Shown here piece by piece: positions 1 to 64,000 of a stretch of DNA of 64,000 nucleotides. A model generated the notes under the pieces. It was not told the DNA's origin and made no database searches. It was given only the letters and a program-made list of their open reading frames with translations. Position 1 is the stretch's first letter; the number at the start of each line of letters is the position of its first letter. This stretch comes from a virus. The DNA lies in IMG/VR virus record IMGVR_UViG_3300009068_000029, positions 17,511 to 81,510 of that record; one strand, given 5' to 3'. The position numbers and the translations under genes were made by a program.

Positions 1-215
1 ATGATAAATGGAATTGGATGAAAGGTATGCCAGTTTCTGCAGTAAGCGAAAGTTTACTTAGGCATATGTTTGCTTTCCTAGATGGGGAAGACAAAGACCC
101 TGAGTCAGGAATAGATCACCTAGGACATATAATGTCTAATGCTATGTTTCTCTCGTACATAATGAGAGAAAAGTCTCAATATGATGATAGAAGCCGTGAA
201 ATTCCAACTAAATAA
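1..215 (+). CDS. dATP/dGTP diphosphohydrolase-like protein (DUF5664), C-terminal part
   Basis: The frame is open from base 3 to the stop at 213-215, so this is the 3' end of a gene starting outside the window. The visible 70 residues read as the conserved end of phage DUF5664 (dATP/dGTP diphosphohydrolase-like) proteins: an NW-KGMP segment, an RHMFAFLDGED block and a DPESGIDHLGH block, the pattern expected of a helical nucleotide-hydrolase metal site. Such enzymes adjust dNTP pools during phage replication. The internal ATG at 18 is inside the conserved region, so it is not the true start. The family call is from motif memory, not a search; substrate specificity cannot be judged from this fragment. 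Confidence 0.7.
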   Translation, partial: DKWNWMKGMPVSAVSESLLRHMFAFLDGEDKDPESGIDHLGHIMSNAMFLSYIMREKSQYDDRSREIPTK

Positions 216-368
216 TTACTTTTATGGAACTAGAGGACAACGAGGTTATCCTTTCTGGTTCTTTTATTTAATACCAACGATAAGCATAAGTCGTACATGT
301 TCTTTATACGCTCTTAATATACACTTATGCTTTCTTTGGTTTGTCTTAACTTTAACTATAACAAAGAA

Positions 369-1337
369 ATGATTCTAAATCAAGATTACCTAAGCAGTAG
401 AGCAATAAGTCAAAGTAGGCTTAAAAAAATCCTACAACATCCTAACCTATATTTTAATTACGATCCTAAGTCTGATACAGAAGAACCAGCAGATGTAACA
501 TTGATAGGAGACGGAGTAGACTTAATTATTACACAAGGAGAAGAAGTCTTCCAAGAAGAATTTCTAATCAGTACAGTAGAAAGACCAACAGCTCAGATGG
601 GAGACTTTGTATGGAACCTATTTATCAATAGACATGATTCCAATGCAGAACAAATCGCTTACGAGACTGTAGGGTTTAAACGAGATACTCTTCCTAAGGT
701 GAGAGAAAGATTTGAGAAAGAAGGTAAAGCCTATTATGATCACCTAATTGAAGCAGATGGAAGAAAAGTAATTTCTCCAGCACAATTAGCTACAATTTAT
801 AATCTGGTAGAATCTCTTAAGAATCATCCCTTTAGTTCTAAGTTTATCTTAGGCAATGACCAATATAAAATCTTTACACAACAGGCTCTTACTTTTGAGT
901 ACTTGGGATTTGAGTGTAAGGCTCTATTAGATTTGGTAGTTGTGGACGTAGATAATAAGTTTTTATATCCTATCGACTTAAAGACTACTACAACTTCTTT
1001 AAACTATTGGACAGAGACTCTTATGAAGTATCGTTATGATCTTCAAGGAGCATTCTATACAGAAGCTTTAAAGCAGTCAGACTTAAGTATCTATGGAGAA
1101 GGTTTAACTGTTAAGAACTTCAGGTTCTTGGTAGAAAGCCAAAAATTCCCAGGTAGTCCGCTTATCTATGAGTTATCAGATGAAGCAATGACTCTAGGTA
1201 AAGAAGGAGGAGTATATCAAGGTAGGACTTACGAAGGCTTTCATCAAGCACTAGAACGTTTACGTTGGCATATTGACAGTGATTTGTGGAACTATACTAG
1301 AGAAGACTACCAGAACAATGGAATCAGAATTGTATAA
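369..1337 (+). CDS. PD-(D/E)XK exonuclease-like protein (RecB/DUF3799 type)
   Basis: A 322-residue protein with the core of a RecB-like PD-(D/E)XK nuclease: D188 in a hydrophobic strand (LLDLVV), the PIDLKTT motif with D203 and K205, and a downstream Q226 in YDLQGAFY that fits the QxxxY helix of this family. The N-terminus (LSSRAISQSRLKKI) resembles the entry helix of phage exodeoxyribonuclease VIII-like DUF3799 proteins. I chose ATG 369; an upstream ATG at 327 would add 14 atypical residues. Expected role: DNA end processing in replication or recombination. It is the first complete gene of the + strand operon and overlaps the next gene by 20 nt. No Shine-Dalgarno is visible. Confidence 0.7.
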   Translation: MILNQDYLSSRAISQSRLKKILQHPNLYFNYDPKSDTEEPADVTLIGDGVDLIITQGEEVFQEEFLISTVERPTAQMGDFVWNLFINRHDSNAEQIAYETVGFKRDTLPKVRERFEKEGKAYYDHLIEADGRKVISPAQLATIYNLVESLKNHPFSSKFILGNDQYKIFTQQALTFEYLGFECKALLDLVVVDVDNKFLYPIDLKTTTTSLNYWTETLMKYRYDLQGAFYTEALKQSDLSIYGEGLTVKNFRFLVESQKFPGSPLIYELSDEAMTLGKEGGVYQGRTYEGFHQALERLRWHIDSDLWNYTREDYQNNGIRIV

Positions 1338-1779
1338 AAAAATAGTGAATACGAGTTTAAATAATACTACAAGATTTCTAAGCCCCTTGATATTTACAGC
1401 AAGAGGTGAAGAATCTTTAAGGGTATTGTTAAACTTTGGTTTAATTAACGTTTATATAGATGACTACGGGTACAAGTCTAAGTATCTATACTGTCTTTTC
1501 TTCTTGTTTAAACCTACAGATCGAGCTGCCTTTAATGAATTTCAAAAGAAGATTACCAGCTTTGACTCTTTCTATGACTACTATGAGGTAGAAGATAAGA
1601 TAATGTTTGTCTTTAGAGTTAATTCTATCTACAGAAGAGACATAGATTTGTTTAAGCAGAATAGATTCAATGACATGTCAGATGATTATAAGATTTTATT
1701 TCATAGAAATATAAAATTTAATGACATAGATATGGATATAAGAAAAGAAATCTATAGATTTGAAGAATATTTAACTTAA
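1318..1779 (+). CDS. Hypothetical protein, 153 aa
   Basis: Start chosen at ATG 1318 (residues MESELYKK), inside the end of the preceding nuclease gene; a start at 1273 would add an implausible stretch overlapping it further. The product is rich in Phe, Tyr, Asp and Lys, with no signal peptide, membrane segment or motif that I recognise. The stop TAA overlaps the next ATG by one base (TAATG), so translation of the two is probably coupled. Lying between two nuclease-like genes suggests a part in DNA processing, but this is inference from position only. Confidence 0.6.
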   Translation: MESELYKKIVNTSLNNTTRFLSPLIFTARGEESLRVLLNFGLINVYIDDYGYKSKYLYCLFFLFKPTDRAAFNEFQKKITSFDSFYDYYEVEDKIMFVFRVNSIYRRDIDLFKQNRFNDMSDDYKILFHRNIKFNDIDMDIRKEIYRFEEYLT

Positions 1780-2231
1780 TGGCTTTTATACAAGAATCTT
1801 ATGATACATATAATCAGAAGGGAATCAAACTCCTTTCTGATTATATAGTTAGTAGGGGGTTTGAACTAATAGTTAAAGAAAAAGAAGACTATAATATAGA
1901 CATAATTGCATACAAGAATGGAAAGAAATACTTGTTTGAAGCAGAAATGAAGAAAGATAGAAGTATAACTACACCAGAAGATTTCTATGATACAGTGTCT
2001 TTTTTATCTAGGAAGAAAAAGTTTGCAGAACAGAATGAGTTTATCTACTTTATAATTAGCAATATAAATGGAGGAGCTATAGGCGCTATTTCTGATGTTA
2101 TATTTAAAGAAGAACACAAGATACAGAAGCACATAAGTAAAGATGGTAGAATAGGATATGAAGATTTTTATCAAGTACCAAGAGAACTTTGTAGATTTTT
2201 CCCACCTGAAGAATTTTTAGTAAACAAATAA
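1779..2231 (+). CDS. Small PD-(D/E)XK nuclease-like protein
   Basis: A 150-residue protein whose central segment fits the restriction-endonuclease-like fold: D41 in a beta strand (NIDIIAY), a KNGKK turn, then FEAEMKK with E56 and K58 as the ExK pair. An N-terminal helix (SYDTYNQKGIKLLSDYI) precedes the core, as in small Holliday-junction-resolvase or Mrr-like nucleases. The start overlaps the previous stop by one base. It is probably a DNA nuclease acting with the larger PD-(D/E)XK protein encoded upstream; a resolvase role is possible but unproven. Family assignment rests on the D...ExK spacing only. Confidence 0.55.
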   Translation: MAFIQESYDTYNQKGIKLLSDYIVSRGFELIVKEKEDYNIDIIAYKNGKKYLFEAEMKKDRSITTPEDFYDTVSFLSRKKKFAEQNEFIYFIISNINGGAIGAISDVIFKEEHKIQKHISKDGRIGYEDFYQVPRELCRFFPPEEFLVNK

Positions 2232-2241
2232 AAAAATAGAA

Positions 2242-2523
2242 ATGAGCATAAAATTATTTGGACACAGAGTGTTACTCAATCGTCCTAAGAAAGAAGAAAG
2301 ACTTATCCAACTTACACCAGAGATGGAAGAGGAAATGAACATGAAAGAACTAATAGGTTTAAAACACTTAGAAGTCTATACCATTGGAGAAGAAGTAACC
2401 AATGTAAAAGTAGGCGATGTGGTGTACGTAAACCTAATGTATCTTCAATCTGCTGAACTAGTAGAAGTAGATGGTGCAGAAAGAATCATGGTAAGAGATA
2501 GCGATATCGCATTCACTTGGTAA
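2242..2523 (+). CDS. GroES-like co-chaperonin (Cpn10 fold)
   Basis: 93 residues, the usual length of GroES. The N-terminal strand (LFGHRVLLNRP) matches the GroES start, the middle has VGDVVYV in the position of the conserved GD-V motif, and the end (GAERIMVRDSDIAFTW) resembles the typical closing strands of Cpn10. The segment between about residues 20 and 45 would be the mobile loop that contacts GroEL; its sequence (EMEEEMNMKELIGL) is unlike the host-type loop. Phage GroES homologues such as T4 gp31 help fold the capsid protein with host GroEL, so this gene may serve the MCP encoded far downstream on the other strand. No Shine-Dalgarno; the leader is A-rich. Confidence 0.7.
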   Translation: MSIKLFGHRVLLNRPKKEERLIQLTPEMEEEMNMKELIGLKHLEVYTIGEEVTNVKVGDVVYVNLMYLQSAELVEVDGAERIMVRDSDIAFTW

Positions 2524-2541
2524 TCAATTAAAACTAAAGAT

Positions 2542-2868
2542 ATGTTATTCTATTACAGCGAAAAAGAAAAAATCGAGAATGGAGAAGAGATGGAACTTAT
2601 CATTAAGAAAGGTTTCTCCTTTGAAATTAGTAAAGTCTTAATGACTTACCCTACAGACAATGGCTTAGCTGTTGTTTTAGACGGTAATGCTGACAAACTT
2701 AACCCTGTAGACTATCAATATAAAATTGATCCTGCTACTAAGCAAAAAGTTCCAGTAAAAATCACTAAATTTGAAACCACCAGTGAGCCTATAGTTGTTG
2801 AATTGAAAGTAAAAGAAGAAATTCTTGCTTTCTTTAGCTTAACAGGAGGACCACAGGAGGTTAAGTAG
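2542..2868 (+). CDS. Hypothetical protein, 108 aa
   Basis: Last gene of the + strand operon, followed after about 40 nt by a strong terminator. The protein is acidic and looks like a small beta-rich domain (alternating hydrophobic residues in GLAVVLDG and EPIVVELKVKEEI). No membrane segment, Cys cluster or catalytic motif is visible. I do not recognise the family. Co-transcription with the GroES-like gene, 18 nt upstream, is likely. Confidence 0.6.
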   Translation: MLFYYSEKEKIENGEEMELIIKKGFSFEISKVLMTYPTDNGLAVVLDGNADKLNPVDYQYKIDPATKQKVPVKITKFETTSEPIVVELKVKEEILAFFSLTGGPQEVK

Positions 2869-2908
2869 TTTTAGTTTTTAGTTTATTTAGTATTTCCAAC
2901 CAACCAAA

Positions 2909-2937
2909 AAGGGGCTCTTAATAGGGCCCCTTTTTTT
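2909..2937. terminator. Bidirectional intrinsic terminator
   Basis: A 10-bp stem (AAGGGGCTCT paired with AGGGCCCCTT, one G-T wobble), a 4-nt loop and T7 on the + strand; A residues at 2906-2910 supply a U tract for the - strand. It sits between convergent genes ending at 2868 (+) and 2947 (-) and is preceded by CCAACCAACCAAAAA. Confidence 0.9.
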
Positions 2938-2946
2938 ATAGTCTTA

Positions 2947-3177
2947 TTAAAGTCTTATTACTCTTGGGTGTTCTAACCCTTCTGCTAGGATAACATCTAA
3001 TCCTAGTATACTTTCTATTGTTACATCATCTTCATCTACTACTCCTATCTCTATGAGTAAGTCCTCAAACTGTTCTTCGGTAAGTAGGACTGCGTTAGGT
3101 CTTATTGCCTGACCATCCTTCTCTGAGTTTAAGTAGAACTGATTTATTAATTTATCTATATCTGCTAGGGTAATCAT
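2947..3177 (-). CDS. Hypothetical protein, 76 aa
   Basis: Last gene of the leftward lysis-type operon, 16 nt after the metallophosphoesterase gene. The 76-residue acidic protein begins with a helix (LADIDKLINQFY), has a second acidic helix (TEEQFEDLLIEIG) and ends in a short beta-like segment (GLDVILAEGLEHPRVIRL). This ending recalls small phage proteins with an alpha/beta fold, but I cannot name a family. Terminator at 2909-2937 lies immediately beyond. Confidence 0.6.
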   Translation of the reverse strand: MITLADIDKLINQFYLNSEKDGQAIRPNAVLLTEEQFEDLLIEIGVVDEDDVTIESILGLDVILAEGLEHPRVIRL

Positions 3178-3193
3178 AACTGTTTATTTGATT

Positions 3194-4528
3194 TTATTTA
3201 AAGCGAATATAAAACGAATATATTAAATCTGTATCTTTTTCTACTAAATCAAATGAAACTCCTGGATATCCTGGACCAAAGTTATTCATTACCCACTTAG
3301 AAGAGCCATACATAGACAATACGTTACGGTATCTAAACTTGTATACCTGTTGCATACTCTCTGTATGTAAGTCTCCTTTTACTATAGAAATGTTTTTATT
3401 ATCTCCTAAGTTGTGGTGATCTATATATTTATTAAGGAAATTTTCTGCTTTTTCTGTTAAGAAAAGGGGAAGACCATGTTTAAGATCTTCAGAATCTTTT
3501 CCATGAGTAAAGATAAACGTGTGTTTGCCATAATCAAAGTGTTCTAGAAACTTCTCCATTATCGTTACTTTGATAAATGGATAAGCTGTATTTAAATATA
3601 AAGCTAATGCTTGGTTTGTAATATAACCAAAGGAACCTGCATGGTTATCCTCTGTCTGCATGATAGCATGAATGTTATTTGCAAGATTCTTTTCTTGCAA
3701 CTCATCAAAAAATCTTTTGTGAGCATAAAGGTAAGTCATAAAAGACTCTTTATTGTTCATGTTTTGCGGTAGTTGGTGTCCTCCTCTAGTAGTGTGAGCA
3801 TTCCAACCATCTAATGAATCTCCTAAATCACAAATAAATAAGTCTTCTAGTCTACCAAAAGCTTTTACTTGCTTCTCTATCTCCTCTAATACTTTCATCA
3901 TACGTACTTCAAAGACATCTTCGTTGTACTCATTACTGAATAAAGCATTAGGGTGAGTAAGTGCTCCTACATGTTTGTCACTCATATAGACAAATAAAGC
4001 CTTCTTAGTGGCTACAGGAGTCTTCTTAGGAGTAGGACAAGGACTTATGTTAGATTCTAAGAAAACCTCTCTTAGAACGTCTTCTATGTCTTGAGGTAAA
4101 CTATCCTCAGGCTTTATAGAAGCAAATAAGGCTGACACTAGCCAGCCTGAACTCTTTTCTTTACTCCAATATTGAACTAATCTCCACTTAGTAGTATCTA
4201 TTTTGTGGATCTTAATAATCTCTTCAGCAGATCTAGGTTGCTCAGAGAATAGTTTAGATACTTCTAGAGTGCCTTTATCTAAGTTCTCATCGTAAGTTCC
4301 TAGAGTATGGTTAGACAACACAGGAGAAGTAGCACTTGGCTGATACAAAGAATCCTCCCTAAGTAGATGAGCCATTGCTGTTCTCTTTAAGTCACGAACT
4401 CTTTTTCCTCTTAGTAGATTGTTTATTTCTGGCTGATAGTTGAAGCGTATAGCAACTTCAACAGCTGTCTCGGTTGTATTTGGATTGTCAATGTAATATT
4501 GAACAATCTGTTTAGAGATTGAAATCAT
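3194..4528 (-). CDS. Calcineurin-like metallophosphoesterase with N-terminal helix-turn-helix region
   Basis: 444 residues. From about residue 178 the five metallophosphoesterase motifs appear in order: D184-K-H186, GD (D237), N295-H296, the THG motif in FIFTHGKD and GDLHTE near the end. These residues would hold two metal ions in a nuclease or phosphodiesterase active site. The N-terminal 60 residues (YYIDNPNTTETAVEVAIRFN) look like a helix-turn-helix, suggesting nucleic-acid binding. Similar HTH-phosphoesterases occur in Bacteroidota phages. Here it follows holin and spanin-like genes in one operon, so a late role is possible, for example nicking or degrading DNA. Substrate is not known. 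Confidence 0.8.
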   Translation of the reverse strand: MISISKQIVQYYIDNPNTTETAVEVAIRFNYQPEINNLLRGKRVRDLKRTAMAHLLREDSLYQPSATSPVLSNHTLGTYDENLDKGTLEVSKLFSEQPRSAEEIIKIHKIDTTKWRLVQYWSKEKSSGWLVSALFASIKPEDSLPQDIEDVLREVFLESNISPCPTPKKTPVATKKALFVYMSDKHVGALTHPNALFSNEYNEDVFEVRMMKVLEEIEKQVKAFGRLEDLFICDLGDSLDGWNAHTTRGGHQLPQNMNNKESFMTYLYAHKRFFDELQEKNLANNIHAIMQTEDNHAGSFGYITNQALALYLNTAYPFIKVTIMEKFLEHFDYGKHTFIFTHGKDSEDLKHGLPLFLTEKAENFLNKYIDHHNLGDNKNISIVKGDLHTESMQQVYKFRYRNVLSMYGSSKWVMNNFGPGYPGVSFDLVEKDTDLIYSFYIRFK

Positions 4529-4536
4529 AGGCTTGG

Positions 4537-4896
4537 TTAGAGTATATACCCTATGGTTAACAAAGCTATAACAATTAATCCACCGTTCAAAACGTTTTTA
4601 AGCATTTTAATTGTTTCTGACTGAGTTTTAAGCTTAGTATCTAAGCAAACTATCTCTACTTTAGCGGTATCTAAAGCCAATATAAGTTTAGGAATAATAG
4701 AATCTTTATATAAAGATAACTGTATACTGTCAGTCTTAACTATCTTTTTAAGACTAACTACTCTCTCTCTTGCTTGAATTCCCTTAAGGAACTCATCATT
4801 CAACTCCTTTAGCGGTAAGCTGTCTAGAGATTGAGAGTAGATATTTTGTGCCGTTAATGTCAGGCATAGTGTCAATAGCAATTTGAATGGTGTCAT
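4537..4896 (-). CDS. Spanin-like membrane protein (outer partner candidate)
   Basis: 119 residues: an N-terminal hydrophobic signal-like stretch (residues 4-16) with a possible cleavage near residue 22 (NIYSQ), a central coiled-coil-like part rich in Lys, Leu and Asp, and a C-terminal membrane segment (about residues 103-119). It overlaps the preceding gene by 101 nt in another frame, the arrangement of Rz/Rz1 pairs. Cys11 lies in the hydrophobic region but the -1 residue is Leu, so this is not a good lipobox; the C-terminal anchor may replace lipidation. Function as a spanin is inferred from topology, overlap and the adjacent holin. Confidence 0.5.
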   Translation of the reverse strand: MTPFKLLLTLCLTLTAQNIYSQSLDSLPLKELNDEFLKGIQARERVVSLKKIVKTDSIQLSLYKDSIIPKLILALDTAKVEIVCLDTKLKTQSETIKMLKNVLNGGLIVIALLTIGYIL

Positions 4897-5113
4897 ACTT
4901 TAGTTTGATTTTTTCGTAAGTTCTGTACTCTTCATGTTTAACATACTCTAAGGAGTCTATCTTTTTGAAGTAAATATCATTTGCTTTATCTATAGAATCA
5001 ATAAAAGAGAGTACTTTATTAGTGTCTCTCTCTTGAACATACTCATATTTAAATAATAAGTATGCAATTACTACAATAAAAAGAATATTAAGTTTTAGGC
5101 TTAGGTCCTTCAT
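4796..5113 (-). CDS. Rz-like inner-membrane spanin candidate
   Basis: 105 residues with a single N-terminal membrane segment (about residues 8-22, ILFIVVIAYLLF) and then a long charged, helical periplasmic part, the build of an i-spanin. Its start overlaps the holin gene by 26 nt and its end overlaps the next spanin-like gene by 101 nt. Spanins disrupt or fuse the outer membrane in the last step of lysis of Gram-negative hosts. There is no sequence motif beyond topology, so the call depends on context. Confidence 0.55.
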   Translation of the reverse strand: MKDLSLKLNILFIVVIAYLLFKYEYVQERDTNKVLSFIDSIDKANDIYFKKIDSLEYVKHEEYRTYEKIKLKYDTIQIAIDTMPDINGTKYLLSISRQLTAKGVE

Positions 5114-5525
5114 CTTGGTGGTTGAATTTATGTTGATCTATCTTTTCTAGTAACTCAGATAGTACACTGTTATTTATTACTCCTACTGTGTGTGCATTCT
5201 TAAGTGCACTTATTAGTTGGAATATAATAAAGGGAGCACATAAAGTCTCGCTTAACCAGAATGTACCATCAAATCCCTTCTCAATCATTAAAACTCCTGT
5301 GAGTATAACTATCCAAGAAACAAAATTCTGAAGCACCTTAAGAGCTTTTCTAGTTTGGAAACCTGTTTTCTTAGTTCCTGCCCAAATACCAAAGAAGCCA
5401 TCTATAAAAATAGCAGCAACTACAGCTAGGTATTGTTCAGCATTATCTGCAGTCAAATGTAAAAAGTACGTTCCTAAGAACGCACATAGTGTAGATGTAC
5501 TGAGTAATATCAAACTAGTTTTCAT
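5088..5525 (-). CDS. Phage holin (holin_4 type)
   Basis: 145 residues with three or four hydrophobic segments: about residues 4-24, 31-50, 68-84 and 93-108. Between them is DGFFGIWAGTKKTGFQTRK, a signature of the phage_holin_4_1 (Cph1/TcdE-like) family. The C-terminus is short and charged, as usual for holins. The gene leads directly into two overlapping spanin-like genes, giving a holin-spanin block; the endolysin candidate is encoded far away at 62676-63263. A holin would time lysis by opening the inner membrane. Confidence 0.8.
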   Translation of the reverse strand: MKTSLILLSTSTLCAFLGTYFLHLTADNAEQYLAVVAAIFIDGFFGIWAGTKKTGFQTRKALKVLQNFVSWIVILTGVLMIEKGFDGTFWLSETLCAPFIIFQLISALKNAHTVGVINNSVLSELLEKIDQHKFNHQDEGPKPKT

Positions 5526-5527
5526 TA

Positions 5528-5854
5528 TTAAGAGTTATATGCAACTACAGATCCTGAAGTAAGTGTAATAGAAGAGATAGTTGTTCCAGCAGGTACAGTA
5601 ATCTTAGTTAAAGTTAACAAACTAACAGAAGCCAATCCTAAACTAGTCATCAAACTGTTACCGTTCTGATCTAGGATAGCACTAACTACAGCAGTAGCGT
5701 TAACTACAAAGTACTGAAAGCTTCCTGTTACAGGGCTAGTACCACTAATTACTTTAGAACCTTTTAAGCCTACATTGTCTCCAATGCAGCATACAATTGA
5801 TTCAATGTGACGAAGCCTTCTGGCTTGTTCTTTGAGCAAATCATTATTTTCCAT
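5528..5854 (-). CDS. Small fibre or decoration protein
   Basis: 108 residues. After an N-terminal helix containing a Cys pair (SIVCCIGD), the remainder is beta-rich: ISGTSPVTGSFQYF, then a Leu-rich strand and the ending ITVPAGTTISSITLTSGSVV. This GTSxVTG...IPAGTTI...LTSGxVxAY pattern is common in small phage head-fibre or decoration proteins. It is the first gene of the leftward operon, 50-80 nt downstream of a consensus promoter, so it is probably well expressed and late. It could also be a tail-tip protein. Confidence 0.5.
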   Translation of the reverse strand: MENNDLLKEQARRLRHIESIVCCIGDNVGLKGSKVISGTSPVTGSFQYFVVNATAVVSAILDQNGNSLMTSLGLASVSLLTLTKITVPAGTTISSITLTSGSVVAYNS

Positions 5855-5903
5855 AATTTTATTATCGTTTCGACATTAAGTCCGACCTGAAGTCCGAGTT
5901 ATA

Positions 5904-5933
5904 CAAATTTACTTTAATTAAAAATAAAGTCAA
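5904..5933 (-). promoter_or_regulatory. Bacteroidota-type promoter
   Basis: Reading leftward: TTGAC at the -33 box (TTG = 5933-5931), exactly 19 nt, then TAAATTTG (5911-5904), a perfect TTG-N19-TAnnTTTG match. It lies just after the stop of the 1932 aa gene and drives the fibre, holin and spanin operon. A direct repeat of AAGTCCGA follows in the leader (about 5877-5897). Confidence 0.8.
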
Positions 5934-5946
5934 GAAACTGAAAAGA

Positions 5947-8900
5947 CTATTTTCTTCCAGTTTCTGAGTATATATCTATAAGAGAAGACGTACGTTCTTT
6001 TGACTCAGATCTTTCGTTTTGTAAAGATTCTATTTTTTCCAAAAGATTTTGTTTGGTATCTAGATCTTCTACGTAATCTAATTGTCTTTCTATAGATTTA
6101 ATTTGTTTACCAATAGAGTTTACAGATCTTTTTTCTGACTTTAAATCAGCATCTAGACTGCTTATATACCATTTAGGATTATAATTTTCATACTTTCTAA
6201 ATAAATATTCAGGATTTAAAAAATAGTTTATAGAAGCGTTTAATCCAAATAGTTTTTGAATACGTGCAGATATTTCCATATCTCCTTTAAGTGTAGGATC
6301 TGGTGGGTATCTCTTAGGATTAGAGATTTTTCCGCTTCTGCTTCTTGGTACATATTCATCAAAAGGATTTGCATCATCAAAAGGATTTAACATCTCTATT
6401 GTAAGTTTTACAGCATCAGTAGCTCCTGCAAAAGGAAGAAGAACGTTTCTATTAAGATAGTATTGAGCAAAGTTTTGTCCATCTACGTTATTTTGAAATC
6501 TAGAATAATAGATAGACAAAGGACTGAATACAGGATTTAAACTGTTTAATTCATCTTCAATCATTAATAAGTTGTAGAGTAAAAAGTATACAACATACAT
6601 ATCTTCTTCGTCCTCGTCATCATATCTTATACTATTTAGTATTGCAGAGACTGCCATAATAACAGCTAAAGCAAGCATATCTATTGCTGCACCTTCTGCT
6701 TCTCTTCTTTCTGCAGGAGTCATTAAGTTTCTAGTAGCAGGTAATGAAAAATTGCTTTGATACAAAAGCTTAAGTGCTTGTACTACAGTTACATAAAAAC
6801 CTTGAAACTCCTCACCTGATCTTGGGTTAATAGTTCTACCTACTTTAAATCTTCGCATACCCTGGTAAGCAACCCATCCCTTCATGTTTCCTATAATTCT
6901 ACCTAGAGTATAACGACTATACTCTCCTTTATCCATAGATCCATAAGCACCTTGAATAGCAGCATTGACGTGATTAAGTTTACCTCTGTAATACTGTTCT
7001 ATTTTTTGAAATCCTTCTTGGTCTACAATAGTATCCTTAGGAACAAGAATTCCATCTTTAAAATCATAAGCTTCAAACAAAGGAACTCCTTCAGGTTTAT
7101 CTGTTAGAGGAATTAAAAACTGTTGCGAAAGCGCTTCTGCTACTGCACTCCTCATTTCAAATTCACCAAAAGTTCTAAAAAATCCTAAGAAGTTAAAAGG
7201 ATTATACTTACGATATTTACCTAATTTAGAAATAAATAGTTTACGTCCTGTTTCACTTAGTTGATCTTCAGGCATAACATTAAAATATCTCATACGAGAG
7301 ATATATTCAGAATCTCTACCATCTTCTACTTCTGACTGGAATAAGTCTGCTATGTGAACAGCATTTCTACCCATAGCTTTAAAAATTTCTTTACGGCTTA
7401 ATCCATAAATACCTGCTTGTATAAACACGTTAGCAGATCCTGCCATAAAGTTTTTTACACTTGATGGAAGACGGTAAGCAAGAACAATAGGAGAGTTGGC
7501 AGACAATGCCATATCAAGTACTTTCTCTACTACTCTTCCTGCTTTATTATTTACTAAGAACTTACGACTCTTACCCTGTAACTTACGTTCAAACAAGTTA
7601 TTAATCATCTTCTCAATCTTAGTACCAGGCAAAGACTCTTTTAATACATCCTGCATACCATAGATATAAGGCATTACCTCATACGCTTCTTTAAATCTAA
7701 TCAAATCAGCTCCATACATTGCAATACTATTGAGTATGTTAATACTCATCTTATCAGCAGGAATAGGTTTATTATACTTTAAGTAAAGTTTCTTACTTAC
7801 TTTTTGAATAATAGATCCTCCTTCTTGACTTCTTGCAGTCTCCTCATCGTCTTCAAAAGTAGCTTTGTCCCAAATTCCTTGGAAAGTGGCACCTATTTTA
7901 GACTTAAGAGTACCCATGTTAGTATTCTTTAGAGCTTTCTCTGCAGGATCCATAAGTACGCTAGGTAACTCTAAACCTTTCTTAAGATTCATAGGAGTAC
8001 CTTTCTGTAGATCTAAGTAAACATCGGTTATTTTCTTAAGGATCTCTTTTTCTTTAGCGTCTAACTTATCATACTCTTTATTTCTATACTCAGTTTTATC
8101 AGTACGTAAAGGAACACGTTTACTATACTTTACATTTTTGATATCAGCCCTTACATACTTAGGGTTAACAGCAATAGTATTCCACCTAAAAGAAGGAGAA
8201 GTATCAGTAATTAAGTTTTTATCTGTAGGCTCTGTTGACATCCAGAAGTATAAAGGTTCATCAGATAAAGTCCATATTTGGTTATTTTCATCCCATACAT
8301 TTACTTTTTTATGATTTTGTTTATACCAATCTGTTTTTCTAAGTTCCTTTGTAGCATCTATTTCTAACAAAGCATCGTCTGCTTGGTCTTGATAACGTAA
8401 ACTATTTGTCGCAATCAAAGAAGTCTTGATTAAATTTAACTTACTTGTATACTCTCTAACATAGTCAGGAGTGTAGACTTTTTCCTGAATATCTCCAAAA
8501 GAAGAAAATAAATCTTTAAGATTGTCCGCATCTTCTTTAGACATATCTACATCTGTTTTGTAAGCAGTTTTAATCTTTTCTATTTCTTCTTCATACTCTC
8601 TAACAAGGCCAGCTAAGTTAGAAGGAGTCCCATCTAGATTTGGTGAAGCAATCTTAGAACCTTCATAGAAATTATCAGAGTTCTTATATCCTTTCAACAC
8701 ACCAAAAATATCATTCCACACCTCATCCATCCTACGTACTCCAGAAGGAGCAGGATACCTAGATTGAATAATGGTAATAGCATCTACAATCTCTTTTCTT
8801 TGTTTATAAAAGTCAGGACTAATTTTTCTTACACAGTTGTTTGCTTTCCATAAATCAAACTGTTTCTTGTAGTACTCTATTGTTTGCTTCTTATACTCTA

Positions 8901-11745
8901 GAGTATCAACATCAGTAGTATCTATTAAAGCTTGATTGTAAGCAGCAACAGCTTTATCATAAGCAGTCTTTTTACTATTGAGCTGTATATCAAATAAGTC
9001 TTGATTCTCTCTACTTATAGTATAAGTATAAAGTTCTGCGGCAGCCCTACTTTTCTTCCACTCTCTGATATTAGCAGCTATTCTTAAACCTGCTTCATCT
9101 TTTAAGTTTTTATTTTTATCATAATCAGACTCAAGTAAGTCTAACTCTTCTTTTAAATCATCTAACTTATCCAGTTGTTCTTCAGAGTTTTCCTCTGTAA
9201 GACTACCCACCTGGATTTTGTTCATCTCTTCAAATATTAAATCTCGTGCTTCTTTTGATTCAGCACTCAACATATTCTGAATTTGATAATAAACATCATC
9301 AAAAGGCTGCTCTTCAAACTCTAACTGTGTTCTTCTTATTTCAGCTTCTTTAGCTCTGATTAAGTCCTTCAGTGCAGAGTCTTGTACTTTAGTTTGTTTA
9401 AGTTCTCGTAACTCCGACTTTAATTTAGTAATAAGGTTGTTGTAACGAACTTCATCCATCTCACTTAAGAGAACCATAGTTTCTCTCTTAGAGATTTTAC
9501 CATTCCTATTTTCTAAGATTTCTACTTTCTTAAGAAATCTTCCAAAAACATTTTCAAAGTCAAAAGAAGTGTTAACACCTATACCTTTACTGGTTAAATG
9601 GGCTTGCAACTCGTCAGCTATTTTCTTCAACTTAACCTCCATTGCCTGAGCTTTTACGTTAGCTGAATCGAATTGATTAGCAATCATACCCCCTACAGTA
9701 CCTGTAAGAATGTTTCCAGACAATCCTGCAGATTCTAGGAATAAAGAAAAGTTTCCTACATCCTTAATCTGACCCCTAAGGGCTTTTAACAAGTTAGCTT
9801 TAGTTGCTAGTGTAGACATCCTAGCCTCTTCATTCCTAATACGATCTTCAGTAAGTTTGATAAGTCTTTCGTTACCGAGTTTTTGTAAACTTGCTAATGA
9901 AGTTTTAAATCTATCTATATTATCTTGAATTCGTTTTTGAGCGTCTTTTGTTTGAGGCTCAAACTCATCTGCTAATTTAATAGCCAAAGCTTCTACAGCG
10001 TTGTTAAAATAAGCTTTAGAAAGTGAGTCTGAGGTTGATTCTAAGTTAAGAAGTTGTTGACCTAAAACAGTGTTAGCTCCTAAGTCTCCCATTACTCTAC
10101 GATAGTTTTGAGCTAAGTTTGTATATTGTTCTCCTAACTCTTTAGCATGGTAAGCCTGTCTAAACAGTTTGTCTTTTGTAACACTAGGATCAGAAGACAT
10201 TTTACTAAGAGAGTTTCTTACACTTGCTAGATACTTAGAACTATCATAAAAGAAACTTACCAAAGATTTAAAAGACTCAGTAGCTTCTGCTGCAGAGATT
10301 TCTACAAAAAGATCTTTAGTTCTAAGTACACTACCTACATTTACTCCAAGAATTTCTGCTTGGTCTCTTATTTTATTCCAATCAATTAAATTTTCCGTTT
10401 GTAAAAGTTCATCTAAACGAGCAAGAAACTCAACTTTGTCTCTTTTCTCATCATCTAAGAACTCGTCCATATCCCTCATCTGTGCATCACTCATAGCATA
10501 AGGCATAGAGTTTAACTTAGTGTAGAGCACACTTGTATTAATATCTTGTGCAAAGAGTACTTCATTAAAGAAGTTCTCTAATAGAAGATCTACGTTTTCT
10601 AGACTATTAAGATTTTTATTTAGGTTTAGTTTCTTACCAAAGAACTTCCAAATTGCATCTATGATTTTAACAAACCAATTAGGTTCCTCCTTTTCTAAAA
10701 GGTCTCTGAATGCTGGATTAGTAAAAAACTCTGATACAAACTCGTGAATATCTCTAAATCCATAATAATCTTCTATCTTTTCTTTGGTAGAATACTTTTG
10801 TTGATAGTAAGTAAGAATAGGTTTAAGACTGTTTACTAATGCTTTATCTGCTTCAGTTGTAGGGTTCTGTAAACTAGAAGCTAGAACTGAGTGTAAAATC
10901 TCGTGTAGAATTACACGTCTAGAATAATCCAGTCCTCTGCTTTTTAAACCAAATACATTTAATTTAATAGTATGAAATTCAGGTACGTACTCTCCCATAG
11001 GAATTTCTTCCCTTCCTTCTAAGTCTTTTCCTGTAAAAAAGTCTAAGCCAATATTAGGAATCAAGTCTATGATAGGGAGAAGTTTTTTAATTACAAACTT
11101 TTCATAATCAGGAGTCTCAGGATCATTAAGAATTTTAATTAAAGTATCATAAACATCAGGCTGTTGGAAGTCTACATACTTCTTTAGAAATTCTATTCTT
11201 GTTTCCTTACCCTTAGTCAAATTTTTGCTAAATACTTCACCTTCGATAAAACTACCTAAGTAGATTGTGTTTAACTCTGTAAATGGTATTGGATATATCT
11301 TATACATCCTGTCTAACACAGATGCTTCAGGATTAACAATATCTATACTTATAGAAGAAACTCCTTTCTGTTTAACGTAGTTAGCTACTTCAAGCAAAGT
11401 AGTTAGGTTGATGGGAGTATCTATTCTTACTTGAACATCTTCAAACAAGTCTTGTGCTCCTCTAAGATAATCTACTTGCTCAGGAGTTAAAGAATCAATG
11501 CCTAAGTTGTTAAGTAAATTGTCTGAGTCTATTTCTACAAAATTTCCAAACCTACCCTTATCCTTGTTTAAAGGTTTAGGCCAAGTATTATTTCCATCTT
11601 TCTTAGAATACAGACTTCCTTGTTTAACTAAGTCTATAGCTTGTTCATTACTGTATCCTACTTGGGATAAAGTATAAGCAAGTACAGAAGTTTGATTCAT
11701 CCCTGTTACAGGATTAGTATATTTTATGACGCAGCCTTTAGACAT
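5947..11745 (-). CDS. Giant virion cargo-type protein with HExxH zincin motif, 1932 aa
   Basis: 1932 residues. Near the N-terminus RRVILHEILHSV contains HExxH (H281, E282, H285), a zincin metalloprotease signature inside a region that looks like a folded protease domain. Residues of about 430-1150 are dominated by long charged helices, probably coiled coil. Near the C-terminus are hydrophobic stretches (about 1683-1735) interrupted by a very acidic YDDEDEED loop, then a basic helical tail. It is the most downstream gene of the giant block. In crAss-like phages such giants are virion cargo ejected into the cell. Possible roles are processing of other cargo and membrane passage; both are inference. 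It ends 14 nt before a promoter box. Confidence 0.7.
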   Translation of the reverse strand: MSKGCVIKYTNPVTGMNQTSVLAYTLSQVGYSNEQAIDLVKQGSLYSKKDGNNTWPKPLNKDKGRFGNFVEIDSDNLLNNLGIDSLTPEQVDYLRGAQDLFEDVQVRIDTPINLTTLLEVANYVKQKGVSSISIDIVNPEASVLDRMYKIYPIPFTELNTIYLGSFIEGEVFSKNLTKGKETRIEFLKKYVDFQQPDVYDTLIKILNDPETPDYEKFVIKKLLPIIDLIPNIGLDFFTGKDLEGREEIPMGEYVPEFHTIKLNVFGLKSRGLDYSRRVILHEILHSVLASSLQNPTTEADKALVNSLKPILTYYQQKYSTKEKIEDYYGFRDIHEFVSEFFTNPAFRDLLEKEEPNWFVKIIDAIWKFFGKKLNLNKNLNSLENVDLLLENFFNEVLFAQDINTSVLYTKLNSMPYAMSDAQMRDMDEFLDDEKRDKVEFLARLDELLQTENLIDWNKIRDQAEILGVNVGSVLRTKDLFVEISAAEATESFKSLVSFFYDSSKYLASVRNSLSKMSSDPSVTKDKLFRQAYHAKELGEQYTNLAQNYRRVMGDLGANTVLGQQLLNLESTSDSLSKAYFNNAVEALAIKLADEFEPQTKDAQKRIQDNIDRFKTSLASLQKLGNERLIKLTEDRIRNEEARMSTLATKANLLKALRGQIKDVGNFSLFLESAGLSGNILTGTVGGMIANQFDSANVKAQAMEVKLKKIADELQAHLTSKGIGVNTSFDFENVFGRFLKKVEILENRNGKISKRETMVLLSEMDEVRYNNLITKLKSELRELKQTKVQDSALKDLIRAKEAEIRRTQLEFEEQPFDDVYYQIQNMLSAESKEARDLIFEEMNKIQVGSLTEENSEEQLDKLDDLKEELDLLESDYDKNKNLKDEAGLRIAANIREWKKSRAAAELYTYTISRENQDLFDIQLNSKKTAYDKAVAAYNQALIDTTDVDTLEYKKQTIEYYKKQFDLWKANNCVRKISPDFYKQRKEIVDAITIIQSRYPAPSGVRRMDEVWNDIFGVLKGYKNSDNFYEGSKIASPNLDGTPSNLAGLVREYEEEIEKIKTAYKTDVDMSKEDADNLKDLFSSFGDIQEKVYTPDYVREYTSKLNLIKTSLIATNSLRYQDQADDALLEIDATKELRKTDWYKQNHKKVNVWDENNQIWTLSDEPLYFWMSTEPTDKNLITDTSPSFRWNTIAVNPKYVRADIKNVKYSKRVPLRTDKTEYRNKEYDKLDAKEKEILKKITDVYLDLQKGTPMNLKKGLELPSVLMDPAEKALKNTNMGTLKSKIGATFQGIWDKATFEDDEETARSQEGGSIIQKVSKKLYLKYNKPIPADKMSINILNSIAMYGADLIRFKEAYEVMPYIYGMQDVLKESLPGTKIEKMINNLFERKLQGKSRKFLVNNKAGRVVEKVLDMALSANSPIVLAYRLPSSVKNFMAGSANVFIQAGIYGLSRKEIFKAMGRNAVHIADLFQSEVEDGRDSEYISRMRYFNVMPEDQLSETGRKLFISKLGKYRKYNPFNFLGFFRTFGEFEMRSAVAEALSQQFLIPLTDKPEGVPLFEAYDFKDGILVPKDTIVDQEGFQKIEQYYRGKLNHVNAAIQGAYGSMDKGEYSRYTLGRIIGNMKGWVAYQGMRRFKVGRTINPRSGEEFQGFYVTVVQALKLLYQSNFSLPATRNLMTPAERREAEGAAIDMLALAVIMAVSAILNSIRYDDEDEEDMYVVYFLLYNLLMIEDELNSLNPVFSPLSIYYSRFQNNVDGQNFAQYYLNRNVLLPFAGATDAVKLTIEMLNPFDDANPFDEYVPRSRSGKISNPKRYPPDPTLKGDMEISARIQKLFGLNASINYFLNPEYLFRKYENYNPKWYISSLDADLKSEKRSVNSIGKQIKSIERQLDYVEDLDTKQNLLEKIESLQNERSESKERTSSLIDIYSETGRK

Positions 11746-11776
11746 CTTGTTTGTTTAAATTTAAATTGTTTACTTA

Positions 11777-11784
11777 CAAATATA
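11777..11784 (-). promoter_or_regulatory. Weak promoter: -7 box TATATTTG
   Basis: TATATTTG reads leftward about 30 nt upstream of the 1932 aa gene. At N19 the -33 position reads TAG in place of TTG, so the promoter is weaker or only partly independent of readthrough. Confidence 0.5.
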
Positions 11785-11793
11785 ATTGGTTTT

Positions 11794-14700
11794 TTAATCT
11801 TCCCTACACTTAGTTACCTCAAACTCAGTGTTTTCTAAACTGTCCATGTCTGCAGGAATCATAGCAACTGTGGGAACCGTAAGCTCAAGATTAACTGCTT
11901 GTGGTGTCTGTAAACCATAAAGTACTGGAGTATTGTAGTTATAATTACTTAAATCTACTTTATAACCCCCAGGTTCCCCGTTTAATCCCTCAACTTTGTT
12001 TTCCCATACAAGTTTAACTCCACTTACTTGAGTCATTGCATTATAAATAGCACCTGTTTCAATAGGTTTACTATTACTAATATTCATAATAGTATTAACT
12101 ACTCTATCTAGATTTTGTTTAGACTCTTTTTTATAGTCATTAAGTTTTTTAATAGCTTGTTCTAATTCTTTATCAGATAATTTTTTAATATCTTCTCCTG
12201 AATTAATACCTTCCTCACTGCTATCTAATATACCTATGTTTAAAGCAGCTTCATATTTTATCTCTTTAGCTCTTCGTTCAGTAGCTTGTTGATATGTTTT
12301 TTCATACTCTTGTTGAGAAATTTCTACATCATTTTCAGGTAAAGATTTTATATTACCCTTATAATATTTATTATCACCTTCTTGTGTACCTGCTATAAGC
12401 TCATATCTATTTTCACCAACAATAAAATTACTTTTATCAACAATATTAACCTCATCTTTACCTGCATATATTAAAGCAGTTCTGTCATTATTCTGTGTAA
12501 GTTTGGTAATTTCAAACCCACTAAAGTACATAGGAAAATCTTTTCCATACTGATTAATGTGTTTTTGAATAAGATGATGGACTAAGGGAGTAAAGTAGTT
12601 CATCTCTACATCCAGAGTCTGTTTTACTTCTTCCTCTACTTTTCCATAATCTTTCTCTAATTCTTCTTTTTTATCCAGTGCTTTTTGTTTTAATGCAGTG
12701 AAAGTATTTTGTTGGTCTGTAAATAATAAAAAACTAGTATCTATATCAAGTAATGAGGGATTAACCTGTTTTACGTAATCTAAAAACTTTTTAATATCCC
12801 ACATATCTGCAGACACTCGTCCAGATACTCCTTCACCTGTTGAAGTAGCATATACACTGTTATTCAAACTACGTACAGTAAATTCTCCTAATTTGCCATC
12901 AAAATTCTGTTCCAAGTATTGTATGATAGACTTAGCTTTTTTAGTTTCTGCGTTTTGACTAGAGTTTAAGTCTTTTTGAGATTGCTCTTTAACAGACTGA
13001 GCCAATAGATTTTGATTATATTTAAAATTCTCAATCAATGTGTTGAACTGATTAGCAGTTATTTTAGATAAACTTAAATTAAACTCATAAGCTGTAGTAG
13101 CATTTCTGGCCATACTATAAATTCGCTTAGTATCATTTATTGCTTTAGAAAGATATTTATCCATTTGTATTTCGGAAAACGCTAATAGAGAATCCACACT
13201 CTCGTTTAACTTCTCCTCATTTGTGCCCCTTAGGTGTCTTTGTGTCTTAGGCAAACGTTTAGCAGGAACCGATAAAGCGATTAAAGGAGCGTTATCCCCA
13301 TAGAGTTTTCTAAACCTCTCATTTATCCCTTCTCTCAAAGCAATAGTTCTAGATTTAAATATTTCTTTTTTCTCTGCTACAGTAAGAGCGGTATATTCCC
13401 ACTCATTAATTTCCATAGGTGCATTTAACCCCCTTAACATAAGTCTTAATTCCTCTAACTCGCTTTCAGTGAGTAAAGATTTTATGCCTCCTCTTTTCTT
13501 AAATTCTGCAAATTTTCTTTTAGCAGTGTAAGCTCCATCGACTAATTTCTGGGCTTTTTCAGGCCTAGTATATACACTATCATCTGATTTATAAAGTTCT
13601 ATAGATTCAGCAATCCTTTGTTTAAAGGTAGCTAGACCCTGACCCCCATTGAGTGGCATTTCTTTCAAACTATCTAATAGAGTATTTAAAGATTTATAAG
13701 TTGAAAATTCTCCACTAAAATGTGTTAGGACACGTGAGTTTGGAGACTCTATTTGTGCAATATTAGCAAGCAACGTTTTGTTAAGATCCTGCAAATACCT
13801 GCCCAAAGAAGTTTCTACGTTTACTTTTTCCGATTTATATTCTCTAAGAAACTCTATATTATCGTTTTGTATTTCGTGCAAAAGTACTCGGTCTTTCCAT
13901 TTATTTTTACCTGTATAAAAATAAGTAAGATTACCCCACGCAGAAGGAGACTTATTAAAGTGTCCTGATTTTAAATGATACTTGTCATTAAATCTTAACG
14001 ACACTTTGTTATGGTATACGTCTGGGTTTTGTTTAGTTAGCCCTAATATAGTAGCTATTCTCTGCCTTTCTGCAAAGGGAAGAGCTTGAATTTCTGCTTC
14101 TGTCATATTAGCTAACTCAAAATCTTCGTCGGAAGATCTATCTTTTACATTTGTAAAAGTTTGATCTACCCTATAGGATAAATAAGTACTTTCGTCAGCA
14201 AACCCTAATAGATAGTGAAAATTTAACCACTCATGTACTTGCTGTACAAAATCTTCTGCGGTTATAGATTTTAAATTAGGATTTTCTGATTTAATCATTT
14301 TCCTAATCCCGTCAAGAATAGAAAGTTCTTGTTTTTTAGCACCATCTAACTTAATGGTCTCAGAGAGTACAATAGGATTTTTTTTGTATTTTTGCAATAA
14401 ATCGGGTAATACTTTTAATGTGGGAGCTATATTAGTGTAACCATTAGTTCGGACTAACTGTTCTTTCTCTTCATCCGATAATTTTTTTGTTATTTTTTCT
14501 AACTCTTGAGAAACATTCCACGGTTCTAGTGTATATAAATTGTCAGAATCGACTATATTAAAATACTTTCTAAGAGTTTTTGGCAAAAACTTTGATTTTT
14601 TTCTAAACGATTTATTTAAAAGTCTATCAAAAAACTGTTCGTTGTCTCGTACTTCTTGAATAATTGCTTTTTGTCTTTGATTATGTTCTGGAATATTAGT

Positions 14701-17700
14701 AGACACCCAATTATCAAGTTCTTCCTGAGTAGAAAAGTAAGGGGAATTGTCACCATACTTTTGTTTATAATCAGAATTTCTAAAAACAAAACCATACTTA
14801 AAAACAATAGTATTATCCTCAACGATGAGAAGATTAGCAGCTGCAATCCCTATATCATTAATCAAAGTATAATCAATAGGGGCAACAGATTGATTGGTTA
14901 GTACATCAGCAAAATTTACTATATTATTTAACTTACTATACTCTGCCCACGTCATTAAATCAGACATATCAGATGAAAGTATCTTCATTGCTGCTACCTC
15001 AAAAGGATCAATAGTAGTATTCTTAAAGTTTTTAATTACACTGTTAACCCAATCTAAAAACTTTTTAAAGAAAGAGTAGTCTGAAGTATTAGCGTTTTTG
15101 TTTTCTATTCTTTTAATAGATTCTGCAATAAGTTGACCTATTGATTCTTCTGTAAGATCCTCAGGTTTAGAAACTAGTTTACCATATTCTGTTTGATATA
15201 ACTTATTATTTTTTAAAGCTACTTGATGTGACTCCCACAAAGCTTTTTTAAGCGGAGAATTAGTTTTTAATAATCTGTACCAAAAGTGAGCAGCTTCTTC
15301 TGGAAGTTTATTCCAGGCTTCAGGTCTTTTACTTAAGTCGTCTATAATATCCACAGTACCTTCTATAAAGTTAGTGGCCGCTATAGCTCCTTCTACAACA
15401 GATCCTTCCTGAGATAAAAATTCAGAAACTAATCTTTGTTCTACTCCTACATTTTCAAGAAACTGGGCTACTACATTTAAAGTATTAACATGAAATTCTA
15501 ACTGTCCTTGATTTTGAAGATCTATTCCAAATAAGGTATCGTTATTCTGTGTAGTAGTAGATGGTTGAGTAGTAGCTGCAAGTGTCTTAACTTGTTTTTG
15601 TTTAGTTCTTTCAGCTATAATAGATGCCTCATCAAAACTATCAAATTCAGGTTCAGAAGCATCATTAGAAGATTCCTGTGCATAGGTCTTAGCTTTAGCT
15701 AAGTTATCCCCATTTGTAATTTTAGATTCTTTTACGGGCTCTTTTGTAAAGTCTGGAAACGTTTTCATTTTACTTGTTACCACAACTTCATTTAATTTAC
15801 CAGGCCAATAGATAGCAGAGTGAATATCAGTAGTTTTTTGTAAAAAGTTACCTAAGAACTCTAAAGTTTCAGGGTTGTCTATGGACTCTTTAATCTTCTT
15901 AAGAACAATAGAAAGTTCAATCATAATATCCGTTTGAGCTTCCATAGGAATAAAGTTATGGATAGAACGATACTTGATGTTAGATCCTTGACTCAATAAA
16001 ACAGTGTTAGCTAAGTCACTAAAGAACCCTCTTACTTCGGGGTTAGGATGATTAAGTCCATCAGAAAAATCTTTTTGTCCTGCATTTACCGTATCTACAT
16101 CCTTCTCGTTAGTCAACATACCTGGATAGAACATAGTTGTTCCCTCTACCATAATAGAAGTAAAGTTATTTAAGATAATATTATTATTAGCAAAGGTTCT
16201 TAGTTTAGAATCTTCTGTATTGTTGAATATAGTATCAAATCTAGAACGCAAGTTGTTCTTAGCTGTAGTGTCTAGTAATCCTGAATCAGGACCATATTTA
16301 GCATACCAAGGCTTAAGTTCAGGAGTATTCTGGAAGAAAGACAACATCATAGAATTCATGAGTTGGTTAAAGTTTTTAACTGTTTTATCCCTTCCCCAAT
16401 ACTTACCATAGTAGTTCTTTACCATATGTAAGTGTTGTTTAACTATATCTAAAGAGAAAAAGTCCCATACTTGATCTACTACAGACTGGTTGGCTTCTAG
16501 AATGTTAAACGGAGAAACAACACTGTTTTCAAGAATCTTATTAATTCCTTCAGGATTAAAATTGTCTGAAGCTTCTATAATACCTTGAGCAGTAGAATAA
16601 AACTCTGTATTAATACGATAATTTGCTGTATTAAAGTCGATGTTAGTTGTTAACTCCAGTAACATTTGATTCTGGGTTTGAACTATATAGTATTGAGCAA
16701 TAAAAGCCAACTGTGCTTTAAGAGCCTTTGTTCCTTCCTTTGTATTTCTGTTTGCCTTAATTTTATCATAAGGACTTCTGTATACGTTAGGGTTAGGGGG
16801 GTAGTTAGTTTTGTTAAAATTTTCTGCTGATAATGCTTCTACAATACTTGGAGTGCTTAATAGTTTTTCTATAGTAAGCTTTTCATCTAGCTTTTTATCT
16901 ACATATACAGCCTTTTCACCTAACATGTCCATAGCAGGTTTAATATAATCTTTAAACAAGTCAGCAGGTTTCTGTCCTAATGCTTTACCTACCTTAGTAA
17001 TCTTACTAGATCTAATGTAGTGTTGTACAATAGGTTGGTTAACCAAAAGAATAGCTTCTTCTACAGGAGTACCATTAATCACCATTTGAAGAATTAAAGG
17101 GGTTCTTTCCCTATCTGCGTTAAAGTAATTGATCCAGTCTTCCTTCTCGATATCTACGTGCCCATTAATAAACTCGTTGATTACGTCAGAAATTAAATTA
17201 ATTCCATCAGCATCATACAAACCTCCTAACTCAATCTCTTTAGTGTTTTTATTTTTATTGGCTTTAAGTAAGTAGAATTTATTTAAATCAATAATTTCTG
17301 GGTTGCTCTTAAATCTTAATCCTGTTTGTTGATAAAGTTTATGTAAAGCGTTTACTTTAGCATCTACACTTAAAGATTTTTTACCTAAGTTGTTCTCAGT
17401 AAAGATTCTAACTGAGGTTTCAATTAAGAACAGAGCACTAGAAGAAATACGACTAGATTTACCTTTCATCTTTTGATACTCTTCAGCAATAGCTGGCAAG
17501 ATTACGTTAGTGTTTGGTTTTGTAAACTCTGTAAAGATACTAGGCTCCGACAATATAGAAGATATTACAGAAATCATATTGTTAGAAGCAGATCCTTTAA
17601 TTGCTTTCTCTGAAATGTCTTTCATATCAGCAAGTACTTCATTGACAGCAACTAAATTTTGTAACATTTCTACTACGTTAGGATCTTGACTACGAAGGGT

Positions 17701-20700
17701 TTTAAATCTCTCAATAGCAATACTAAGCTTCATGTTTAACGGACCAATGTTTTCTTTAAATTCTGTAATTGTATCTGTATCTCCAGACTTCTTAGCTTCT
17801 TTTAGATTGTCTATAAACTTCTTAAGAGTTTCAATTTCTTTAGATACTAAGCCAGCCTCTTTAAAGTCAGCAGAGGCAAACAAGCTTTGTAAGCTGTTTG
17901 CTTTAACAGCTAAGAATTCATTCTTTGCTAAGATATTATCTATGATTTGTGCTCTAAACTCAGGATCATTTAGTCTAGGATTAGATACTAAGTTTCCATT
18001 GTCATCCAACTCTGGCTCATACATAAACAATTTATCTATGTCAAAATCCGATCCAGACTTAGTCACAATGGAAGGAGGAACTACCATTACAGGACCCCCT
18101 ACATTAGATAAGAACTTACGTACTCTAAAATACTCCATAGAGTTTAATCCTTGTACAGGAATACGTACTCCTACTATAGTAATTTTAGCAGAGTGTTCTG
18201 TTACCCAAGCATCATCTTCTAAAGCCTGGTTAAGTCTATCTAAAGTTGCAATACGTTCTCCGTTCCAAGTAAGATTAAGTAAAGGAGAATGTTTCTTAGG
18301 ATTAAAAGGAATTAAAACATCTGCAGGTTGTACTACTCCATTTTCAACACGATAGTCTCTTAAACCACTTACGTTAAATCCACTTGCTATAGTTTTAAGT
18401 TGAGCAGTAGTAGGTTTCTTCATCCTAGTTCCTAATTTATTAAACCCTGTAGAAGCTAATTGAATATACGCTTCACCGAACAACTTAGGTCTTAATACAC
18501 GTTTAGATAGTGCACTAGAAATAATCTGATCTATTAAAGAACGTTGTACACCTGCATCTAAAGAAAATACAAAAGAATTGGTAAGAGTAGGTCTTAAGAA
18601 AGAGTATACCGAAGTAGGAACATCCTTCTTATCAAATTCATTTTCTAACCAAATGGTAAAATCCATAGTATTAATAGCAGTTATATTTCCGTTATCATCT
18701 ACAGTTGCTCCAATTTGAGAATAGATTTTTGCTTTTTCTACGTCTACAATAACTTGTACGTTTTCAATAAAAGCATTTTGAAGAGCGTTAATCTTATCTT
18801 TTAAGTGAGCATACTGAGGATTCATTTCTCCTGCTACATAAAAGTTAGAAAAAATAAGTTTAACCATCTGAGTAGAAAGAGTAACTTCGTTCTTAGTCTT
18901 AGGAGCTATGTACTGCTGTCTACGCAATCCGTCAATAGGAAGTCTAAATACAGCTTCAGGATCTACTTTAGTAAGTTTTAATTCGCCATTCTCTCCCTCT
19001 ACATACGTAGAAACCCCCTTTACATTTTTCTTTTCATAGTAAGAAAGTTCTTTTGTAGGAGTAGACATCTTATTACCACTAGAAAAGGTCGCTAAATCAA
19101 CTCCCTTGTCTAAGTAATCCAGCATTAAACCTTCTAAGTCAGTATCAAACACCATAGAAGGACTCAAAGGAAATACAGAGTACTTACCTAGTACATTGTA
19201 TTTTGTGTAATCTGTAGGAGATCCATAGTATCCTAACTTTAAAGAAGTTAAAATACCTAGATTACTCTTTTCAATTAAATCATATACTTTGGCTTTGTCT
19301 GCATCAGACTTAGACTCTCTGTAAGTTTTAATTGCTTTAAATACTTCTAACTCATGTTTGTATGCTTTCTCCAGTTGAGGAGGCCATTCTCCTACAGAGT
19401 TAAGATAGAAACGAATAAAATCTAAACTAGCATAAGCTTGAGCATTTGCCTCTTCGTCCTGTGCAAAAACAGCATTGACGTTGTTATCAATCTTTTTAGT
19501 TTCTTTAGCTATTTCCCCAGGAGTAAGAGGACCTTTAACAGAAACTAATGCACTTAGATAATTTTCTCTCATGCTCTCTCTGATACTATCTCTTGTACTT
19601 TCGTCTAGATACTCAAATGTTTTTACATCTTCGTACTGTACATAGTTAAGATTATTATCATAAGCTCTTGCTTTTCCTTTACCTCTTTGAAGTTCTTCTA
19701 ATCCTCTAGACAAAACACCGTTAGAACTATTGTTCCAAGAGTTAATATCTTGATTATCCAAACGAGGTTGTTTTCCTGGAGAAATAGCAGCACCTAGACG
19801 CTTAAATACCTCTCTCCATTCTCCGTTTTTAATCTTAAAGTTAGAAGGATCCCCTATAAGCAAGTGCAGTAACTCTACCTGGTGAGCATAGTAGTTAGTA
19901 GCAAAGTGCATTAAAATAGAGTTTATCTCCTCATCAGTGTATTCAGAGCCATCGTTCTTTGGGTACAGTCTATTAAACTGTTTGGCCAAGTCTTTGTTTT
20001 CTCCTTTGCTTAGGATTTCTATAAAAGAAGTTCTTAGACTCTGAACAGAATCTGTAAAGTAATCTGTCAAAGAGTTTTTAAACTCCCCATAAAGACTGTT
20101 ACTAGACATTCCAAACATTCCAAGTAAAGCACCTTTAAGAGCAGCTTTGTTTTCAGCAACATTTATAGCTTCCTTAATTCTATCTTGCATAGATTCAGGA
20201 ATCATATCTTTAAATATAATAAAGTCTGATCCTAAAATTTCTTTTCTGTTTGATTGTGCTTTGTCATCAAACATACGCATAGCCTCAAAATACAAGTACT
20301 GTTGCATCTGTGCTACAAAAGAAGAAGCAAGTACAGTTTTATTTTTAAAGTTATATTCTTCGTACGGAAAGTACTCTCTATCTGATTTGTTACCGTTTAT
20401 AGAAGTTGCAAAAGAACTACTCTTAGCTCCTACTCGCATATTTTCTACAATAGCATCTCTCTTAAAAGAGATAAAATCTTGAAGTAACTTACCATCTCCA
20501 GTAAGGTTAGTTGTCTTGTCCCCCATAGAAGTTCCTATGGTATAGCCTGACATGTTAGCAACTCTTAATTCTACATCCTCTCCTGCAGTAGTAACTCTTC
20601 TTGTACCATCATCTTTACGAAACATCTTCTTCATTAGGATACTGTATTCTAAGAAGTTGTTTGTTTCAGGATTTAAGTGACCACTTAAGTCATAGATACT

Positions 20701-23355
20701 ATCTACACTATTAATCTTAGAAACAGTGTCTATCAAGTGATTCCATTCTCTTACTGCGTACTCTAAGTTACCTTCTGGACTAATGTATGAAGCAGAGTTA
20801 GAAATATTATAGATTTTTTCAAAAGCAGAAAAAGCAGAAGTTCTTTCGTTATCTAATGTAGCAAACTTAAAATGTGCCGCTACGTATTCTTTTATTGCTT
20901 TCTCTTTAGGACTAGAACCTAACTTATCTATCTGAGCTTTAAGTTGCTTAGACAAATCAGAAGACAAAGTCAATAAAGGGTTAGAACCTACAACAGGTGC
21001 AGAAAGTTCTGAAGGAAGCATTGAAATAAGATTTAACTTAAACAATGCATTGTTTGCTACTCGTACAATGTTTCTTGTATTGGTAGGAGTAAATACTGGA
21101 TTTACACTAAACTGTAATTCTCCTTTCTTATTAAACAACAAGTTAGGGTTTCTATTACCAATTAAATCAATACCAAAAACATCATTTAAAAATTCAAAAA
21201 CTGCTTTGTGAGAACTGAAACCTGTTTCTTTATAGATAGAGTAGTCTGTTAACACACCTGCAGAATCAAATATAGCTAAAGTACTTTCACTAGAATCTGT
21301 TATTCTATATTTACGAAGTCTGTTAGTTACAAAGTTTTGATCAAAGTATTCTATAAGCTTTTCTTGAGACAAAGTATTGTTCAAGAAAGTTACGTGTTCC
21401 ATTACAGTGTCCTTATCTTGAGATACTTTGACAGTTGTAGATTTAATTCTAGACTTAACTTCATAAGGAGATACAGTAGGCATAGCTGCAAACTGCATAA
21501 ACTGTGCTTTTAAAGCCATCTGAGACAATGAAAGTGTGTCAGTAGACTTAGGTAACCTATCTATTAAGTTCTGTAACTGAGGAGCAATATCCAAAGAGTC
21601 TCTTAGTCTCTGCAATGCTTCTTCATAGTTTATAGAACCGCTTACCTTATTTAAGATTAAGTTCTTGTTTCTAAGAAAGTCCCCTGCTTGTGGTAAACCA
21701 AAAGAATTACCTGTAGCTGTTATTAATTCTCCTTTATTGTTATAATAGATTCCTGGAAGAGTTTTAATAAGTTGTAAAATTTCAGGAGAAGCAAGTGTCA
21801 TAGGATCTACATCTTCTGCATTTGCAAAACTTCGACTATCTCTAGTAAAGTTTTCTTCATTCATTTCATCTAACCTATTGTCTACATCAGACTCGTTTAT
21901 ATTATTTCCTAAGTAGAATACACCTCCTTTAGAGTTCTTTTGGTGATTCTTTACTACTTGACTCCAACCATCATTCTCTGCAGTACGTACTACTAATCCT
22001 TTTAGATTCTTTATTCTAGAATTTAAAACAAGTGCAGTAGCTTCATCAGCAGTAGTTGCTTCTAGTTGTAAAGCACTGATATATTGCAACATAGAATCCC
22101 TAGCACTTTCATATAACTTAGGAAGGTACACAGACTTAAGTCTAGTGTCAAGCAAGAAAGACATATCTAACTTAGAAACGTTACCGTTTGCATCTGTAAA
22201 ATTGTCCATTGCATCTGCTAAGAAGTAGTCAATAGCACTAAATATTTCTGCAGCCTCTAAAGCGTTATAACCAAAAGGAATAACTCTACCATCCTTTGCT
22301 TTGTATTCAATCTGGAAAGCTTTATTTCTGTTTAAAGCTTTTTCAGAAATGTTACTGACATTTGGTTTGTATTCAGATAATTGATTAGAATATAATTTTT
22401 CAAACAACCCAGCAATACCTTCTACTAATGCTTCTGGATTTTGTTGAGCAACCTCTTGAGGACTTACTATAAATAAATCTGTAAGAAAGTCCCAAATTCT
22501 TTGAAAGATATTTTTTACAGGAGTCTCTACTATAGGGGGAACAACTTCAGGATTAGATTTATTTAAAGCAAAGTCTCTAAACTCTTCTGCAAGCACTTCT
22601 TCTATCTGACGATTAGTTAAAGAGTAGTAAGGTACTTCAGTACCATTAATATTAACAGTAGAAGGTCTAGATTTAACTGTTTGATATAAAGCAGTTCTCT
22701 CTTCTTTGGTCATGAATCGTTGAGTAAATTCATGCCATCCTTCGTGATAAAGATCGGAGTAATCAGATCCTTTGTATAAAGTAATTGCAGACTTAGTCCA
22801 TGTAGCAAAAGAACTTTCTTCTTTGTTCTGCATGTTAGCAAACTTTAAGTGAGCAGACAAAGGAGAACTCTTGAACCAGATATAAGAATCTAATAACTGT
22901 CTGCCATTAGCAATCTTACGTGTTTCATCAAAAGCAACTTTTTGTAGATTCTCACTTATAACTCTTTCTGCTTTAAATCCTTGAGCAACAAACTTCATTA
23001 CTCTCTCTGAAGCTTTTTCTAAAGTTTCATTCTCCTGTACAAAACTGTGTATAATGTTTGCTTGTTCTTGTATTGGAAGATCTTTAAAGTTTGGATTGTT
23101 CTTATGTAGCTTCTTGCTATAAAAGATAGCAGTGGCTAATGTAGCTTGTTTTACATTGTTGTAAGAGTTTAAAAAGTGATTGTATAAAGGATTGTCTACG
23201 ACTGTTTCTTTTCCTTTTACTTTTATCACCGTTTTATCTAGAGGATAACCTCCGTTTCTATTCCATACAAAATAGGCAAAGTCTTCTCCTACTAGGTTAC
23301 TAAGGTGAGTAAACTCAGCACGTATACTACTATCACTTAAATTAGGACAAATCAT
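11794..23355 (-). CDS. Giant virion RNA polymerase polyprotein, 3853 aa
   Basis: One 11.6-kb frame. Three landmarks are visible. (1) LYHEGWHEF with HExxH at H204-H208, a zincin motif. (2) GSDFDIDKLF with D1770, D1772 and D1774, the DxDxD metal site of YonO/crAss-like DNA-dependent RNA polymerases; R1731 in RIPVQG lies in the preceding strand set, as expected of a double-psi beta barrel. (3) C-terminal regions with EEAAHF (E2686-H2690), resembling a decayed zincin, and LLHEIQNDNI (about 3160), like polyvalent-protein domains of large phages. Phi14:2 gp66, the characterised virion polymerase of this group, has about 2180 residues, so this one carries long extra arms. It should be packaged and ejected to transcribe early genes. 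Confidence 0.8.
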   Translation of the reverse strand: MICPNLSDSSIRAEFTHLSNLVGEDFAYFVWNRNGGYPLDKTVIKVKGKETVVDNPLYNHFLNSYNNVKQATLATAIFYSKKLHKNNPNFKDLPIQEQANIIHSFVQENETLEKASERVMKFVAQGFKAERVISENLQKVAFDETRKIANGRQLLDSYIWFKSSPLSAHLKFANMQNKEESSFATWTKSAITLYKGSDYSDLYHEGWHEFTQRFMTKEERTALYQTVKSRPSTVNINGTEVPYYSLTNRQIEEVLAEEFRDFALNKSNPEVVPPIVETPVKNIFQRIWDFLTDLFIVSPQEVAQQNPEALVEGIAGLFEKLYSNQLSEYKPNVSNISEKALNRNKAFQIEYKAKDGRVIPFGYNALEAAEIFSAIDYFLADAMDNFTDANGNVSKLDMSFLLDTRLKSVYLPKLYESARDSMLQYISALQLEATTADEATALVLNSRIKNLKGLVVRTAENDGWSQVVKNHQKNSKGGVFYLGNNINESDVDNRLDEMNEENFTRDSRSFANAEDVDPMTLASPEILQLIKTLPGIYYNNKGELITATGNSFGLPQAGDFLRNKNLILNKVSGSINYEEALQRLRDSLDIAPQLQNLIDRLPKSTDTLSLSQMALKAQFMQFAAMPTVSPYEVKSRIKSTTVKVSQDKDTVMEHVTFLNNTLSQEKLIEYFDQNFVTNRLRKYRITDSSESTLAIFDSAGVLTDYSIYKETGFSSHKAVFEFLNDVFGIDLIGNRNPNLLFNKKGELQFSVNPVFTPTNTRNIVRVANNALFKLNLISMLPSELSAPVVGSNPLLTLSSDLSKQLKAQIDKLGSSPKEKAIKEYVAAHFKFATLDNERTSAFSAFEKIYNISNSASYISPEGNLEYAVREWNHLIDTVSKINSVDSIYDLSGHLNPETNNFLEYSILMKKMFRKDDGTRRVTTAGEDVELRVANMSGYTIGTSMGDKTTNLTGDGKLLQDFISFKRDAIVENMRVGAKSSSFATSINGNKSDREYFPYEEYNFKNKTVLASSFVAQMQQYLYFEAMRMFDDKAQSNRKEILGSDFIIFKDMIPESMQDRIKEAINVAENKAALKGALLGMFGMSSNSLYGEFKNSLTDYFTDSVQSLRTSFIEILSKGENKDLAKQFNRLYPKNDGSEYTDEEINSILMHFATNYYAHQVELLHLLIGDPSNFKIKNGEWREVFKRLGAAISPGKQPRLDNQDINSWNNSSNGVLSRGLEELQRGKGKARAYDNNLNYVQYEDVKTFEYLDESTRDSIRESMRENYLSALVSVKGPLTPGEIAKETKKIDNNVNAVFAQDEEANAQAYASLDFIRFYLNSVGEWPPQLEKAYKHELEVFKAIKTYRESKSDADKAKVYDLIEKSNLGILTSLKLGYYGSPTDYTKYNVLGKYSVFPLSPSMVFDTDLEGLMLDYLDKGVDLATFSSGNKMSTPTKELSYYEKKNVKGVSTYVEGENGELKLTKVDPEAVFRLPIDGLRRQQYIAPKTKNEVTLSTQMVKLIFSNFYVAGEMNPQYAHLKDKINALQNAFIENVQVIVDVEKAKIYSQIGATVDDNGNITAINTMDFTIWLENEFDKKDVPTSVYSFLRPTLTNSFVFSLDAGVQRSLIDQIISSALSKRVLRPKLFGEAYIQLASTGFNKLGTRMKKPTTAQLKTIASGFNVSGLRDYRVENGVVQPADVLIPFNPKKHSPLLNLTWNGERIATLDRLNQALEDDAWVTEHSAKITIVGVRIPVQGLNSMEYFRVRKFLSNVGGPVMVVPPSIVTKSGSDFDIDKLFMYEPELDDNGNLVSNPRLNDPEFRAQIIDNILAKNEFLAVKANSLQSLFASADFKEAGLVSKEIETLKKFIDNLKEAKKSGDTDTITEFKENIGPLNMKLSIAIERFKTLRSQDPNVVEMLQNLVAVNEVLADMKDISEKAIKGSASNNMISVISSILSEPSIFTEFTKPNTNVILPAIAEEYQKMKGKSSRISSSALFLIETSVRIFTENNLGKKSLSVDAKVNALHKLYQQTGLRFKSNPEIIDLNKFYLLKANKNKNTKEIELGGLYDADGINLISDVINEFINGHVDIEKEDWINYFNADRERTPLILQMVINGTPVEEAILLVNQPIVQHYIRSSKITKVGKALGQKPADLFKDYIKPAMDMLGEKAVYVDKKLDEKLTIEKLLSTPSIVEALSAENFNKTNYPPNPNVYRSPYDKIKANRNTKEGTKALKAQLAFIAQYYIVQTQNQMLLELTTNIDFNTANYRINTEFYSTAQGIIEASDNFNPEGINKILENSVVSPFNILEANQSVVDQVWDFFSLDIVKQHLHMVKNYYGKYWGRDKTVKNFNQLMNSMMLSFFQNTPELKPWYAKYGPDSGLLDTTAKNNLRSRFDTIFNNTEDSKLRTFANNNIILNNFTSIMVEGTTMFYPGMLTNEKDVDTVNAGQKDFSDGLNHPNPEVRGFFSDLANTVLLSQGSNIKYRSIHNFIPMEAQTDIMIELSIVLKKIKESIDNPETLEFLGNFLQKTTDIHSAIYWPGKLNEVVVTSKMKTFPDFTKEPVKESKITNGDNLAKAKTYAQESSNDASEPEFDSFDEASIIAERTKQKQVKTLAATTQPSTTTQNNDTLFGIDLQNQGQLEFHVNTLNVVAQFLENVGVEQRLVSEFLSQEGSVVEGAIAATNFIEGTVDIIDDLSKRPEAWNKLPEEAAHFWYRLLKTNSPLKKALWESHQVALKNNKLYQTEYGKLVSKPEDLTEESIGQLIAESIKRIENKNANTSDYSFFKKFLDWVNSVIKNFKNTTIDPFEVAAMKILSSDMSDLMTWAEYSKLNNIVNFADVLTNQSVAPIDYTLINDIGIAAANLLIVEDNTIVFKYGFVFRNSDYKQKYGDNSPYFSTQEELDNWVSTNIPEHNQRQKAIIQEVRDNEQFFDRLLNKSFRKKSKFLPKTLRKYFNIVDSDNLYTLEPWNVSQELEKITKKLSDEEKEQLVRTNGYTNIAPTLKVLPDLLQKYKKNPIVLSETIKLDGAKKQELSILDGIRKMIKSENPNLKSITAEDFVQQVHEWLNFHYLLGFADESTYLSYRVDQTFTNVKDRSSDEDFELANMTEAEIQALPFAERQRIATILGLTKQNPDVYHNKVSLRFNDKYHLKSGHFNKSPSAWGNLTYFYTGKNKWKDRVLLHEIQNDNIEFLREYKSEKVNVETSLGRYLQDLNKTLLANIAQIESPNSRVLTHFSGEFSTYKSLNTLLDSLKEMPLNGGQGLATFKQRIAESIELYKSDDSVYTRPEKAQKLVDGAYTAKRKFAEFKKRGGIKSLLTESELEELRLMLRGLNAPMEINEWEYTALTVAEKKEIFKSRTIALREGINERFRKLYGDNAPLIALSVPAKRLPKTQRHLRGTNEEKLNESVDSLLAFSEIQMDKYLSKAINDTKRIYSMARNATTAYEFNLSLSKITANQFNTLIENFKYNQNLLAQSVKEQSQKDLNSSQNAETKKAKSIIQYLEQNFDGKLGEFTVRSLNNSVYATSTGEGVSGRVSADMWDIKKFLDYVKQVNPSLLDIDTSFLLFTDQQNTFTALKQKALDKKEELEKDYGKVEEEVKQTLDVEMNYFTPLVHHLIQKHINQYGKDFPMYFSGFEITKLTQNNDRTALIYAGKDEVNIVDKSNFIVGENRYELIAGTQEGDNKYYKGNIKSLPENDVEISQQEYEKTYQQATERRAKEIKYEAALNIGILDSSEEGINSGEDIKKLSDKELEQAIKKLNDYKKESKQNLDRVVNTIMNISNSKPIETGAIYNAMTQVSGVKLVWENKVEGLNGEPGGYKVDLSNYNYNTPVLYGLQTPQAVNLELTVPTVAMIPADMDSLENTEFEVTKCRED

Positions 23356-23377
23356 TTTATTTTAGTTGTTATTATTA

Positions 23378-23385
23378 CAAATATA
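23378..23385 (-). promoter_or_regulatory. Weak promoter: -7 box TATATTTG
   Basis: TATATTTG reads leftward about 25 nt before the RNA polymerase gene. No TTG is present at the -33 position, so activity is doubtful; the position is similar to the box in front of the 1932 aa gene. Confidence 0.4.
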
Positions 23386-23423
23386 AGTTGTTAATGTTGT
23401 TTTGGTTTAAATATCAAAGATAC

Positions 23424-26400
23424 TTAAGCAATATCATCTAGGTCACCTTTACAAGCCTCTTTAACTTCTTTAGCTGCTGCTCTAAGTTCTTCTTCATCTT
23501 GTAAAGAATCTAAGAAAGGAGACTCACTAGTTACTTCTGCCTGAGGCTCTTCAAAAGTATTTGCTGTAAGTACAGGACGAGTCTTCTTAACAACAGGAGT
23601 TTCTGCAGGTTGTGTAGGAGCAACAGGATCAGTAGGGACAGTAGAACTCATCTTACCTTCAGAAGGATTTGCTAAATCTATTTCTGCAAGGAATCTAGGA
23701 GTACCAAAGTTTTTACCAAAAGGAGAATTAGGCTTTACTAAAATAATAGTAACAGGCTTTTCTCTTTCTGCTATTTGTACTCTAGCTGCATAGAACGGAG
23801 AACCTAATGCACCTGGATCCTCTGAATCATAAGGAGTAAGTTCAAAGTATACACTAGCTCCCGTACCTCCATTATTATTTTTTATTAACTTAGGATAGTA
23901 CACAGTAGATAATTTACTTGGATCTGCAAGAACTGTGTTAACTGCCATTTGATAGAATTCTTCTCCAATTCGAGTAATCCCTGATAATTGAGAAGCATCT
24001 GGTACAGCGCTTCTACTTATAGCATCTAATGCTCTAGGGTATAAAAGAATAGACAAAGTCTGTAATGCAGATGGTCCACTAGGTTTAGCAGGTTCTTCTA
24101 AAGCAGCTAGTTCTTTTAATTCATTATTTAATAAAGAAAGTGTACTGTTTACATGATCATAAAAATCTTTAGTATCTGTATTTTTTCCAGCAGGTTTTGT
24201 TGGCAAGTTCATACTATTATTAAATGCTTCTAAATCTTGTTTAGAATCACTTAAAAAACCTATGCCATCTTTTAATTTACCATTACCATTATCTTCTCTG
24301 CTTTGAATAACTCCTATTCCTTCATTAAGTATTTTAGATAATTTTTCAAATACTTGAAATCCGTAATTATTATTTATTTGTTCTTCACTTCCTTTATTAA
24401 TCCATCCTTTTTCTACTCCAATTCCAAATACTGCATACCAGTTACCTGCTTTTACATTTTTCTTACCAGCTTGTCCAGTACTAATATAAAAAGGTATATT
24501 ATATTTACCTATTTTCATTAACACCATCACCCTATCAGAATAATCAATTGTATTATATTCTTTACCATTAATATTAATAGGAGATAATAACTTATTATTT
24601 TTTAACCAATTTAATTTTTCATTTAAAGTATTTAATTTAGACAATTCTTCTACTATTTTAGAAACAGGAGTAGATATTAAGTCTATATCAGCTTTAGCAT
24701 CTATAGGTTGAGCAGGAACAGCAGGAACAGCAGGAGCATCTACTACTTGTTTAGGAGTTTCTACCTTAGGCTCAACTCCAACTATTTCTGGAAACTTTTC
24801 TTCAAGAATTTCAGTAGAAAGATAAACAACCTTGTTTACAGGTCTAGCTACTTCTCCATCTTTAATAGGGAAGTTGTGAGTATCTTTTAAGTACTCAGCG
24901 TAAGACTGAGTTACAGGGCCTTCTGGTTTAAGTCTTAAAATAGAATCTCCACTCTTCATCAAAGTGAGACTTGCCTTGTAATAATGGTTTTTAAGAACGT
25001 TTGCAAACTCTTCTTTAGTTAATACACTGTTTTGAAATCCCGTAGGAGTCTTTTTTGATTGAACAATTACTACAGGAAATTGACCATTGCCAGGTTCATA
25101 GTCTTCGTTTACAAAAAAATGTAAACGATTATTTCTGTCCACTTGATTAATTAAATTAAACAAATAACTTTCAGCTTCTTTAGGACTTGCAAAATAAGGG
25201 TTCTCTTCAGAGAAATATAATTCAGCTAATGCATCTGCTTCAGCTGGATCTACTGTATTGTTAGTCAATAAAGTAGGATTACCATTATTGTTAAAGTAAA
25301 CACGACCTTTCTCAAAAGCATAATTCCTTCCAAACACAGGCTCTCTAGGATCTTCTATAATCTTAAACTCACTGATTCTTGCTTTCTTTATGTTTTCTAA
25401 TTCCGTACTACTTCCTCTTTCAAAAGTAGTTATAGGAGTAGGAAGCATAACCCCAGAAGAAACATCATAATCAAAATCTAAATAAGGGAAAGTATCTGAA
25501 AGAGAATCTGCTTCGGATACTGCCTTCTTTAAAGCAAGTAATCTTTCAAATGTAACTGCATTTTTATTCCTAAGTTCCTGCTCTGATCCTCCTAGCTTAG
25601 AGTATTCCGCAATTACTCTATCACTAATTTTAAAACTTCCTGAGTCAACTAATGATAAGTTTAATTCCATAGGAAGCCCCTCTAGTGTTATTAGACTTTT
25701 TTCTGAATCTATTGCCGTAATAATTGCCTCTGGGTTTGTAAATAAACCAGAACCTACTGGATACAACTTATTAGGCTTAAGAGGGTCAACGTCAACCTTA
25801 GTAGAGGTAAAAAAGAATTTAATCATTCCTGAGTCATAGAAATTCTTTCCTATAATTGCATCTATAGGAGTCATTAGAATTTCTTTATCCTCCTCACTCA
25901 TAGCATTCCAACTATCTAGAGACATTTGGTTTTCAGAAATATGAGTAACAATCTTTTCAAACTCTTCTCTAGGATTTACATCTTGACTTCTCTGACCTAT
26001 GTGATAAAGTAAGAATAGTTTCCTATTCATAATCCTAATCTTAATATTAGGAGTAGTAGTAAGTTGCTCTATTAAAGATACATTTCTTTTTACTGCAGGA
26101 TCTTCGTTCTTGGTATTATTCTTAGTATACTCAAGTGCTGCACTTCTTAAAGGAGAAGCTAAGTACTCTAACTGGGTTTTACGAGCCTGTACTTCTTGAG
26201 TAACTACTTCGTTTAACCTATCAACTTTACCTTTTTGTTTAGGATTAGGCTCGTTTTTCTTAGCTACAGTCTTAGTTCCAGTGGGGGGAATAGTTGTAGT
26301 AGTTGTAGTCGTAGTCGTAGTTGTAGTTTTTTGAGCTACTCTATCTGCAGGCATATCATTTGCAAAGTATCTATCTGCAATAAACTTAAGAAATATTACA

Positions 26401-29400
26401 GCATCTGCTTTACTTTTATTCTCTTTATTAGCTCTCCATACAGATAAGAAAATATTTCTAAACTCTGCAGGAGTAATCTTTTTGTCAAGCAAGTTATCAA
26501 AAGCATTTATTAAAGTATCATAATCTTTTGTGCCTTTACTAAATACTGTAGCCAATCGTTTTTTAATTTCTCCTTCGATAGCTGGAGCAAATCCTAAAGG
26601 ATTACTCTTTGCCCTCTCTACCATTCTTTCATATCCTGCAAGGTAAATATCATCTCTGTTAGACTTACCAGACTCATCTACTACTTCAGGAGTTTCAGCT
26701 GCTTGTAATGCTACTTCGTTAAATTCTTTTTGTCTTTCTTGATCTTCTTCACTTTCAGGTAAAACTTGAGTGCTTACAGATTGTTTTGATCTAGCGTCTG
26801 CTCTTCTTTGAATAAGCGCCTCTCTTGAATCTTCTAGTTCTTCCTGTGTATACTTTGCAGCAGGGAACATTTGATTTACCAAATCTACATTATAAGCGTA
26901 GTTAGTATTTTTTAAAGTTACCTTATCTAAAAAATCAACAAGGACTTTAGACCTAACCTCAGGAGTAGCTTCAGCTAAAGCAGACTGTGCTCTATCAAAA
27001 CTATCGTTAAGATTCTCTTCAATAGTTTCATACAAATCCTGATTAACGTGGTCTTTGTTTGATTCCAAATACTCTTGTGCTTTAAGCATAGAGTAGAAGT
27101 CGCCCTCTTGTTCCATAGTATTAGCATCAAAAGTGCTAACCTTTTGTTCTATTTTATTTTGACCAAATTCATCTCTTTCATTGGTAAGATCATACATCTG
27201 CTTTCCGTAAGCATCAAGTAATCTTTCTTTATGTTCAATCTGACCAGGAACCTCTTCTTCTCCCTTTAACTTAAGATAGTTTAAATCATTTCTAAGTGCA
27301 GTCATAGATGATACAAGATCTCCTGCACTGTCTATACCCATTACAGCTTCTATCTTCTCGTCATATACTTTCTTAATAATCTCATTCTTTTCAGAATTAG
27401 TTAAGTTAGCATAACGATCTATTCTCTTCTGAGTCTTTAAGATAGACTTGTCTATAGATGCAATTTCTTTATCAACGTCTTCTTGAGAATATTGTAAATC
27501 AGCATCTTGCAATACTCCTTTCTCGTAAAAAAACTTTTTGTCCTCGTCAGTAATCTCTCCCTTTTTGACAAACTGAGTATTAGCCCTAGTTAACCTTTGA
27601 TACATAAGGGTCAACTCTATACGTTTGTCTTGTTCTTCTTTAGTAGCAGTCTCTCTAGGAGGTAACTCTGCTAGTTGCTGTTTGATCTCCTGTACTCTAG
27701 TTGTTTGTTCTTTAGATAGCTTATTTCCTATCTTGTACTTAGCTAAAGTGTTTTTTTCATCCTCAGATAAAGAGTCATAATCTATTTGAAGTAAATCATT
27801 CTTTCTAAGAAGGTTTGTAAATAAATTGTACTGTTCGTCTTTATCTAGGTTTAAAGTCTTTAGGTCTCTGATACTATCAAAGCCTACCATTGACTTAAGT
27901 GTACCTTCTAAGTTACGAGCCTTAGCCATACCTTGAACAAAGTCTTGGTCTGTTATCTTTCCTTTGTCTTTTAAGTCACTAAGTTTAGCTATGAATAGGT
28001 CAGCATTATTTGCTGCTTCCCAGTTAGCCATGTTATTTAAGTTCTGAGGTCTAGTGTAAGAGTAAGCTCCTGCACCTGTAGTACCAAAACTATATATCAA
28101 ACCTGCAGCAAACGACTCTACTAATGTATCAGTTAATGTTTTTGCAGTAACTTCTTCACGATCTCTCAAAGCATACTCTTCAGGCATCAAAGTATTCTGA
28201 ACAATAGAGTTACCAATAAGAGAAAGTTCTTCTTCTAATGCTTCAACTGCATTTTGTTTAAGACCTAATTTAGCAAACTGGTAAGAGTTATTTAAATACG
28301 CACCTAATCTTTGTCCAAAACCTAATTCTAAGTTCGCTGCTCTCATTGCAGAAGATGTTAAGGTAGTAGTCATAGGACGCATCTTTAATGCTCCTACGTC
28401 AGGAAATCCTACTGCTTCAGCTGTTGCCTCTACTATACCTCCTGCAAAACCTCTTTTTAAATAGTCACCCCCCCATCTTTTTTCTTGTTCTACAAAGTGG
28501 GGTATAGTGTTAGCTGCAACAGAAGCAAAAGTTGCAATTCTATCTGCTAGTTTAAGTTCTTTACCTAAGGCAGAAACTTTATTTAAAGCATCGTAACCAC
28601 GAGCTACTCCTGCTGCTGCGCTAGAAGCCCAACCTAATTCTGCTCCTGCTACTCCTTTTATTGCTCCACCTACTAAACCTCCTACAGCAATAATAGGCAT
28701 CATCTGTGCAACCATAGCTCCTCCTGCTTCAGGAATTGCTCCAAAATTAAATCCTTTAGATCCATCAGTTTTTGTATACATAAACTGATTAGACATTACA
28801 GGTTTATTTTCTTTATCGTAAGTAACTACTTCAGGCTTATAGAAAGCCTCACTAAATACTGCTTTATCAAAATTACTTCCCCCAAATAAATCTTGTGTCC
28901 ACTGTCCTGGAAGAGTGTCTCCAAATGCTTTAATTGTACTTCTACGTGCAGAACTACTTTCTCCAAATAAAGTTTTTTGAATGTCTGGAGCATATTTATC
29001 TACTTTGTAAACACCACTAAGTGAGTTTAATCTTTGATCTATTATGTTTAAAGAGTTTCTGTAGTACTTAATGTTATCTGCATTGTAGTCTACTGCATCT
29101 CTAGGTTTTAATAACTCTCCTTGAAGTTTTTGCATTATTGCACCCTTTAAAGAAGACAAAGATTCTTTTTCTAAATCATGTTTAAAGTTTGCACTTATTT
29201 GATTTTGAGTAGGATTAGCAAAAGCATTTCTTGCATCTTTTTGAAACTGTGCACTTTCTTCTCCCTCTCTATAAAGATAATGTCCTTTAGTAGCAAAAGC
29301 ATCGTCAAGTCTAGGAGCAACAAATGCATCAAAGTCTTTAAATGAACCTGATGATCCATGTCTTGCTTTTTCTAAAGCTTGATTAAGTTCTAATGGACTC

Positions 29401-30014
29401 TGATACTTTTGTATTACTTGTTGTCCGTAAGATTTAAAATCAGCTTCTTTTAAAGCGTTGATACCTTCAACAAAAAGATCTCTAGGAAGTACTGATCCTG
29501 ATATAGAAGCTAAGTCAGGATTTGCTTGAGTTAAAAGTTTTTTCTTTTTTTCTACTTCAGTTTCTTTACCTAAGAAAAATCCTTTTGCAGTAGAGGCGAG
29601 ACTCTCCCCAAGACCAGAGAAAGTCTCCATAGCATCAAACAAAAAAAGATTATCTTGTGCTTTCTCTCTAATGCTTTCTATCTCTCCGTAGATATTATTA
29701 ATATCTTGTTTAGAGGTAGCATTTTCTATTCTATCAAATACAGAAGAAGCTGCCCTATCTGCAAATTGAGCATTAGGCATAGCTTGTCTGTATAAACTCT
29801 TAAGAGAGTTTAACTTTACATTTCTTTGTTCCTGTAGTAGTTTTTGATTTTCTAATCTGTCTGCCTCTAGTACATCTATTTCTGCTTTCTGTTGATAAGC
29901 ATTCTGTACTTCCAAAGGTACGAGAGCATTAAATCTGCTTCTCATATCTCCAGGAGCTGCCCCCGCTAAAGGACGAGCATAAGGACCTACACTACCTTTA
30001 AATTTATCTGGCAT
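23424..30014 (-). CDS. Giant virion cargo-type protein, 2196 aa
   Basis: 2196 residues. About residues 428-460 form a Gly/Ala-rich hydrophobic segment (MMPIIAVGGLVGGAIKG), a likely membrane-inserting region for ejection. Long charged helices follow (about 700-1200). A linker with 12 consecutive Thr (T1230-T1241) and Pro separates the helical part from a more globular C-terminal half. A second Pro/Ala linker near 1760 precedes an AT-richer module (about 1775-1935) with PFYISTGQAGKKN and GNWYAVFGIG motifs that also occur in other large phage proteins. The start ATG overlaps the upstream stop (TAATG). No catalytic motif identified. A structural or ejection partner of the RNA polymerase is the most likely role. 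Confidence 0.65.
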   Translation of the reverse strand: MPDKFKGSVGPYARPLAGAAPGDMRSRFNALVPLEVQNAYQQKAEIDVLEADRLENQKLLQEQRNVKLNSLKSLYRQAMPNAQFADRAASSVFDRIENATSKQDINNIYGEIESIREKAQDNLFLFDAMETFSGLGESLASTAKGFFLGKETEVEKKKKLLTQANPDLASISGSVLPRDLFVEGINALKEADFKSYGQQVIQKYQSPLELNQALEKARHGSSGSFKDFDAFVAPRLDDAFATKGHYLYREGEESAQFQKDARNAFANPTQNQISANFKHDLEKESLSSLKGAIMQKLQGELLKPRDAVDYNADNIKYYRNSLNIIDQRLNSLSGVYKVDKYAPDIQKTLFGESSSARRSTIKAFGDTLPGQWTQDLFGGSNFDKAVFSEAFYKPEVVTYDKENKPVMSNQFMYTKTDGSKGFNFGAIPEAGGAMVAQMMPIIAVGGLVGGAIKGVAGAELGWASSAAAGVARGYDALNKVSALGKELKLADRIATFASVAANTIPHFVEQEKRWGGDYLKRGFAGGIVEATAEAVGFPDVGALKMRPMTTTLTSSAMRAANLELGFGQRLGAYLNNSYQFAKLGLKQNAVEALEEELSLIGNSIVQNTLMPEEYALRDREEVTAKTLTDTLVESFAAGLIYSFGTTGAGAYSYTRPQNLNNMANWEAANNADLFIAKLSDLKDKGKITDQDFVQGMAKARNLEGTLKSMVGFDSIRDLKTLNLDKDEQYNLFTNLLRKNDLLQIDYDSLSEDEKNTLAKYKIGNKLSKEQTTRVQEIKQQLAELPPRETATKEEQDKRIELTLMYQRLTRANTQFVKKGEITDEDKKFFYEKGVLQDADLQYSQEDVDKEIASIDKSILKTQKRIDRYANLTNSEKNEIIKKVYDEKIEAVMGIDSAGDLVSSMTALRNDLNYLKLKGEEEVPGQIEHKERLLDAYGKQMYDLTNERDEFGQNKIEQKVSTFDANTMEQEGDFYSMLKAQEYLESNKDHVNQDLYETIEENLNDSFDRAQSALAEATPEVRSKVLVDFLDKVTLKNTNYAYNVDLVNQMFPAAKYTQEELEDSREALIQRRADARSKQSVSTQVLPESEEDQERQKEFNEVALQAAETPEVVDESGKSNRDDIYLAGYERMVERAKSNPLGFAPAIEGEIKKRLATVFSKGTKDYDTLINAFDNLLDKKITPAEFRNIFLSVWRANKENKSKADAVIFLKFIADRYFANDMPADRVAQKTTTTTTTTTTTTIPPTGTKTVAKKNEPNPKQKGKVDRLNEVVTQEVQARKTQLEYLASPLRSAALEYTKNNTKNEDPAVKRNVSLIEQLTTTPNIKIRIMNRKLFLLYHIGQRSQDVNPREEFEKIVTHISENQMSLDSWNAMSEEDKEILMTPIDAIIGKNFYDSGMIKFFFTSTKVDVDPLKPNKLYPVGSGLFTNPEAIITAIDSEKSLITLEGLPMELNLSLVDSGSFKISDRVIAEYSKLGGSEQELRNKNAVTFERLLALKKAVSEADSLSDTFPYLDFDYDVSSGVMLPTPITTFERGSSTELENIKKARISEFKIIEDPREPVFGRNYAFEKGRVYFNNNGNPTLLTNNTVDPAEADALAELYFSEENPYFASPKEAESYLFNLINQVDRNNRLHFFVNEDYEPGNGQFPVVIVQSKKTPTGFQNSVLTKEEFANVLKNHYYKASLTLMKSGDSILRLKPEGPVTQSYAEYLKDTHNFPIKDGEVARPVNKVVYLSTEILEEKFPEIVGVEPKVETPKQVVDAPAVPAVPAQPIDAKADIDLISTPVSKIVEELSKLNTLNEKLNWLKNNKLLSPININGKEYNTIDYSDRVMVLMKIGKYNIPFYISTGQAGKKNVKAGNWYAVFGIGVEKGWINKGSEEQINNNYGFQVFEKLSKILNEGIGVIQSREDNGNGKLKDGIGFLSDSKQDLEAFNNSMNLPTKPAGKNTDTKDFYDHVNSTLSLLNNELKELAALEEPAKPSGPSALQTLSILLYPRALDAISRSAVPDASQLSGITRIGEEFYQMAVNTVLADPSKLSTVYYPKLIKNNNGGTGASVYFELTPYDSEDPGALGSPFYAARVQIAEREKPVTIILVKPNSPFGKNFGTPRFLAEIDLANPSEGKMSSTVPTDPVAPTQPAETPVVKKTRPVLTANTFEEPQAEVTSESPFLDSLQDEEELRAAAKEVKEACKGDLDDIA
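26292..26327 (-). repeat. ACN triplet repeat encoding poly-Thr linker
   Basis: Twelve Thr codons in a row, mixing ACT, ACA and ACG with an internal ACTACG unit. The run codes the hinge at T1230-T1241 of the 2196 aa protein and could slip in length during replication. Confidence 0.85.
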
Positions 30015-31735
30015 TACCTTGGCTCTGTGTCGGGTTTAACTCTTCTAATATCTTGTGCATTAAACAGAGACATTGCATCCATACTTCCTAATTCTTCTAA
30101 GTCAAACTTATAACCGAATCCACCTGCATCTGTTATGTAATAGTCTTCAACTGCTACATCTTTCTTTGGAACTAAAGTATAACCTGAACCCATATTAGCA
30201 TCTCTAGAATTTACTTCACTAATGTCTACAATATCACCATTTCTATCTTGAATATCATATAGTCCAGTAGCAATATTTCTTAAATTTTCTATTGTCTTTC
30301 TATACTTAGAATCATCGCCAAAAGTGGCTTTAATTGTTTTAGTATCTTGAGGATTCCAAGTATTGCTAAGTACTGCACGAAGTAAAGCATCTTTTACATT
30401 TACAGGTATATCTTGTCCATTAGCATCTTGACCCCTCGATAATAATTTCTTAAGAGCAACCATTAACTGTTGTTGTTTCTGTAAATCGTTAGTTCCAACA
30501 CCTGATAAAAGATCATTTTTAAGAGTCAAGCCTGTAGGTTTACCTGAAACACTTTGAGTGTCTTTCATAAATCCACCATCTATTTCAAAACTTCCAGGAG
30601 GCAAAGCAATCTTACCTTCTTTTGCTTTAGTGCTAAGTCCCATTCTATCAAGAGTAACTTCTTCTTGTATTCTTAAACTGGATTCATAAGCTTTTAATTT
30701 GTATTGATCATCATCTAGGTCTTTTTCTACCTGAGTATAAGCGTAGGCATTACTTGCATCAAATATAGTTTGATCTTGTAGATACCCTATTACTTCATTA
30801 TCTGGAATATCTGCTAAATTTCTAGAAACTCTTTCGGTTAAAATATTTTTTTGCATATACGCCCTACTTAAAAGACGATCTACTTCAAGAATCCTAGGAT
30901 CATCCATAGGTATATTCTTTTGCTTAGCCATTTCTTTTTTACCTTCTAAGTCTGCAATCTGTGCATTACTTAATTGTAAAGTTTCATTAATGTGCCCTAA
31001 GTACTGAGTTTTAATCCCATCTTGATTAGAATTTAAATACTTGTATTGAGAATCCATTTGTAACTGCTCACTTTCAGCAGGTGTAAGCATAGATAAGTAA
31101 GCATCTCTGATACGTCCTTGGTCTACACTACTTACTATGGTTTTTTGAATACGTCTTCCATCTGGAGTATACTCATATTCAGTTGTAATCATAGGCTTAA
31201 TCTTAGAAAAAGCTTCTCCCCACTTTTTACCTGTTCCCTCTTGATAAGGTTTATAACTTTGGTAACCTAGTTTACTTGCAACATCTCCATTATTCTTCCA
31301 TTCTGCAATATCTTTAAAAAAGAAATAGTCATTAGCAGGCCCCCTAAGTTTAGGATCAAGTTTTTTATACTCGTCCATCATAGTATTATAAGTCTTAGAA
31401 GACTCTACTGCAGTACGAAGAGTAGGATCGTTTTCTAAAGGTCTTCCTATGTTTAAAACAGAATCTACATTTCCTTTAACGGAAAAATCTAAACCTGCAT
31501 TCTGGTTAATTGCTTTAACCATGTTAGACATGTTCTTATCAAAGTATTCTTTGTCTACATCTCTAACTAGGTTGTTTCTTATTTTACCATAAGCATCTAT
31601 ACTCTGTTGTACTCTAGATCTACCTTCATCAAACATTTCCTGTTTTTTAACAGCAAGTTTAATTAAATCATCTGCAGGCAAAGATTCAACGTAGTCTGGG
31701 TAAACAAATTTGGTATGTTGGGCTGAAATTGGCAT
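30014..31735 (-). CDS. Cargo-block structural protein, 573 aa
   Basis: 573 residues, mostly alpha-helical and charged, with no membrane segment or signal. The start (PISAQHTKFVYPDYVESLP) and the following long helices recall a conserved protein found beside the giant cargo genes in crAss-like phages. It is translationally coupled to the 2196 aa gene: its stop overlaps that ATG by one base. It begins only 3 nt after the stop of the 802 aa gene. A packaged internal protein or a tail-barrel component is likely. I see no enzymatic motif. Confidence 0.55.
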   Translation of the reverse strand: MPISAQHTKFVYPDYVESLPADDLIKLAVKKQEMFDEGRSRVQQSIDAYGKIRNNLVRDVDKEYFDKNMSNMVKAINQNAGLDFSVKGNVDSVLNIGRPLENDPTLRTAVESSKTYNTMMDEYKKLDPKLRGPANDYFFFKDIAEWKNNGDVASKLGYQSYKPYQEGTGKKWGEAFSKIKPMITTEYEYTPDGRRIQKTIVSSVDQGRIRDAYLSMLTPAESEQLQMDSQYKYLNSNQDGIKTQYLGHINETLQLSNAQIADLEGKKEMAKQKNIPMDDPRILEVDRLLSRAYMQKNILTERVSRNLADIPDNEVIGYLQDQTIFDASNAYAYTQVEKDLDDDQYKLKAYESSLRIQEEVTLDRMGLSTKAKEGKIALPPGSFEIDGGFMKDTQSVSGKPTGLTLKNDLLSGVGTNDLQKQQQLMVALKKLLSRGQDANGQDIPVNVKDALLRAVLSNTWNPQDTKTIKATFGDDSKYRKTIENLRNIATGLYDIQDRNGDIVDISEVNSRDANMGSGYTLVPKKDVAVEDYYITDAGGFGYKFDLEELGSMDAMSLFNAQDIRRVKPDTEPR

Positions 31736-31738
31736 GGT

Positions 31739-34147
31739 TTAATATTTAGATTTTTTATACATTCCTTTTTTAGCAACCTTCTTTTCCTTGGATGTAGTAC
31801 CGTCTACATAGTCATTGAATTGATTGAAGTAAAAAGGTAGTTGTCCATCGACTACATCCATCTGACCTTGAGACTTTGTATTAAAAGAAGGAACAAGGTT
31901 ATTAATAAAAGCAGCTTTACGAGACTCACTTTGATCAAAGTAAGCTTTCTTGTTAATCAAGTTTGCAATTGCTGCTTGTTTTTCTGCAGACTGAGCATCA
32001 CTTGCTTGAGCCATTAAATTATTATGCACACTTTGAAAAGCATTCATGTTCATCTGCTTTGCTTGGAAATCCATTTGAGCATTCGCTTGATCTGTATTAG
32101 CCCTACTTTGCATGTCATAGTTTTCTCCAGTTTCTGAAATTTTTTGCTTAGCATCTAGTCCTGCAATATAAACGTCTAAAGGATCTGCTCCTGCTCTCAT
32201 TGCAGCTGTACCTGAATTATCTACGTTCTGCATCTGACTACGAGTATTGTAAGTTTGAGAACGAAGATACGGAGACGTTACTTCAGGAATAGCATAAGCA
32301 TATTTTTCTTGTGCTTGAGCAAGTCCCATAAATTCAGGAATAGCTTGATACAAAGGAAACTGCCCTGCAGTATATTGTCCTCTTGGAGGAGTGCCTGATT
32401 GATTGAATGTTATTTCTCCTGGATCTACTGGAGCATTTTCATACTGATAGTCCATACCATCTTCTCTACTTTTTAATCTTAACATTTCCCCAATAGTAGT
32501 ATTTCCTATAATTCCATCAGCTTTTGATATAGGCTTTCCTTTATACATATCATCGTACACACCTTGAGGAGTAAGATCAACATCAGCTAAAATATCTTTA
32601 AATTCTGGATTGTCTTTTAAATCAGCCAAATCTAAATAAGATTGTTGGAAAGTAGTACCTTGCTCCGTGCTTAGGGGAGTCATACCTAGTTTCGTTGCTA
32701 TCTGATTGTATATTTTATTCTTCATCCCTCCTGATGTTCTATCAAGATCTTCTGTTTTAATATCTAGATTAGGATCATTTTTAGCAGCTTCTTTAATTGT
32801 GTAAAATTGTTTTTGAGCATTCATAAAGTTATCCATGAATTGATCTTTAGTGATATTTTCATTAGGATTTCTTTGTTTGTATTTAGCATACATTGCATCT
32901 TTAACTTTAGCAAACTCTGGACGATTAAAAGTGCTGCTTAATTCATCAAAGTTTGTATTGTAGTCTCTAAGAGTAGTTTTCTTATTAGCCGCAGTTACTT
33001 TCATAGGTCTATTGTTTTCTCCCATGACATAGTCTCCTACCTGAATAGAAGGATCTCCTTGTTTTTTAATGGTAACTCCTGCAGGAACTTTATACTTAAC
33101 TCCTCCACCTTCCATCTGTAAAGTTTGTGCTTCTTGAACATTTCCCCCGTATTGCATTTCTGCAAGTATTTTATCTTGCACACTTTGAGGAAGTGCTCTG
33201 AAGCCTGCATTGTTTATGCTTGCTCCATTCTTTGCTTCCATCTCTCCGTTAGAATTTCCGTTAAGAGCCTGTTGATCATTAAACAAACTATCAAGTATTT
33301 TCTGGTTACGTTGCATCATAATAGAAGCTGTGTCCTTATCTACTTGTTTAGCAAAAGGATTCTCTAGAGTCTTTTTGTAAGAAGTGATGTCGTAGTTCTT
33401 AGCCATTTGAGCAAAGGTTTTCTTAGAACCTTCTGGCTTTAGACTGTTAGAGTATACACGAGTTTCATTAGGAAGGTTTGTAGGTATCCCCCCATTAGCA
33501 TGAGAGGGGCCTGTAGCCATCTCTGTTTCAAAGTTTGGAAGTTGGATAAATTCTCCACCTTCAATCTCTACATTATTGCCCCCATCAGAGGAATAACGTT
33601 TGTTTATTTGTCCACCCATTTTGACTTCGATTGTATTTTTTCTTCCTGTTCCCCCACTACTAGTACGACCATACATATGGTTGTAATCATAAATAGGTTT
33701 AGATTCTCGTTGTTGTATTGATTCGTTATAATTACGTTGATTTTTTAAATCTTGATTGTATGCAAGACTTGCATCTACGCCTAAAAGTCCTATTGTAGGC
33801 CAATAATTTGGTTCAGTATCTTTTTTATTTTCAGGCTTTGTTTGACCTTCATTTGCTTTAGTACCTGTATTACTATAAAGAAAGTTCAACGTCTTAGAAG
33901 CATCGTTAAATGTTCCAGGCTCATAAGTAGTTCCTTCTGAAGTAATTGTACCTTCAGGCATTAAAGAACTTCTGTAACTTCCTTTAGGAGCAAAGGGTTT
34001 ACCTAGTGTATTAGGATTAGGTTGAGCAAACTCTTTTTGCATTACTGCATTCAAGTCTTCTACAGTAGGTATACTAATGCCTTCTTCATTAGGAGTATCA
34101 TTTGATCCCCCAGTGCCAAATTTTTTGTAAAGCGAGTATCGTAACAT
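31739..34147 (-). CDS. Cargo-block structural protein with GPSHxxGGI motif, 802 aa
   Basis: 802 residues, rich in Asn, Gln and Gly. A conserved signature near residues 186-230 has MGGQINKRYS, VEIEGGEFIQLP and GPSHANGGIPTNLP (H216), a segment common in Bacteroidota phage virion proteins. Near D544, ADGIIGNTTIGEML resembles the DGxxGxxT core of a peptidoglycan-binding domain. The C-terminal part (about 640-760) is a helical Gln/Ala/Met-rich stretch. It is the first gene of the giant block, behind the promoter at 34211-34240, and so sets its expression. It is probably a packaged or tail-lumen protein. Confidence 0.6.
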   Translation of the reverse strand: MLRYSLYKKFGTGGSNDTPNEEGISIPTVEDLNAVMQKEFAQPNPNTLGKPFAPKGSYRSSLMPEGTITSEGTTYEPGTFNDASKTLNFLYSNTGTKANEGQTKPENKKDTEPNYWPTIGLLGVDASLAYNQDLKNQRNYNESIQQRESKPIYDYNHMYGRTSSGGTGRKNTIEVKMGGQINKRYSSDGGNNVEIEGGEFIQLPNFETEMATGPSHANGGIPTNLPNETRVYSNSLKPEGSKKTFAQMAKNYDITSYKKTLENPFAKQVDKDTASIMMQRNQKILDSLFNDQQALNGNSNGEMEAKNGASINNAGFRALPQSVQDKILAEMQYGGNVQEAQTLQMEGGGVKYKVPAGVTIKKQGDPSIQVGDYVMGENNRPMKVTAANKKTTLRDYNTNFDELSSTFNRPEFAKVKDAMYAKYKQRNPNENITKDQFMDNFMNAQKQFYTIKEAAKNDPNLDIKTEDLDRTSGGMKNKIYNQIATKLGMTPLSTEQGTTFQQSYLDLADLKDNPEFKDILADVDLTPQGVYDDMYKGKPISKADGIIGNTTIGEMLRLKSREDGMDYQYENAPVDPGEITFNQSGTPPRGQYTAGQFPLYQAIPEFMGLAQAQEKYAYAIPEVTSPYLRSQTYNTRSQMQNVDNSGTAAMRAGADPLDVYIAGLDAKQKISETGENYDMQSRANTDQANAQMDFQAKQMNMNAFQSVHNNLMAQASDAQSAEKQAAIANLINKKAYFDQSESRKAAFINNLVPSFNTKSQGQMDVVDGQLPFYFNQFNDYVDGTTSKEKKVAKKGMYKKSKY

Positions 34148-34210
34148 GTTTTAATTATTTATGTTATTAACATAGAAAGTTAATAACTGCTTGAGTTTAA
34201 GCTAGTTATA

Positions 34211-34240
34211 CAAATATACAAGATTAAGATAAAAAAGCAA
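34211..34240 (-). promoter_or_regulatory. Bacteroidota-type promoter overlapping a terminator
   Basis: TTG (34240-34238), 19 nt, TATATTTG (34218-34211): a perfect match. It drives the block of 802, 573, 2196, 3853 and 1932 aa proteins. The -33 box lies in the foot of the upstream operon's terminator stem (34231-34259). Confidence 0.8.
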
Positions 34241-34259
34241 GGGTTGATTTCTCAACCCT
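34231..34259 (-). terminator. Intrinsic terminator of the basic-protein operon
   Basis: Leftward: an 8-bp perfect stem AGGGTTGA-GAAA-TCAACCCT, then TGCTTTTTTA. The stem contains the stop codon of the 50 aa basic gene (34254-34252), so ribosomes finishing that gene could affect hairpin formation. Confidence 0.85.
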
Positions 34260-34404
34260 GACCTCTACTTTTCTTGAGATAATTTTTGCTAGACTTTGAC
34301 TTAGATGCCTTAGTCTTTGCTACAACTCCCTTTCTTTTTACTTTAGGTTTAACTGTAAACTTTGAAGATGAAGATGTATTTGATTTAGATGCTTTAGCTG
34401 CCAT
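34252..34404 (-). CDS. Small Lys/Ser-rich basic protein, 50 aa
   Basis: ATG at 34404, 50 codons and a TGA inside the terminator stem. The protein is almost entirely Lys, Ser, Ala and Val (for example KVKRKGVVAKTKASKSKSSK), like a histone tail or a DNA-condensing peptide. It follows three other basic proteins in one operon, spaced 25 nt from the previous stop. Packaged small basic proteins could neutralise DNA in the capsid. Composition and context are the only evidence. Confidence 0.6.
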   Translation of the reverse strand: MAAKASKSNTSSSSKFTVKPKVKRKGVVAKTKASKSKSSKNYLKKSRGQG

Positions 34405-34429
34405 ATATTTAGTTTTAGTTTATTTTAGT

Positions 34430-35002
34430 TTAGCATTTCCAACGTCTACGTGCTTGACGTATTCTGCTGTTAGGATCATTCTGTGTAGCCTGTGAAGATC
34501 CACGTAGTTGTCCTAATGAACGAGCACAGTAAGATTTTCTACGATTAGCTGCTTTGCTACCTGCTTTAACCTTACCTGTTACTGCTGTACTTAATTTAGA
34601 TCCAGGGTTTGCTCTACGATAAGCCATAACTCCTTTTTGAGTCATGCCTGCTCCTGACTTAGTAGGACGATAGTTTGCTCCTGGACCTTTAGTAGTCTTA
34701 GCAATAGTTCCTCCTTTAGCCATATAAGCTGATTTAAGTCTTCCTCCTGCCATAAATTTGTATCCATACTTAGAAGCATCTTGTCTAGCTTCAGATACAT
34801 TTCCTTTATTAGCTGCTACAAATCTTGCCTTAGCAACACTAGTAGGCATCTTACCGCCATCAGCCATTTCACGTTTAATCTTACGTTCTTGCTTAAGCAT
34901 TTCTGGAGTAGGCTTCTTTCCAGAACCTCTCTTAGCACGGATGTTATCCCACAAACCTCGTTGTGAATAAGATCCATCTTTACGTTTTATCATCTGTTTC
35001 AT
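34430..35002 (-). CDS. Basic protein with DUF6321-like C-terminal domain, 190 aa
   Basis: 190 residues, strongly basic. The C-terminal half has the run of motifs typical of DUF6321-like proteins of phages and large viruses: TKSGAGMTQKGVMAYRRANP, a KLSTAVTGKVKAGSKAANRR segment, KSYCARS, and the final NDPNSRIRQARRRWKC. The N-terminal part includes a possible arrangement of short basic helices. Start overlaps the previous stop by 4 nt (ATGA). Probably a DNA-binding virion or nucleoid-type protein; conserved Cys residues near the end may bind metal or form a disulfide. The family call is from motif memory. Confidence 0.6.
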   Translation of the reverse strand: MKQMIKRKDGSYSQRGLWDNIRAKRGSGKKPTPEMLKQERKIKREMADGGKMPTSVAKARFVAANKGNVSEARQDASKYGYKFMAGGRLKSAYMAKGGTIAKTTKGPGANYRPTKSGAGMTQKGVMAYRRANPGSKLSTAVTGKVKAGSKAANRRKSYCARSLGQLRGSSQATQNDPNSRIRQARRRWKC

Positions 35003-35277
35003 TTTTTTACTTTTGATTTAGCTAAGAAAGAAGCTAAGTCATACTTTACTTTTTCTCTATTGAATTGCTTTGAAAGTTGATTAGCTAATTGCTTTCTATT
35101 CTTTTTATCTTTTACTCTACGTAGAATACTTGCTACTCCATTAACCATCTGTTTATCGTCAGAGGCTTTACCTCCTTTAGCAAATTTCTTAGAATTCTTA
35201 TATGCACCCTTAAGTCTTGAACCTGAGGGTGCATTAGAATTTGCAATTATAGAACCATTAACTCCTGGGACAAACAT
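34999..35277 (-). CDS. Small basic virion-type protein, 92 aa
   Basis: 92 residues, basic. The segment SRLKGAYKNSKKFAKGGKAS followed by DDKQMVNGVASILRRVKDKK and a Lys/Arg-rich helical end is a conserved pattern I associate with small proteins near the cargo genes of Bacteroidota phages. It starts 2 nt after the stop of the 327 aa gene and overlaps the next start by 4 nt. Likely to bind DNA or a packaged partner. No enzymatic motif. Confidence 0.55.
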   Translation of the reverse strand: MFVPGVNGSIIANSNAPSGSRLKGAYKNSKKFAKGGKASDDKQMVNGVASILRRVKDKKNRKQLANQLSKQFNREKVKYDLASFLAKSKVKK

Positions 35278-35279
35278 AC

Positions 35280-36263
35280 TTATGGACGAATTGAATTATA
35301 TAACTTAGCTTCAGCTAGTATATTATTTAAAGTTTTTCTTGCTTTACTCATTTTATCTTTAGCTTTCTTAAGCTTGCCTACATTAGCAAAAGCTTCCGTA
35401 ACTGCAGCAGGTTCTGCTACTTTAGAAAGTTGTTCTGGATTTATTGCAGTTTGTTTTAAGTTACTAGCATTAGACATGCCAGAGTTAGTGTTAGCTGTTG
35501 CTCTTGCGTTGTTTTCTGCCATAGCTTTATCCCATTGTTGTGGGGTATAATTCCAAGTTTCTGAAGAAGCAGTAGCAGAAGTCTTAGCAGCAGGTTGAAT
35601 TTTATTTTCAACTTGAGTTCCTGCTGTCTTTGATTTAATGTAAGACTCATAAGCAGCTTGAGTCTTAGGACCCCAAGCACCATCAGTTGCAATATCAAAA
35701 CCTTTACCACGAAGCATTTCTTGATATGCTCTTACTTTCTCAGTACCCCCTTTAGCAAGAGGAGTTTTAGCAGCAGAAGTAGCAGAAGTAGCAGCAGTTG
35801 CTGGGGCAACTACAGCAGCATTAGCTACAGGACGAGCTGCATTCTCTGCTTGAGCTTTATCCCAAGTAGATTCATTATACCAGTTTGCAGGACTTTCAAT
35901 AGTGTCAGGAGCAACTGGCATACCCATAGAAGACTCGGTAGTAATACCTCTAGGCTTTACACGTGAAGCATATTCTATTACATCCTTTACTCCTTTACGT
36001 GTAATCATACCATCTTCTCCTTTACGCATTCCTGCAAGAGTCTTAGCTAAGTTAGCTCTCTTAACAGTAGTAGAAGAATAAGCGTTTTTATTGCTAAGTA
36101 CTTTATTACGGAATCCAGCAACAGACATACCTGCAGCTTGTGCTTGCTTTGTAAAAGATCCTGGATTTTTAATTGCAGACTGGATCCATTTACCTCCTGA
36201 TTTCATTTTTACCTTACCTCCGCAATTCATGCAGCCAGAGTAAGCTTCTTTTAAACGATTCAT
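35280..36263 (-). CDS. Basic virion protein with peptidoglycan-binding-like domain, 327 aa
   Basis: 327 residues. N-terminus has a CxxC pair (GCMNCGGK), then KWIQSAIKNPGSFTKQAQAA, a motif found repeatedly in small basic proteins of large phages. Ala/Thr-rich linkers flank a compact domain at about 175-215: YQEMLRGKGF, TDGAWGPKTQAAYESYI with W197. This fits the PG_binding_1 fold (Q..L...G....DG.WGPKT..A). The C-terminus is a Lys-rich coiled-coil-like helix. Such a domain in a virion protein could hold the tail or ejected cargo to the cell wall during entry. The low-complexity linkers evolve fast, so the reading frame was checked by the WGPKT core. Confidence 0.6.
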   Translation of the reverse strand: MNRLKEAYSGCMNCGGKVKMKSGGKWIQSAIKNPGSFTKQAQAAGMSVAGFRNKVLSNKNAYSSTTVKRANLAKTLAGMRKGEDGMITRKGVKDVIEYASRVKPRGITTESSMGMPVAPDTIESPANWYNESTWDKAQAENAARPVANAAVVAPATAATSATSAAKTPLAKGGTEKVRAYQEMLRGKGFDIATDGAWGPKTQAAYESYIKSKTAGTQVENKIQPAAKTSATASSETWNYTPQQWDKAMAENNARATANTNSGMSNASNLKQTAINPEQLSKVAEPAAVTEAFANVGKLKKAKDKMSKARKTLNNILAEAKLYNSIRP

Positions 36264-36279
36264 ATTGTTTTGTTTTATT

Positions 36280-36675
36280 TTAAGTTAATGTTAGTAAGTA
36301 AAGAGTCTCAGTAATAAGACCAATAATCTCATCAATGATGTTTTGGATGTGAGTGTTTTCCATACCCAGTACTCCTCTGTGTTTGAAAACGTAATCTTTC
36401 ATGTAGGTTAAGTGAGTCTTAGAGTTCATGTATTCAGATGCAGGGATCTTAACATTAAGACGTTTTCCAATTGTACCAAAGTAAGTTTCAGTAAGAGAAT
36501 CAGTAAGGCCAAGAATACCATCATAGTACCCATTCAATGCTTTGTGTTCTGCAAACGAAGTAGTCTGTAGGTGAGTCAAGTGCATCATATCACGTGACTG
36601 GAACAATTGGCCGATAAAAATCTCAGGCTTAATTGTTGTGAATAATTCTTTTTCTTTCATGTTGAAGTTGCTCAT
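36280..36675 (-). CDS. Ferritin-like four-helix protein (DUF5856-type)
   Basis: 131 residues in four predicted helices. The conserved part, SRDMMHLTHLQTTSFAEHKA followed by LNGYYDGILGLTDSL and TETYFGTIG, matches phage DUF5856 proteins, with H, E and D residues placed as in a Dps/ferritin-like bundle. I chose the first ATG because an AACCAAAACCAAACC leader is directly in front of it. Other members occur in T4-like and crAss-like phages; function is unknown. It lies between the muzzle gene and the basic protein genes, suggesting a virion or assembly role. Confidence 0.65.
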   Translation of the reverse strand: MSNFNMKEKELFTTIKPEIFIGQLFQSRDMMHLTHLQTTSFAEHKALNGYYDGILGLTDSLTETYFGTIGKRLNVKIPASEYMNSKTHLTYMKDYVFKHRGVLGMENTHIQNIIDEIIGLITETLYLLTLT

Positions 36676-36693
36676 GGTTTGGTTTTGGTTTAA

Positions 36694-39600
36694 TTATGGA
36701 TTGGTTTGTGTTATTTGTATTGTATTAATAAACTTAAATCTAGAGTAAGCATCTTGTATAAGTCTTATCTTAGCAAAGTCTGATTTAATTTTATTCTTCT
36801 GATAAGATACAGAAGTAGGTCTTACACTTTTTGTATTTGGAACTTTATCAATTGGGTATTGAGTTACTAAATCTCCCCATTGAGTTGACCAAAGTGGTTG
36901 TCCATTTCCTTGCGCTGCAACGTTCCAAAATCCGTTAAAGGTATAAAGCTGTTCTCTACGAGAGATAAGCGCTTCTATGCCTGTTGCTGTCATTCTAGGA
37001 TAGGTTATCTTCTGTCTTGTGTTACCAAACTCTTCAGGGATCAACTTAATAATACCAGAAGACTGTTCTTTGTTATAGATAATCGCCTTAGTAAAGTTTG
37101 CTAAGTTCTTTTTATTTGCAGTAGACAAAGAGTAGTACTCGTAATCAGAGTAGTATTCTTGAATGTCTTGCATCAAAGTAACAGAGTTAACAGTAGATAC
37201 TTGAGGGAATGAATTTGCATTGTACTCTAGTATGTAAGGATACAAAGTTCCGTAGTAAGTCTGATAAGTAAATATAGACAAGTTATGATTCCAAGTAGTA
37301 GCACCTGCACTTGTATTAATAATAGTTTGAAAGTGCCCTAACATAGGAACAAAGAAGTTAGGAAGGAAAGAATAGAAAGAAATAAAGTTCTTAAGTTTAG
37401 GAGAGTATGCTACTGTCCAGGACTTATTCTCAAAGTAAGTAGGATTAGTTAATTTAACTTCTATGTTTAAGTTTATTTCTTGGTAATAGTATTTATTATT
37501 TTCGTAAGTTATAATACCTGTCAAATCCTTACGCACTAAATAATCTAACTTAGTAATAAATACTCTTTCATACCTTTCATCCCAGCCCATTACAATACCT
37601 AATCCTGCTTGTGGATTATCTATATCTGCATCAGGAAAATTCTTAAGAATATTAAAAGGAAGATTATTCTTAAACCAGTTAAAGTTATTGTCTGTTTTAA
37701 TTTCGTTAAACCCTTGTGCTGTAATTTGATAGATGTGACCACGCTTAGCATCTACCCAAAATGTTCCATACTCACACGTAACATAAGCCTTGTGTTGAGT
37801 TCCTGTGTAACCTAGATCTGTCTTAGAAAGATCTACAGGTTTTTGTTTGAACATGTCTGCGCTACCAATCTCTAACTGGTAAGGAGAAGTGTTACTTAAA
37901 GTAATACGAGAGTTGTATACTTTAGTTGTATTTTCAAATCTAGCATATATTCTTTCGTTCTCTCCTCCATTCAAATCTATTAAGCGACCTCCTTGCTTAG
38001 GAAAGTCATAGAAGTTTCCTGCACGGAATACTCTCCAAGCATCTGAAAGATAGTTAGAAGCATTTGCAGGATCAGAATAAATAACTCTGTTCTGATGATA
38101 AGTAAGACATTCTAAAGAAGGATACTTTAATCTATAAGGAAGATTAGGACTTAAGTTCTGTGCAGAGTAGGTAGCATTGTAACTATAGAAGTTATCGTAC
38201 TTAATAGGTACGTTTACTTCATGCAACCAATCATCTGGAATACCATCTCCTACATTAGGATAGAAGTTTTCTTCTAAGTCATTTCTTCCGTGACGTAAGT
38301 CTACGTTAATATCAGACTCTACGTAGAATACAGGAATGCCATAAGACGCTGTATAAAAAATTCCTTTTTGGTAAAAGAAAGTTATAGGAGTAGTTACTGG
38401 TCCTAACGGAGGAAAATTAGTTGTAATACTAGGAGAAGCATCTAAATTATTCTTTTTAACAAAAGAACTATACATGGCAGCAAGTGCTCCTGTGATAATA
38501 GCATTAGCCGATTTTCCTGAAGGATTTGCACCTCCCAATATAGCTGATCCTGCTGATGCAGTTATTCCTGCAACTACTCCCGTCAAAAGACTAGATGCTA
38601 CTGAACTAGTCAACTCTTCAGGAGACTCTCCTATATAATAAGTAGGATATCCTAAGTTAGGAAACAACCAATAGTCAAAAGGAACATTATTAACTTTAGC
38701 AGGAAGATTAGCAAGGTTACGAGTAAAGAAAGAATGTTTACGTTTAAGTGCAAACTTGTTGATATAAGTATCTCCTCCAAAAGCAGGATAGTATTTCTTA
38801 AGAATCTTTGCAGTACCATTTAAAGTAAGAGTTACATCAACAATGTATCCCGTAGAAACATATTTAATGTTTTCTATTTGTCCATACTGATTAGGAAACT
38901 CACGTTTAATAGAAGCATAGTAAGCTCTTGTATCACTTTCTGTTACCGTTTCTGGATTGTCTTGTAAGCTTTTTTCTCCTATTGTATAACGAGTAGTATC
39001 TTGAATAAATGGATACTCATAAGAAAATCCTGCACTAGTCTTAAGATAAACTGAAGTCTCTCTTAAACGATTATGTAAAGGCTTGTCGTCATTTAATTCT
39101 ACTATTTTATCATTAGCGTAAAGCCCAATGTCTAAGAAACGTCTTCGATTTCCTCTAGTAGTAATAGGTCTAAAACTTGTGTACTTTCCTACTGAGTTAA
39201 ATTGATAAGCAAAATTCTTATTAGGTATAAGTCTTTCTAAGATATCTAAAATAATCTGATTATTAGTAAGAGTAGAAAGACCATCAGTTCTTAGTCTATC
39301 TCCTAAAGTTATTACAGGAGGCACAGTAGCATCTCCTTGTTTAATACTTTCGTAAGACTGGGATAAAGCATTTGCTACAATTGCAGACAAAGCATAATCA
39401 GCTTTAGTTAGAAATTTATATTGAGGATGATCTAATACAGGAACAAACTTTCCTTGTACCTTACCAAACTCTAAAGTTTCTATTTTAAGTTCTGTACCAA
39501 TTTTAGGAAGTTGAAAGTGTGTATCAGGAGAGTGGAATGTGTATCTAGATCCAATAGTATCAAAACCTTTATGAAGACGTAGTCCAGAACTAGCAGCAGC

Positions 39601-41787
39601 ACTAGAATCTTCTATTCCCCTGTCAGCTTTGTTGTACCAGTCTGGAGTAGATTTAATATAAGCATCAGGTCTAATATCATTGTAAGGATAGTTAGGGTAG
39701 TAAAACTTTTTACCTGATTTAACATCGTCAAAAGTTCCTACATCATAAATAAGTCCTTTAGCAATTACTGATTTATTATTTACACGATTACCTCTAACTA
39801 ACTCGTAGCCACAAATAAGTTCCTTAACAGGAATCTGATGATTGCCATAAGTGTTTAAAGGATCGTATACTGTAAAGGTGTTTAGATCACCTTCAAACAA
39901 ACTCTCAAGAATACGTACTCCAATAGGATAGATTAAATCCTTACCATCTGCATGTATGTGAGAAAGTGCATTTTCAGGAAACTTGTGAAATCTTATAGGT
40001 AGTTCTGCTAATGCTCCCCATACTTCTGTGTAACAAGGGTAAGTCTCAGTAGACTCCCAGTAAGAAAAGTCTCCTGAGTCTTTTACAGTAATCTTACAAC
40101 TGTACTGAGCTTCTTGTATAGAAGGTTCATTATTAGGAGGTGTAAGACCTGCAGTAGCTGTGTTGTATACTTTCCAAGTAGGAAGATCTTTTTGAATAAT
40201 ACAATCATTGGGAACAGTAAATACATCTAAACTAGATCCCTTAGATAAAGTATCTGTATCAGAACCAGTGGTAGAAGCAACTCTTCCTGGAATATGAAAT
40301 ACGTCTGTATACTTTCCGTTCTTTAATCTAAACTTAATTCCAAATGGATAAACCTCATCTCTTTGATACGTACGGAAGAAGTAGGCAATCTCTGGATTAG
40401 AGTAATCAAACTTTTGATCAGCAGGCATCTCTACTGTTTCCCAACGTAACTTAATGTTATTTGCAAGTAACTGAAAATTATACTTAGGAGTTTCTGTTAA
40501 ATCACCTAACATTAACATGTCACTTTGCTTATCAATAATTCCTGCACTATCATAGTGAGGAGTACGAATAAGAGGAACAATAGAAGAGAACGTAGAAGAA
40601 TAATCTCCTGTATAGAGTAAAGAATCTTTGTTTGTAGTTTGGTTAACTCTATACGTACCTACCAGATGGTATGTAGTTACTCTGTTTACGTTTTCAGCTA
40701 CTACTAAGTTAAAGTAATTAAAGATAGCAGTACTGTGTTCTATAGCAACTCTGATGGATTTAGAAGTTTCGTACTCAGTTTGTTCTGTAATAGGTCTTTC
40801 AAAGATTGGAATAGGATTACAAAAATCTACATAGTCTGTAAGTTCTTTTCCATTCTCGTCTGAATAAGCCAGAGAGAAAGAATATACTCCTGCTTTTAAT
40901 ACTCCACCTGAATTAACTGATGTAGGATAGATCTCTGCTTGACAGAAATCAGGAAACAATTTTAATCTCTCACAAGAGTCAGACAAACAATCTGACAATA
41001 CCCCACACTGATCTTTACCATAAGGTTCCTCTAAAGAAAAGAATCTAGGAGTAATATTCTTAGCAATAAAATATACTTTAGTATTACAGTTATCTATACG
41101 ATACTCTGCGTAGACAGGGTAATCAATACTTAAACCTAAACAACATTTACTAGACTTAGGTACGCATACCCCTTGGGATACAAATACTTCTGAAACAATT
41201 ACAGTATTTGTAGTTAATATATATCTATCTTTTCTGGCTTTAAATACTCCTATCTGTCCTGCAGGAAAAGTAATATTAGTTTCTAATCCAGAACAGTTTA
41301 TGTAGTTTACTATATAAGGAGATGTAGAAGTACTTTCTACAGAATACTCGTAGCAATCCGAACAATCACAACAGTTGTCTACCACCAAAGGAGTAAACGT
41401 ACAACAACTTTCAGCTAGAGATACTGTACTGACTAATGCAGTACCTGATACACAACCACAATCTGTTTCACTTTCTATAAGACTTGTACAGTCTTTATTT
41501 AAATTAGTAATCTGTCCTATTAAAGAACGTCCATCAGAATGAGCTAGGAATACAATTAATTTAGATTGTTCAATAATACTTAGAACTCCAACAATCTTAA
41601 ACCCAGGATATAGATTAATAAAATTATAACAGAGTTGATTAGAGGGCTCATTAGTATATGTAGTTGAATTACCATCGTGAGATTGAATGTTTGCGTTTAA
41701 AGCAAACGTAATCATATTCTCCTTTATCTGGTAGTTAACTGAATCTAAATTTAACCCAGCAATGTTCTGATTGATTTTATTCTCCAT
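36694..41787 (-). CDS. Tail muzzle/stabilization protein (P22 gp10-like), 1697 aa
   Basis: 1697 residues, almost all beta-rich with many Tyr and Asn, as in the crAss-like muzzle protein (crAss001 gp44) and P22 gp10-type stabilization proteins that close the tail. A Cys cluster lies near the N-terminus (C110, C112, C128, C129, C139, C140, C142, C145). A Gly/Ala-rich hydrophobic segment (about 1055-1110, LLTGVVAGITASAGSAILGG) interrupts the beta region and could be a gate or a membrane-touching loop. Gene order with ring proteins just upstream supports the call. It starts 5 nt after the 278 aa ring protein stop. Confidence 0.75.
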   Translation of the reverse strand: MENKINQNIAGLNLDSVNYQIKENMITFALNANIQSHDGNSTTYTNEPSNQLCYNFINLYPGFKIVGVLSIIEQSKLIVFLAHSDGRSLIGQITNLNKDCTSLIESETDCGCVSGTALVSTVSLAESCCTFTPLVVDNCCDCSDCYEYSVESTSTSPYIVNYINCSGLETNITFPAGQIGVFKARKDRYILTTNTVIVSEVFVSQGVCVPKSSKCCLGLSIDYPVYAEYRIDNCNTKVYFIAKNITPRFFSLEEPYGKDQCGVLSDCLSDSCERLKLFPDFCQAEIYPTSVNSGGVLKAGVYSFSLAYSDENGKELTDYVDFCNPIPIFERPITEQTEYETSKSIRVAIEHSTAIFNYFNLVVAENVNRVTTYHLVGTYRVNQTTNKDSLLYTGDYSSTFSSIVPLIRTPHYDSAGIIDKQSDMLMLGDLTETPKYNFQLLANNIKLRWETVEMPADQKFDYSNPEIAYFFRTYQRDEVYPFGIKFRLKNGKYTDVFHIPGRVASTTGSDTDTLSKGSSLDVFTVPNDCIIQKDLPTWKVYNTATAGLTPPNNEPSIQEAQYSCKITVKDSGDFSYWESTETYPCYTEVWGALAELPIRFHKFPENALSHIHADGKDLIYPIGVRILESLFEGDLNTFTVYDPLNTYGNHQIPVKELICGYELVRGNRVNNKSVIAKGLIYDVGTFDDVKSGKKFYYPNYPYNDIRPDAYIKSTPDWYNKADRGIEDSSAAASSGLRLHKGFDTIGSRYTFHSPDTHFQLPKIGTELKIETLEFGKVQGKFVPVLDHPQYKFLTKADYALSAIVANALSQSYESIKQGDATVPPVITLGDRLRTDGLSTLTNNQIILDILERLIPNKNFAYQFNSVGKYTSFRPITTRGNRRRFLDIGLYANDKIVELNDDKPLHNRLRETSVYLKTSAGFSYEYPFIQDTTRYTIGEKSLQDNPETVTESDTRAYYASIKREFPNQYGQIENIKYVSTGYIVDVTLTLNGTAKILKKYYPAFGGDTYINKFALKRKHSFFTRNLANLPAKVNNVPFDYWLFPNLGYPTYYIGESPEELTSSVASSLLTGVVAGITASAGSAILGGANPSGKSANAIITGALAAMYSSFVKKNNLDASPSITTNFPPLGPVTTPITFFYQKGIFYTASYGIPVFYVESDINVDLRHGRNDLEENFYPNVGDGIPDDWLHEVNVPIKYDNFYSYNATYSAQNLSPNLPYRLKYPSLECLTYHQNRVIYSDPANASNYLSDAWRVFRAGNFYDFPKQGGRLIDLNGGENERIYARFENTTKVYNSRITLSNTSPYQLEIGSADMFKQKPVDLSKTDLGYTGTQHKAYVTCEYGTFWVDAKRGHIYQITAQGFNEIKTDNNFNWFKNNLPFNILKNFPDADIDNPQAGLGIVMGWDERYERVFITKLDYLVRKDLTGIITYENNKYYYQEINLNIEVKLTNPTYFENKSWTVAYSPKLKNFISFYSFLPNFFVPMLGHFQTIINTSAGATTWNHNLSIFTYQTYYGTLYPYILEYNANSFPQVSTVNSVTLMQDIQEYYSDYEYYSLSTANKKNLANFTKAIIYNKEQSSGIIKLIPEEFGNTRQKITYPRMTATGIEALISRREQLYTFNGFWNVAAQGNGQPLWSTQWGDLVTQYPIDKVPNTKSVRPTSVSYQKNKIKSDFAKIRLIQDAYSRFKFINTIQITQTNP

Positions 41788-41792
41788 TAAGT

Positions 41793-42629
41793 TTATTGGA
41801 TATGAAATTTAATAAAGCGATTTCGCATCTTAGCTACGTTATCTGCCATCTGTTGTTTGGTATAAGTCAACAAATAACCGTTAGCTGCTTGCAATTTATT
41901 AAGTTGATCTTGTCTATAGTACTGAAACTTAGCCTCTACCTGACGTTGACTCTCGTCTACTACTGAATGCCAAAGTTGTTCAAAAAACTTAAACTTAAGA
42001 TAAGACTTAATATACTCTTCCACTTCAAGAATTTCTGGAACCATAGGTAAGTTATCATCGTCCATTGGACGTGAGAAATATCTAACGTATATGCAACCAG
42101 TTTCAAACGTAGATGTGACAGTTTTATTAGGATGAATTTGAATAACATCATTTGAAGAAGTACTAAGGTTAGGACAGTCCTCTATGCAGAGAGCTTTAGA
42201 TCCATAGTAAACTTTAATCCAAGTAGGTTGCTTCATTGTGATTTTAAAGCCAGGAGTAGAAACAGATACTGTTTCATACATCTCTTCTTTAAGTCCGCAG
42301 TCTGTACAACCGTTAGTACATTGAATAGACTTATACCAACTACCTCTAACAGAGTTTACTCCTTGAGACCAAAAGATCTCAGAGTCATAGTGTATAGCAT
42401 AGTCTAGTAGTCCAAAGTCGCAAGGAAGTTCTGACTTGTAGTTGTGAAAAGACAAAACCAATTCTTCTGGTTTCAAGACCATTACTCTAAGCTTACGAAG
42501 TGACTGATCTATGTAAGTAGGAATCATCACTTCACTTATTGCACCTGCCTCAAAGTACGACTTTAACTCTTGCTTTACTTCCGCAATTAAAGGCTCTGAT
42601 GAAATAAAGTTAGTGTTATCGTAATTCAT
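41793..42629 (-). CDS. Ring/tail tubular protein, 278 aa
   Basis: 278 residues. N-terminal helices (PLIAEVKQELKSYFEAGAI, SLRKLRVMV) and a beta-rich middle with Cys pairs (TNGCTDCGLK, CIEDCPN), then a long C-terminal helix with many Gln and Lys. This fits the tail-tubular/adaptor family (T7 gp11 or crAss ring proteins) and the place between IHF-like and muzzle genes. Interaction with the portal stack and the muzzle protein is likely. The start follows an A-rich leader without Shine-Dalgarno. Confidence 0.6.
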   Translation of the reverse strand: MNYDNTNFISSEPLIAEVKQELKSYFEAGAISEVMIPTYIDQSLRKLRVMVLKPEELVLSFHNYKSELPCDFGLLDYAIHYDSEIFWSQGVNSVRGSWYKSIQCTNGCTDCGLKEEMYETVSVSTPGFKITMKQPTWIKVYYGSKALCIEDCPNLSTSSNDVIQIHPNKTVTSTFETGCIYVRYFSRPMDDDNLPMVPEILEVEEYIKSYLKFKFFEQLWHSVVDESQRQVEAKFQYYRQDQLNKLQAANGYLLTYTKQQMADNVAKMRNRFIKFHIQ

Positions 42630-42640
42630 TTTTTTATATT

Positions 42641-43132
42641 TTAAGACTGTATGTCTATTTTGTTTTCTCTTATAGCTTGCGCTAGTACTGATTTGTGTTT
42701 GTTAGACACTCTTAAATCGTAGAAGCCAAACTGTACTACCCTTTTATAGTAAGGATACAAGTGAAACTTATAGATGGCACCATTGGTATGTGTGTTTCTA
42801 TAAGGCACTTTGACACCAGTTTCGTGGTAGAGTTTCCAGTTAATAATCGTATGTTTACCTTTTGTAATTGCATTTTCTGTTTTTACAACTTTAATGGAAC
42901 CTAAGTTTGGAAATCTAATAGCGTATCTACCACGTAACAATCTCTCCATAAGCTTCAAGTGAATCTTTTTAGGGATGCCACAGAATTCTTTGTAGGTGAT
43001 ATCTTTACGTTTGGTTTCTTTTAAGAACATTTCGTACGCAGCAAGAGCAGTGTAGTTAGTATCTGACGCTGTATCTTTCTCTTTTTGTCTTACTGTGGAT
43101 TGCTGGTTTTTTCGTATGAAGTCTCTCGACAT
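42641..43132 (-). CDS. IHF/HU-like structural protein, 163 aa
   Basis: 163 residues. A helical N-terminal half (TNYTALAAYEMFLKETKRKD, YKEFCGI) leads to LKLMERLLRGRYAIRFPNLG and SIKVVKTENA, the helix plus beta-arm layout of IHF/HU proteins. crAss-like phages have an IHF-like gene in the tail block, which matches this position between two ring proteins. Whether it binds DNA or is part of the tail ring is not decided by sequence; the basic patch KHTIINWKLYH favours nucleic-acid contact. Stop and next start are 11 nt apart. Confidence 0.6.
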   Translation of the reverse strand: MSRDFIRKNQQSTVRQKEKDTASDTNYTALAAYEMFLKETKRKDITYKEFCGIPKKIHLKLMERLLRGRYAIRFPNLGSIKVVKTENAITKGKHTIINWKLYHETGVKVPYRNTHTNGAIYKFHLYPYYKRVVQFGFYDLRVSNKHKSVLAQAIRENKIDIQS

Positions 43133-43134
43133 AA

Positions 43135-43776
43135 TTAGTTGGGTTCATCTCGGTTGTTATCTTCTAGGTCTTGAGGAATTCTTTGATAATTCATCAATGA
43201 CTGAGTACACATTTCAATCAATGCGTCTGTTAGATAACCTGGAAATTTAAATTGTTTATCGTACATACTTAAACATTCTGTACCATCTATATCCTCTATA
43301 GACTCGGTAAAGTAAGCGTACATATTAACACACTCTACATCAGGATCTAAAACATACAAATATCCATTACGAATGGTGTAGTATTTTTTAGGGGTCTTAA
43401 AGCGTAAGCGGGAGTGGTTGATAAAATCTCTAATAGTTGTAGGGAAAAGTTCTTCTGAGTTTGAAGTATTGAATACCCCCTGAATGAAATATGAATATAA
43501 ACCTTCATCTATGTTTGGTAGTTTGTTTTTAGTTCTGCGTACAGGACAACCTAAATCACACTCTGTTCCAGGTGCTTCAATTAAATGTACACACTCGTAA
43601 GCTTGATAAACATTATCTGAAGTAAGCAACCTTCTTAAGTTGATTTCTCTACGTAGTAAAGTAGATGCTTTAGTTTTTAATAAACCGTAAATATAACGAT
43701 CAGTAATTAAGTCATCGTCACTAACAAATTTGTTAGCACTCTTAACTCTACCGATTAATTCTGAATTTGTATACAT
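43135..43776 (-). CDS. Ring/adaptor protein, 213 aa
   Basis: 213 residues. The start (TNSELIGRVKSANKFVSDDD) and RYIYGLLKTKASTLLRREIN helices, then a beta-rich centre with a Cys pair (CDLGC) and a C-terminal helix, resemble the crAss-like ring/tail-adaptor family. It is the first gene of the ring-muzzle operon, 36 nt after a promoter -7 box. Expected to join portal and tail. No signal or membrane segment. Confidence 0.6.
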   Translation of the reverse strand: MYTNSELIGRVKSANKFVSDDDLITDRYIYGLLKTKASTLLRREINLRRLLTSDNVYQAYECVHLIEAPGTECDLGCPVRRTKNKLPNIDEGLYSYFIQGVFNTSNSEELFPTTIRDFINHSRLRFKTPKKYYTIRNGYLYVLDPDVECVNMYAYFTESIEDIDGTECLSMYDKQFKFPGYLTDALIEMCTQSLMNYQRIPQDLEDNNRDEPN

Positions 43777-43812
43777 CTCAGGATATAGTTTGGGTTAATT
43801 TAAGGTTCATTA

Positions 43813-43843
43813 CAAATATAATTTAATTTTAAGTTTAAGTCAA
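43813..43843 (-). promoter_or_regulatory. Bacteroidota-type promoter
   Basis: Leftward TTGAC (TTG = 43843-43841), 20 nt, TATATTTG (43820-43813). It drives the ring-protein to muzzle operon. The spacing is one base longer than in the other promoters of the window. Confidence 0.75.
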
Positions 43844-43858
43844 GGGTTAATTTGAAAA

Positions 43859-43890
43859 CTAGAAGAGCCTACTTTCGCAGGCTCCTACTA
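43859..43890 (-). terminator. Terminator after the tail-fibre gene
   Basis: Leftward hairpin GAGCCT-GCGAAAGT-AGGCTC with flanking TAG/CTA pairing, followed by TTCTAGTTTTC. It separates the fibre gene from the ring operon promoter 16 nt further on. The U tract is short. Confidence 0.6.
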
Positions 43891-43936
43891 GCAAGATGAC
43901 AGGAAAACCAACCAAAAAATCCTGCCAAGATTTTTA

Positions 43937-45826
43937 TTATATCGCTGCGTAAGAATTTCCTCCGATAAATATCTCAAGAGATTCTCCACTAGTCAAAGAT
44001 ATTGGACTTCCAGGGCTATTCAACTCTATAGTTAAATCAGAACCATTTATGTAACATACTCCTTGATATACAACAGTTGAGGACGTGCCTGAAGTTGTTG
44101 TGTACTTAAGAATTAATACGTTAAATACTGGAAGATATAAAGGTAAATATCCTGCTGGAACTGTTGCCATTATTAAAGACTGACCATGTGCCCAAGCAAA
44201 AGCACCTGAAGCATTTACAGCCAAACTTCCAACGATTGTTATTGTTTTTCCAAACTTAGATACTCTAGGTAAAGATCCACTTGGGAATCTTAAAGATGCA
44301 GCAACTGAGGCATTAGTTAGAGTTCCTGCAGTTAAAGTAGCAGCTGTAGCTACTCCACTAGATCCAAAAGACTCTAAGTTAATAGTTACATTGCCTACAT
44401 TATCTGTACGGGTAATACCTACTGTTCCTCCTGTTGAAGTAAAGATAAGTTCTTTGTTTACAAACTCAGAACCATTCCAAAACAAACTGTGGTAGGTTCC
44501 AGGAGAACTTGTAGTTACATCTAGTAAAGAAGATATAGAACAACTACTAAGTTGAGAACAAGCAAATCGAACTCCTGCAGCTAGTGCTACGTTCAATCCA
44601 TCAGAGTCACTTGTAGCAACAAAGTCGCTTGAGTTTAACTTAAGTTTTAGTCTACCTAAAGTAGAAACAATCTTACCTAACTGGTTAGCTAAAGTATCTG
44701 AACTGTTAGTAAAACCAAAAGTATAACCATAGTAAGGAGTTGATCCAAAGTTTGTAGCCCAAGTTAAAGTATAACTAGAAGCAGGGATAGAAGCTAAAGT
44801 AGAGTTTATAGCACAAATCTGACTAGTGAATAAAATAGCTGCTGCACTTAAAGTACTTGTAGCAGATCCTCCTGAAATACAAGAAGTATTAATAGATGCA
44901 GGAACAGCAGACCCCCCTGAGATATAAGTCTTAAGAGCAGCTGCTGCAGTAGTTACAGTAACAATACTTGTATTTAAAGTCTGGAACATGCCACACATGT
45001 TAGTTGTGACCCAGTTAATATAATCTGATACTACGGTAGTAGAAGGCTTAGTAGTAAATGCATAAGCAATACAAGGATTATTTGTAACCCCTGTCATATC
45101 TATACTTGTAGTAGTAGTACAAAGTTTAGTTCCGTATGCAGTTAAGACTTGACCTAAGGTAGAACTACCAGAAGTAATTCCTGTAACACATCCAGGTACT
45201 GTAAAAGTAGGAGTCTCTACTGAAATTACTCTAGTGTTTAAAGAACATAAAGCAGCAGCACTAGCCTCAATAAATTGTTGAGCACTTGTAATAGAACTAC
45301 CTACACTACTTAAGTTTCCTCCTACACGCAAACATCCGTAAGTAAATACAGAATAATCTAATCCTGAAGGAGTAGCTAAACAGATTCTTGCGTTAAGACT
45401 AGCAATAACTGTATCTAAGTTAGTAGGAGAAGAAATCAAAGGGACTAAACTTAAAACTGCAATAGTTAAGTTATTAGCAGTAGTAGCTCCTCCGATAGTT
45501 GCACCTGCTACAGTCAAGACATCATTAATTGTATATCCTGTACCAGAAGCTATAAGAGTAACTTTATATACAAGAGATCCTACAGTACGAGTTACCTTAA
45601 CACTAAGACCACTACCAGTTCCTCCCGTAGGACTTACGGTGTAATCAGTAGTAGTTCCAGGGTTTACTGCAACTCCTGTAAAGTTAAAAGTTTTTACTCC
45701 TCCTGTTGCACAGAACAAGTCTGGACCAGAATAAGTAATACACTTGGCATAATTAGTTGAAATACAACCCACAGTAGCACAAGGGTCAATAGAATTAGTT
45801 CCGTAGCAATCAAGACAATGAGACAT
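43937..45826 (-). CDS. Tail or head fibre protein, 629 aa
   Basis: 629 residues from ATG 45826, which lies 2 nt after the stop of the 177 aa gene; a TTG start 18 nt earlier is less likely. N-terminus is Cys-rich (SHCLDCYG, CATVGCIS, CITYSG), then at about residues 50-125 a beta domain with TGGTGSGLSVKV and GTGYTINDVLTVAG. A long Ser/Thr/Ala repeat region follows, and the C-terminus (SGESLEIFIGGNSYAAI) is typical of a fibre tip. The Cys-rich head resembles that of the neighbouring 177 aa protein, so they probably assemble together. Receptor binding is expected. Confidence 0.7.
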   Translation of the reverse strand: MSHCLDCYGTNSIDPCATVGCISTNYAKCITYSGPDLFCATGGVKTFNFTGVAVNPGTTTDYTVSPTGGTGSGLSVKVTRTVGSLVYKVTLIASGTGYTINDVLTVAGATIGGATTANNLTIAVLSLVPLISSPTNLDTVIASLNARICLATPSGLDYSVFTYGCLRVGGNLSSVGSSITSAQQFIEASAAALCSLNTRVISVETPTFTVPGCVTGITSGSSTLGQVLTAYGTKLCTTTTSIDMTGVTNNPCIAYAFTTKPSTTVVSDYINWVTTNMCGMFQTLNTSIVTVTTAAAALKTYISGGSAVPASINTSCISGGSATSTLSAAAILFTSQICAINSTLASIPASSYTLTWATNFGSTPYYGYTFGFTNSSDTLANQLGKIVSTLGRLKLKLNSSDFVATSDSDGLNVALAAGVRFACSQLSSCSISSLLDVTTSSPGTYHSLFWNGSEFVNKELIFTSTGGTVGITRTDNVGNVTINLESFGSSGVATAATLTAGTLTNASVAASLRFPSGSLPRVSKFGKTITIVGSLAVNASGAFAWAHGQSLIMATVPAGYLPLYLPVFNVLILKYTTTSGTSSTVVYQGVCYINGSDLTIELNSPGSPISLTSGESLEIFIGGNSYAAI

Positions 45827-45828
45827 AG

Positions 45829-46362
45829 TTATGGGGTGCAGCAATTACAAAGTTTAGTAATAATAGCTTGGAGTAGTTGTCTAAGCGTTAAAATCTCATC
45901 ACCAAAGCAAGGATCATCTCCTAAGCATTGGTCAGCTAACCAGGTTTTAAATTGAAGGTCTAAAGGAAGATCCATCCAAAATATGTTACCTGAGTTGATA
46001 TTAATGTCTTTTGAAGACAAGTAGTTTAAACGAGAACGCAACTCACAGATAACTCCTACAAGTTTAAGTACAACTTCAGCAGAGTAATATTTATTATCTG
46101 TTGTAACTGTTAGACCTACTGTAGAGATTACTGGAGTAGTTCCACATGCTTGGTTAGCAGTATCAAATGCAGTTTTATTTAATCCTACACGAGTGTCTAT
46201 GTTAACCACCTTATCATCCAACAACTTAAGCAAGTCGTTTAAGTAAAGGTCACAATTATCAAAAGAATCTATAAGTCCTCCTGGAGTAGGAGTACCAGTG
46301 TACTTGACGCACCCAGAAGGAACGATCTCGACACAGTTATTGGTAGGGCAGCATTTAGTCAT
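45829..46362 (-). CDS. Cys-rich fibre-associated protein, 177 aa
   Basis: 177 residues. N-terminus CCPTNNCVEIVPSGCVKYTG has the same Cys and CxxYTG pattern as the 629 aa fibre protein encoded next. The middle is helical with beta segments, and the end (TKLCNCCTP) has three Cys in five residues. Likely a short fibre or adapter that joins the long fibre. No enzymatic motif and no signal peptide. Start follows a 4-nt gap after the 62 aa gene. Confidence 0.55.
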   Translation of the reverse strand: MTKCCPTNNCVEIVPSGCVKYTGTPTPGGLIDSFDNCDLYLNDLLKLLDDKVVNIDTRVGLNKTAFDTANQACGTTPVISTVGLTVTTDNKYYSAEVVLKLVGVICELRSRLNYLSSKDININSGNIFWMDLPLDLQFKTWLADQCLGDDPCFGDEILTLRQLLQAIITKLCNCCTP

Positions 46363-46366
46363 TTGT

Positions 46367-46555
46367 TTACAGTTTAATTTTTAGAGTTGCATTTGTATCG
46401 CAGTCTAAACAATCAGCATACTTAAGGAAGCGTGCTAATGCTCTAGACTTTTTGTAATAGGGTTTTGTTAAGTACTTGATATGCTGTAGTTCCTTGTAGG
46501 CAGCCATAGCAAGTTTCTTCTTAACAGTCAAGCTCAAATCTTCTGAGTAGGTCAT
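46367..46555 (-). CDS. Small basic helical protein, 62 aa
   Basis: Start chosen at ATG 46555 (MTYSEDLSLTVKK), giving 62 residues; a start at 46636 would overlap the previous gene by 116 nt instead of 35. The protein is helical and Lys/Ala-rich with a CLDC pair near the end. Overlaps the 168 aa gene out of frame. Function unknown; it belongs to the structural operon. Confidence 0.5.
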   Translation of the reverse strand: MTYSEDLSLTVKKKLAMAAYKELQHIKYLTKPYYKKSRALARFLKYADCLDCDTNATLKIKL

Positions 46556-47027
46556 CGGCTTTCTTATATAATTCAGTAGCTTTTGCAGGATTGCAAAGGT
46601 CAGCATGTGCCTCAGCTCCCTTAAGCAAAAACTCAATTTTGTCTAAGTAATATAACATCTTCTCATCATCACAGCAGTCTACATATTTAGCCCACTGAAC
46701 TCCAAGACGACAATCAATTTTGCAGGTACGCAAATGGTACCTAGTACATACTCCTACATTAGGGCAAGGAGCAAATTCCAATTTGTACACACCATCAGGA
46801 AGTGGAGTAAAGCTATCTGTCTGTTCTACTGTTAGTCCAAAAGAATAAGCAGTAAATATGTTTACCTCACTTATTACAAACTCAAAGTTAAAAGGGTCAT
46901 CAAACCCAGGTAGAGTAATACTAATTTCTGCACTAGTGGGAACTACTGGATAAAATGATGTATCCAAGATAGATAAGAAAGCGCAGTCTTTGGCTTTTAA
47001 TGCTTCGATGTTTAGTTGTACATTCAT
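46521..47027 (-). CDS. Hypothetical structural protein, 168 aa
   Basis: 168 residues. The N-terminal 90 residues are beta-rich (PVVPTSAEISITLPGFDDPF) and the rest helical, with Cys at several places (CPNVGVCTRYHLRTCKIDC, VDCCDDEK). Its place between a small-fibre gene and a fibre operon makes it a probable tail or connector protein. It begins 4 nt after a perfect terminator, so translation may depend on readthrough or on RNA from an internal start. No motif that I recognise. Confidence 0.55.
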   Translation of the reverse strand: MNVQLNIEALKAKDCAFLSILDTSFYPVVPTSAEISITLPGFDDPFNFEFVISEVNIFTAYSFGLTVEQTDSFTPLPDGVYKLEFAPCPNVGVCTRYHLRTCKIDCRLGVQWAKYVDCCDDEKMLYYLDKIEFLLKGAEAHADLCNPAKATELYKKADDLLRRFELDC

Positions 47028-47031
47028 GTTT

Positions 47032-47055
47032 AAAAAAGGGGAGTGTTACCTCCCC
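47032..47055 (-). terminator. Intrinsic terminator after small-fibre gene
   Basis: Leftward GGGGAG-GTAACA-CTCCCC, a perfect 6-bp stem followed by TTTTTT. It lies between the 98 aa gene and the 168 aa gene. Confidence 0.85.
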
Positions 47056-47071
47056 TATTTATTTTAAAAAA

Positions 47072-47368
47072 TTAGTGAAGGGCTACCCAAGCTGAAGCAG
47101 CATAAGCCTCAATTTTTGTAGTTGTAGAATTGTAAATAATAGTGCCATTTACTACACCAGTCAAAGCATTACGCTCAGTTGTAGTATATGTTTTTAGAGT
47201 TACAGTAGAGTTACTAACTTTACCCCCCGCAAGATTCTTTACACAGCAAGTAGGATTAGCCAAAACACTTATTACAAAATTCTCCAAAGATTCTCCAGGG
47301 ATAGAGTTTGTATGTGATGTCTTAGTCTCCTTAAGGTATGTACCTGATTTTAGAATAATATCTTTCAT
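47072..47368 (-). CDS. Small fibre/knob protein, 98 aa
   Basis: 98 residues. The C-terminal 40 residues (TTTERNALTGVVNGTIIYNS and AYAASAWVALH) match the ending of many Bacteroidota phage fibre proteins: RxALTxVxGxIIYNTTTxKxxxYxxxAWVxLH. This ending usually forms a small trimeric knob. An N-terminal region with a CC pair (NPTCCVK) may attach to a larger protein. It is flanked by terminators on both sides and is probably a separate high-level transcript. Head-fibre or tail-fibre location cannot be told. Confidence 0.65.
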   Translation of the reverse strand: MKDIILKSGTYLKETKTSHTNSIPGESLENFVISVLANPTCCVKNLAGGKVSNSTVTLKTYTTTERNALTGVVNGTIIYNSTTTKIEAYAASAWVALH

Positions 47369-47395
47369 TTTTGTTTTATTTAATTAAGGTTAAAA

Positions 47396-47420
47396 TAAAG
47401 GGGGAGTTTATAACCCCCCC
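47396..47420 (-). terminator. Terminator after the 531 aa auxiliary gene
   Basis: Leftward stem GGGGG-(GTTATAAACT)-CCCCC followed by TTTATTTTAA. With the terminators at 47032 and 50748 it sets off single genes in the late block. Confidence 0.75.
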
Positions 47421-47426
47421 GTTAAA

Positions 47427-49022
47427 TTAAAGGGTTACGTCAGCAAACGCTTCCAAGAACAATTCTAACTCAGTAGTTAAAGCAGTCAAAGTAGTGTCTA
47501 CCAAGAACAATACAGAATGAGTATTTTCTGACTTTTTCTCAAAACCTACAGCAGAATTTTCCAAGTAAGTCAACTCATAAGCAGTATAAACTTTGGTTTT
47601 GTCTACATACAAGAAACCGTTAGAATCTTCGTTGTAGATAGGATTCCAATACCTACGAGCATCTGCAGTAGCAGGCAAGTTTGTAGTGAAATAATGACGT
47701 TCCATTTCAGCCATTGCAATACCAGCACCAAGAGGATACTTGATCTCTTGAGTAGTAGTTACAGGGATAGCAGCACAGAAGTTTTCGATATCGAAATCTT
47801 GAGTGTTGTAAGGACCTTCGTGAATGCTTACTTTGAAACGTACCAAGTTGAATACATAAGGAACTGCATCAGGAACACAAGCGTTTCCAAATTCATCCAT
47901 AGCATTACCAGTGATTTTAACACCACAAGCAGTTACTGAACCAGCAGATACCAATACTTTCTCCCATGCAATGTTATTATAAACAGGCATCAAAGTGATG
48001 TCAGAAATCAAAGGAGTTGCAATTTCGAACATACTGTTGTTCAAAGCATCTGCATCTGGATCTCCATCTGTATCAGCAGTAAAAGTAATTGCACCATAAG
48101 TTGCAGCTGGGTAGTAAGCTTTCAAAGCATTCAACAAAGTACCTTCTGCACCAGTAGTAGCAGTTAATACAAGAGTGATAGCACCACCTGAACCTACGCT
48201 AGCAGAAGCAATAGTCAAAGTATCTCCGATAGTATAGCCAGTACCTGCAGCAACGTTAGTAATAGAAGTTACAACACCACCTGCAATAACTACAGTAAAG
48301 GTAGCACCAGTACCTGTTCCACCTGTATGAGCAACAGCAGTATAAGTTCCGTTAGTAGTACTAGCACCTGAAGAAGTGAAAGTAGAAACACCACCTACGT
48401 TTGTACCTGGATCAGGAAGAGTCAAAGTGTACTTATAAGTAGGCAAAGTACCTTTGTAAACGTAGCTAGCAGTTACATACTTGCTCAACAAAGGAGAAGC
48501 GTTAATCTTACCAGCAAGATCGCTCATGTAAGTAGAGCAACCCAAAGAGTCACATCCACCTGCACAATCAGCGCAACAAGCAGTCTTAATGCTTACTGAC
48601 TCTTGGATCATAGGTTGGAAAACACCTTTGCTCCAGTATTCGTCAATTTTTAAAGTAACAACGTATTCTTCATCGCAAGAGAAAGAAGGAGACTTAGAGT
48701 CGTTAACTTCATCAAAACCGATGTAAGAGATTTGTTGTTTAGTAGTGTTATCAGGAGAAACCTTAGTTACTGATAATACATTCTTTTTGTCAATTACACT
48801 AGTTTTGAAAGAACCGTATTTAGTACTTCCACTACCAATTGCAATGATAAAAGAATCAGAACTGTTACCTGCAGTGGTATAACCAGCAGTAGTACCAGTA
48901 GCTACAGTAACAGGAGTGAAGCTTGGCGTATATGCGTGAAGCTTTTGAGAAGTCAATGCATCAGTAGTTGGACTACCAGTAAATGACGTAGGCACGAAAA
49001 TTTGTGTGATTTTGTGATTCAT
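47427..49022 (-). CDS. Auxiliary virion protein with Ig-like/beta domain, 531 aa
   Basis: 531 residues. N-terminal beta domain, then a Cys cluster (TACCADCAGGCDSLGCSTY near 150-175). A Gly/Thr-rich beta domain at about 207-287 (GTGTGATFTVVIAGGVV, AAGTGYTIGDTLTIA) is the same type as in the 629 aa fibre protein. The codons used are clearly the favoured set (CGT Arg, AAC Asn), as in the MCP, so it is probably made in large amounts, fitting a capsid decoration or major tail component. The exact role is not known; it lies between an adaptor protein and a knob protein. Confidence 0.6.
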   Translation of the reverse strand: MNHKITQIFVPTSFTGSPTTDALTSQKLHAYTPSFTPVTVATGTTAGYTTAGNSSDSFIIAIGSGSTKYGSFKTSVIDKKNVLSVTKVSPDNTTKQQISYIGFDEVNDSKSPSFSCDEEYVVTLKIDEYWSKGVFQPMIQESVSIKTACCADCAGGCDSLGCSTYMSDLAGKINASPLLSKYVTASYVYKGTLPTYKYTLTLPDPGTNVGGVSTFTSSGASTTNGTYTAVAHTGGTGTGATFTVVIAGGVVTSITNVAAGTGYTIGDTLTIASASVGSGGAITLVLTATTGAEGTLLNALKAYYPAATYGAITFTADTDGDPDADALNNSMFEIATPLISDITLMPVYNNIAWEKVLVSAGSVTACGVKITGNAMDEFGNACVPDAVPYVFNLVRFKVSIHEGPYNTQDFDIENFCAAIPVTTTQEIKYPLGAGIAMAEMERHYFTTNLPATADARRYWNPIYNEDSNGFLYVDKTKVYTAYELTYLENSAVGFEKKSENTHSVLFLVDTTLTALTTELELFLEAFADVTL

Positions 49023-49033
49023 AATTTTATGTT

Positions 49034-49750
49034 TTATTCAGAGTTTTTGATTAGACGATCTTCAGCAAACACAGCTTGTGCTTGATTGTCATTTGATTGA
49101 GCAGCAAACTTAACAGCTAGGTCGACAATGTCAGACTTAGCATATTCAGGGAGTTCACAGTCTTGATTAACAGAACTACTTCCATCAAACTTTACGTAAC
49201 CCTGGACATCTATGCTAAGGGGATAACGTAAGTATGTAACGTAGACTTGGTCAACTGTAAACTTACCATCAGTATAGACTGTTAAATTATCGTTCCCCAG
49301 TGTGGCTATCGTAGTTCTCCACTTAAACGAAGGGTTATAATTATCATCTAGATACTTAGTAGTAAGTTCTCCGTGTCTAATTAGGTCTACTGTTAAGGGT
49401 TCAGAACATTTGTTCTGTGTACCTATAACGTAAGACGAAATATAGAACATATAGTTTACTGCATCTTCCAAAGGGCAGTCATAGCCAATGTGAAAGAGAT
49501 CGTTTGTTTTATTTGGTTTTAAAAGAACGTTAGATTGTTTTAAGACTTGTAAGTCATCAATCCGTTTTCTGATAGAATCGTACCCTACTTTATAAACGTT
49601 GTTAGGATTAAGTTTAGTTTTAACCCAACTAACTTGAGCTTTGTTGAGGTAAACCATAATGTCTTCAATCGGGATATCAATGTTATCCTGACGGTTGACT
49701 TTATTTATGGTTAACTTAAACTCATAAATGAGTTCCTCAACTGGGATCAT
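49034..49750 (-). CDS. Head-tail adaptor (gp4/gp11-like) protein, 238 aa
   Basis: 238 residues. N-terminal helix bundle (VEELIYEFKLTINKVNRQDN, YLNKAQVSWVKTKLN), a central beta part with TTIATLGNDNLTVYTDGKF and YVTYLRYPL, then a C-terminal helix that runs through ELPEYAKSDIVDLAVKFAAQ. This matches the head-tail adaptor/ring fold of podoviruses, where the C-terminal helix binds the portal. The location downstream of the MCP supports the call. No Shine-Dalgarno. Confidence 0.6.
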   Translation of the reverse strand: MIPVEELIYEFKLTINKVNRQDNIDIPIEDIMVYLNKAQVSWVKTKLNPNNVYKVGYDSIRKRIDDLQVLKQSNVLLKPNKTNDLFHIGYDCPLEDAVNYMFYISSYVIGTQNKCSEPLTVDLIRHGELTTKYLDDNYNPSFKWRTTIATLGNDNLTVYTDGKFTVDQVYVTYLRYPLSIDVQGYVKFDGSSSVNQDCELPEYAKSDIVDLAVKFAAQSNDNQAQAVFAEDRLIKNSE

Positions 49751-49765
49751 AGTTTGTGTTTATTT

Positions 49766-50704
49766 TTAGAGAGCGTCAATTCTAGCTTTATTCTTTAACT
49801 TGTCCTTAAAGGAATCATACTCTTCAGTGTGCTTAGGGTCAGTTAAGAAAAGTTCAAACTCTTCAATTGACTTAGCCCATACATGTTCACCTTCGTATAC
49901 AATAGAACCTTTAATTCTTACTATGTTTTTATCTACTAAGTCTTTAACAAGAGCCTTAACATCAAGCAAGTCATCACTATAAGAAGTGATCTTTGCAAAC
50001 TGTTCAATAGGATCTCTGTCCATTGCACTAGCAGGTGTACGTAAGAATTCATCTATAGCATTATAAACTTCTTCTTCTGTACTATCCATTGGCAATCCTA
50101 AGCCGATAAGTTTTTGGATCTTCTTACGTTTAACTGCACTCATCTTATCGAGAGATGCAATTGCACTGTTGATCTTCTTCTTACGTTCAAAGGTTACCTT
50201 TGTTTCAACTTCTCCATTGTAAACATAAAACTTTACAATTGAGGTGTCTACTTTTCCACTTTCAATGTCATCTAATGAATTGGCTACCATATCGGTTTCC
50301 ATAATCCAATAGAAATTTACAGCTTCACGGGGGTTCTCCATGTTAAAGATGTTTTCACCATCTTCTAGGGTAACTCCGTTTTCTTTCATTTCGTCATAGA
50401 ACGTACTATTAGGTTCTAAAGATTCATCAAGGATCGACTCATAGTAATCTTTCAATTGCTTGATTCGTTGTACCTCAGCTTCCTTTACTTTAGGATCAAA
50501 GATGGCTCTGATTTTTGGAGAGTTCTCATCTAATCCTGTCCTAATAACTCCACGTGAATCTACACGAGGATAAAACTTTCTTGTTGTTCCTGGAATGAAT
50601 GAATATCCATTCTGGTACAATGATCCTTCTAACGTACGCATGTTAGATGGTTCTCTTTTGTAAGGGCGAATAATGCGCATACCCTTAAGGTTGTTTTTAC
50701 TCAT
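49766..50704 (-). CDS. Conserved structural-block protein, 312 aa
   Basis: 312 residues, helical in the C-terminal two thirds, charged, with no membrane region. The N-terminus (KGMRIIRPYKREPSNMRTLE) is basic and the middle acidic. Position right after the MCP gene is that of a conserved crAss-like protein of unknown role, perhaps a capsid-associated or assembly factor. Leader contains AACCAAAAACCAAACCAAATG. Separated from the MCP gene by a GGGAGG hairpin. Confidence 0.5.
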   Translation of the reverse strand: MSKNNLKGMRIIRPYKREPSNMRTLEGSLYQNGYSFIPGTTRKFYPRVDSRGVIRTGLDENSPKIRAIFDPKVKEAEVQRIKQLKDYYESILDESLEPNSTFYDEMKENGVTLEDGENIFNMENPREAVNFYWIMETDMVANSLDDIESGKVDTSIVKFYVYNGEVETKVTFERKKKINSAIASLDKMSAVKRKKIQKLIGLGLPMDSTEEEVYNAIDEFLRTPASAMDRDPIEQFAKITSYSDDLLDVKALVKDLVDKNIVRIKGSIVYEGEHVWAKSIEEFELFLTDPKHTEEYDSFKDKLKNKARIDAL

Positions 50705-50747
50705 TTGGTTTGGTTTTTGGTTTAGGGGTTCTAATCTTTATCTATTT

Positions 50748-50771
50748 GGGAGGAGTGATTAAACCCCTCCC
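50748..50771 (-). terminator. Stem-loop after MCP gene
   Basis: Leftward GGGAGG...CCTCCC, 6-bp stem, loop of about 12 nt, followed by AAATAGATAAAG, so no U tract. It is more likely an mRNA 3' end or stability element, or a weak terminator, between MCP and the 312 aa gene. Confidence 0.5.
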
Positions 50772-50786
50772 TTATAGAATCGTTAA

Positions 50787-52316
50787 TTAGATACGAGGGA
50801 ATTCTTTAATGATTACTGACTTAGTAGGATCTTCCAAGAAGATACCGCAGAAGTCTTTCATCATGTAGGTGGAGTAAGGATCTTTGCTAGCAACAACAGT
50901 TTGTTGGCTTCCGAATCCTACTGAACCTGGAATATACTGATAGTACATGTTAGGACGAGTAGACAATTTCACTTCACGGATTCCAGCGTCATCTTGACCA
51001 CTGATATCCAAAATGATGAAGATAGGAGGAGTCTTCTTGTTAGGACCCAATTCCAAGAAAGTTGAATGCTCATTCAATTGCTCTAGTTCTACGAACTCAA
51101 CTGGACCAGTTTCAGTAGTCATGAAGTGATCAAATTGGAAAGCATAACCTTGCTTCAAACGATCTTTACCATCCATGAACTTACCTGCATCTACCATGAA
51201 GTTCTGACCGTTAAAATCTTTACGGATAGCAGTAGCTGCTAATTCCATACCAGAACGGTTAGTGTAGATTTTAACGCTACGATCTTTGATCAACACACGG
51301 TTGTAGAACAAATCTCCAACAGCAGCACGAATCAAGTTCAAAGAGAACTGACCACGATCATAATAGATAACGTTACCCAAGTGAAGTTGTTGCCACAAAC
51401 CTTGCTTAGCACGAGTTGGACGACCTTTCTCATCTTTAGCGTTACCTTGACGACCCCACATCAATGTGTTGGCCTTCATACGCATCATCTCCATACGAAG
51501 CAAACGAGATACTGTAGGCTCCCAACCAACAATCTTGGTTTTTTCGCCAATAGCATTAACATCAGTTACAGAGTAGTAAGTAATATCTAAAGGATTACCT
51601 GTAGCGTCTGTCTGCATACCCAACTTGGTTGCATCAGCCCAGTCAGTGATAGTGTGTTCAACACCATACTGTTGCAATACATCAGCCATAACTTCTAAGT
51701 TACCATCAAACAATCCCAAGCTAGAGAATGAAGTGGTAAATTCACCCAAGATGTTACCAATCTTGAAGTACTCAGTACCGATCTGTAAGAAACGTTGGTT
51801 AACGAAATCAGAACTAGAAGCACCAATTGCACGAGCACGGTACTTAAAACCATTCTGATACTTTTCACCTTCAGCTACAACTTGGATCTGAGTTTCTTGC
51901 TCATAACGATGTGCAGTGATGATATCGTTTACAACGAATACATTTTTGTCAAACACAATCTCGAACTCTTGTCCATCAATACCAGGTTTAGCAATGCTAG
52001 AAGCCAAGTTAACAATAACTTTAGGCAATTCAGCACGCTTCTTGATTTTGTAGGTGAACACACCATTAGGATCGTTAACCATGTAGGGCTTACCGCTCTT
52101 CATAACTAGGTCGATCAAATCGTTAGAATACAATTTAGTGTCAGTGAATAGACGGATCATCATTTTGTCATACTGGTCAGGCTTAGTGCGCAACATAGTT
52201 TCTACAAAATTCTTGTCAGTCAATTTACCCAAACCATTCTTAGAATAGAATGAGCTGGTCATGTGGGCGTTAGCTATAACTCTCCCGTTAACCCTTGGAA
52301 TACTTTGATTAGGCAT
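50787..52316 (-). CDS. Major capsid protein (HK97 fold, crAss-like)
   Basis: 509 residues, the usual size of crAss-like MCP. It has the expected N-arm (QSIPRVNGRVIANAHMTSSF), helical and P-domain-like stretches, and an A-domain-like ending. Gene order (portal, acidic protein, MCP) matches crAss-like genomes. Codons are markedly optimised (CGT, AAC, GGT, TTC), as for the most abundant virion protein. It is in the operon starting at the promoter 53516-53545. A hairpin follows the stop. The HK97 fold itself is inferred from the family, not from a motif. Confidence 0.85.
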   Translation of the reverse strand: MPNQSIPRVNGRVIANAHMTSSFYSKNGLGKLTDKNFVETMLRTKPDQYDKMMIRLFTDTKLYSNDLIDLVMKSGKPYMVNDPNGVFTYKIKKRAELPKVIVNLASSIAKPGIDGQEFEIVFDKNVFVVNDIITAHRYEQETQIQVVAEGEKYQNGFKYRARAIGASSSDFVNQRFLQIGTEYFKIGNILGEFTTSFSSLGLFDGNLEVMADVLQQYGVEHTITDWADATKLGMQTDATGNPLDITYYSVTDVNAIGEKTKIVGWEPTVSRLLRMEMMRMKANTLMWGRQGNAKDEKGRPTRAKQGLWQQLHLGNVIYYDRGQFSLNLIRAAVGDLFYNRVLIKDRSVKIYTNRSGMELAATAIRKDFNGQNFMVDAGKFMDGKDRLKQGYAFQFDHFMTTETGPVEFVELEQLNEHSTFLELGPNKKTPPIFIILDISGQDDAGIREVKLSTRPNMYYQYIPGSVGFGSQQTVVASKDPYSTYMMKDFCGIFLEDPTKSVIIKEFPRI

Positions 52317-52345
52317 AGTAGTAATTTATTTTTGTTTTGTTTTGT

Positions 52346-53494
52346 TTATTTGAAATACTTTGAGAATACATCTTCGTTTCCTTTATTAGACGGTGAAGAC
52401 TTCTTGCTCTTAGTTTTAAGATTATTGAACAGAGAATTGGTTTCTTCTGTTACTGCTTTTCTTTTTACAGGAGACAAGTCCAAATTGCTTTGAACTAGTT
52501 TTGCTACAGCTAAGAACTTACTAGGATCTTCTTGACGCATACGAGCTAGTTTGTATTCAAACTCACTAATACGTTGTCCGTTTGGAAGAACGTGAGGCTT
52601 AGAAAGAACAAAATCAAATAGTTCGTTTGCAGCTTGCTCATTGATAGGATAACCTTCAATAGAACCTGAAGCAATTGCTCCATCTAATACGTCTGCATAT
52701 AACTGTTCTCTTTCTTCTTCTTTTTGTCTCATCACTTGAACCCTTGCTTCACTCTCTTGAGCAAGTACTGCTCTTTCCTGTTGCATCTTCTCTACAAGTT
52801 TACCGTGGTATTTTTGAGAGTAGGCTTCTAAGCGATCATTGTCCCTAGCGTAGTTAAGTTGATCTTGGATTTCATCTTCGTCCATTCCTGTCTTAGCTAG
52901 ATACAAACGGAAAACTCTTTCTTGATTTGCTTCTACACCCAAGTCTACATTTTCTACAATCTGTTCGTTAGAGAACATCTGTAGGTATTCTTGTACTGGA
53001 ACTTTATTGATGAAGATATCTTCGATCATCTGTACTCCTGCTTCTCCGTAGGTCTCTGTTGCAAGTTGCTCTAGTTGATTCCAAGCCTTGTCTTCGATGG
53101 TATCATTCATCTTAGCTAAGAAGGTTTGTTCATTCCATTCAATTTCTTCGCCTTCTTCTACATTAAGCATTCCTGCTTGTATAAGACCATTGGCAAAAAT
53201 CTCAAATTGATTTTCATCTCCTTCTTCATCTTCGTCATTCTCTAAGTTTACTTCTTCCTCTTCTTCTTCTACAGGTGCAGGAGTTTTCTTTTTAGGAAGT
53301 GGCAACTCATCATCTTCTAAAGGATCTTGAGAACCTTCTGGTTCTGTTTCCTCAGCTAGGGGATCGTAATCTTCCCCATTTAAGATGTCTGGTTTGACGT
53401 TGGCATTGGGATCTTCTGCGGCATCCTCAAAGGGATCATCCACGGAAAAACTGTCAAAGAACTCTAAGTTCTCTAATGGATTATCATTAGTCAT
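52346..53494 (-). CDS. Acidic pre-capsid/scaffold-like protein, 382 aa
   Basis: 382 residues. The N-terminal 110 residues are extremely acidic (DPFEDAAEDPNANVKP, EEEEEEVNLENDEDEEGDEN) and unfolded, with some Pro/Lys. The middle is helical with coiled-coil stretches (QQERAVLAQESEARVQVMRQ), and the end is basic (KTKSKKSSPSNKGNE). Gene position between portal and MCP and this charge layout are those of scaffolding proteins; no protease motif is visible. First gene after the promoter at 53516. Leader has ACCAAACTAACC. Confidence 0.6.
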   Translation of the reverse strand: MTNDNPLENLEFFDSFSVDDPFEDAAEDPNANVKPDILNGEDYDPLAEETEPEGSQDPLEDDELPLPKKKTPAPVEEEEEEVNLENDEDEEGDENQFEIFANGLIQAGMLNVEEGEEIEWNEQTFLAKMNDTIEDKAWNQLEQLATETYGEAGVQMIEDIFINKVPVQEYLQMFSNEQIVENVDLGVEANQERVFRLYLAKTGMDEDEIQDQLNYARDNDRLEAYSQKYHGKLVEKMQQERAVLAQESEARVQVMRQKEEEREQLYADVLDGAIASGSIEGYPINEQAANELFDFVLSKPHVLPNGQRISEFEYKLARMRQEDPSKFLAVAKLVQSNLDLSPVKRKAVTEETNSLFNNLKTKSKKSSPSNKGNEDVFSKYFK

Positions 53495-53515
53495 AATGGT
53501 TAGTTTGGTTTAATT

Positions 53516-53545
53516 CAAAAATAGTATTTTAAAAAATTAACACAA
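53516..53545 (-). promoter_or_regulatory. Bacteroidota-type promoter for head genes
   Basis: TTG (53545-53543), 19 nt, TATTTTTG (53523-53516): exact spacing. It starts about 20 nt before the scaffold-like gene, so MCP is transcribed separately from the portal and TerL genes. Confidence 0.75.
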
Positions 53546-53582
53546 GAGATTAATTATTTATGATACGTTATATACAATATGT

Positions 53583-53623
53583 TGAAATGGGAGATTTTCT
53601 AGCTCACAAACCTCCCAATTTCA
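53583..53623 (-). terminator. Strong hairpin after the portal gene
   Basis: An 11-bp stem (TGAAAT-T-GGGAG paired with CTCCCATTTCA, one bulged base) with an 18-nt loop, just after the portal stop. No U tract follows, so it is either a weak terminator or an RNA-stability element. Confidence 0.55.
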
Positions 53624-53630
53624 GGTCATT

Positions 53631-56084
53631 CTATTTCTTTTTTGAGCCAGAATCGTATTTGTTTTTATTTGTTTGAGCTATTTTTAGCTTAGTATCTATG
53701 TCTTTCTCCTTGAGTGCTAGTTCTTTCTCCTTCAAACTGAGCTCTTTATTCTTAGTTACTTTCTCGAAAGTTTGCTTAGAAATATCTTGAGCTATTTTAG
53801 TTTGTTCAATTAAGAGTCCAGTAGTATCTACGTCAGGATTGTAAGAACCTTCGTTAGCAATACCTTGAAGTTGTACAATCTGAAGTTTGTTCTCACGATC
53901 TAACTGTTTGTTCATGTCATCACGTTGAGCTTCTTTCTCATCTTGGGCAGCATCCATTTGCATCTTCTGCTGGAACTGTTCTTGTTGTTGTTGCAACTCT
54001 TGTTGTTTAAGCGCTTGATCTTGTTGACGGATAGCTTCTTTACGTTTCTGTACATCACCTAAAGTCTTACGAAGACTTCTCTCAGAGTTAGCGGTAAACA
54101 AGTCTACCATCTCAGAAAGCTCTGCTCCATTCTGCATAGCAGGTTGAGCTAATTGCTTTAACTGCTCTAGAGTTACTTTGTCTTCTGCGTATGAGGATAC
54201 GAACACAAACAACTCATGAAGTAGTTCGTTCTTACTTACTCTTAGGAATACATTCTCTAGTTCAGAGTTAAGATAGTTAAGCGTAGAAGTAGGTTTTTGC
54301 AATTCAATGTACTGAGCCATATCTAGAATAGTCTGATATACTCTCTGAAGTACATTGTCATGCCAAGCAAACCAAGTTTCTGTTTGAGCAAAAGATTGAA
54401 TCAAAGCATTGTTAGCAGCTGTTGCTGTATCTGATGCCTGTGAGTTACCTAAACGTTGACGAGTAATACCTACCAACTCATAAGCTTCTAGACGAAGTTG
54501 TTGAGCCAACTGAATACGTGCTTGGATTTCTTGAGAACGTGTAAGGTCAATACGAGAGAACTGGTTAAACTGTACAGCTCCTCCTGTATTCTCGATTGAA
54601 GTATCAATCAAAAGAGTACCTCTGTTCTTAGCATTCCACAACATTGTCTCAATAGGATCCTGAGAGTCTTTCTTAGGAACAACTTTAAGGTCACCTAAGA
54701 ACACAACTCCAATTTCCTTTTCAAGTAGTTCCCATAACTGGTTCATACAAATGTTATAAAGAACCTGGTAAGGCTTAAGAAGATCTAAAAGAGATTTACC
54801 TTGAGTGTTACGAGAAGTATTAATGATTCCTACTAGGGGACAATCTTGAATAAATTCTAAAGGTTCTATGTTTACGTAGATGTTAGCTCCAATCTTGATT
54901 CCTCTCCACCACTCGTTGATCCAAAGTTCTTCAACAGAAATATCTCCTAGAGTTTTATCCATCTTATACTCTTCAGATACAAACATCTCTTGTTGGTATC
55001 CTTCTTCATCTAGGAAAGTTCTTTTAAAAATCTTTTTCTTAGACTGCCAGTAACAAGTAATTACCGTATAGGCGTGCTGAGAGTTAAATGAGAATACGTT
55101 ATGGTCAATACCTCCGTTAGCAAAGTCACCTACGTTCTCAAATGTCAACTGCCACAAAGGATCGTTAGGATCTGGAAGAGCAGGAGCCATAGGAGAGTAT
55201 TCGTTATTTCTTAAGTTCTGAAGAGAACGATCTCTTAAGTGCTCTACTTCTTCTCCTGTTAAAGTGTAACGATCTACAATCTCAGTCATTGAAAGAACTT
55301 CAATAAGTCCTAGTGCCCAACAATCTGAAGTGTACTGAGCATTACGATTACCTAAGTACCATACGTTAGAAGGGTTCTCTACTTTATAATTAAATCCTAA
55401 GCGAGAGTTATCAGGGTAGAAGTGGTGAAACTCTTTACCTGTTACCAAGAAGTCTAGGAACGATTGTTGAGATTTATCTCTAAAGTTAAAATGATATTTA
55501 AGAGCATTAAGAGTTTTGTTACCCCACTCTTCAGCAACTGAAGTATAATCCAAGATTTTATTCTGGATCTCTTGCTCCATCTGTGCTCTTTGTTCAGGAT
55601 CAATCTCTTGTCCTTCTAGTTGAGCCTCAAGGTTTTTTAAGAAGTGTTCCTTAATCAACTCTGTTCTAAAGTCAATAGTTTCGTTAATTGCTTCATCATC
55701 TACAGCTTTTACTTTGTATTTGTGAGGACGATTAATTAACTCTCCCTTTAACTGATTGATAGGAGGGTTAACTATTGGATAGTGCTTTAAGTGCTGAGGA
55801 ACATCTGGATCTTGATTAGGAGCATCTTCCAAGTAACTGATTAGTTCTTGATAATCTGCTACGTTTGTATAGTCAGCAAAATTAAATTCTCCGTTAAGTA
55901 AACGGTAGTTCTTTCTAAATTCTACATTCTGCTTGTATTGTGCAAATGCAATATTTGCAAAATAGTCCATAGTAGACTTTATCCAATGTTCAGACTGCTT
56001 CTCTTTTAAGCTTACAAATTGCTCGGGGTAGAAGTAGGCATGATTGACAGGGTCAGTATGCTCTTTAAATGCTTCAATAATCAT
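53631..56084 (-). CDS. Portal protein, 817 aa
   Basis: 817 residues, large as in crAss-like phages. The middle has the portal-type mix of Trp/Tyr-rich beta strands and helices, including QGKSLLDLLKPYQVLYNICM (about 435-455) and a LGNSQASDTATAANN segment near 550, typical of the clip and crown areas. The C-terminus is a very long Gln/Lys-rich coiled coil (about 690-817, QQELQQQQEQFQQKMQMDAA) that would form the barrel. TerL is 38 nt upstream in the same direction. No start problem: ATG 56084 is the first candidate. Confidence 0.8.
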   Translation of the reverse strand: MIIEAFKEHTDPVNHAYFYPEQFVSLKEKQSEHWIKSTMDYFANIAFAQYKQNVEFRKNYRLLNGEFNFADYTNVADYQELISYLEDAPNQDPDVPQHLKHYPIVNPPINQLKGELINRPHKYKVKAVDDEAINETIDFRTELIKEHFLKNLEAQLEGQEIDPEQRAQMEQEIQNKILDYTSVAEEWGNKTLNALKYHFNFRDKSQQSFLDFLVTGKEFHHFYPDNSRLGFNYKVENPSNVWYLGNRNAQYTSDCWALGLIEVLSMTEIVDRYTLTGEEVEHLRDRSLQNLRNNEYSPMAPALPDPNDPLWQLTFENVGDFANGGIDHNVFSFNSQHAYTVITCYWQSKKKIFKRTFLDEEGYQQEMFVSEEYKMDKTLGDISVEELWINEWWRGIKIGANIYVNIEPLEFIQDCPLVGIINTSRNTQGKSLLDLLKPYQVLYNICMNQLWELLEKEIGVVFLGDLKVVPKKDSQDPIETMLWNAKNRGTLLIDTSIENTGGAVQFNQFSRIDLTRSQEIQARIQLAQQLRLEAYELVGITRQRLGNSQASDTATAANNALIQSFAQTETWFAWHDNVLQRVYQTILDMAQYIELQKPTSTLNYLNSELENVFLRVSKNELLHELFVFVSSYAEDKVTLEQLKQLAQPAMQNGAELSEMVDLFTANSERSLRKTLGDVQKRKEAIRQQDQALKQQELQQQQEQFQQKMQMDAAQDEKEAQRDDMNKQLDRENKLQIVQLQGIANEGSYNPDVDTTGLLIEQTKIAQDISKQTFEKVTKNKELSLKEKELALKEKDIDTKLKIAQTNKNKYDSGSKKK

Positions 56085-56122
56085 TTTAGTATATTTGTTT
56101 TAGTTTAGTAGTGTTAGTAGTA

Positions 56123-58132
56123 TTAGTATCGGAAGGGAGATGAGCTTGTACGGAACAAAGAGTTCCCTTTCTTTTCTCGGAAGTAAGCCTGGATTCTAGT
56201 ATCGTCACTTGAGTTCGAGATAACAACCTGAGTAGTAAGAGTCTTAGCCATAGCTAGAGTTAATCCAAATGAAATAACTCGGTCAACGTTTAACTTAGGG
56301 GTAAACTTAATTAACTCCTTAATCAAAAGAGGATCTAACATTCTGGTTACTCCTAGTCTTTCTTTTACAATAGCTCCATCTTCATCTCTCTCTACTTCTA
56401 TTACCTCGGTTATGTATTCGATAATAAGAGACATCAAATAGTTTTTAATGTCTTTAGTCATGTGAATACCGTAGTCACGGTTTACTGTAGAGTTAGGGTG
56501 AATGTCATTCAAGAACTTAGGCGTCTTCTCTAGAACCTTGGGAGATTCATTCTTGTCTACACAATGCTGGATAAAACCATAGTCCATGTTTTCACAAAGA
56601 GTCTTAGCATTGTAATACTTAAGAAGCATCTTAGTCATCTCATACCAAGTCTCAATCTTCTTAGGACGACCTGTGTAACAAGCTACAACTATATTCTGCC
56701 AACCTTCTCCGCTTAGATTGTGAACCCTCTTATAAATATAAGTAGAACCCAAAGAAGTTGAGTAGTGTGCCTGTGATTGTTTGTAAGGATCCGTTCCTGC
56801 TGTATAAAGTCCATAGGGGGCTTCTGACAGAGGATATTCCCAAATCTGAACACAACCCTCAATAGGATCTGTGGACTTAACAGGGAAGTTAATAACGGGC
56901 TTCTTGTCTGTAAACTTATGTCTTATCTTTCCATCAGAGTTAATGTAGAGTTCTACATTGTCTGCTTGAATCTCTTGAGCACTTAATTTCTGTAGTTGTT
57001 CTTGAAGTAAATCTACAGGGAATATGTTCTGAGATAGTTCTAAGAAACACTCTTCGTGATTCAAAGGATAGTACATTACTTCTTTTAAGTAAGCTTCTAA
57101 TCCATTTGATTTCTTAGTCTGTTCTCTAGACTTTAAGATAAGTTCTTTTCCTTTCTCTTCGTCTGCTACCCAGATCTTGATTATATCTAACTCAGAAGAA
57201 TCCTCTTTACCTAAGTAAAGTCCTAGGGGAGTTTCTTGCTTTGGAACTTTCAAAGAACGTGTACCTGGAATAAAGAGTCCATAAGACTTTCCTGTTTCAT
57301 TAGACTCTACAGGAAGGAAGTTATAGGCTTCAGGGTTATTAAATAACTCTTCTAGGTCTGATGCTTTAGTCATATCTCCAGAAGTTCCGATAACAAAAGG
57401 AGAACAACGCCATCCAAAAGGACTGTCAAAACAAGGAGTAGTTGCCGCTAAGCAAGAAAGGATCTTTCCTTTTCCTCCTTCTTCCAAAAGAAACGAAGAT
57501 AAAGTAAGACCTGCCGCTGCTTCTGTATTGTTGCCTTCATCAAAGTTTCGTACGTGGAACTTAGACCACTCATTACGTGCGTTAGTTTTCTTGTCTTTAA
57601 ATCCTAAAGTTACCTGTCTCTTCCAGTCATCTTCAATACGAGGAAACCTAAAGTAGTCAGGAAGGTTTCTAATACCTAAGTCTAAGTAGTCTGTGATTAC
57701 TTTTAAGTCAGGTTGGTTAAGCGCAGATATTAAGTTGTCAGAACCTTTCTGAGTAATCGCTTTGTGAGCCATGTAAGAAGAAGTTAGAACTGACTTAGAG
57801 ATACGTCTAGATCCTACCATTACAACTCCTTTCTTTCCGTCTACATGATTCTCTGCTTTGTGGATAGTTTCGTCTACTGCTAAGTAGGTATCCCAAAGCT
57901 GAGGTTTGTCTAGCTTCCTAACTTGACGCTTACCTACCATTGTATCTATGTAGATAGTCCAAAAGTTTAAGTGCCAATAGATAAAAGGCGAAAAATAAAA
58001 TCCATTAATAGTTACACCTTCTGTAATCTTCCTGTCTTCGTTCTCCCAAAATGCATCATACTCCTCTGAAGTAATATCAGGGAGAGACTTAACATTGATT
58101 AAGAATTCTGGACTTTCTAGATTAGCATGCAT
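56123..58132 (-). CDS. terL: Terminase large subunit
   Basis: 669 residues. Walker A: VGSRRISKS with K113. Walker B: FLLEEGGKG with E217 and E218, the catalytic glutamate pair typical of terminase ATPases. The C-terminal nuclease domain has YTAGTDPYKQ (D448), then ENMDYG near 515-520 and VNRDYGIHM, the metal-binding acids of the RNase-H-like fold. It packages DNA through the portal encoded next. It begins 1 nt after the 105 aa gene. The A-box is the unusual GSRRISKS form seen in crAss-like terminases. Confidence 0.9.
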   Translation of the reverse strand: MHANLESPEFLINVKSLPDITSEEYDAFWENEDRKITEGVTINGFYFSPFIYWHLNFWTIYIDTMVGKRQVRKLDKPQLWDTYLAVDETIHKAENHVDGKKGVVMVGSRRISKSVLTSSYMAHKAITQKGSDNLISALNQPDLKVITDYLDLGIRNLPDYFRFPRIEDDWKRQVTLGFKDKKTNARNEWSKFHVRNFDEGNNTEAAAGLTLSSFLLEEGGKGKILSCLAATTPCFDSPFGWRCSPFVIGTSGDMTKASDLEELFNNPEAYNFLPVESNETGKSYGLFIPGTRSLKVPKQETPLGLYLGKEDSSELDIIKIWVADEEKGKELILKSREQTKKSNGLEAYLKEVMYYPLNHEECFLELSQNIFPVDLLQEQLQKLSAQEIQADNVELYINSDGKIRHKFTDKKPVINFPVKSTDPIEGCVQIWEYPLSEAPYGLYTAGTDPYKQSQAHYSTSLGSTYIYKRVHNLSGEGWQNIVVACYTGRPKKIETWYEMTKMLLKYYNAKTLCENMDYGFIQHCVDKNESPKVLEKTPKFLNDIHPNSTVNRDYGIHMTKDIKNYLMSLIIEYITEVIEVERDEDGAIVKERLGVTRMLDPLLIKELIKFTPKLNVDRVISFGLTLAMAKTLTTQVVISNSSDDTRIQAYFREKKGNSLFRTSSSPFRY

Positions 58133-58133
58133 A

Positions 58134-58451
58134 TTAATTAAATTGTTTCATCTTACCATTAATCTCTTGAGAACCTCTAGCTTCTGCTTTCTGTTCTTCT
58201 TTCTCTCTCAACCTATCTACTACTTCTAGAAGAGCTAGGTATTCTTTCATAGTATCTCTTAAAGATTTGATTTGAGATTCTTGACTAGCAATAACCATAG
58301 GCATAGTTCCACCTTTAGCTGTTGGCTTCCACTCAATTCTATCTTTCAAAGAGTTGATAGGGTTGTTATCTATATAAGCTCTCCATTCAGTTAGGCGTTG
58401 TTCTGCCCACTCTAGTTCTGCTGATATGTATGATAGTTTCTTAACGGCCAT
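58134..58451 (-). CDS. Coiled-coil protein, small terminase candidate
   Basis: 105 residues, helical and charged: AELEWAEQRLTEWRAYIDN, then a Lys/Glu-rich coiled coil (QIKSLRDTMKEYLALLEVVD). Its position directly before TerL and its oligomerising helices make it the best candidate for a small terminase, although no helix-turn-helix is obvious. Starts with a GTG-free ATG overlapping the previous gene by 11 nt. An alternative is a portal or capsid assembly chaperone. Confidence 0.45.
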   Translation of the reverse strand: MAVKKLSYISAELEWAEQRLTEWRAYIDNNPINSLKDRIEWKPTAKGGTMPMVIASQESQIKSLRDTMKEYLALLEVVDRLREKEEQKAEARGSQEINGKMKQFN

Positions 58452-58644
58452 CTGAGTATTTCTTTAAAAATTCTTCTTGAGGCATATTCATGATGTCTTC
58501 TAGCACACGTGCATAGAAGTCATCATCTCTGCCTGTTTTACTATATGAATACCCCGCTTTCCAAAATATCTTAAACGTCTCGAATAAGTTATCTTGTAAA
58601 GTAAAGTTTACATAGGGTTGGGTGTTTGGTTGGTTGTCTATCAT
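58441..58644 (-). CDS. Small terminase-region protein, 67 aa
   Basis: 67 residues, acidic and aromatic (NLFETFKIFWKAGYSYSKTG), no membrane segment. It begins 1 nt after the stop of the 42 aa gene and overlaps the next gene by 11 nt, so the set is translationally coupled. Function unknown; proximity to TerL suggests packaging. Confidence 0.5.
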   Translation of the reverse strand: MIDNQPNTQPYVNFTLQDNLFETFKIFWKAGYSYSKTGRDDDFYARVLEDIMNMPQEEFLKKYSDGR

Positions 58645-58645
58645 C

Positions 58646-58774
58646 TTATTTTGCTTTAGAAGAAACCTTTAGTAAAGGTTTGTCGGCAGGCAAGAAGTAG
58701 ATCTGAACTCCACACTTGCTACCTGGTTTTTTGTCGCAACCGTTCTTGATGGTTACTGTTCTGTGCTTTTCCAT
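58646..58774 (-). CDS. Small basic protein, 42 aa
   Basis: ATG 58774 to TAA 58646, 42 residues (TVTIKNGCDKKPGSKCGVQI core). It overlaps the zinc-protein gene by 22 nt and stands directly before the 67 aa gene start. Two Cys (NGC, SKC) may bind zinc with a partner. Too short for most gene finders; the gapless packing with neighbours argues that it is real. Confidence 0.55.
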   Translation of the reverse strand: MEKHRTVTIKNGCDKKPGSKCGVQIYFLPADKPLLKVSSKAK

Positions 58775-59130
58775 TTTAATTCTATTTTATGTAAAGGGTG
58801 TTCTGCGTTCCAATCTGCTATTCCACAATCTGAAGATAGAGATGCCGTTTTGTAGGTAGCGATGCAGCCACAAAATGAACAGTGAAGTTCGTTTCTGTCA
58901 GTGCTGTAGTGCTTGCCTGTGAGTTGTACATACTCGGGAGAAGTGACTGCGTTTCTTGAATTGTAGGGACAATTAATACAAATGTCCATTCTGTCTGCGA
59001 TAATGTTCTGTTTTTCATTGCTTAGTAGTTTAAATTGATTCGCTGTCTTCGTTGCTACTCCCTCCAATACTTTGTTCAAATTCTTTAGCCCCTTCAGGCT
59101 CAGGGCCATGTACTCTTTGTAAGGATTCAT
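58753..59130 (-). CDS. Zinc-binding protein, 125 aa
   Basis: 125 residues. Cys at 51, 54, 84, 87, 89 and 102 in CINCPYNSRN, HCSFCGC and SDCGIADWN, a zinc-ribbon type layout that I associate with a protein encoded upstream of terminase in Bacteroidota phages. The N-terminal helix (LKGLKNLNKVLEGVATKTAN) is basic. It overlaps the IHF-like gene by 101 nt; a later ATG at 59109 would reduce this but not remove it. Role probably in DNA packaging or late regulation; not proven. Confidence 0.6.
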   Translation of the reverse strand: MNPYKEYMALSLKGLKNLNKVLEGVATKTANQFKLLSNEKQNIIADRMDICINCPYNSRNAVTSPEYVQLTGKHYSTDRNELHCSFCGCIATYKTASLSSDCGIADWNAEHPLHKIELKWKSTEQ

Positions 59131-59575
59131 ATAATTTCTGGTGGTTTAATAATTGTGTCTGATATGTTCTATCCATATACTCTATAGTTTGTTGGTTATA
59201 GAGTTTTTTAGATTGTCCTCTTTCGTATCTTTCTTTAAATAGTTTAAGCCAATCTTCTAGCATGTAGTAGTTAGCATAACCTCTGATTGCTGTGAGTCCT
59301 TGTCTTTCTGTTTCATAAGTTAACAGATACTCAGACTTAAGTTTCTTAGCTATTAGTTTGATTGCTCTAGAAGGATTAAAAACTAAAACTCCTAAGCCAG
59401 ATAATCTAACTTTAACTGTAGGTAACTCTACTATTTCCTCAATGGTTTTCTTTAAGTACCATTCGTATACAGTACTTACCTTATCAATAGTAAGACCCAT
59501 TTCTTTTGCTACATCTGAATAGGCAGCATAGGTCTTAATCTCAATGGTTTCGTATGTATCCTTTATTGAGGTCAT
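59030..59575 (-). CDS. IHF/HU-like DNA-binding protein, 181 aa
   Basis: 181 residues. The first 45 residues are two helices (EIKTYAAYSDVAKEMGLTID, YEWYLKKTIEEIV), then VKVRLSGLGVLVFNPSRAIK, the helix-helix-beta pattern of HU/IHF proteins. A basic central region and an acidic Ser-rich tail (IGGSSNEDSESI) follow. The tail overlaps the zinc-protein gene. The stop of the upstream wHTH gene overlaps this start by 4 nt. An architectural DNA protein in packaging or regulation is likely. It differs from the IHF-like protein at 42641-43132. Confidence 0.6.
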   Translation of the reverse strand: MTSIKDTYETIEIKTYAAYSDVAKEMGLTIDKVSTVYEWYLKKTIEEIVELPTVKVRLSGLGVLVFNPSRAIKLIAKKLKSEYLLTYETERQGLTAIRGYANYYMLEDWLKLFKERYERGQSKKLYNQQTIEYMDRTYQTQLLNHQKLYESLQRVHGPEPEGAKEFEQSIGGSSNEDSESI

Positions 59576-59925
59576 GCAGTTGCTAAAGCTTCTTGCTTAA
59601 GAACAGGTTGATCTAAAGTAGAAAGAATCAAAGTGAGGGTGACACCTTGCTTGCTAGTAGGACACAATCTTGGGTTGACTGCATTCTTTTCTAAGATACC
59701 CATCTTTCTTAACTTCGTTATCCCATTAGAGATAACTTGGATTGATGTATCAAACTCACTGGCGATTCTTTCTTTTACTACTTTGTCTAAAGTACCGTAA
59801 AATGAACTATGGGCTAATATACTGGTGTACAGATCGGATAATCTATATCCCGCAAGTCTTAATAGTACATCAATGTATGCTTGATGCAACTGAACTCCTT
59901 CTTCGTATTTACGTGCTACTTTCAT
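59572..59925 (-). CDS. Winged-helix DNA-binding protein, 117 aa
   Basis: Start set at ATG 59925 (MKVARKYEEG) because the AACCAACC leader ends there; an upstream in-frame start at 59979 lies in the promoter. The 117 residues contain LAHSSFYGTLDKVVKERIAS followed by EFDTSIQVISNGITKLRKMG, a winged-helix-turn-helix like that of replication initiators or MarR-type regulators. First gene of the packaging operon; it may be a late regulator or bind the packaging site. The C-terminus is hydrophobic and short. Confidence 0.6.
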   Translation of the reverse strand: MKVARKYEEGVQLHQAYIDVLLRLAGYRLSDLYTSILAHSSFYGTLDKVVKERIASEFDTSIQVISNGITKLRKMGILEKNAVNPRLCPTSKQGVTLTLILSTLDQPVLKQEALATA

Positions 59926-59949
59926 TGGTTGGTTTTGTTTTAACGTAAA

Positions 59950-59979
59950 CAAATATACTATCTTAACAAAAAAAGTCAA
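59950..59979 (-). promoter_or_regulatory. Bacteroidota-type promoter for packaging operon
   Basis: TTGAC (TTG = 59979-59977), 19 nt, TATATTTG (59957-59950). It starts the wHTH to portal operon. It faces away from the + strand promoter at 60098, with about 120 nt of AT-rich DNA between them. Confidence 0.85.
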
Positions 59980-60075
59980 GTTATATGTTAACTCAAATAG
60001 TACTTTTAACTTAAGATATTAATCGTATTAACTTGATTGTTAACACCTCTGATTATTTTTAGTGAAAACTATCCC

Positions 60076-60105
60076 TAGACAAAAAATAATTAAAGATTAT
60101 ATTTG
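60076..60105 (+). promoter_or_regulatory. Bacteroidota-type promoter (rightward)
   Basis: TAG at the -33 position (one mismatch to TTG; context TAGAC), 19 nt, TATATTTG (60098-60105). The expected start site is only a few bases before or within the Shine-Dalgarno at 60109-60115, so the mRNA leader is about 10 nt. Confidence 0.65.
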
Positions 60106-60108
60106 TAC

Positions 60109-60115
60109 AAGGAGG
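60109..60115 (+). promoter_or_regulatory. Strong Shine-Dalgarno AAGGAGG
   Basis: AAGGAGG with 7 nt to the ATG at 60123. It is the clearest Shine-Dalgarno of the window; the other genes generally have A-rich or AACCAAACC leaders, as usual in Bacteroidota. Confidence 0.75.
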
Positions 60116-60122
60116 ATTTGTT

Positions 60123-60395
60123 ATGTCGATGGATAAAATTAAAAAGCCAAATGCCCAAGAAGTGTTTGATATTTTCCTATTAGCACTGCAAGATGAGCAG
60201 GTAAAGCTAGAAGGGGATATAGGAGGATTTAAACTTGCTCTCTATGATGGCTTTAAAGCATTTACTTATCGTAAAAAATATAACGAAGAGATGCTTTTTG
60301 ACTACATTGAAGAAGCTTTAACAGAACTTTTAGATGAAGACCAGCCTATGCAACAGACTGACTACATGCATGCTCAGAAGCCAGCAGGAATTTGA
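60123..60395 (+). CDS. Hypothetical protein, 90 aa
   Basis: 90 residues, acidic, helical (QEVFDIFLLALQDEQVKLEG, DYIEEALTELLDEDQPMQQT), no membrane segment. It is a single + strand gene between two leftward operons, with its own promoter and a strong Shine-Dalgarno, so it is probably expressed early or under a different control. The downstream 388 nt hold hairpins and no clear gene. It could be a small regulator or an anti-host protein, but there is no motif to support either. Confidence 0.65.
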   Translation: MSMDKIKKPNAQEVFDIFLLALQDEQVKLEGDIGGFKLALYDGFKAFTYRKKYNEEMLFDYIEEALTELLDEDQPMQQTDYMHAQKPAGI

Positions 60396-60783
60396 TTCCA
60401 CAATTTATCAACACACGAGACTACTTATCTAAAAGTGACATTACCTTCGTAGTGACATCACATCTTTGTGTTCGCAGACGAGGATTTAAAAGTAATCTGC
60501 TAGAAGTTGGATAGTATGAGTAGCCCTCAGAGGTGAAAAGAGGTTTCTCCGATAGTGTCAAAATGTTCTAATAAAGTTTACAGTGCTCTAACCTACAACT
60601 AATAGACCGTAGGCAATAAGTGGACAGAATAGAGACTTAGCTCTGAGAGATTCTCAAAGGAGCTATTTGGTTAAAAACTGCTGTATTATAAGTTAGAATA
60701 GAAAGTCAAAATAGACTACTTCTCGGAGAGAGAAGGAACTTTTCCTATTTTAAAATCTCAACCCCAATCTTAATAAAATTGAA
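60396..60783 (+). other. Structured non-coding region / 3' UTR or small RNA candidate
   Basis: 388 nt between convergent genes. It has a hairpin at 60639-60664 (outer AGCTC/GAGCT, inner TGAGA/TCTCA, 3-nt loop, 3-nt bulge), a short hairpin at 60734-60746 followed by TTTT, and smaller inverted repeats near 60436-60470 (for example CACA-TCTT-TGTG). One 40-codon frame starting with TTG at 60392 overlaps the 90 aa gene by TTGA and is probably chance. No tRNA, tmRNA or ribozyme class recognised. The + strand promoter could give a long transcript ending near 60751. Confidence 0.4.
60734..60751 (+). terminator. Weak terminator of the + strand transcript
   Basis: AGGAA-CTT-TTCCT stem (5 bp) followed by ATTTT. 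Short but placed between converging transcripts. Confidence 0.45.
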
Positions 60784-61071
60784 TTACTTTTTGTTCTGAG
60801 GATTTCTAGGCTTGTACTTCCGTTTTTTCTTCGGCTTTACAACTAGATCTTCTACTACAGTTACTACAGCTATTGCTTCCTCCATTACCTTCTCAGCTGC
60901 TGCCTCAATTGAATTCTTAAGAATTTCTTTTTTAGGTTTTTTAGGAGCTTCAGGTTTTTGAGGAATTTCAGCTATCATTTGTTTATCCGCTTTATCCTGA
61001 CGGACAGCACAGATTATTAAAAATAATAGAATTACTACTAGTGAGAGTCCATAAGTTAGTTCCATTGTCAT
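60784..61071 (-). CDS. Membrane protein with basic tail, 95 aa
   Basis: 95 residues: one membrane segment at about 5-23 (YGLSLVVILLFLIICAV), then a Lys/Pro-rich part, a helix (IEAAAEKVMEEAIAVVTVVE) and a strongly basic end (KPKKKRKYKPRNP). A start two codons later (MELTYG) is also possible. Last gene of the right-hand operon. Membrane anchoring with a basic cytoplasmic or periplasmic tail suggests a lysis or envelope role; no family recognised. Confidence 0.55.
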   Translation of the reverse strand: MTMELTYGLSLVVILLFLIICAVRQDKADKQMIAEIPQKPEAPKKPKKEILKNSIEAAAEKVMEEAIAVVTVVEDLVVKPKKKRKYKPRNPQNKK

Positions 61072-61087
61072 TGTTGTTAGTTTTATA

Positions 61088-61348
61088 TTAGTTTTTATTT
61101 ATAAGTTCTTCTACGTATTTATCTCTTTGTTCCATTAGGTACTGATTACGCTCAATCATTCTAGCTCTTTCATCATCAGTAAGTTTAAGGATTAAAGTTT
61201 CTTTATCACTTATCATCTTTTTATACTCTTCCAACTGATTTTTAAAGTTCATGTTCTGGTAGTATAGAATTCCCACTAATAATATAATAGTGAAGGATTG
61301 CTCTTTCAGCTTATCAAAAAATGTTTTACCCATAGATCCTTCTTCCAT
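61088..61348 (-). CDS. Membrane-anchored coiled-coil protein, 86 aa
   Basis: 86 residues: short basic N-terminus, one membrane segment (about 13-30, FTIILLVGILYYQNMNF), then a charged coiled coil. This is the topology of an i-spanin or of an assembly anchor. It begins 1 nt after the DUF2589-like gene stop. It may be a second Rz-like protein, but no outer partner is visible next to it. Confidence 0.5.
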   Translation of the reverse strand: MEEGSMGKTFFDKLKEQSFTIILLVGILYYQNMNFKNQLEEYKKMISDKETLILKLTDDERARMIERNQYLMEQRDKYVEELINKN

Positions 61349-61349
61349 A

Positions 61350-61820
61350 TTACTTTGCTTGTCCTAGTGTTTGTATATAAGAGTCAATGATTCTAGAAAC
61401 AGCTTCAGGCTTTTCATCAGCTTTGAATTTAACTTTAATCTTAGCCATTCCTGAAGAAGTAGGATTAACCCCTGAGTCTACTTCAATTCCTTTTATATTG
61501 TGTTCATACCCCTTCTTCTTAAATAGTCCCAGTAGAGACCGCTTAAGGGTAGATACTTTCTTCTCATCATCTCCAAAGATTAGTCTAGCTTCAAACTCTA
61601 TATCTAACTCATCTAATCCAATAGAAGAGTGATCTGCTAGAATGTACAGAGGTACTAGTAACTCCTTTTCCCCAATCATAAACTTTGTAATAATGGGAGT
61701 ACCATCTGGATTAAAATAATTCAATAGAGAATTAATGTGTTGTCTTTCACTAATACTCTGAGAAACCATAGCGGCCTCTAATAGACCGCCAACTAGTTCC
61801 TCAATGTTTAATCTTGCCAT
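61350..61820 (-). CDS. DUF2589-type protein, second copy, 156 aa
   Basis: 156 residues. N-terminal helix (LNIEELVGGLLEAAMVSQ), a strand set with KELLVPLYILADHSSIGLDE and IEFEARLIFG, and an ending AKIKVKFKADEKPEAVSRII. This is the usual build of the DUF2589 family, whose genes often sit in tandem. The 196 aa gene upstream is a partner. Function of the family is not known to me. It is followed by a membrane coiled-coil gene and preceded by an endolysin-like gene, so a role at the envelope is possible. Confidence 0.6.
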   Translation of the reverse strand: MARLNIEELVGGLLEAAMVSQSISERQHINSLLNYFNPDGTPIITKFMIGEKELLVPLYILADHSSIGLDELDIEFEARLIFGDDEKKVSTLKRSLLGLFKKKGYEHNIKGIEVDSGVNPTSSGMAKIKVKFKADEKPEAVSRIIDSYIQTLGQAK

Positions 61821-61846
61821 ACAGCAAAGTTAGTTAAATTTTTTGA

Positions 61847-62437
61847 TTAATCCTTCTTAGTCAAAGGAACCAAAGATGGCTCTAACATTGCTGTAAGAAA
61901 ATCAGATAATTTAAGCATGCCTTCTGTTGGAGGCAATTGTTCTGCATGAACTTTTACTTCATACTTAGCTGAGTTATCACTCTGCCTAGTGTTCTCTTTG
62001 TGAGCACTTACACTACCACTTACTTTAGCGTTAAAACTCATACCCCACCAGCTACCACCTGCAGATACTTCATATCCTGTCTGAGAATCATTAGAATCTT
62101 TAGACATGTCTGAAGTTTTTACTTCCATAGTGAAATTGATGTCAGCAGAAGTAATTGCCAAAGAAGGCAACGGAACCAAAGGAAGCATAGGAACTTTACT
62201 GTAAACAGTTTTAAGTTCTTGAACTCCTGTCTCTCCATCTGTGAATACACGTTGCATCTCTACGTCAAGTGAGCGTGCAACATTAGCATCACCTTTTTTC
62301 TCAAAAGCTACCTCAGAGATGTATCTCCAAGTTACTTCATTTAATTTAGCTTGTCCTTTTGCCATTCCGACAATAGGGCTTAGAATGAGTTCTTCGATAG
62401 GAAGTCCTCTGAATTGATCTGCGATTGAATCTGCCAT
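61847..62437 (-). CDS. DUF2589-type protein, first copy, 196 aa
   Basis: 196 residues. N-terminal helical part (ADQFRGLPIEELILSPIVGM), then beta-rich: KVPMLPLVPLPSLAITSADI, ending SAKYEVKVHAEQLPPTEGML. The VPLLxLVPIPSL and VHAEQxPxPEGL motifs are the core of DUF2589. Paired with a second, shorter member 26 nt downstream. It is a non-canonical cargo for a crAss-like phage lysis region. Whether it acts on the host envelope or in the virion is unknown. Confidence 0.7.
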   Translation of the reverse strand: MADSIADQFRGLPIEELILSPIVGMAKGQAKLNEVTWRYISEVAFEKKGDANVARSLDVEMQRVFTDGETGVQELKTVYSKVPMLPLVPLPSLAITSADINFTMEVKTSDMSKDSNDSQTGYEVSAGGSWWGMSFNAKVSGSVSAHKENTRQSDNSAKYEVKVHAEQLPPTEGMLKLSDFLTAMLEPSLVPLTKKD

Positions 62438-62464
62438 AATTTATATATTAGTTTGTGTTGTTTT

Positions 62465-62668
62465 TTATTTGAATTTAACTGTGCCTGCATATGAACTCTT
62501 AACACTCTCTATCTCTTTAATTGCAGAGTAAAAGGAAGTTTTTATTTCCTCATTTATTGTGAAGTTAAAAACAGTGTTGCAGTGTGGGCATCCTGACTTA
62601 GGATTCTTTAAGATAAACTTTAAGTCTAAGCCTAGGGGTTCTTTACACATTGGACAAGGTAGAGCCAT
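62465..62668 (-). CDS. Zinc-ribbon protein, 67 aa
   Basis: Start set at ATG 62668 (MALPCPMCKEPLG); the in-frame start at 62725 would overlap the endolysin gene end and add a hydrophobic leader. Two CxxC pairs (C5/C8 and C27/C30) form a typical zinc ribbon, followed by a beta segment and a helix. Small zinc ribbons bind nucleic acids or proteins. The location between endolysin and DUF2589 gene gives no clear function. Confidence 0.65.
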   Translation of the reverse strand: MALPCPMCKEPLGLDLKFILKNPKSGCPHCNTVFNFTINEEIKTSFYSAIKEIESVKSSYAGTVKFK

Positions 62669-62675
62669 AGTAATT

Positions 62676-63263
62676 TTATATAATGTCCTTAGACTCAATA
62701 AGAGTGTATGTAAAAGAATTAGCACTCAATGATGCAGCTTTCTTACAAATAGCCAAAAACTTATCAAAGTCAGCAGACTTCTTAAATACTTGGCAACCTT
62801 CTGACCAGTTCTCAACATAGGTAGAATCTGCGCCCGCTTTATGAATATTAATACCATACAAACCTTCTGTAATTTTAGTCTCATCGTACACCATATCTTT
62901 ATTGGCATCACGATAAACTTTAACATTAGCTTTCTGTTTTAAAGCTTCGTATTTTCCTTGGTGTAATCCAATAGCATGTGAGCCAGGGTATTGACCAGGT
63001 ACTAAACGTGCAACACCTCCAGCATTATGGAATTCTTTAACTCCTTTAGTTCCTGGATCTGTTGTTGCAGGCCAAATAAGAAATTTCCATACAGCACCTT
63101 CTTTATAACTTAAAGTCAACCAATCATCAAATACATTGGTTACTTTTTTTCCTGGTGCACTGTTACGGATTCCAATGATATTAACATTGAATTCTCCGTT
63201 CTCAAAGTACTTGTAGCCTTTAGCTTTAACAGCAGCTTCAATTTGTTCTCTAGTGTAACTCAT
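62676..63263 (-). CDS. L,D-transpeptidase-like (YkuD-type) protein, endolysin candidate
   Basis: 195 residues. The second half has GLYGINIHKAG (H141) and ENWSEGCQVF (S154, C157), the H...SxGC catalytic pattern of L,D-transpeptidase/YkuD-like enzymes. Before it, LVPGQYPGSHAIGLHQG (H96, H101) may belong to the same site. Similar proteins act as phage lysins that cut or exchange peptide cross-links. No signal peptide, so export would need holin action. It belongs to the operon with small membrane proteins upstream. An alternative is a virion-associated peptidoglycan enzyme. Confidence 0.65.
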   Translation of the reverse strand: MSYTREQIEAAVKAKGYKYFENGEFNVNIIGIRNSAPGKKVTNVFDDWLTLSYKEGAVWKFLIWPATTDPGTKGVKEFHNAGGVARLVPGQYPGSHAIGLHQGKYEALKQKANVKVYRDANKDMVYDETKITEGLYGINIHKAGADSTYVENWSEGCQVFKKSADFDKFLAICKKAASLSANSFTYTLIESKDII

Positions 63264-63307
63264 AATTAGTTGATTTATTTAGTTTATAGTTTATAGTTTA
63301 TAGTAAA

Positions 63308-63556
63308 TTACTCTTCACTCTTATTATTATGCTTCCGCAGAATTTTCTCAACAGCAGTTAAAGAAAGACAACCAAAAGCCAATAAAGAAACTGCCTGTAT
63401 TAAAGGAACAGAGGGAGCAAAGTGTTCTTCAGTAAAAGAATTAGCGTACAATGTAGCGCATAATGTTAGTGTGCAGATTAAACCACATAGACGTTTCATA
63501 GAAACAGAACCTTTTTCATCCTTGAAAAGTTCTCCAATAAAGTTTATTATTTTCAT
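63308..63556 (-). CDS. Holin-like protein with two membrane segments, 82 aa
   Basis: 82 residues with an amphipathic start, two membrane segments (about 23-40, LCGLICTLTLCATLYANSF; and 51-68, LIQAVSLLAFGCLSLTAVE) and a basic end (KILRKHNNKSEE): the class II holin build. Overlaps the 40 aa gene by 4 nt (ATGA). Placed directly before the L,D-transpeptidase-like gene, so it could be the partner holin; a second candidate holin is at 5088-5525. Confidence 0.65.
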   Translation of the reverse strand: MKIINFIGELFKDEKGSVSMKRLCGLICTLTLCATLYANSFTEEHFAPSVPLIQAVSLLAFGCLSLTAVEKILRKHNNKSEE

Positions 63557-63675
63557 GACTTTGTTTTTTTGTTTTTTAAAAATTTAATAATGTCTTCTAT
63601 AATCCACTTAGAAAGTAGAGCAGTGAGAAAAACAGTTAAACTCACCAATAGAGTGATATCTGAGAAAACGTTCAA
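63553..63675 (-). CDS. Small single-pass membrane protein, 40 aa (TTG start)
   Basis: The frame between an upstream stop and the holin gene starts only at TTG 63675: a 40-residue peptide with one membrane segment (ITLLVSLTVFLTALLSKW) and a basic tail (FLKNKKTKS). The stop overlaps the holin start (ATGA), which supports a real, coupled gene. It may be an antiholin or accessory membrane protein. Non-ATG start and short length lower the certainty. Confidence 0.4.
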   Translation of the reverse strand: MNVFSDITLLVSLTVFLTALLSKWIIEDIIKFLKNKKTKS

Positions 63676-63730
63676 AGCAACTTCGGACTTTCATATATAA
63701 TACTTAAGGTGAGAAAAGGTTGGTTATGGG

Positions 63731-63760
63731 CAAAGATAAAACTTTAAAAAAATAAGTCAA
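63731..63760 (-). promoter_or_regulatory. Bacteroidota-type promoter for right-hand operon
   Basis: TTGAC (TTG = 63760-63758), 19 nt, TATCTTTG (63738-63731). It drives the 40 aa, holin-like, endolysin and DUF2589 genes. A terminator for the next gene upstream lies 17 nt away at 63777-63806. Confidence 0.8.
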
Positions 63761-63776
63761 CTACTTAACTATTAAA

Positions 63777-63806
63777 CAAAAAACCCCCAGATTTCTCTGA
63801 GGGTTT
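63777..63806 (-). terminator. Intrinsic terminator of the gene at the right edge
   Basis: Leftward AAACCC-T-CAGA-GAAA-TCTG-G-GGGTTT with one mismatch, followed by TTTGTTTAAT. It ends the gene at 63835-64000 and isolates the promoter at 63731. Confidence 0.75.
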
Positions 63807-63834
63807 CTTTTAAACTAATAGTTTAACAAATTAC

Positions 63835-64000
63835 TTAAATTACTTCTGCCTGAGTAAAGGGAACTACAGGAGTTTCATCAGCAGGTACTTCAGCAGGGAT
63901 GTGCTCAAATGAATCCAAGTTGATTTGACCTTTACCGTAGTTAGCTTCAATAGATTGGAAGAACTCATTCTGTTCTTTTACTACTTCTGCCATTGCTTCT
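63835..64000 (-). CDS. Unknown protein, partial or 52 aa
   Basis: The frame is open from the window edge to the TAA at 63835. If the ATG at 63993 is the start, the protein has 52 residues (AEVVKEQNEFFQSIEANYGK start, acidic Pro-rich end). If the frame runs on past 64000, this is only the C-terminal part. Acidic, no motif recognised. It has its own terminator. Confidence 0.5.
   Translation of the reverse strand, partial: EAMAEVVKEQNEFFQSIEANYGKGQINLDSFEHIPAEVPADETPVVPFTQAEVI

What the first reader, a model, noticed from the sequence alone, without database searches (positions are those of the whole stretch)
61350..62437. Tandem DUF2589 pair beside an endolysin
Two proteins of the same fold (196 and 156 aa) are encoded between a zinc ribbon plus L,D-transpeptidase-like enzyme and two membrane proteins. 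DUF2589 proteins are common in Bacteroidota genomes in multi-copy clusters, and their role is unclear to me. In this phage they may form a heteromeric complex acting at the envelope or against a host system. This is the best candidate for an undescribed system in the right part of the window.
Basis: partly seen in the sequence, partly recalled or inferred. Interest (0 to 1): 0.55.

Follow-up and report, generated by a model that had tools for sequence, protein, structure and literature searches.

The report
Paired DUF2589 genes in phage lysis region
A virus of bacteria carries two related genes of unknown function that travel as a matched pair, often with a small zinc-binding protein, and in many viruses and some bacteria they sit near the gene for a cell-wall-cutting enzyme, so they are good candidates for an overlooked part of how phages break cells open.

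Summary
Window 61350-61820 and 61847-62437 (minus strand) encode two DUF2589 proteins (Pfam 2e-12 and 1e-29). The pair is not a local oddity: 46 of 46 records searched (41 viral contigs, 4 bacterial plasmids, 1 faecal contig) hold exactly two DUF2589 hits. In the 46 loci where one "long" and one "short" gene were called, they lie on one strand, in either order, median gap about 25 bp, largest 985 bp. Flanks differ between phages. Hits of four peptidoglycan-hydrolase families and one peptidoglycan-binding domain lie within 2 kb in 16 of 26 cases (4.4 expected); terminase (3 of 8) and helicase (0 of 6) are not enriched. Three bacterial plasmids show the same with unrelated hydrolases, and one short protein carries an inserted peptidoglycan-binding domain. 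Best reading: a heteromeric accessory of the lysis step; the step itself is inferred. A virion role remains possible: two contigs have the unit beside a capsid gene, and 31 of 46 records have no such hit within 2 kb.

The parts
61847..62437 (-). DUF2589 protein, long type (196 aa)
   Evidence: PF11655 1e-29; 141 confirmed relatives in one viral scan, the 80 kept are 70-95% identical; exactly two DUF2589 hits per record in 46 of 46
61350..61820 (-). DUF2589 protein, short type (156 aa)
   Evidence: PF11655 2.1e-12; neighbour of the long gene in 46 of 46 measured loci; PG_binding_1 insertion in the relative L080
62465..62668 (-). small zinc ribbon (67 aa from the ATG at 62668), third gene of the unit
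   Evidence: both CPxC motifs invariant in the 15 aligned sequences, window included; labelled in 17 of 49 non-redundant loci, order varies
62676..63263 (-). endolysin candidate (195 aa)
   Evidence: phrog_33083 endolysin 1.1e-13, phrog_3000 3e-36; no Pfam match
63308..63556 (-). small hydrophobic protein (82 aa), possible holin by position only
   Evidence: maximum hydropathy 1.83; no Pfam match and only a weak PHROG match (0.033, unknown function); holin role inferred
61088..61348 (-). small protein TM86, possible spanin-like by position only
   Evidence: phrog_739 Rz-like spanin only at 0.072; weak hydrophobic stretch; found in the closest phages and a few others
60784..61071 (-). small protein with an N-terminal hydrophobic helix (95 aa)
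   Evidence: maximum hydropathy 2.78; no family match over cut-off

Best explanation
The two DUF2589 proteins are the two subunits of one heteromeric assembly, joined in many phages by a small zinc ribbon, which works as an accessory of cell-wall breakage at the end of infection. I think it is made late in the cytoplasm and works together with whatever peptidoglycan hydrolase the phage carries, either holding or timing the enzyme or acting at the wall once the inner membrane is open. SHOWN: pairing in every record searched, co-occurrence as a unit in different genomic surroundings, linkage to hydrolases of different families in phages and on bacterial plasmids, a peptidoglycan-binding domain inserted in one short protein. 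INFERRED: physical complex, late expression, action on the hydrolase or the wall.
For: Exactly two DUF2589 hits in 46 of 46 records from 4 kb to 3.17 Mb; also in 8 of 8 records (one of them, G002, is among the 46) and in both genomes with hits of the 245. Pairs: 46 of 46 on the same strand, gaps -44 to 985 bp; long and short distances correlate (Spearman 0.65, 0 of 2000 permutations as high; shared ancestry contributes). Five families (Phage_lysozyme, SLT, Glyco_hydro_19, Peptidase_M15_3 and the binding domain PG_binding_1): 16 of 26 counted hits within 2 kb, 4.4 expected, P 2.3e-10; in records of 20 kb or more 9 of 19, 1.2 expected, P 1e-7. The only Phage_lysozyme hit on the 3.17 Mb Burkholderia stagnalis replicon is 95 bp from the pair; two Vibrio plasmids have an SLT enzyme 1.1 and 1.6 kb away; the Deltaproteobacteria Smac51 plasmid has an N-acetylmuramidase about 2 kb away; a faecal contig has pair, zinc ribbon and a PG_binding-muramidase enzyme within 4 kb (muramidase by clustering with the Smac51 enzyme). 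The hydrolases are of different families. The short protein of L080 contains PG_binding_1, 5.9e-7, above cut-off.
Against: The five families were chosen after looking at neighbours, so the P values are optimistic. 15 of 46 records have such a hit within 2 kb and 31 do not. Portal (P22_portal, 4 members), terminase and Gp23-type capsid proteins are also among the near neighbours; in two contigs, taken to be L020 and L246, the capsid gene is next to the unit. A Streptomyces plasmid with two annotated DUF2589 genes shows no annotated hydrolase in the 7.2 kb seen. Neither protein has a transmembrane-like stretch by hydropathy, so reaching the wall would need an opened membrane. DUF2589-related genes are mentioned in the archaeon Archaeoglobus fulgidus (PMC3949148, one passage), which I recall has no peptidoglycan. 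Only one short protein with a peptidoglycan-binding insertion was noticed. Models are low confidence (pLDDT 59 and 63) and match no solved fold at E <= 0.001.
Confidence: 0.47

Rival explanations
1. Virion or morphogenesis factor: the heteromer is a capsid-associated or assembly protein, placed among late genes.
For: Gp23-type capsid genes (2 members), taken to be those of L020 and L246 from their order, lie next to the unit. P22_portal has 4 members among the near genes, and in L226 and L230 the pair lies about 1.1 kb from Terminase_6C. High conservation suits a structural role.
Against: Terminase_6C is not enriched within 2 kb (3 of 8, 1.9 expected, P 0.27). Four bacterial plasmids carry the pair without a Terminase_6C hit (other terminase families were not searched), three of them with a hydrolase hit within 2 kb. 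No capsid, tail or assembly family matches the two proteins.
Confidence: 0.23
2. Host-takeover or counter-defence complex: the pair blocks a host system and the zinc ribbon helps it bind a target.
For: Small, apparently soluble proteins on a unit found in many different phage surroundings look like accessory genes.
Against: No convincing PADLOC match. The pair is also linked to hydrolases on bacterial plasmids, where blocking a host system makes less sense.
Confidence: 0.12
3. General cytosolic scaffold of bacteria and archaea with no special tie to lysis; linkage to hydrolases only reflects clustering of late genes.
For: DUF2589-related genes in Archaeoglobus (PMC3949148, one passage). 31 of 46 records have no hit of the five families within 2 kb.
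Against: The linkage is also seen outside phage late regions: Burkholderia replicon 95 bp, Vibrio plasmids 1.1 and 1.6 kb. The PG_binding_1 insertion is not expected for a general scaffold.
Confidence: 0.18

Closest known systems
DUF2589 (Pfam PF11655)
   Same: Both proteins score above the family cut-off over nearly the whole profile.
   Different: The Pfam line seen here says only 'protein of unknown function'. The split into a long and a short partner, the zinc ribbon and the hydrolase linkage come from this work.
Phage spanins (Rz/Rz1) and disruptins
   Same: Non-enzymatic proteins of lysis regions beside an endolysin gene.
   Different: Spanins are membrane-anchored or lipoproteins and disruptins are short cationic peptides (recalled). 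The DUF2589 proteins show no hydrophobic anchor and have 156 and 196 aa.
Accessory lysis proteins such as mycobacteriophage LysB
   Same: An extra gene in the lysis cassette that works with an endolysin (abstract starts only).
   Different: LysB is an esterase; no catalytic family matches the DUF2589 proteins, which occur with several endolysin types.

Membership tests
DUF2589 (PF11655) | profile score above the curated cut-off of 23 bits | tested here: met
   104.3 and 48.1 bits
Endolysin | known peptidoglycan hydrolase domain in the protein itself | tested here: not met
   no hydrolase family for either protein in Pfam, PHROGs or NCBIfam
Holin | transmembrane helices | tested here: not met
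   maximum 19-residue hydropathy 1.36 (long) and 1.23 (short)
Spanin | membrane anchor or lipoprotein signal | tested here: not met
   no hydrophobic anchor by hydropathy; no dedicated lipobox program was run
Lysis-cassette accessory (works like) | genomic linkage to peptidoglycan hydrolases above chance | tested here: met
   16 of 26 counted hits within 2 kb, 4.4 expected; families chosen after inspection, 31 of 46 records without a hit within 2 kb
Lysis-cassette accessory (works like) | effect on lysis when deleted | not testable with these tools
   needs a bench experiment
Virion structural protein | presence in purified virions, or match to a structural family | tested here: inconclusive
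   no structural family match, but capsid and portal genes are neighbours in some contigs; virions not testable here
Anti-phage defence or counter-defence | match to a described system protein | tested here: not met
   PADLOC: long 0.03, short none
Heteromeric complex | direct binding of long and short protein | not testable with these tools
   only pairing and correlated divergence shown; monomer models are low confidence

The most novel reading that the evidence does not exclude
The DUF2589 long and short proteins form a heteromeric machine that is an unrecognised class of lysis component, distinct from holins, endolysins and spanins. It is carried as a cassette between unrelated phages and kept by bacteria with their own peptidoglycan hydrolases, for example for controlled self-lysis or release of the hydrolase.
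Probability: 0.25. Interest if true: 0.85.

Novelty: new variant of a known kind. Interest (0 to 1): 0.55.

Why it matters
A family of unknown function turns out to be a two-gene unit that is frequent in environmental phage contigs (386 confirmed relatives in one viral scan), yet the window proteins match no PHROG family and nothing in 50,697 GenBank phage records (a Vibrio relative used as query matched one 4 kb unverified faecal contig). If it acts in lysis, a step thought to be understood in outline gains a conserved player, and the bacterial copies would point to programmed use of peptidoglycan hydrolases. The idea is directly testable by co-expression and deletion.

Tried and rejected
Solved-structure searches by sequence: nothing for the long profile up to E = 10, two matches at 0.13 and 1 for the short. 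Fold searches of the two low-confidence models: no solved match at E <= 0.001; the long model has one BFVD match at 7.6e-8, A0A516MP19, 38% identical and unnamed; the short model was not run against BFVD. MscS-like channels appear among the weak matches of both models, but TM-scores are about 0.1-0.2, so I drop this. Defence reading: PADLOC without a convincing match. Holin identity of small neighbours (BhlA-like and XhlA-like by eye, names recalled): Pfam gave no support, so it is not used as evidence. M15/VanY-like neighbours of L187, L192 and L209: the one scanned (L192) matches Peptidase_M15_4 only at 0.004, below cut-off, so they are not in the counts. Rfam: nothing at gathering scores in 58000-64000. 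Promoter and terminator scan: uninformative. The genome-contig scan gave one locus and 2 of 245 genomes in the phylum of that bin carry DUF2589 (that bin included), so Bacteroidota chromosomes could not be surveyed. Papers: 'DUF2589' is in 1 paper and 'PF11655' in none of the held library.

Rows dropped: L168 and L179 were left out of the neighbour lists, because my ORF caller was unreliable in GC-rich DNA. Of 254 near genes two very long ones (L182:6907-12201, L183:2059-5532) did not enter alignment A10, leaving 252. From the 28 hits two were dropped before the count of 26: the PG_binding_1 hit inside the short protein of G002, and the Glyco_hydro_19 hit of G262, which lies in the same ORF as its PG_binding_1 hit. 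Three of the 49 representatives (L146, L163, L179) were not in the 46 records. The measured pairs leave out L178 (both genes labelled long), L179 and L180 (one gene labelled). The short-protein alignment left out 4 of 41 listed rows (L080, L185, L193, L210). Family tallies list only the first 25 families and do not name members; where I name a locus for Gp23, portal, Muramidase or DnaJ-type matches I infer it from order, length and clusters.

Full report
What is there. The window is bases 17511-81510 of an 81.5 kb virus record, so its right end is the contig's end. The large terminase (56123-58132) matches phrog_6681 and is 39% identical to that of Leptolyngbya phage Lbo-JY46 and about 29-31% to 'uncultured phage cr' records from faeces and Cellulophaga phages phi4:1 and phi17:2. 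I recall those as crAss-like, so I take this phage as a distant relative of that group. On the minus strand, in order of transcription, lie an 82 aa hydrophobic protein, a 195 aa endolysin candidate, a 67 aa zinc ribbon, the long DUF2589 protein, the short DUF2589 protein and two small proteins.

The pair. Both proteins match PF11655 above cut-off. One viral scan with the long protein gave 141 confirmed relatives, of which 80 were kept; one with the short gave 74 in 73 loci; a profile scan of the long gave 386 confirmed. Clustering the long proteins at 90% (single linkage) left 49 representatives of 268 loci, many of which overlap on one contig. A profile search of 46 of these 49 records found exactly two DUF2589 hits in each, including replicons of 253 kb, 311 kb and 3.17 Mb. 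These records were found through the long protein, so the result says that a second, different copy always comes with it. In the 46 loci where my models labelled one long and one short gene, both are on the same strand; gaps run from -44 to 985 bp, 26 of 46 at 25 bp or less; in a few, another gene lies between. Orders over the 49: short-long 16, long-short 14, zinc-long-short 10, long-short-zinc 5, long-zinc-short 1, long-long-zinc 1, long only 2. One search also shows short-zinc-long, for example in L027.

A unit with a third member. The zinc ribbon was labelled in 17 of 49 loci, including a phage-like contig in a bacterial bin, where short and zinc frames overlap by 4 bp (L146), and a faecal contig (L178). 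In the closest phages more of the neighbourhood is shared; in most other loci the window's further neighbours are not found while the unit stays, and the flanks look unrelated.

Link to cell-wall hydrolases. Among 252 genes within three positions of the unit in 47 loci, endolysin families head the PHROG tallies. The Pfam tallies include Phage_lysozyme (2 and 5 members), PG_binding_1 (3), Glyco_hydro_19 (3), and one each of Muramidase, Glyco_hydro_108, SLT, Peptidase_M15_3 and DPBB_1; they also include P22_portal (4), Terminase_6C (2) and Gp23 (1 and 1). Among 145 genes at positions 7-9 none of the 25 listed families is an endolysin (families lower in the lists are not shown). Searching the whole records for Phage_lysozyme, PG_binding_1, SLT, Glyco_hydro_19 and Peptidase_M15_3 gave 28 hits, 26 counted, 16 of them within 2 kb, with 4.4 expected. 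One of the 16 is in a 4 kb record where any place is near. With records of 20 kb or more only, it is 9 of 19 with 1.2 expected. Terminase_6C gave 3 of 8 (1.9 expected) and Helicase_C 0 of 6 (0.2 expected). The five families were chosen after looking at neighbours, so the probabilities overstate the case. The strongest cases are on bacterial plasmids: Burkholderia stagnalis (lysozyme 95 bp away, the only Phage_lysozyme hit on 3.17 Mb; three SLT hits there are far away), Vibrio tubiashii and Vibrio sp. 16 (SLT at 1.1 and 1.6 kb), and Deltaproteobacteria Smac51 (muramidase about 2 kb away). A fifth plasmid, from Streptomyces, shows no annotated hydrolase in the 7.2 kb seen. In L080 the short protein carries a PG_binding_1 domain.

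Counter-evidence. Thirty-one of 46 records have no hit of these five families within 2 kb. Some are fragments or may carry other endolysin types, but this is not shown. In two contigs, which I take to be L020 and L246, the unit is beside a Gp23-type capsid gene. [quoted passage not shown] I recall that this archaeon lacks peptidoglycan. A purely wall-directed function would then not hold for the whole family.

Mechanism. Both models show a long N-terminal helix, beta strands and a C-terminal helix, at low confidence. The long type has a conserved stretch around TRSTDNSAKY. My best guess is a soluble long-short heteromer, sometimes with a zinc ribbon, that partners a peptidoglycan hydrolase and holds, times or assists it at lysis. 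Pairing and linkage are shown; binding, timing and site of action are inferred.

Literature. In the held library 'DUF2589' occurs in one paper and 'PF11655' in none. Searches on lysis, spanins, crAss-like phages and unknown domains were seen as listings with abstract starts only. Of PMC3949148 I saw one passage.

The binding domain is now named apart from the four hydrolase families, the second dropped hit, the portal neighbours and the Streptomyces plasmid are told, and 'adjacent' is limited to what was measured. Confidence in the lysis reading went from 0.48 to 0.47 and in the virion rival from 0.22 to 0.23, because of the portal neighbours.

Noticed in passing
L080 8703-9413: Short DUF2589 protein of a 253 kb viral contig carries an inserted PG_binding_1 domain.
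   Followed up: partly
L165 8917-9192, L166 8930-9193, L167 10836-11111, L180 8687-8968: A conserved 87-93 aa protein follows the long gene in four loci, three of them bacterial plasmids; the one scanned has no Pfam match.
   Followed up: partly
L178 1020-1799 and L278 2127-2939: A 259-270 aa protein sits between the two DUF2589 genes in two related loci and may be a third, diverged partner; L278 also has a LytTR regulator upstream.
   Followed up: partly
L278 2956-4956: An integrase gene follows a shortened short-type DUF2589 gene, as if an element had inserted there.
   Followed up: no
L020 5972-7609 and L246 6330-7865: Large proteins directly before the unit are taken to be the two Gp23-type capsid matches.
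   Followed up: partly
L242 3291-3452 and L243 7042-7206: Other small CxxC proteins (taken to be the two DnaJ_CXXCXGXG matches) lie beside pairs without the usual zinc ribbon, hinting at replaced zinc partners.
   Followed up: no
L167 1-8279: On the Vibrio sp. 16 plasmid the pair lies downstream of a peptidase-domain ABC transporter, an HlyD protein, a YcaO protein and a gene annotated as a TcdA/TcdB catalytic glycosyltransferase domain protein.
   Followed up: no
L003 7165-7764: A homing endonuclease-like gene (phrog_314) sits just upstream of the zinc ribbon, one of several genes between it and the endolysin gene that is adjacent in the window.
   Followed up: no
window 60396-60783: About 390 bp without an ORF of 50 aa or more between the end of this gene row and a converging gene; no Rfam match.
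   Followed up: partly
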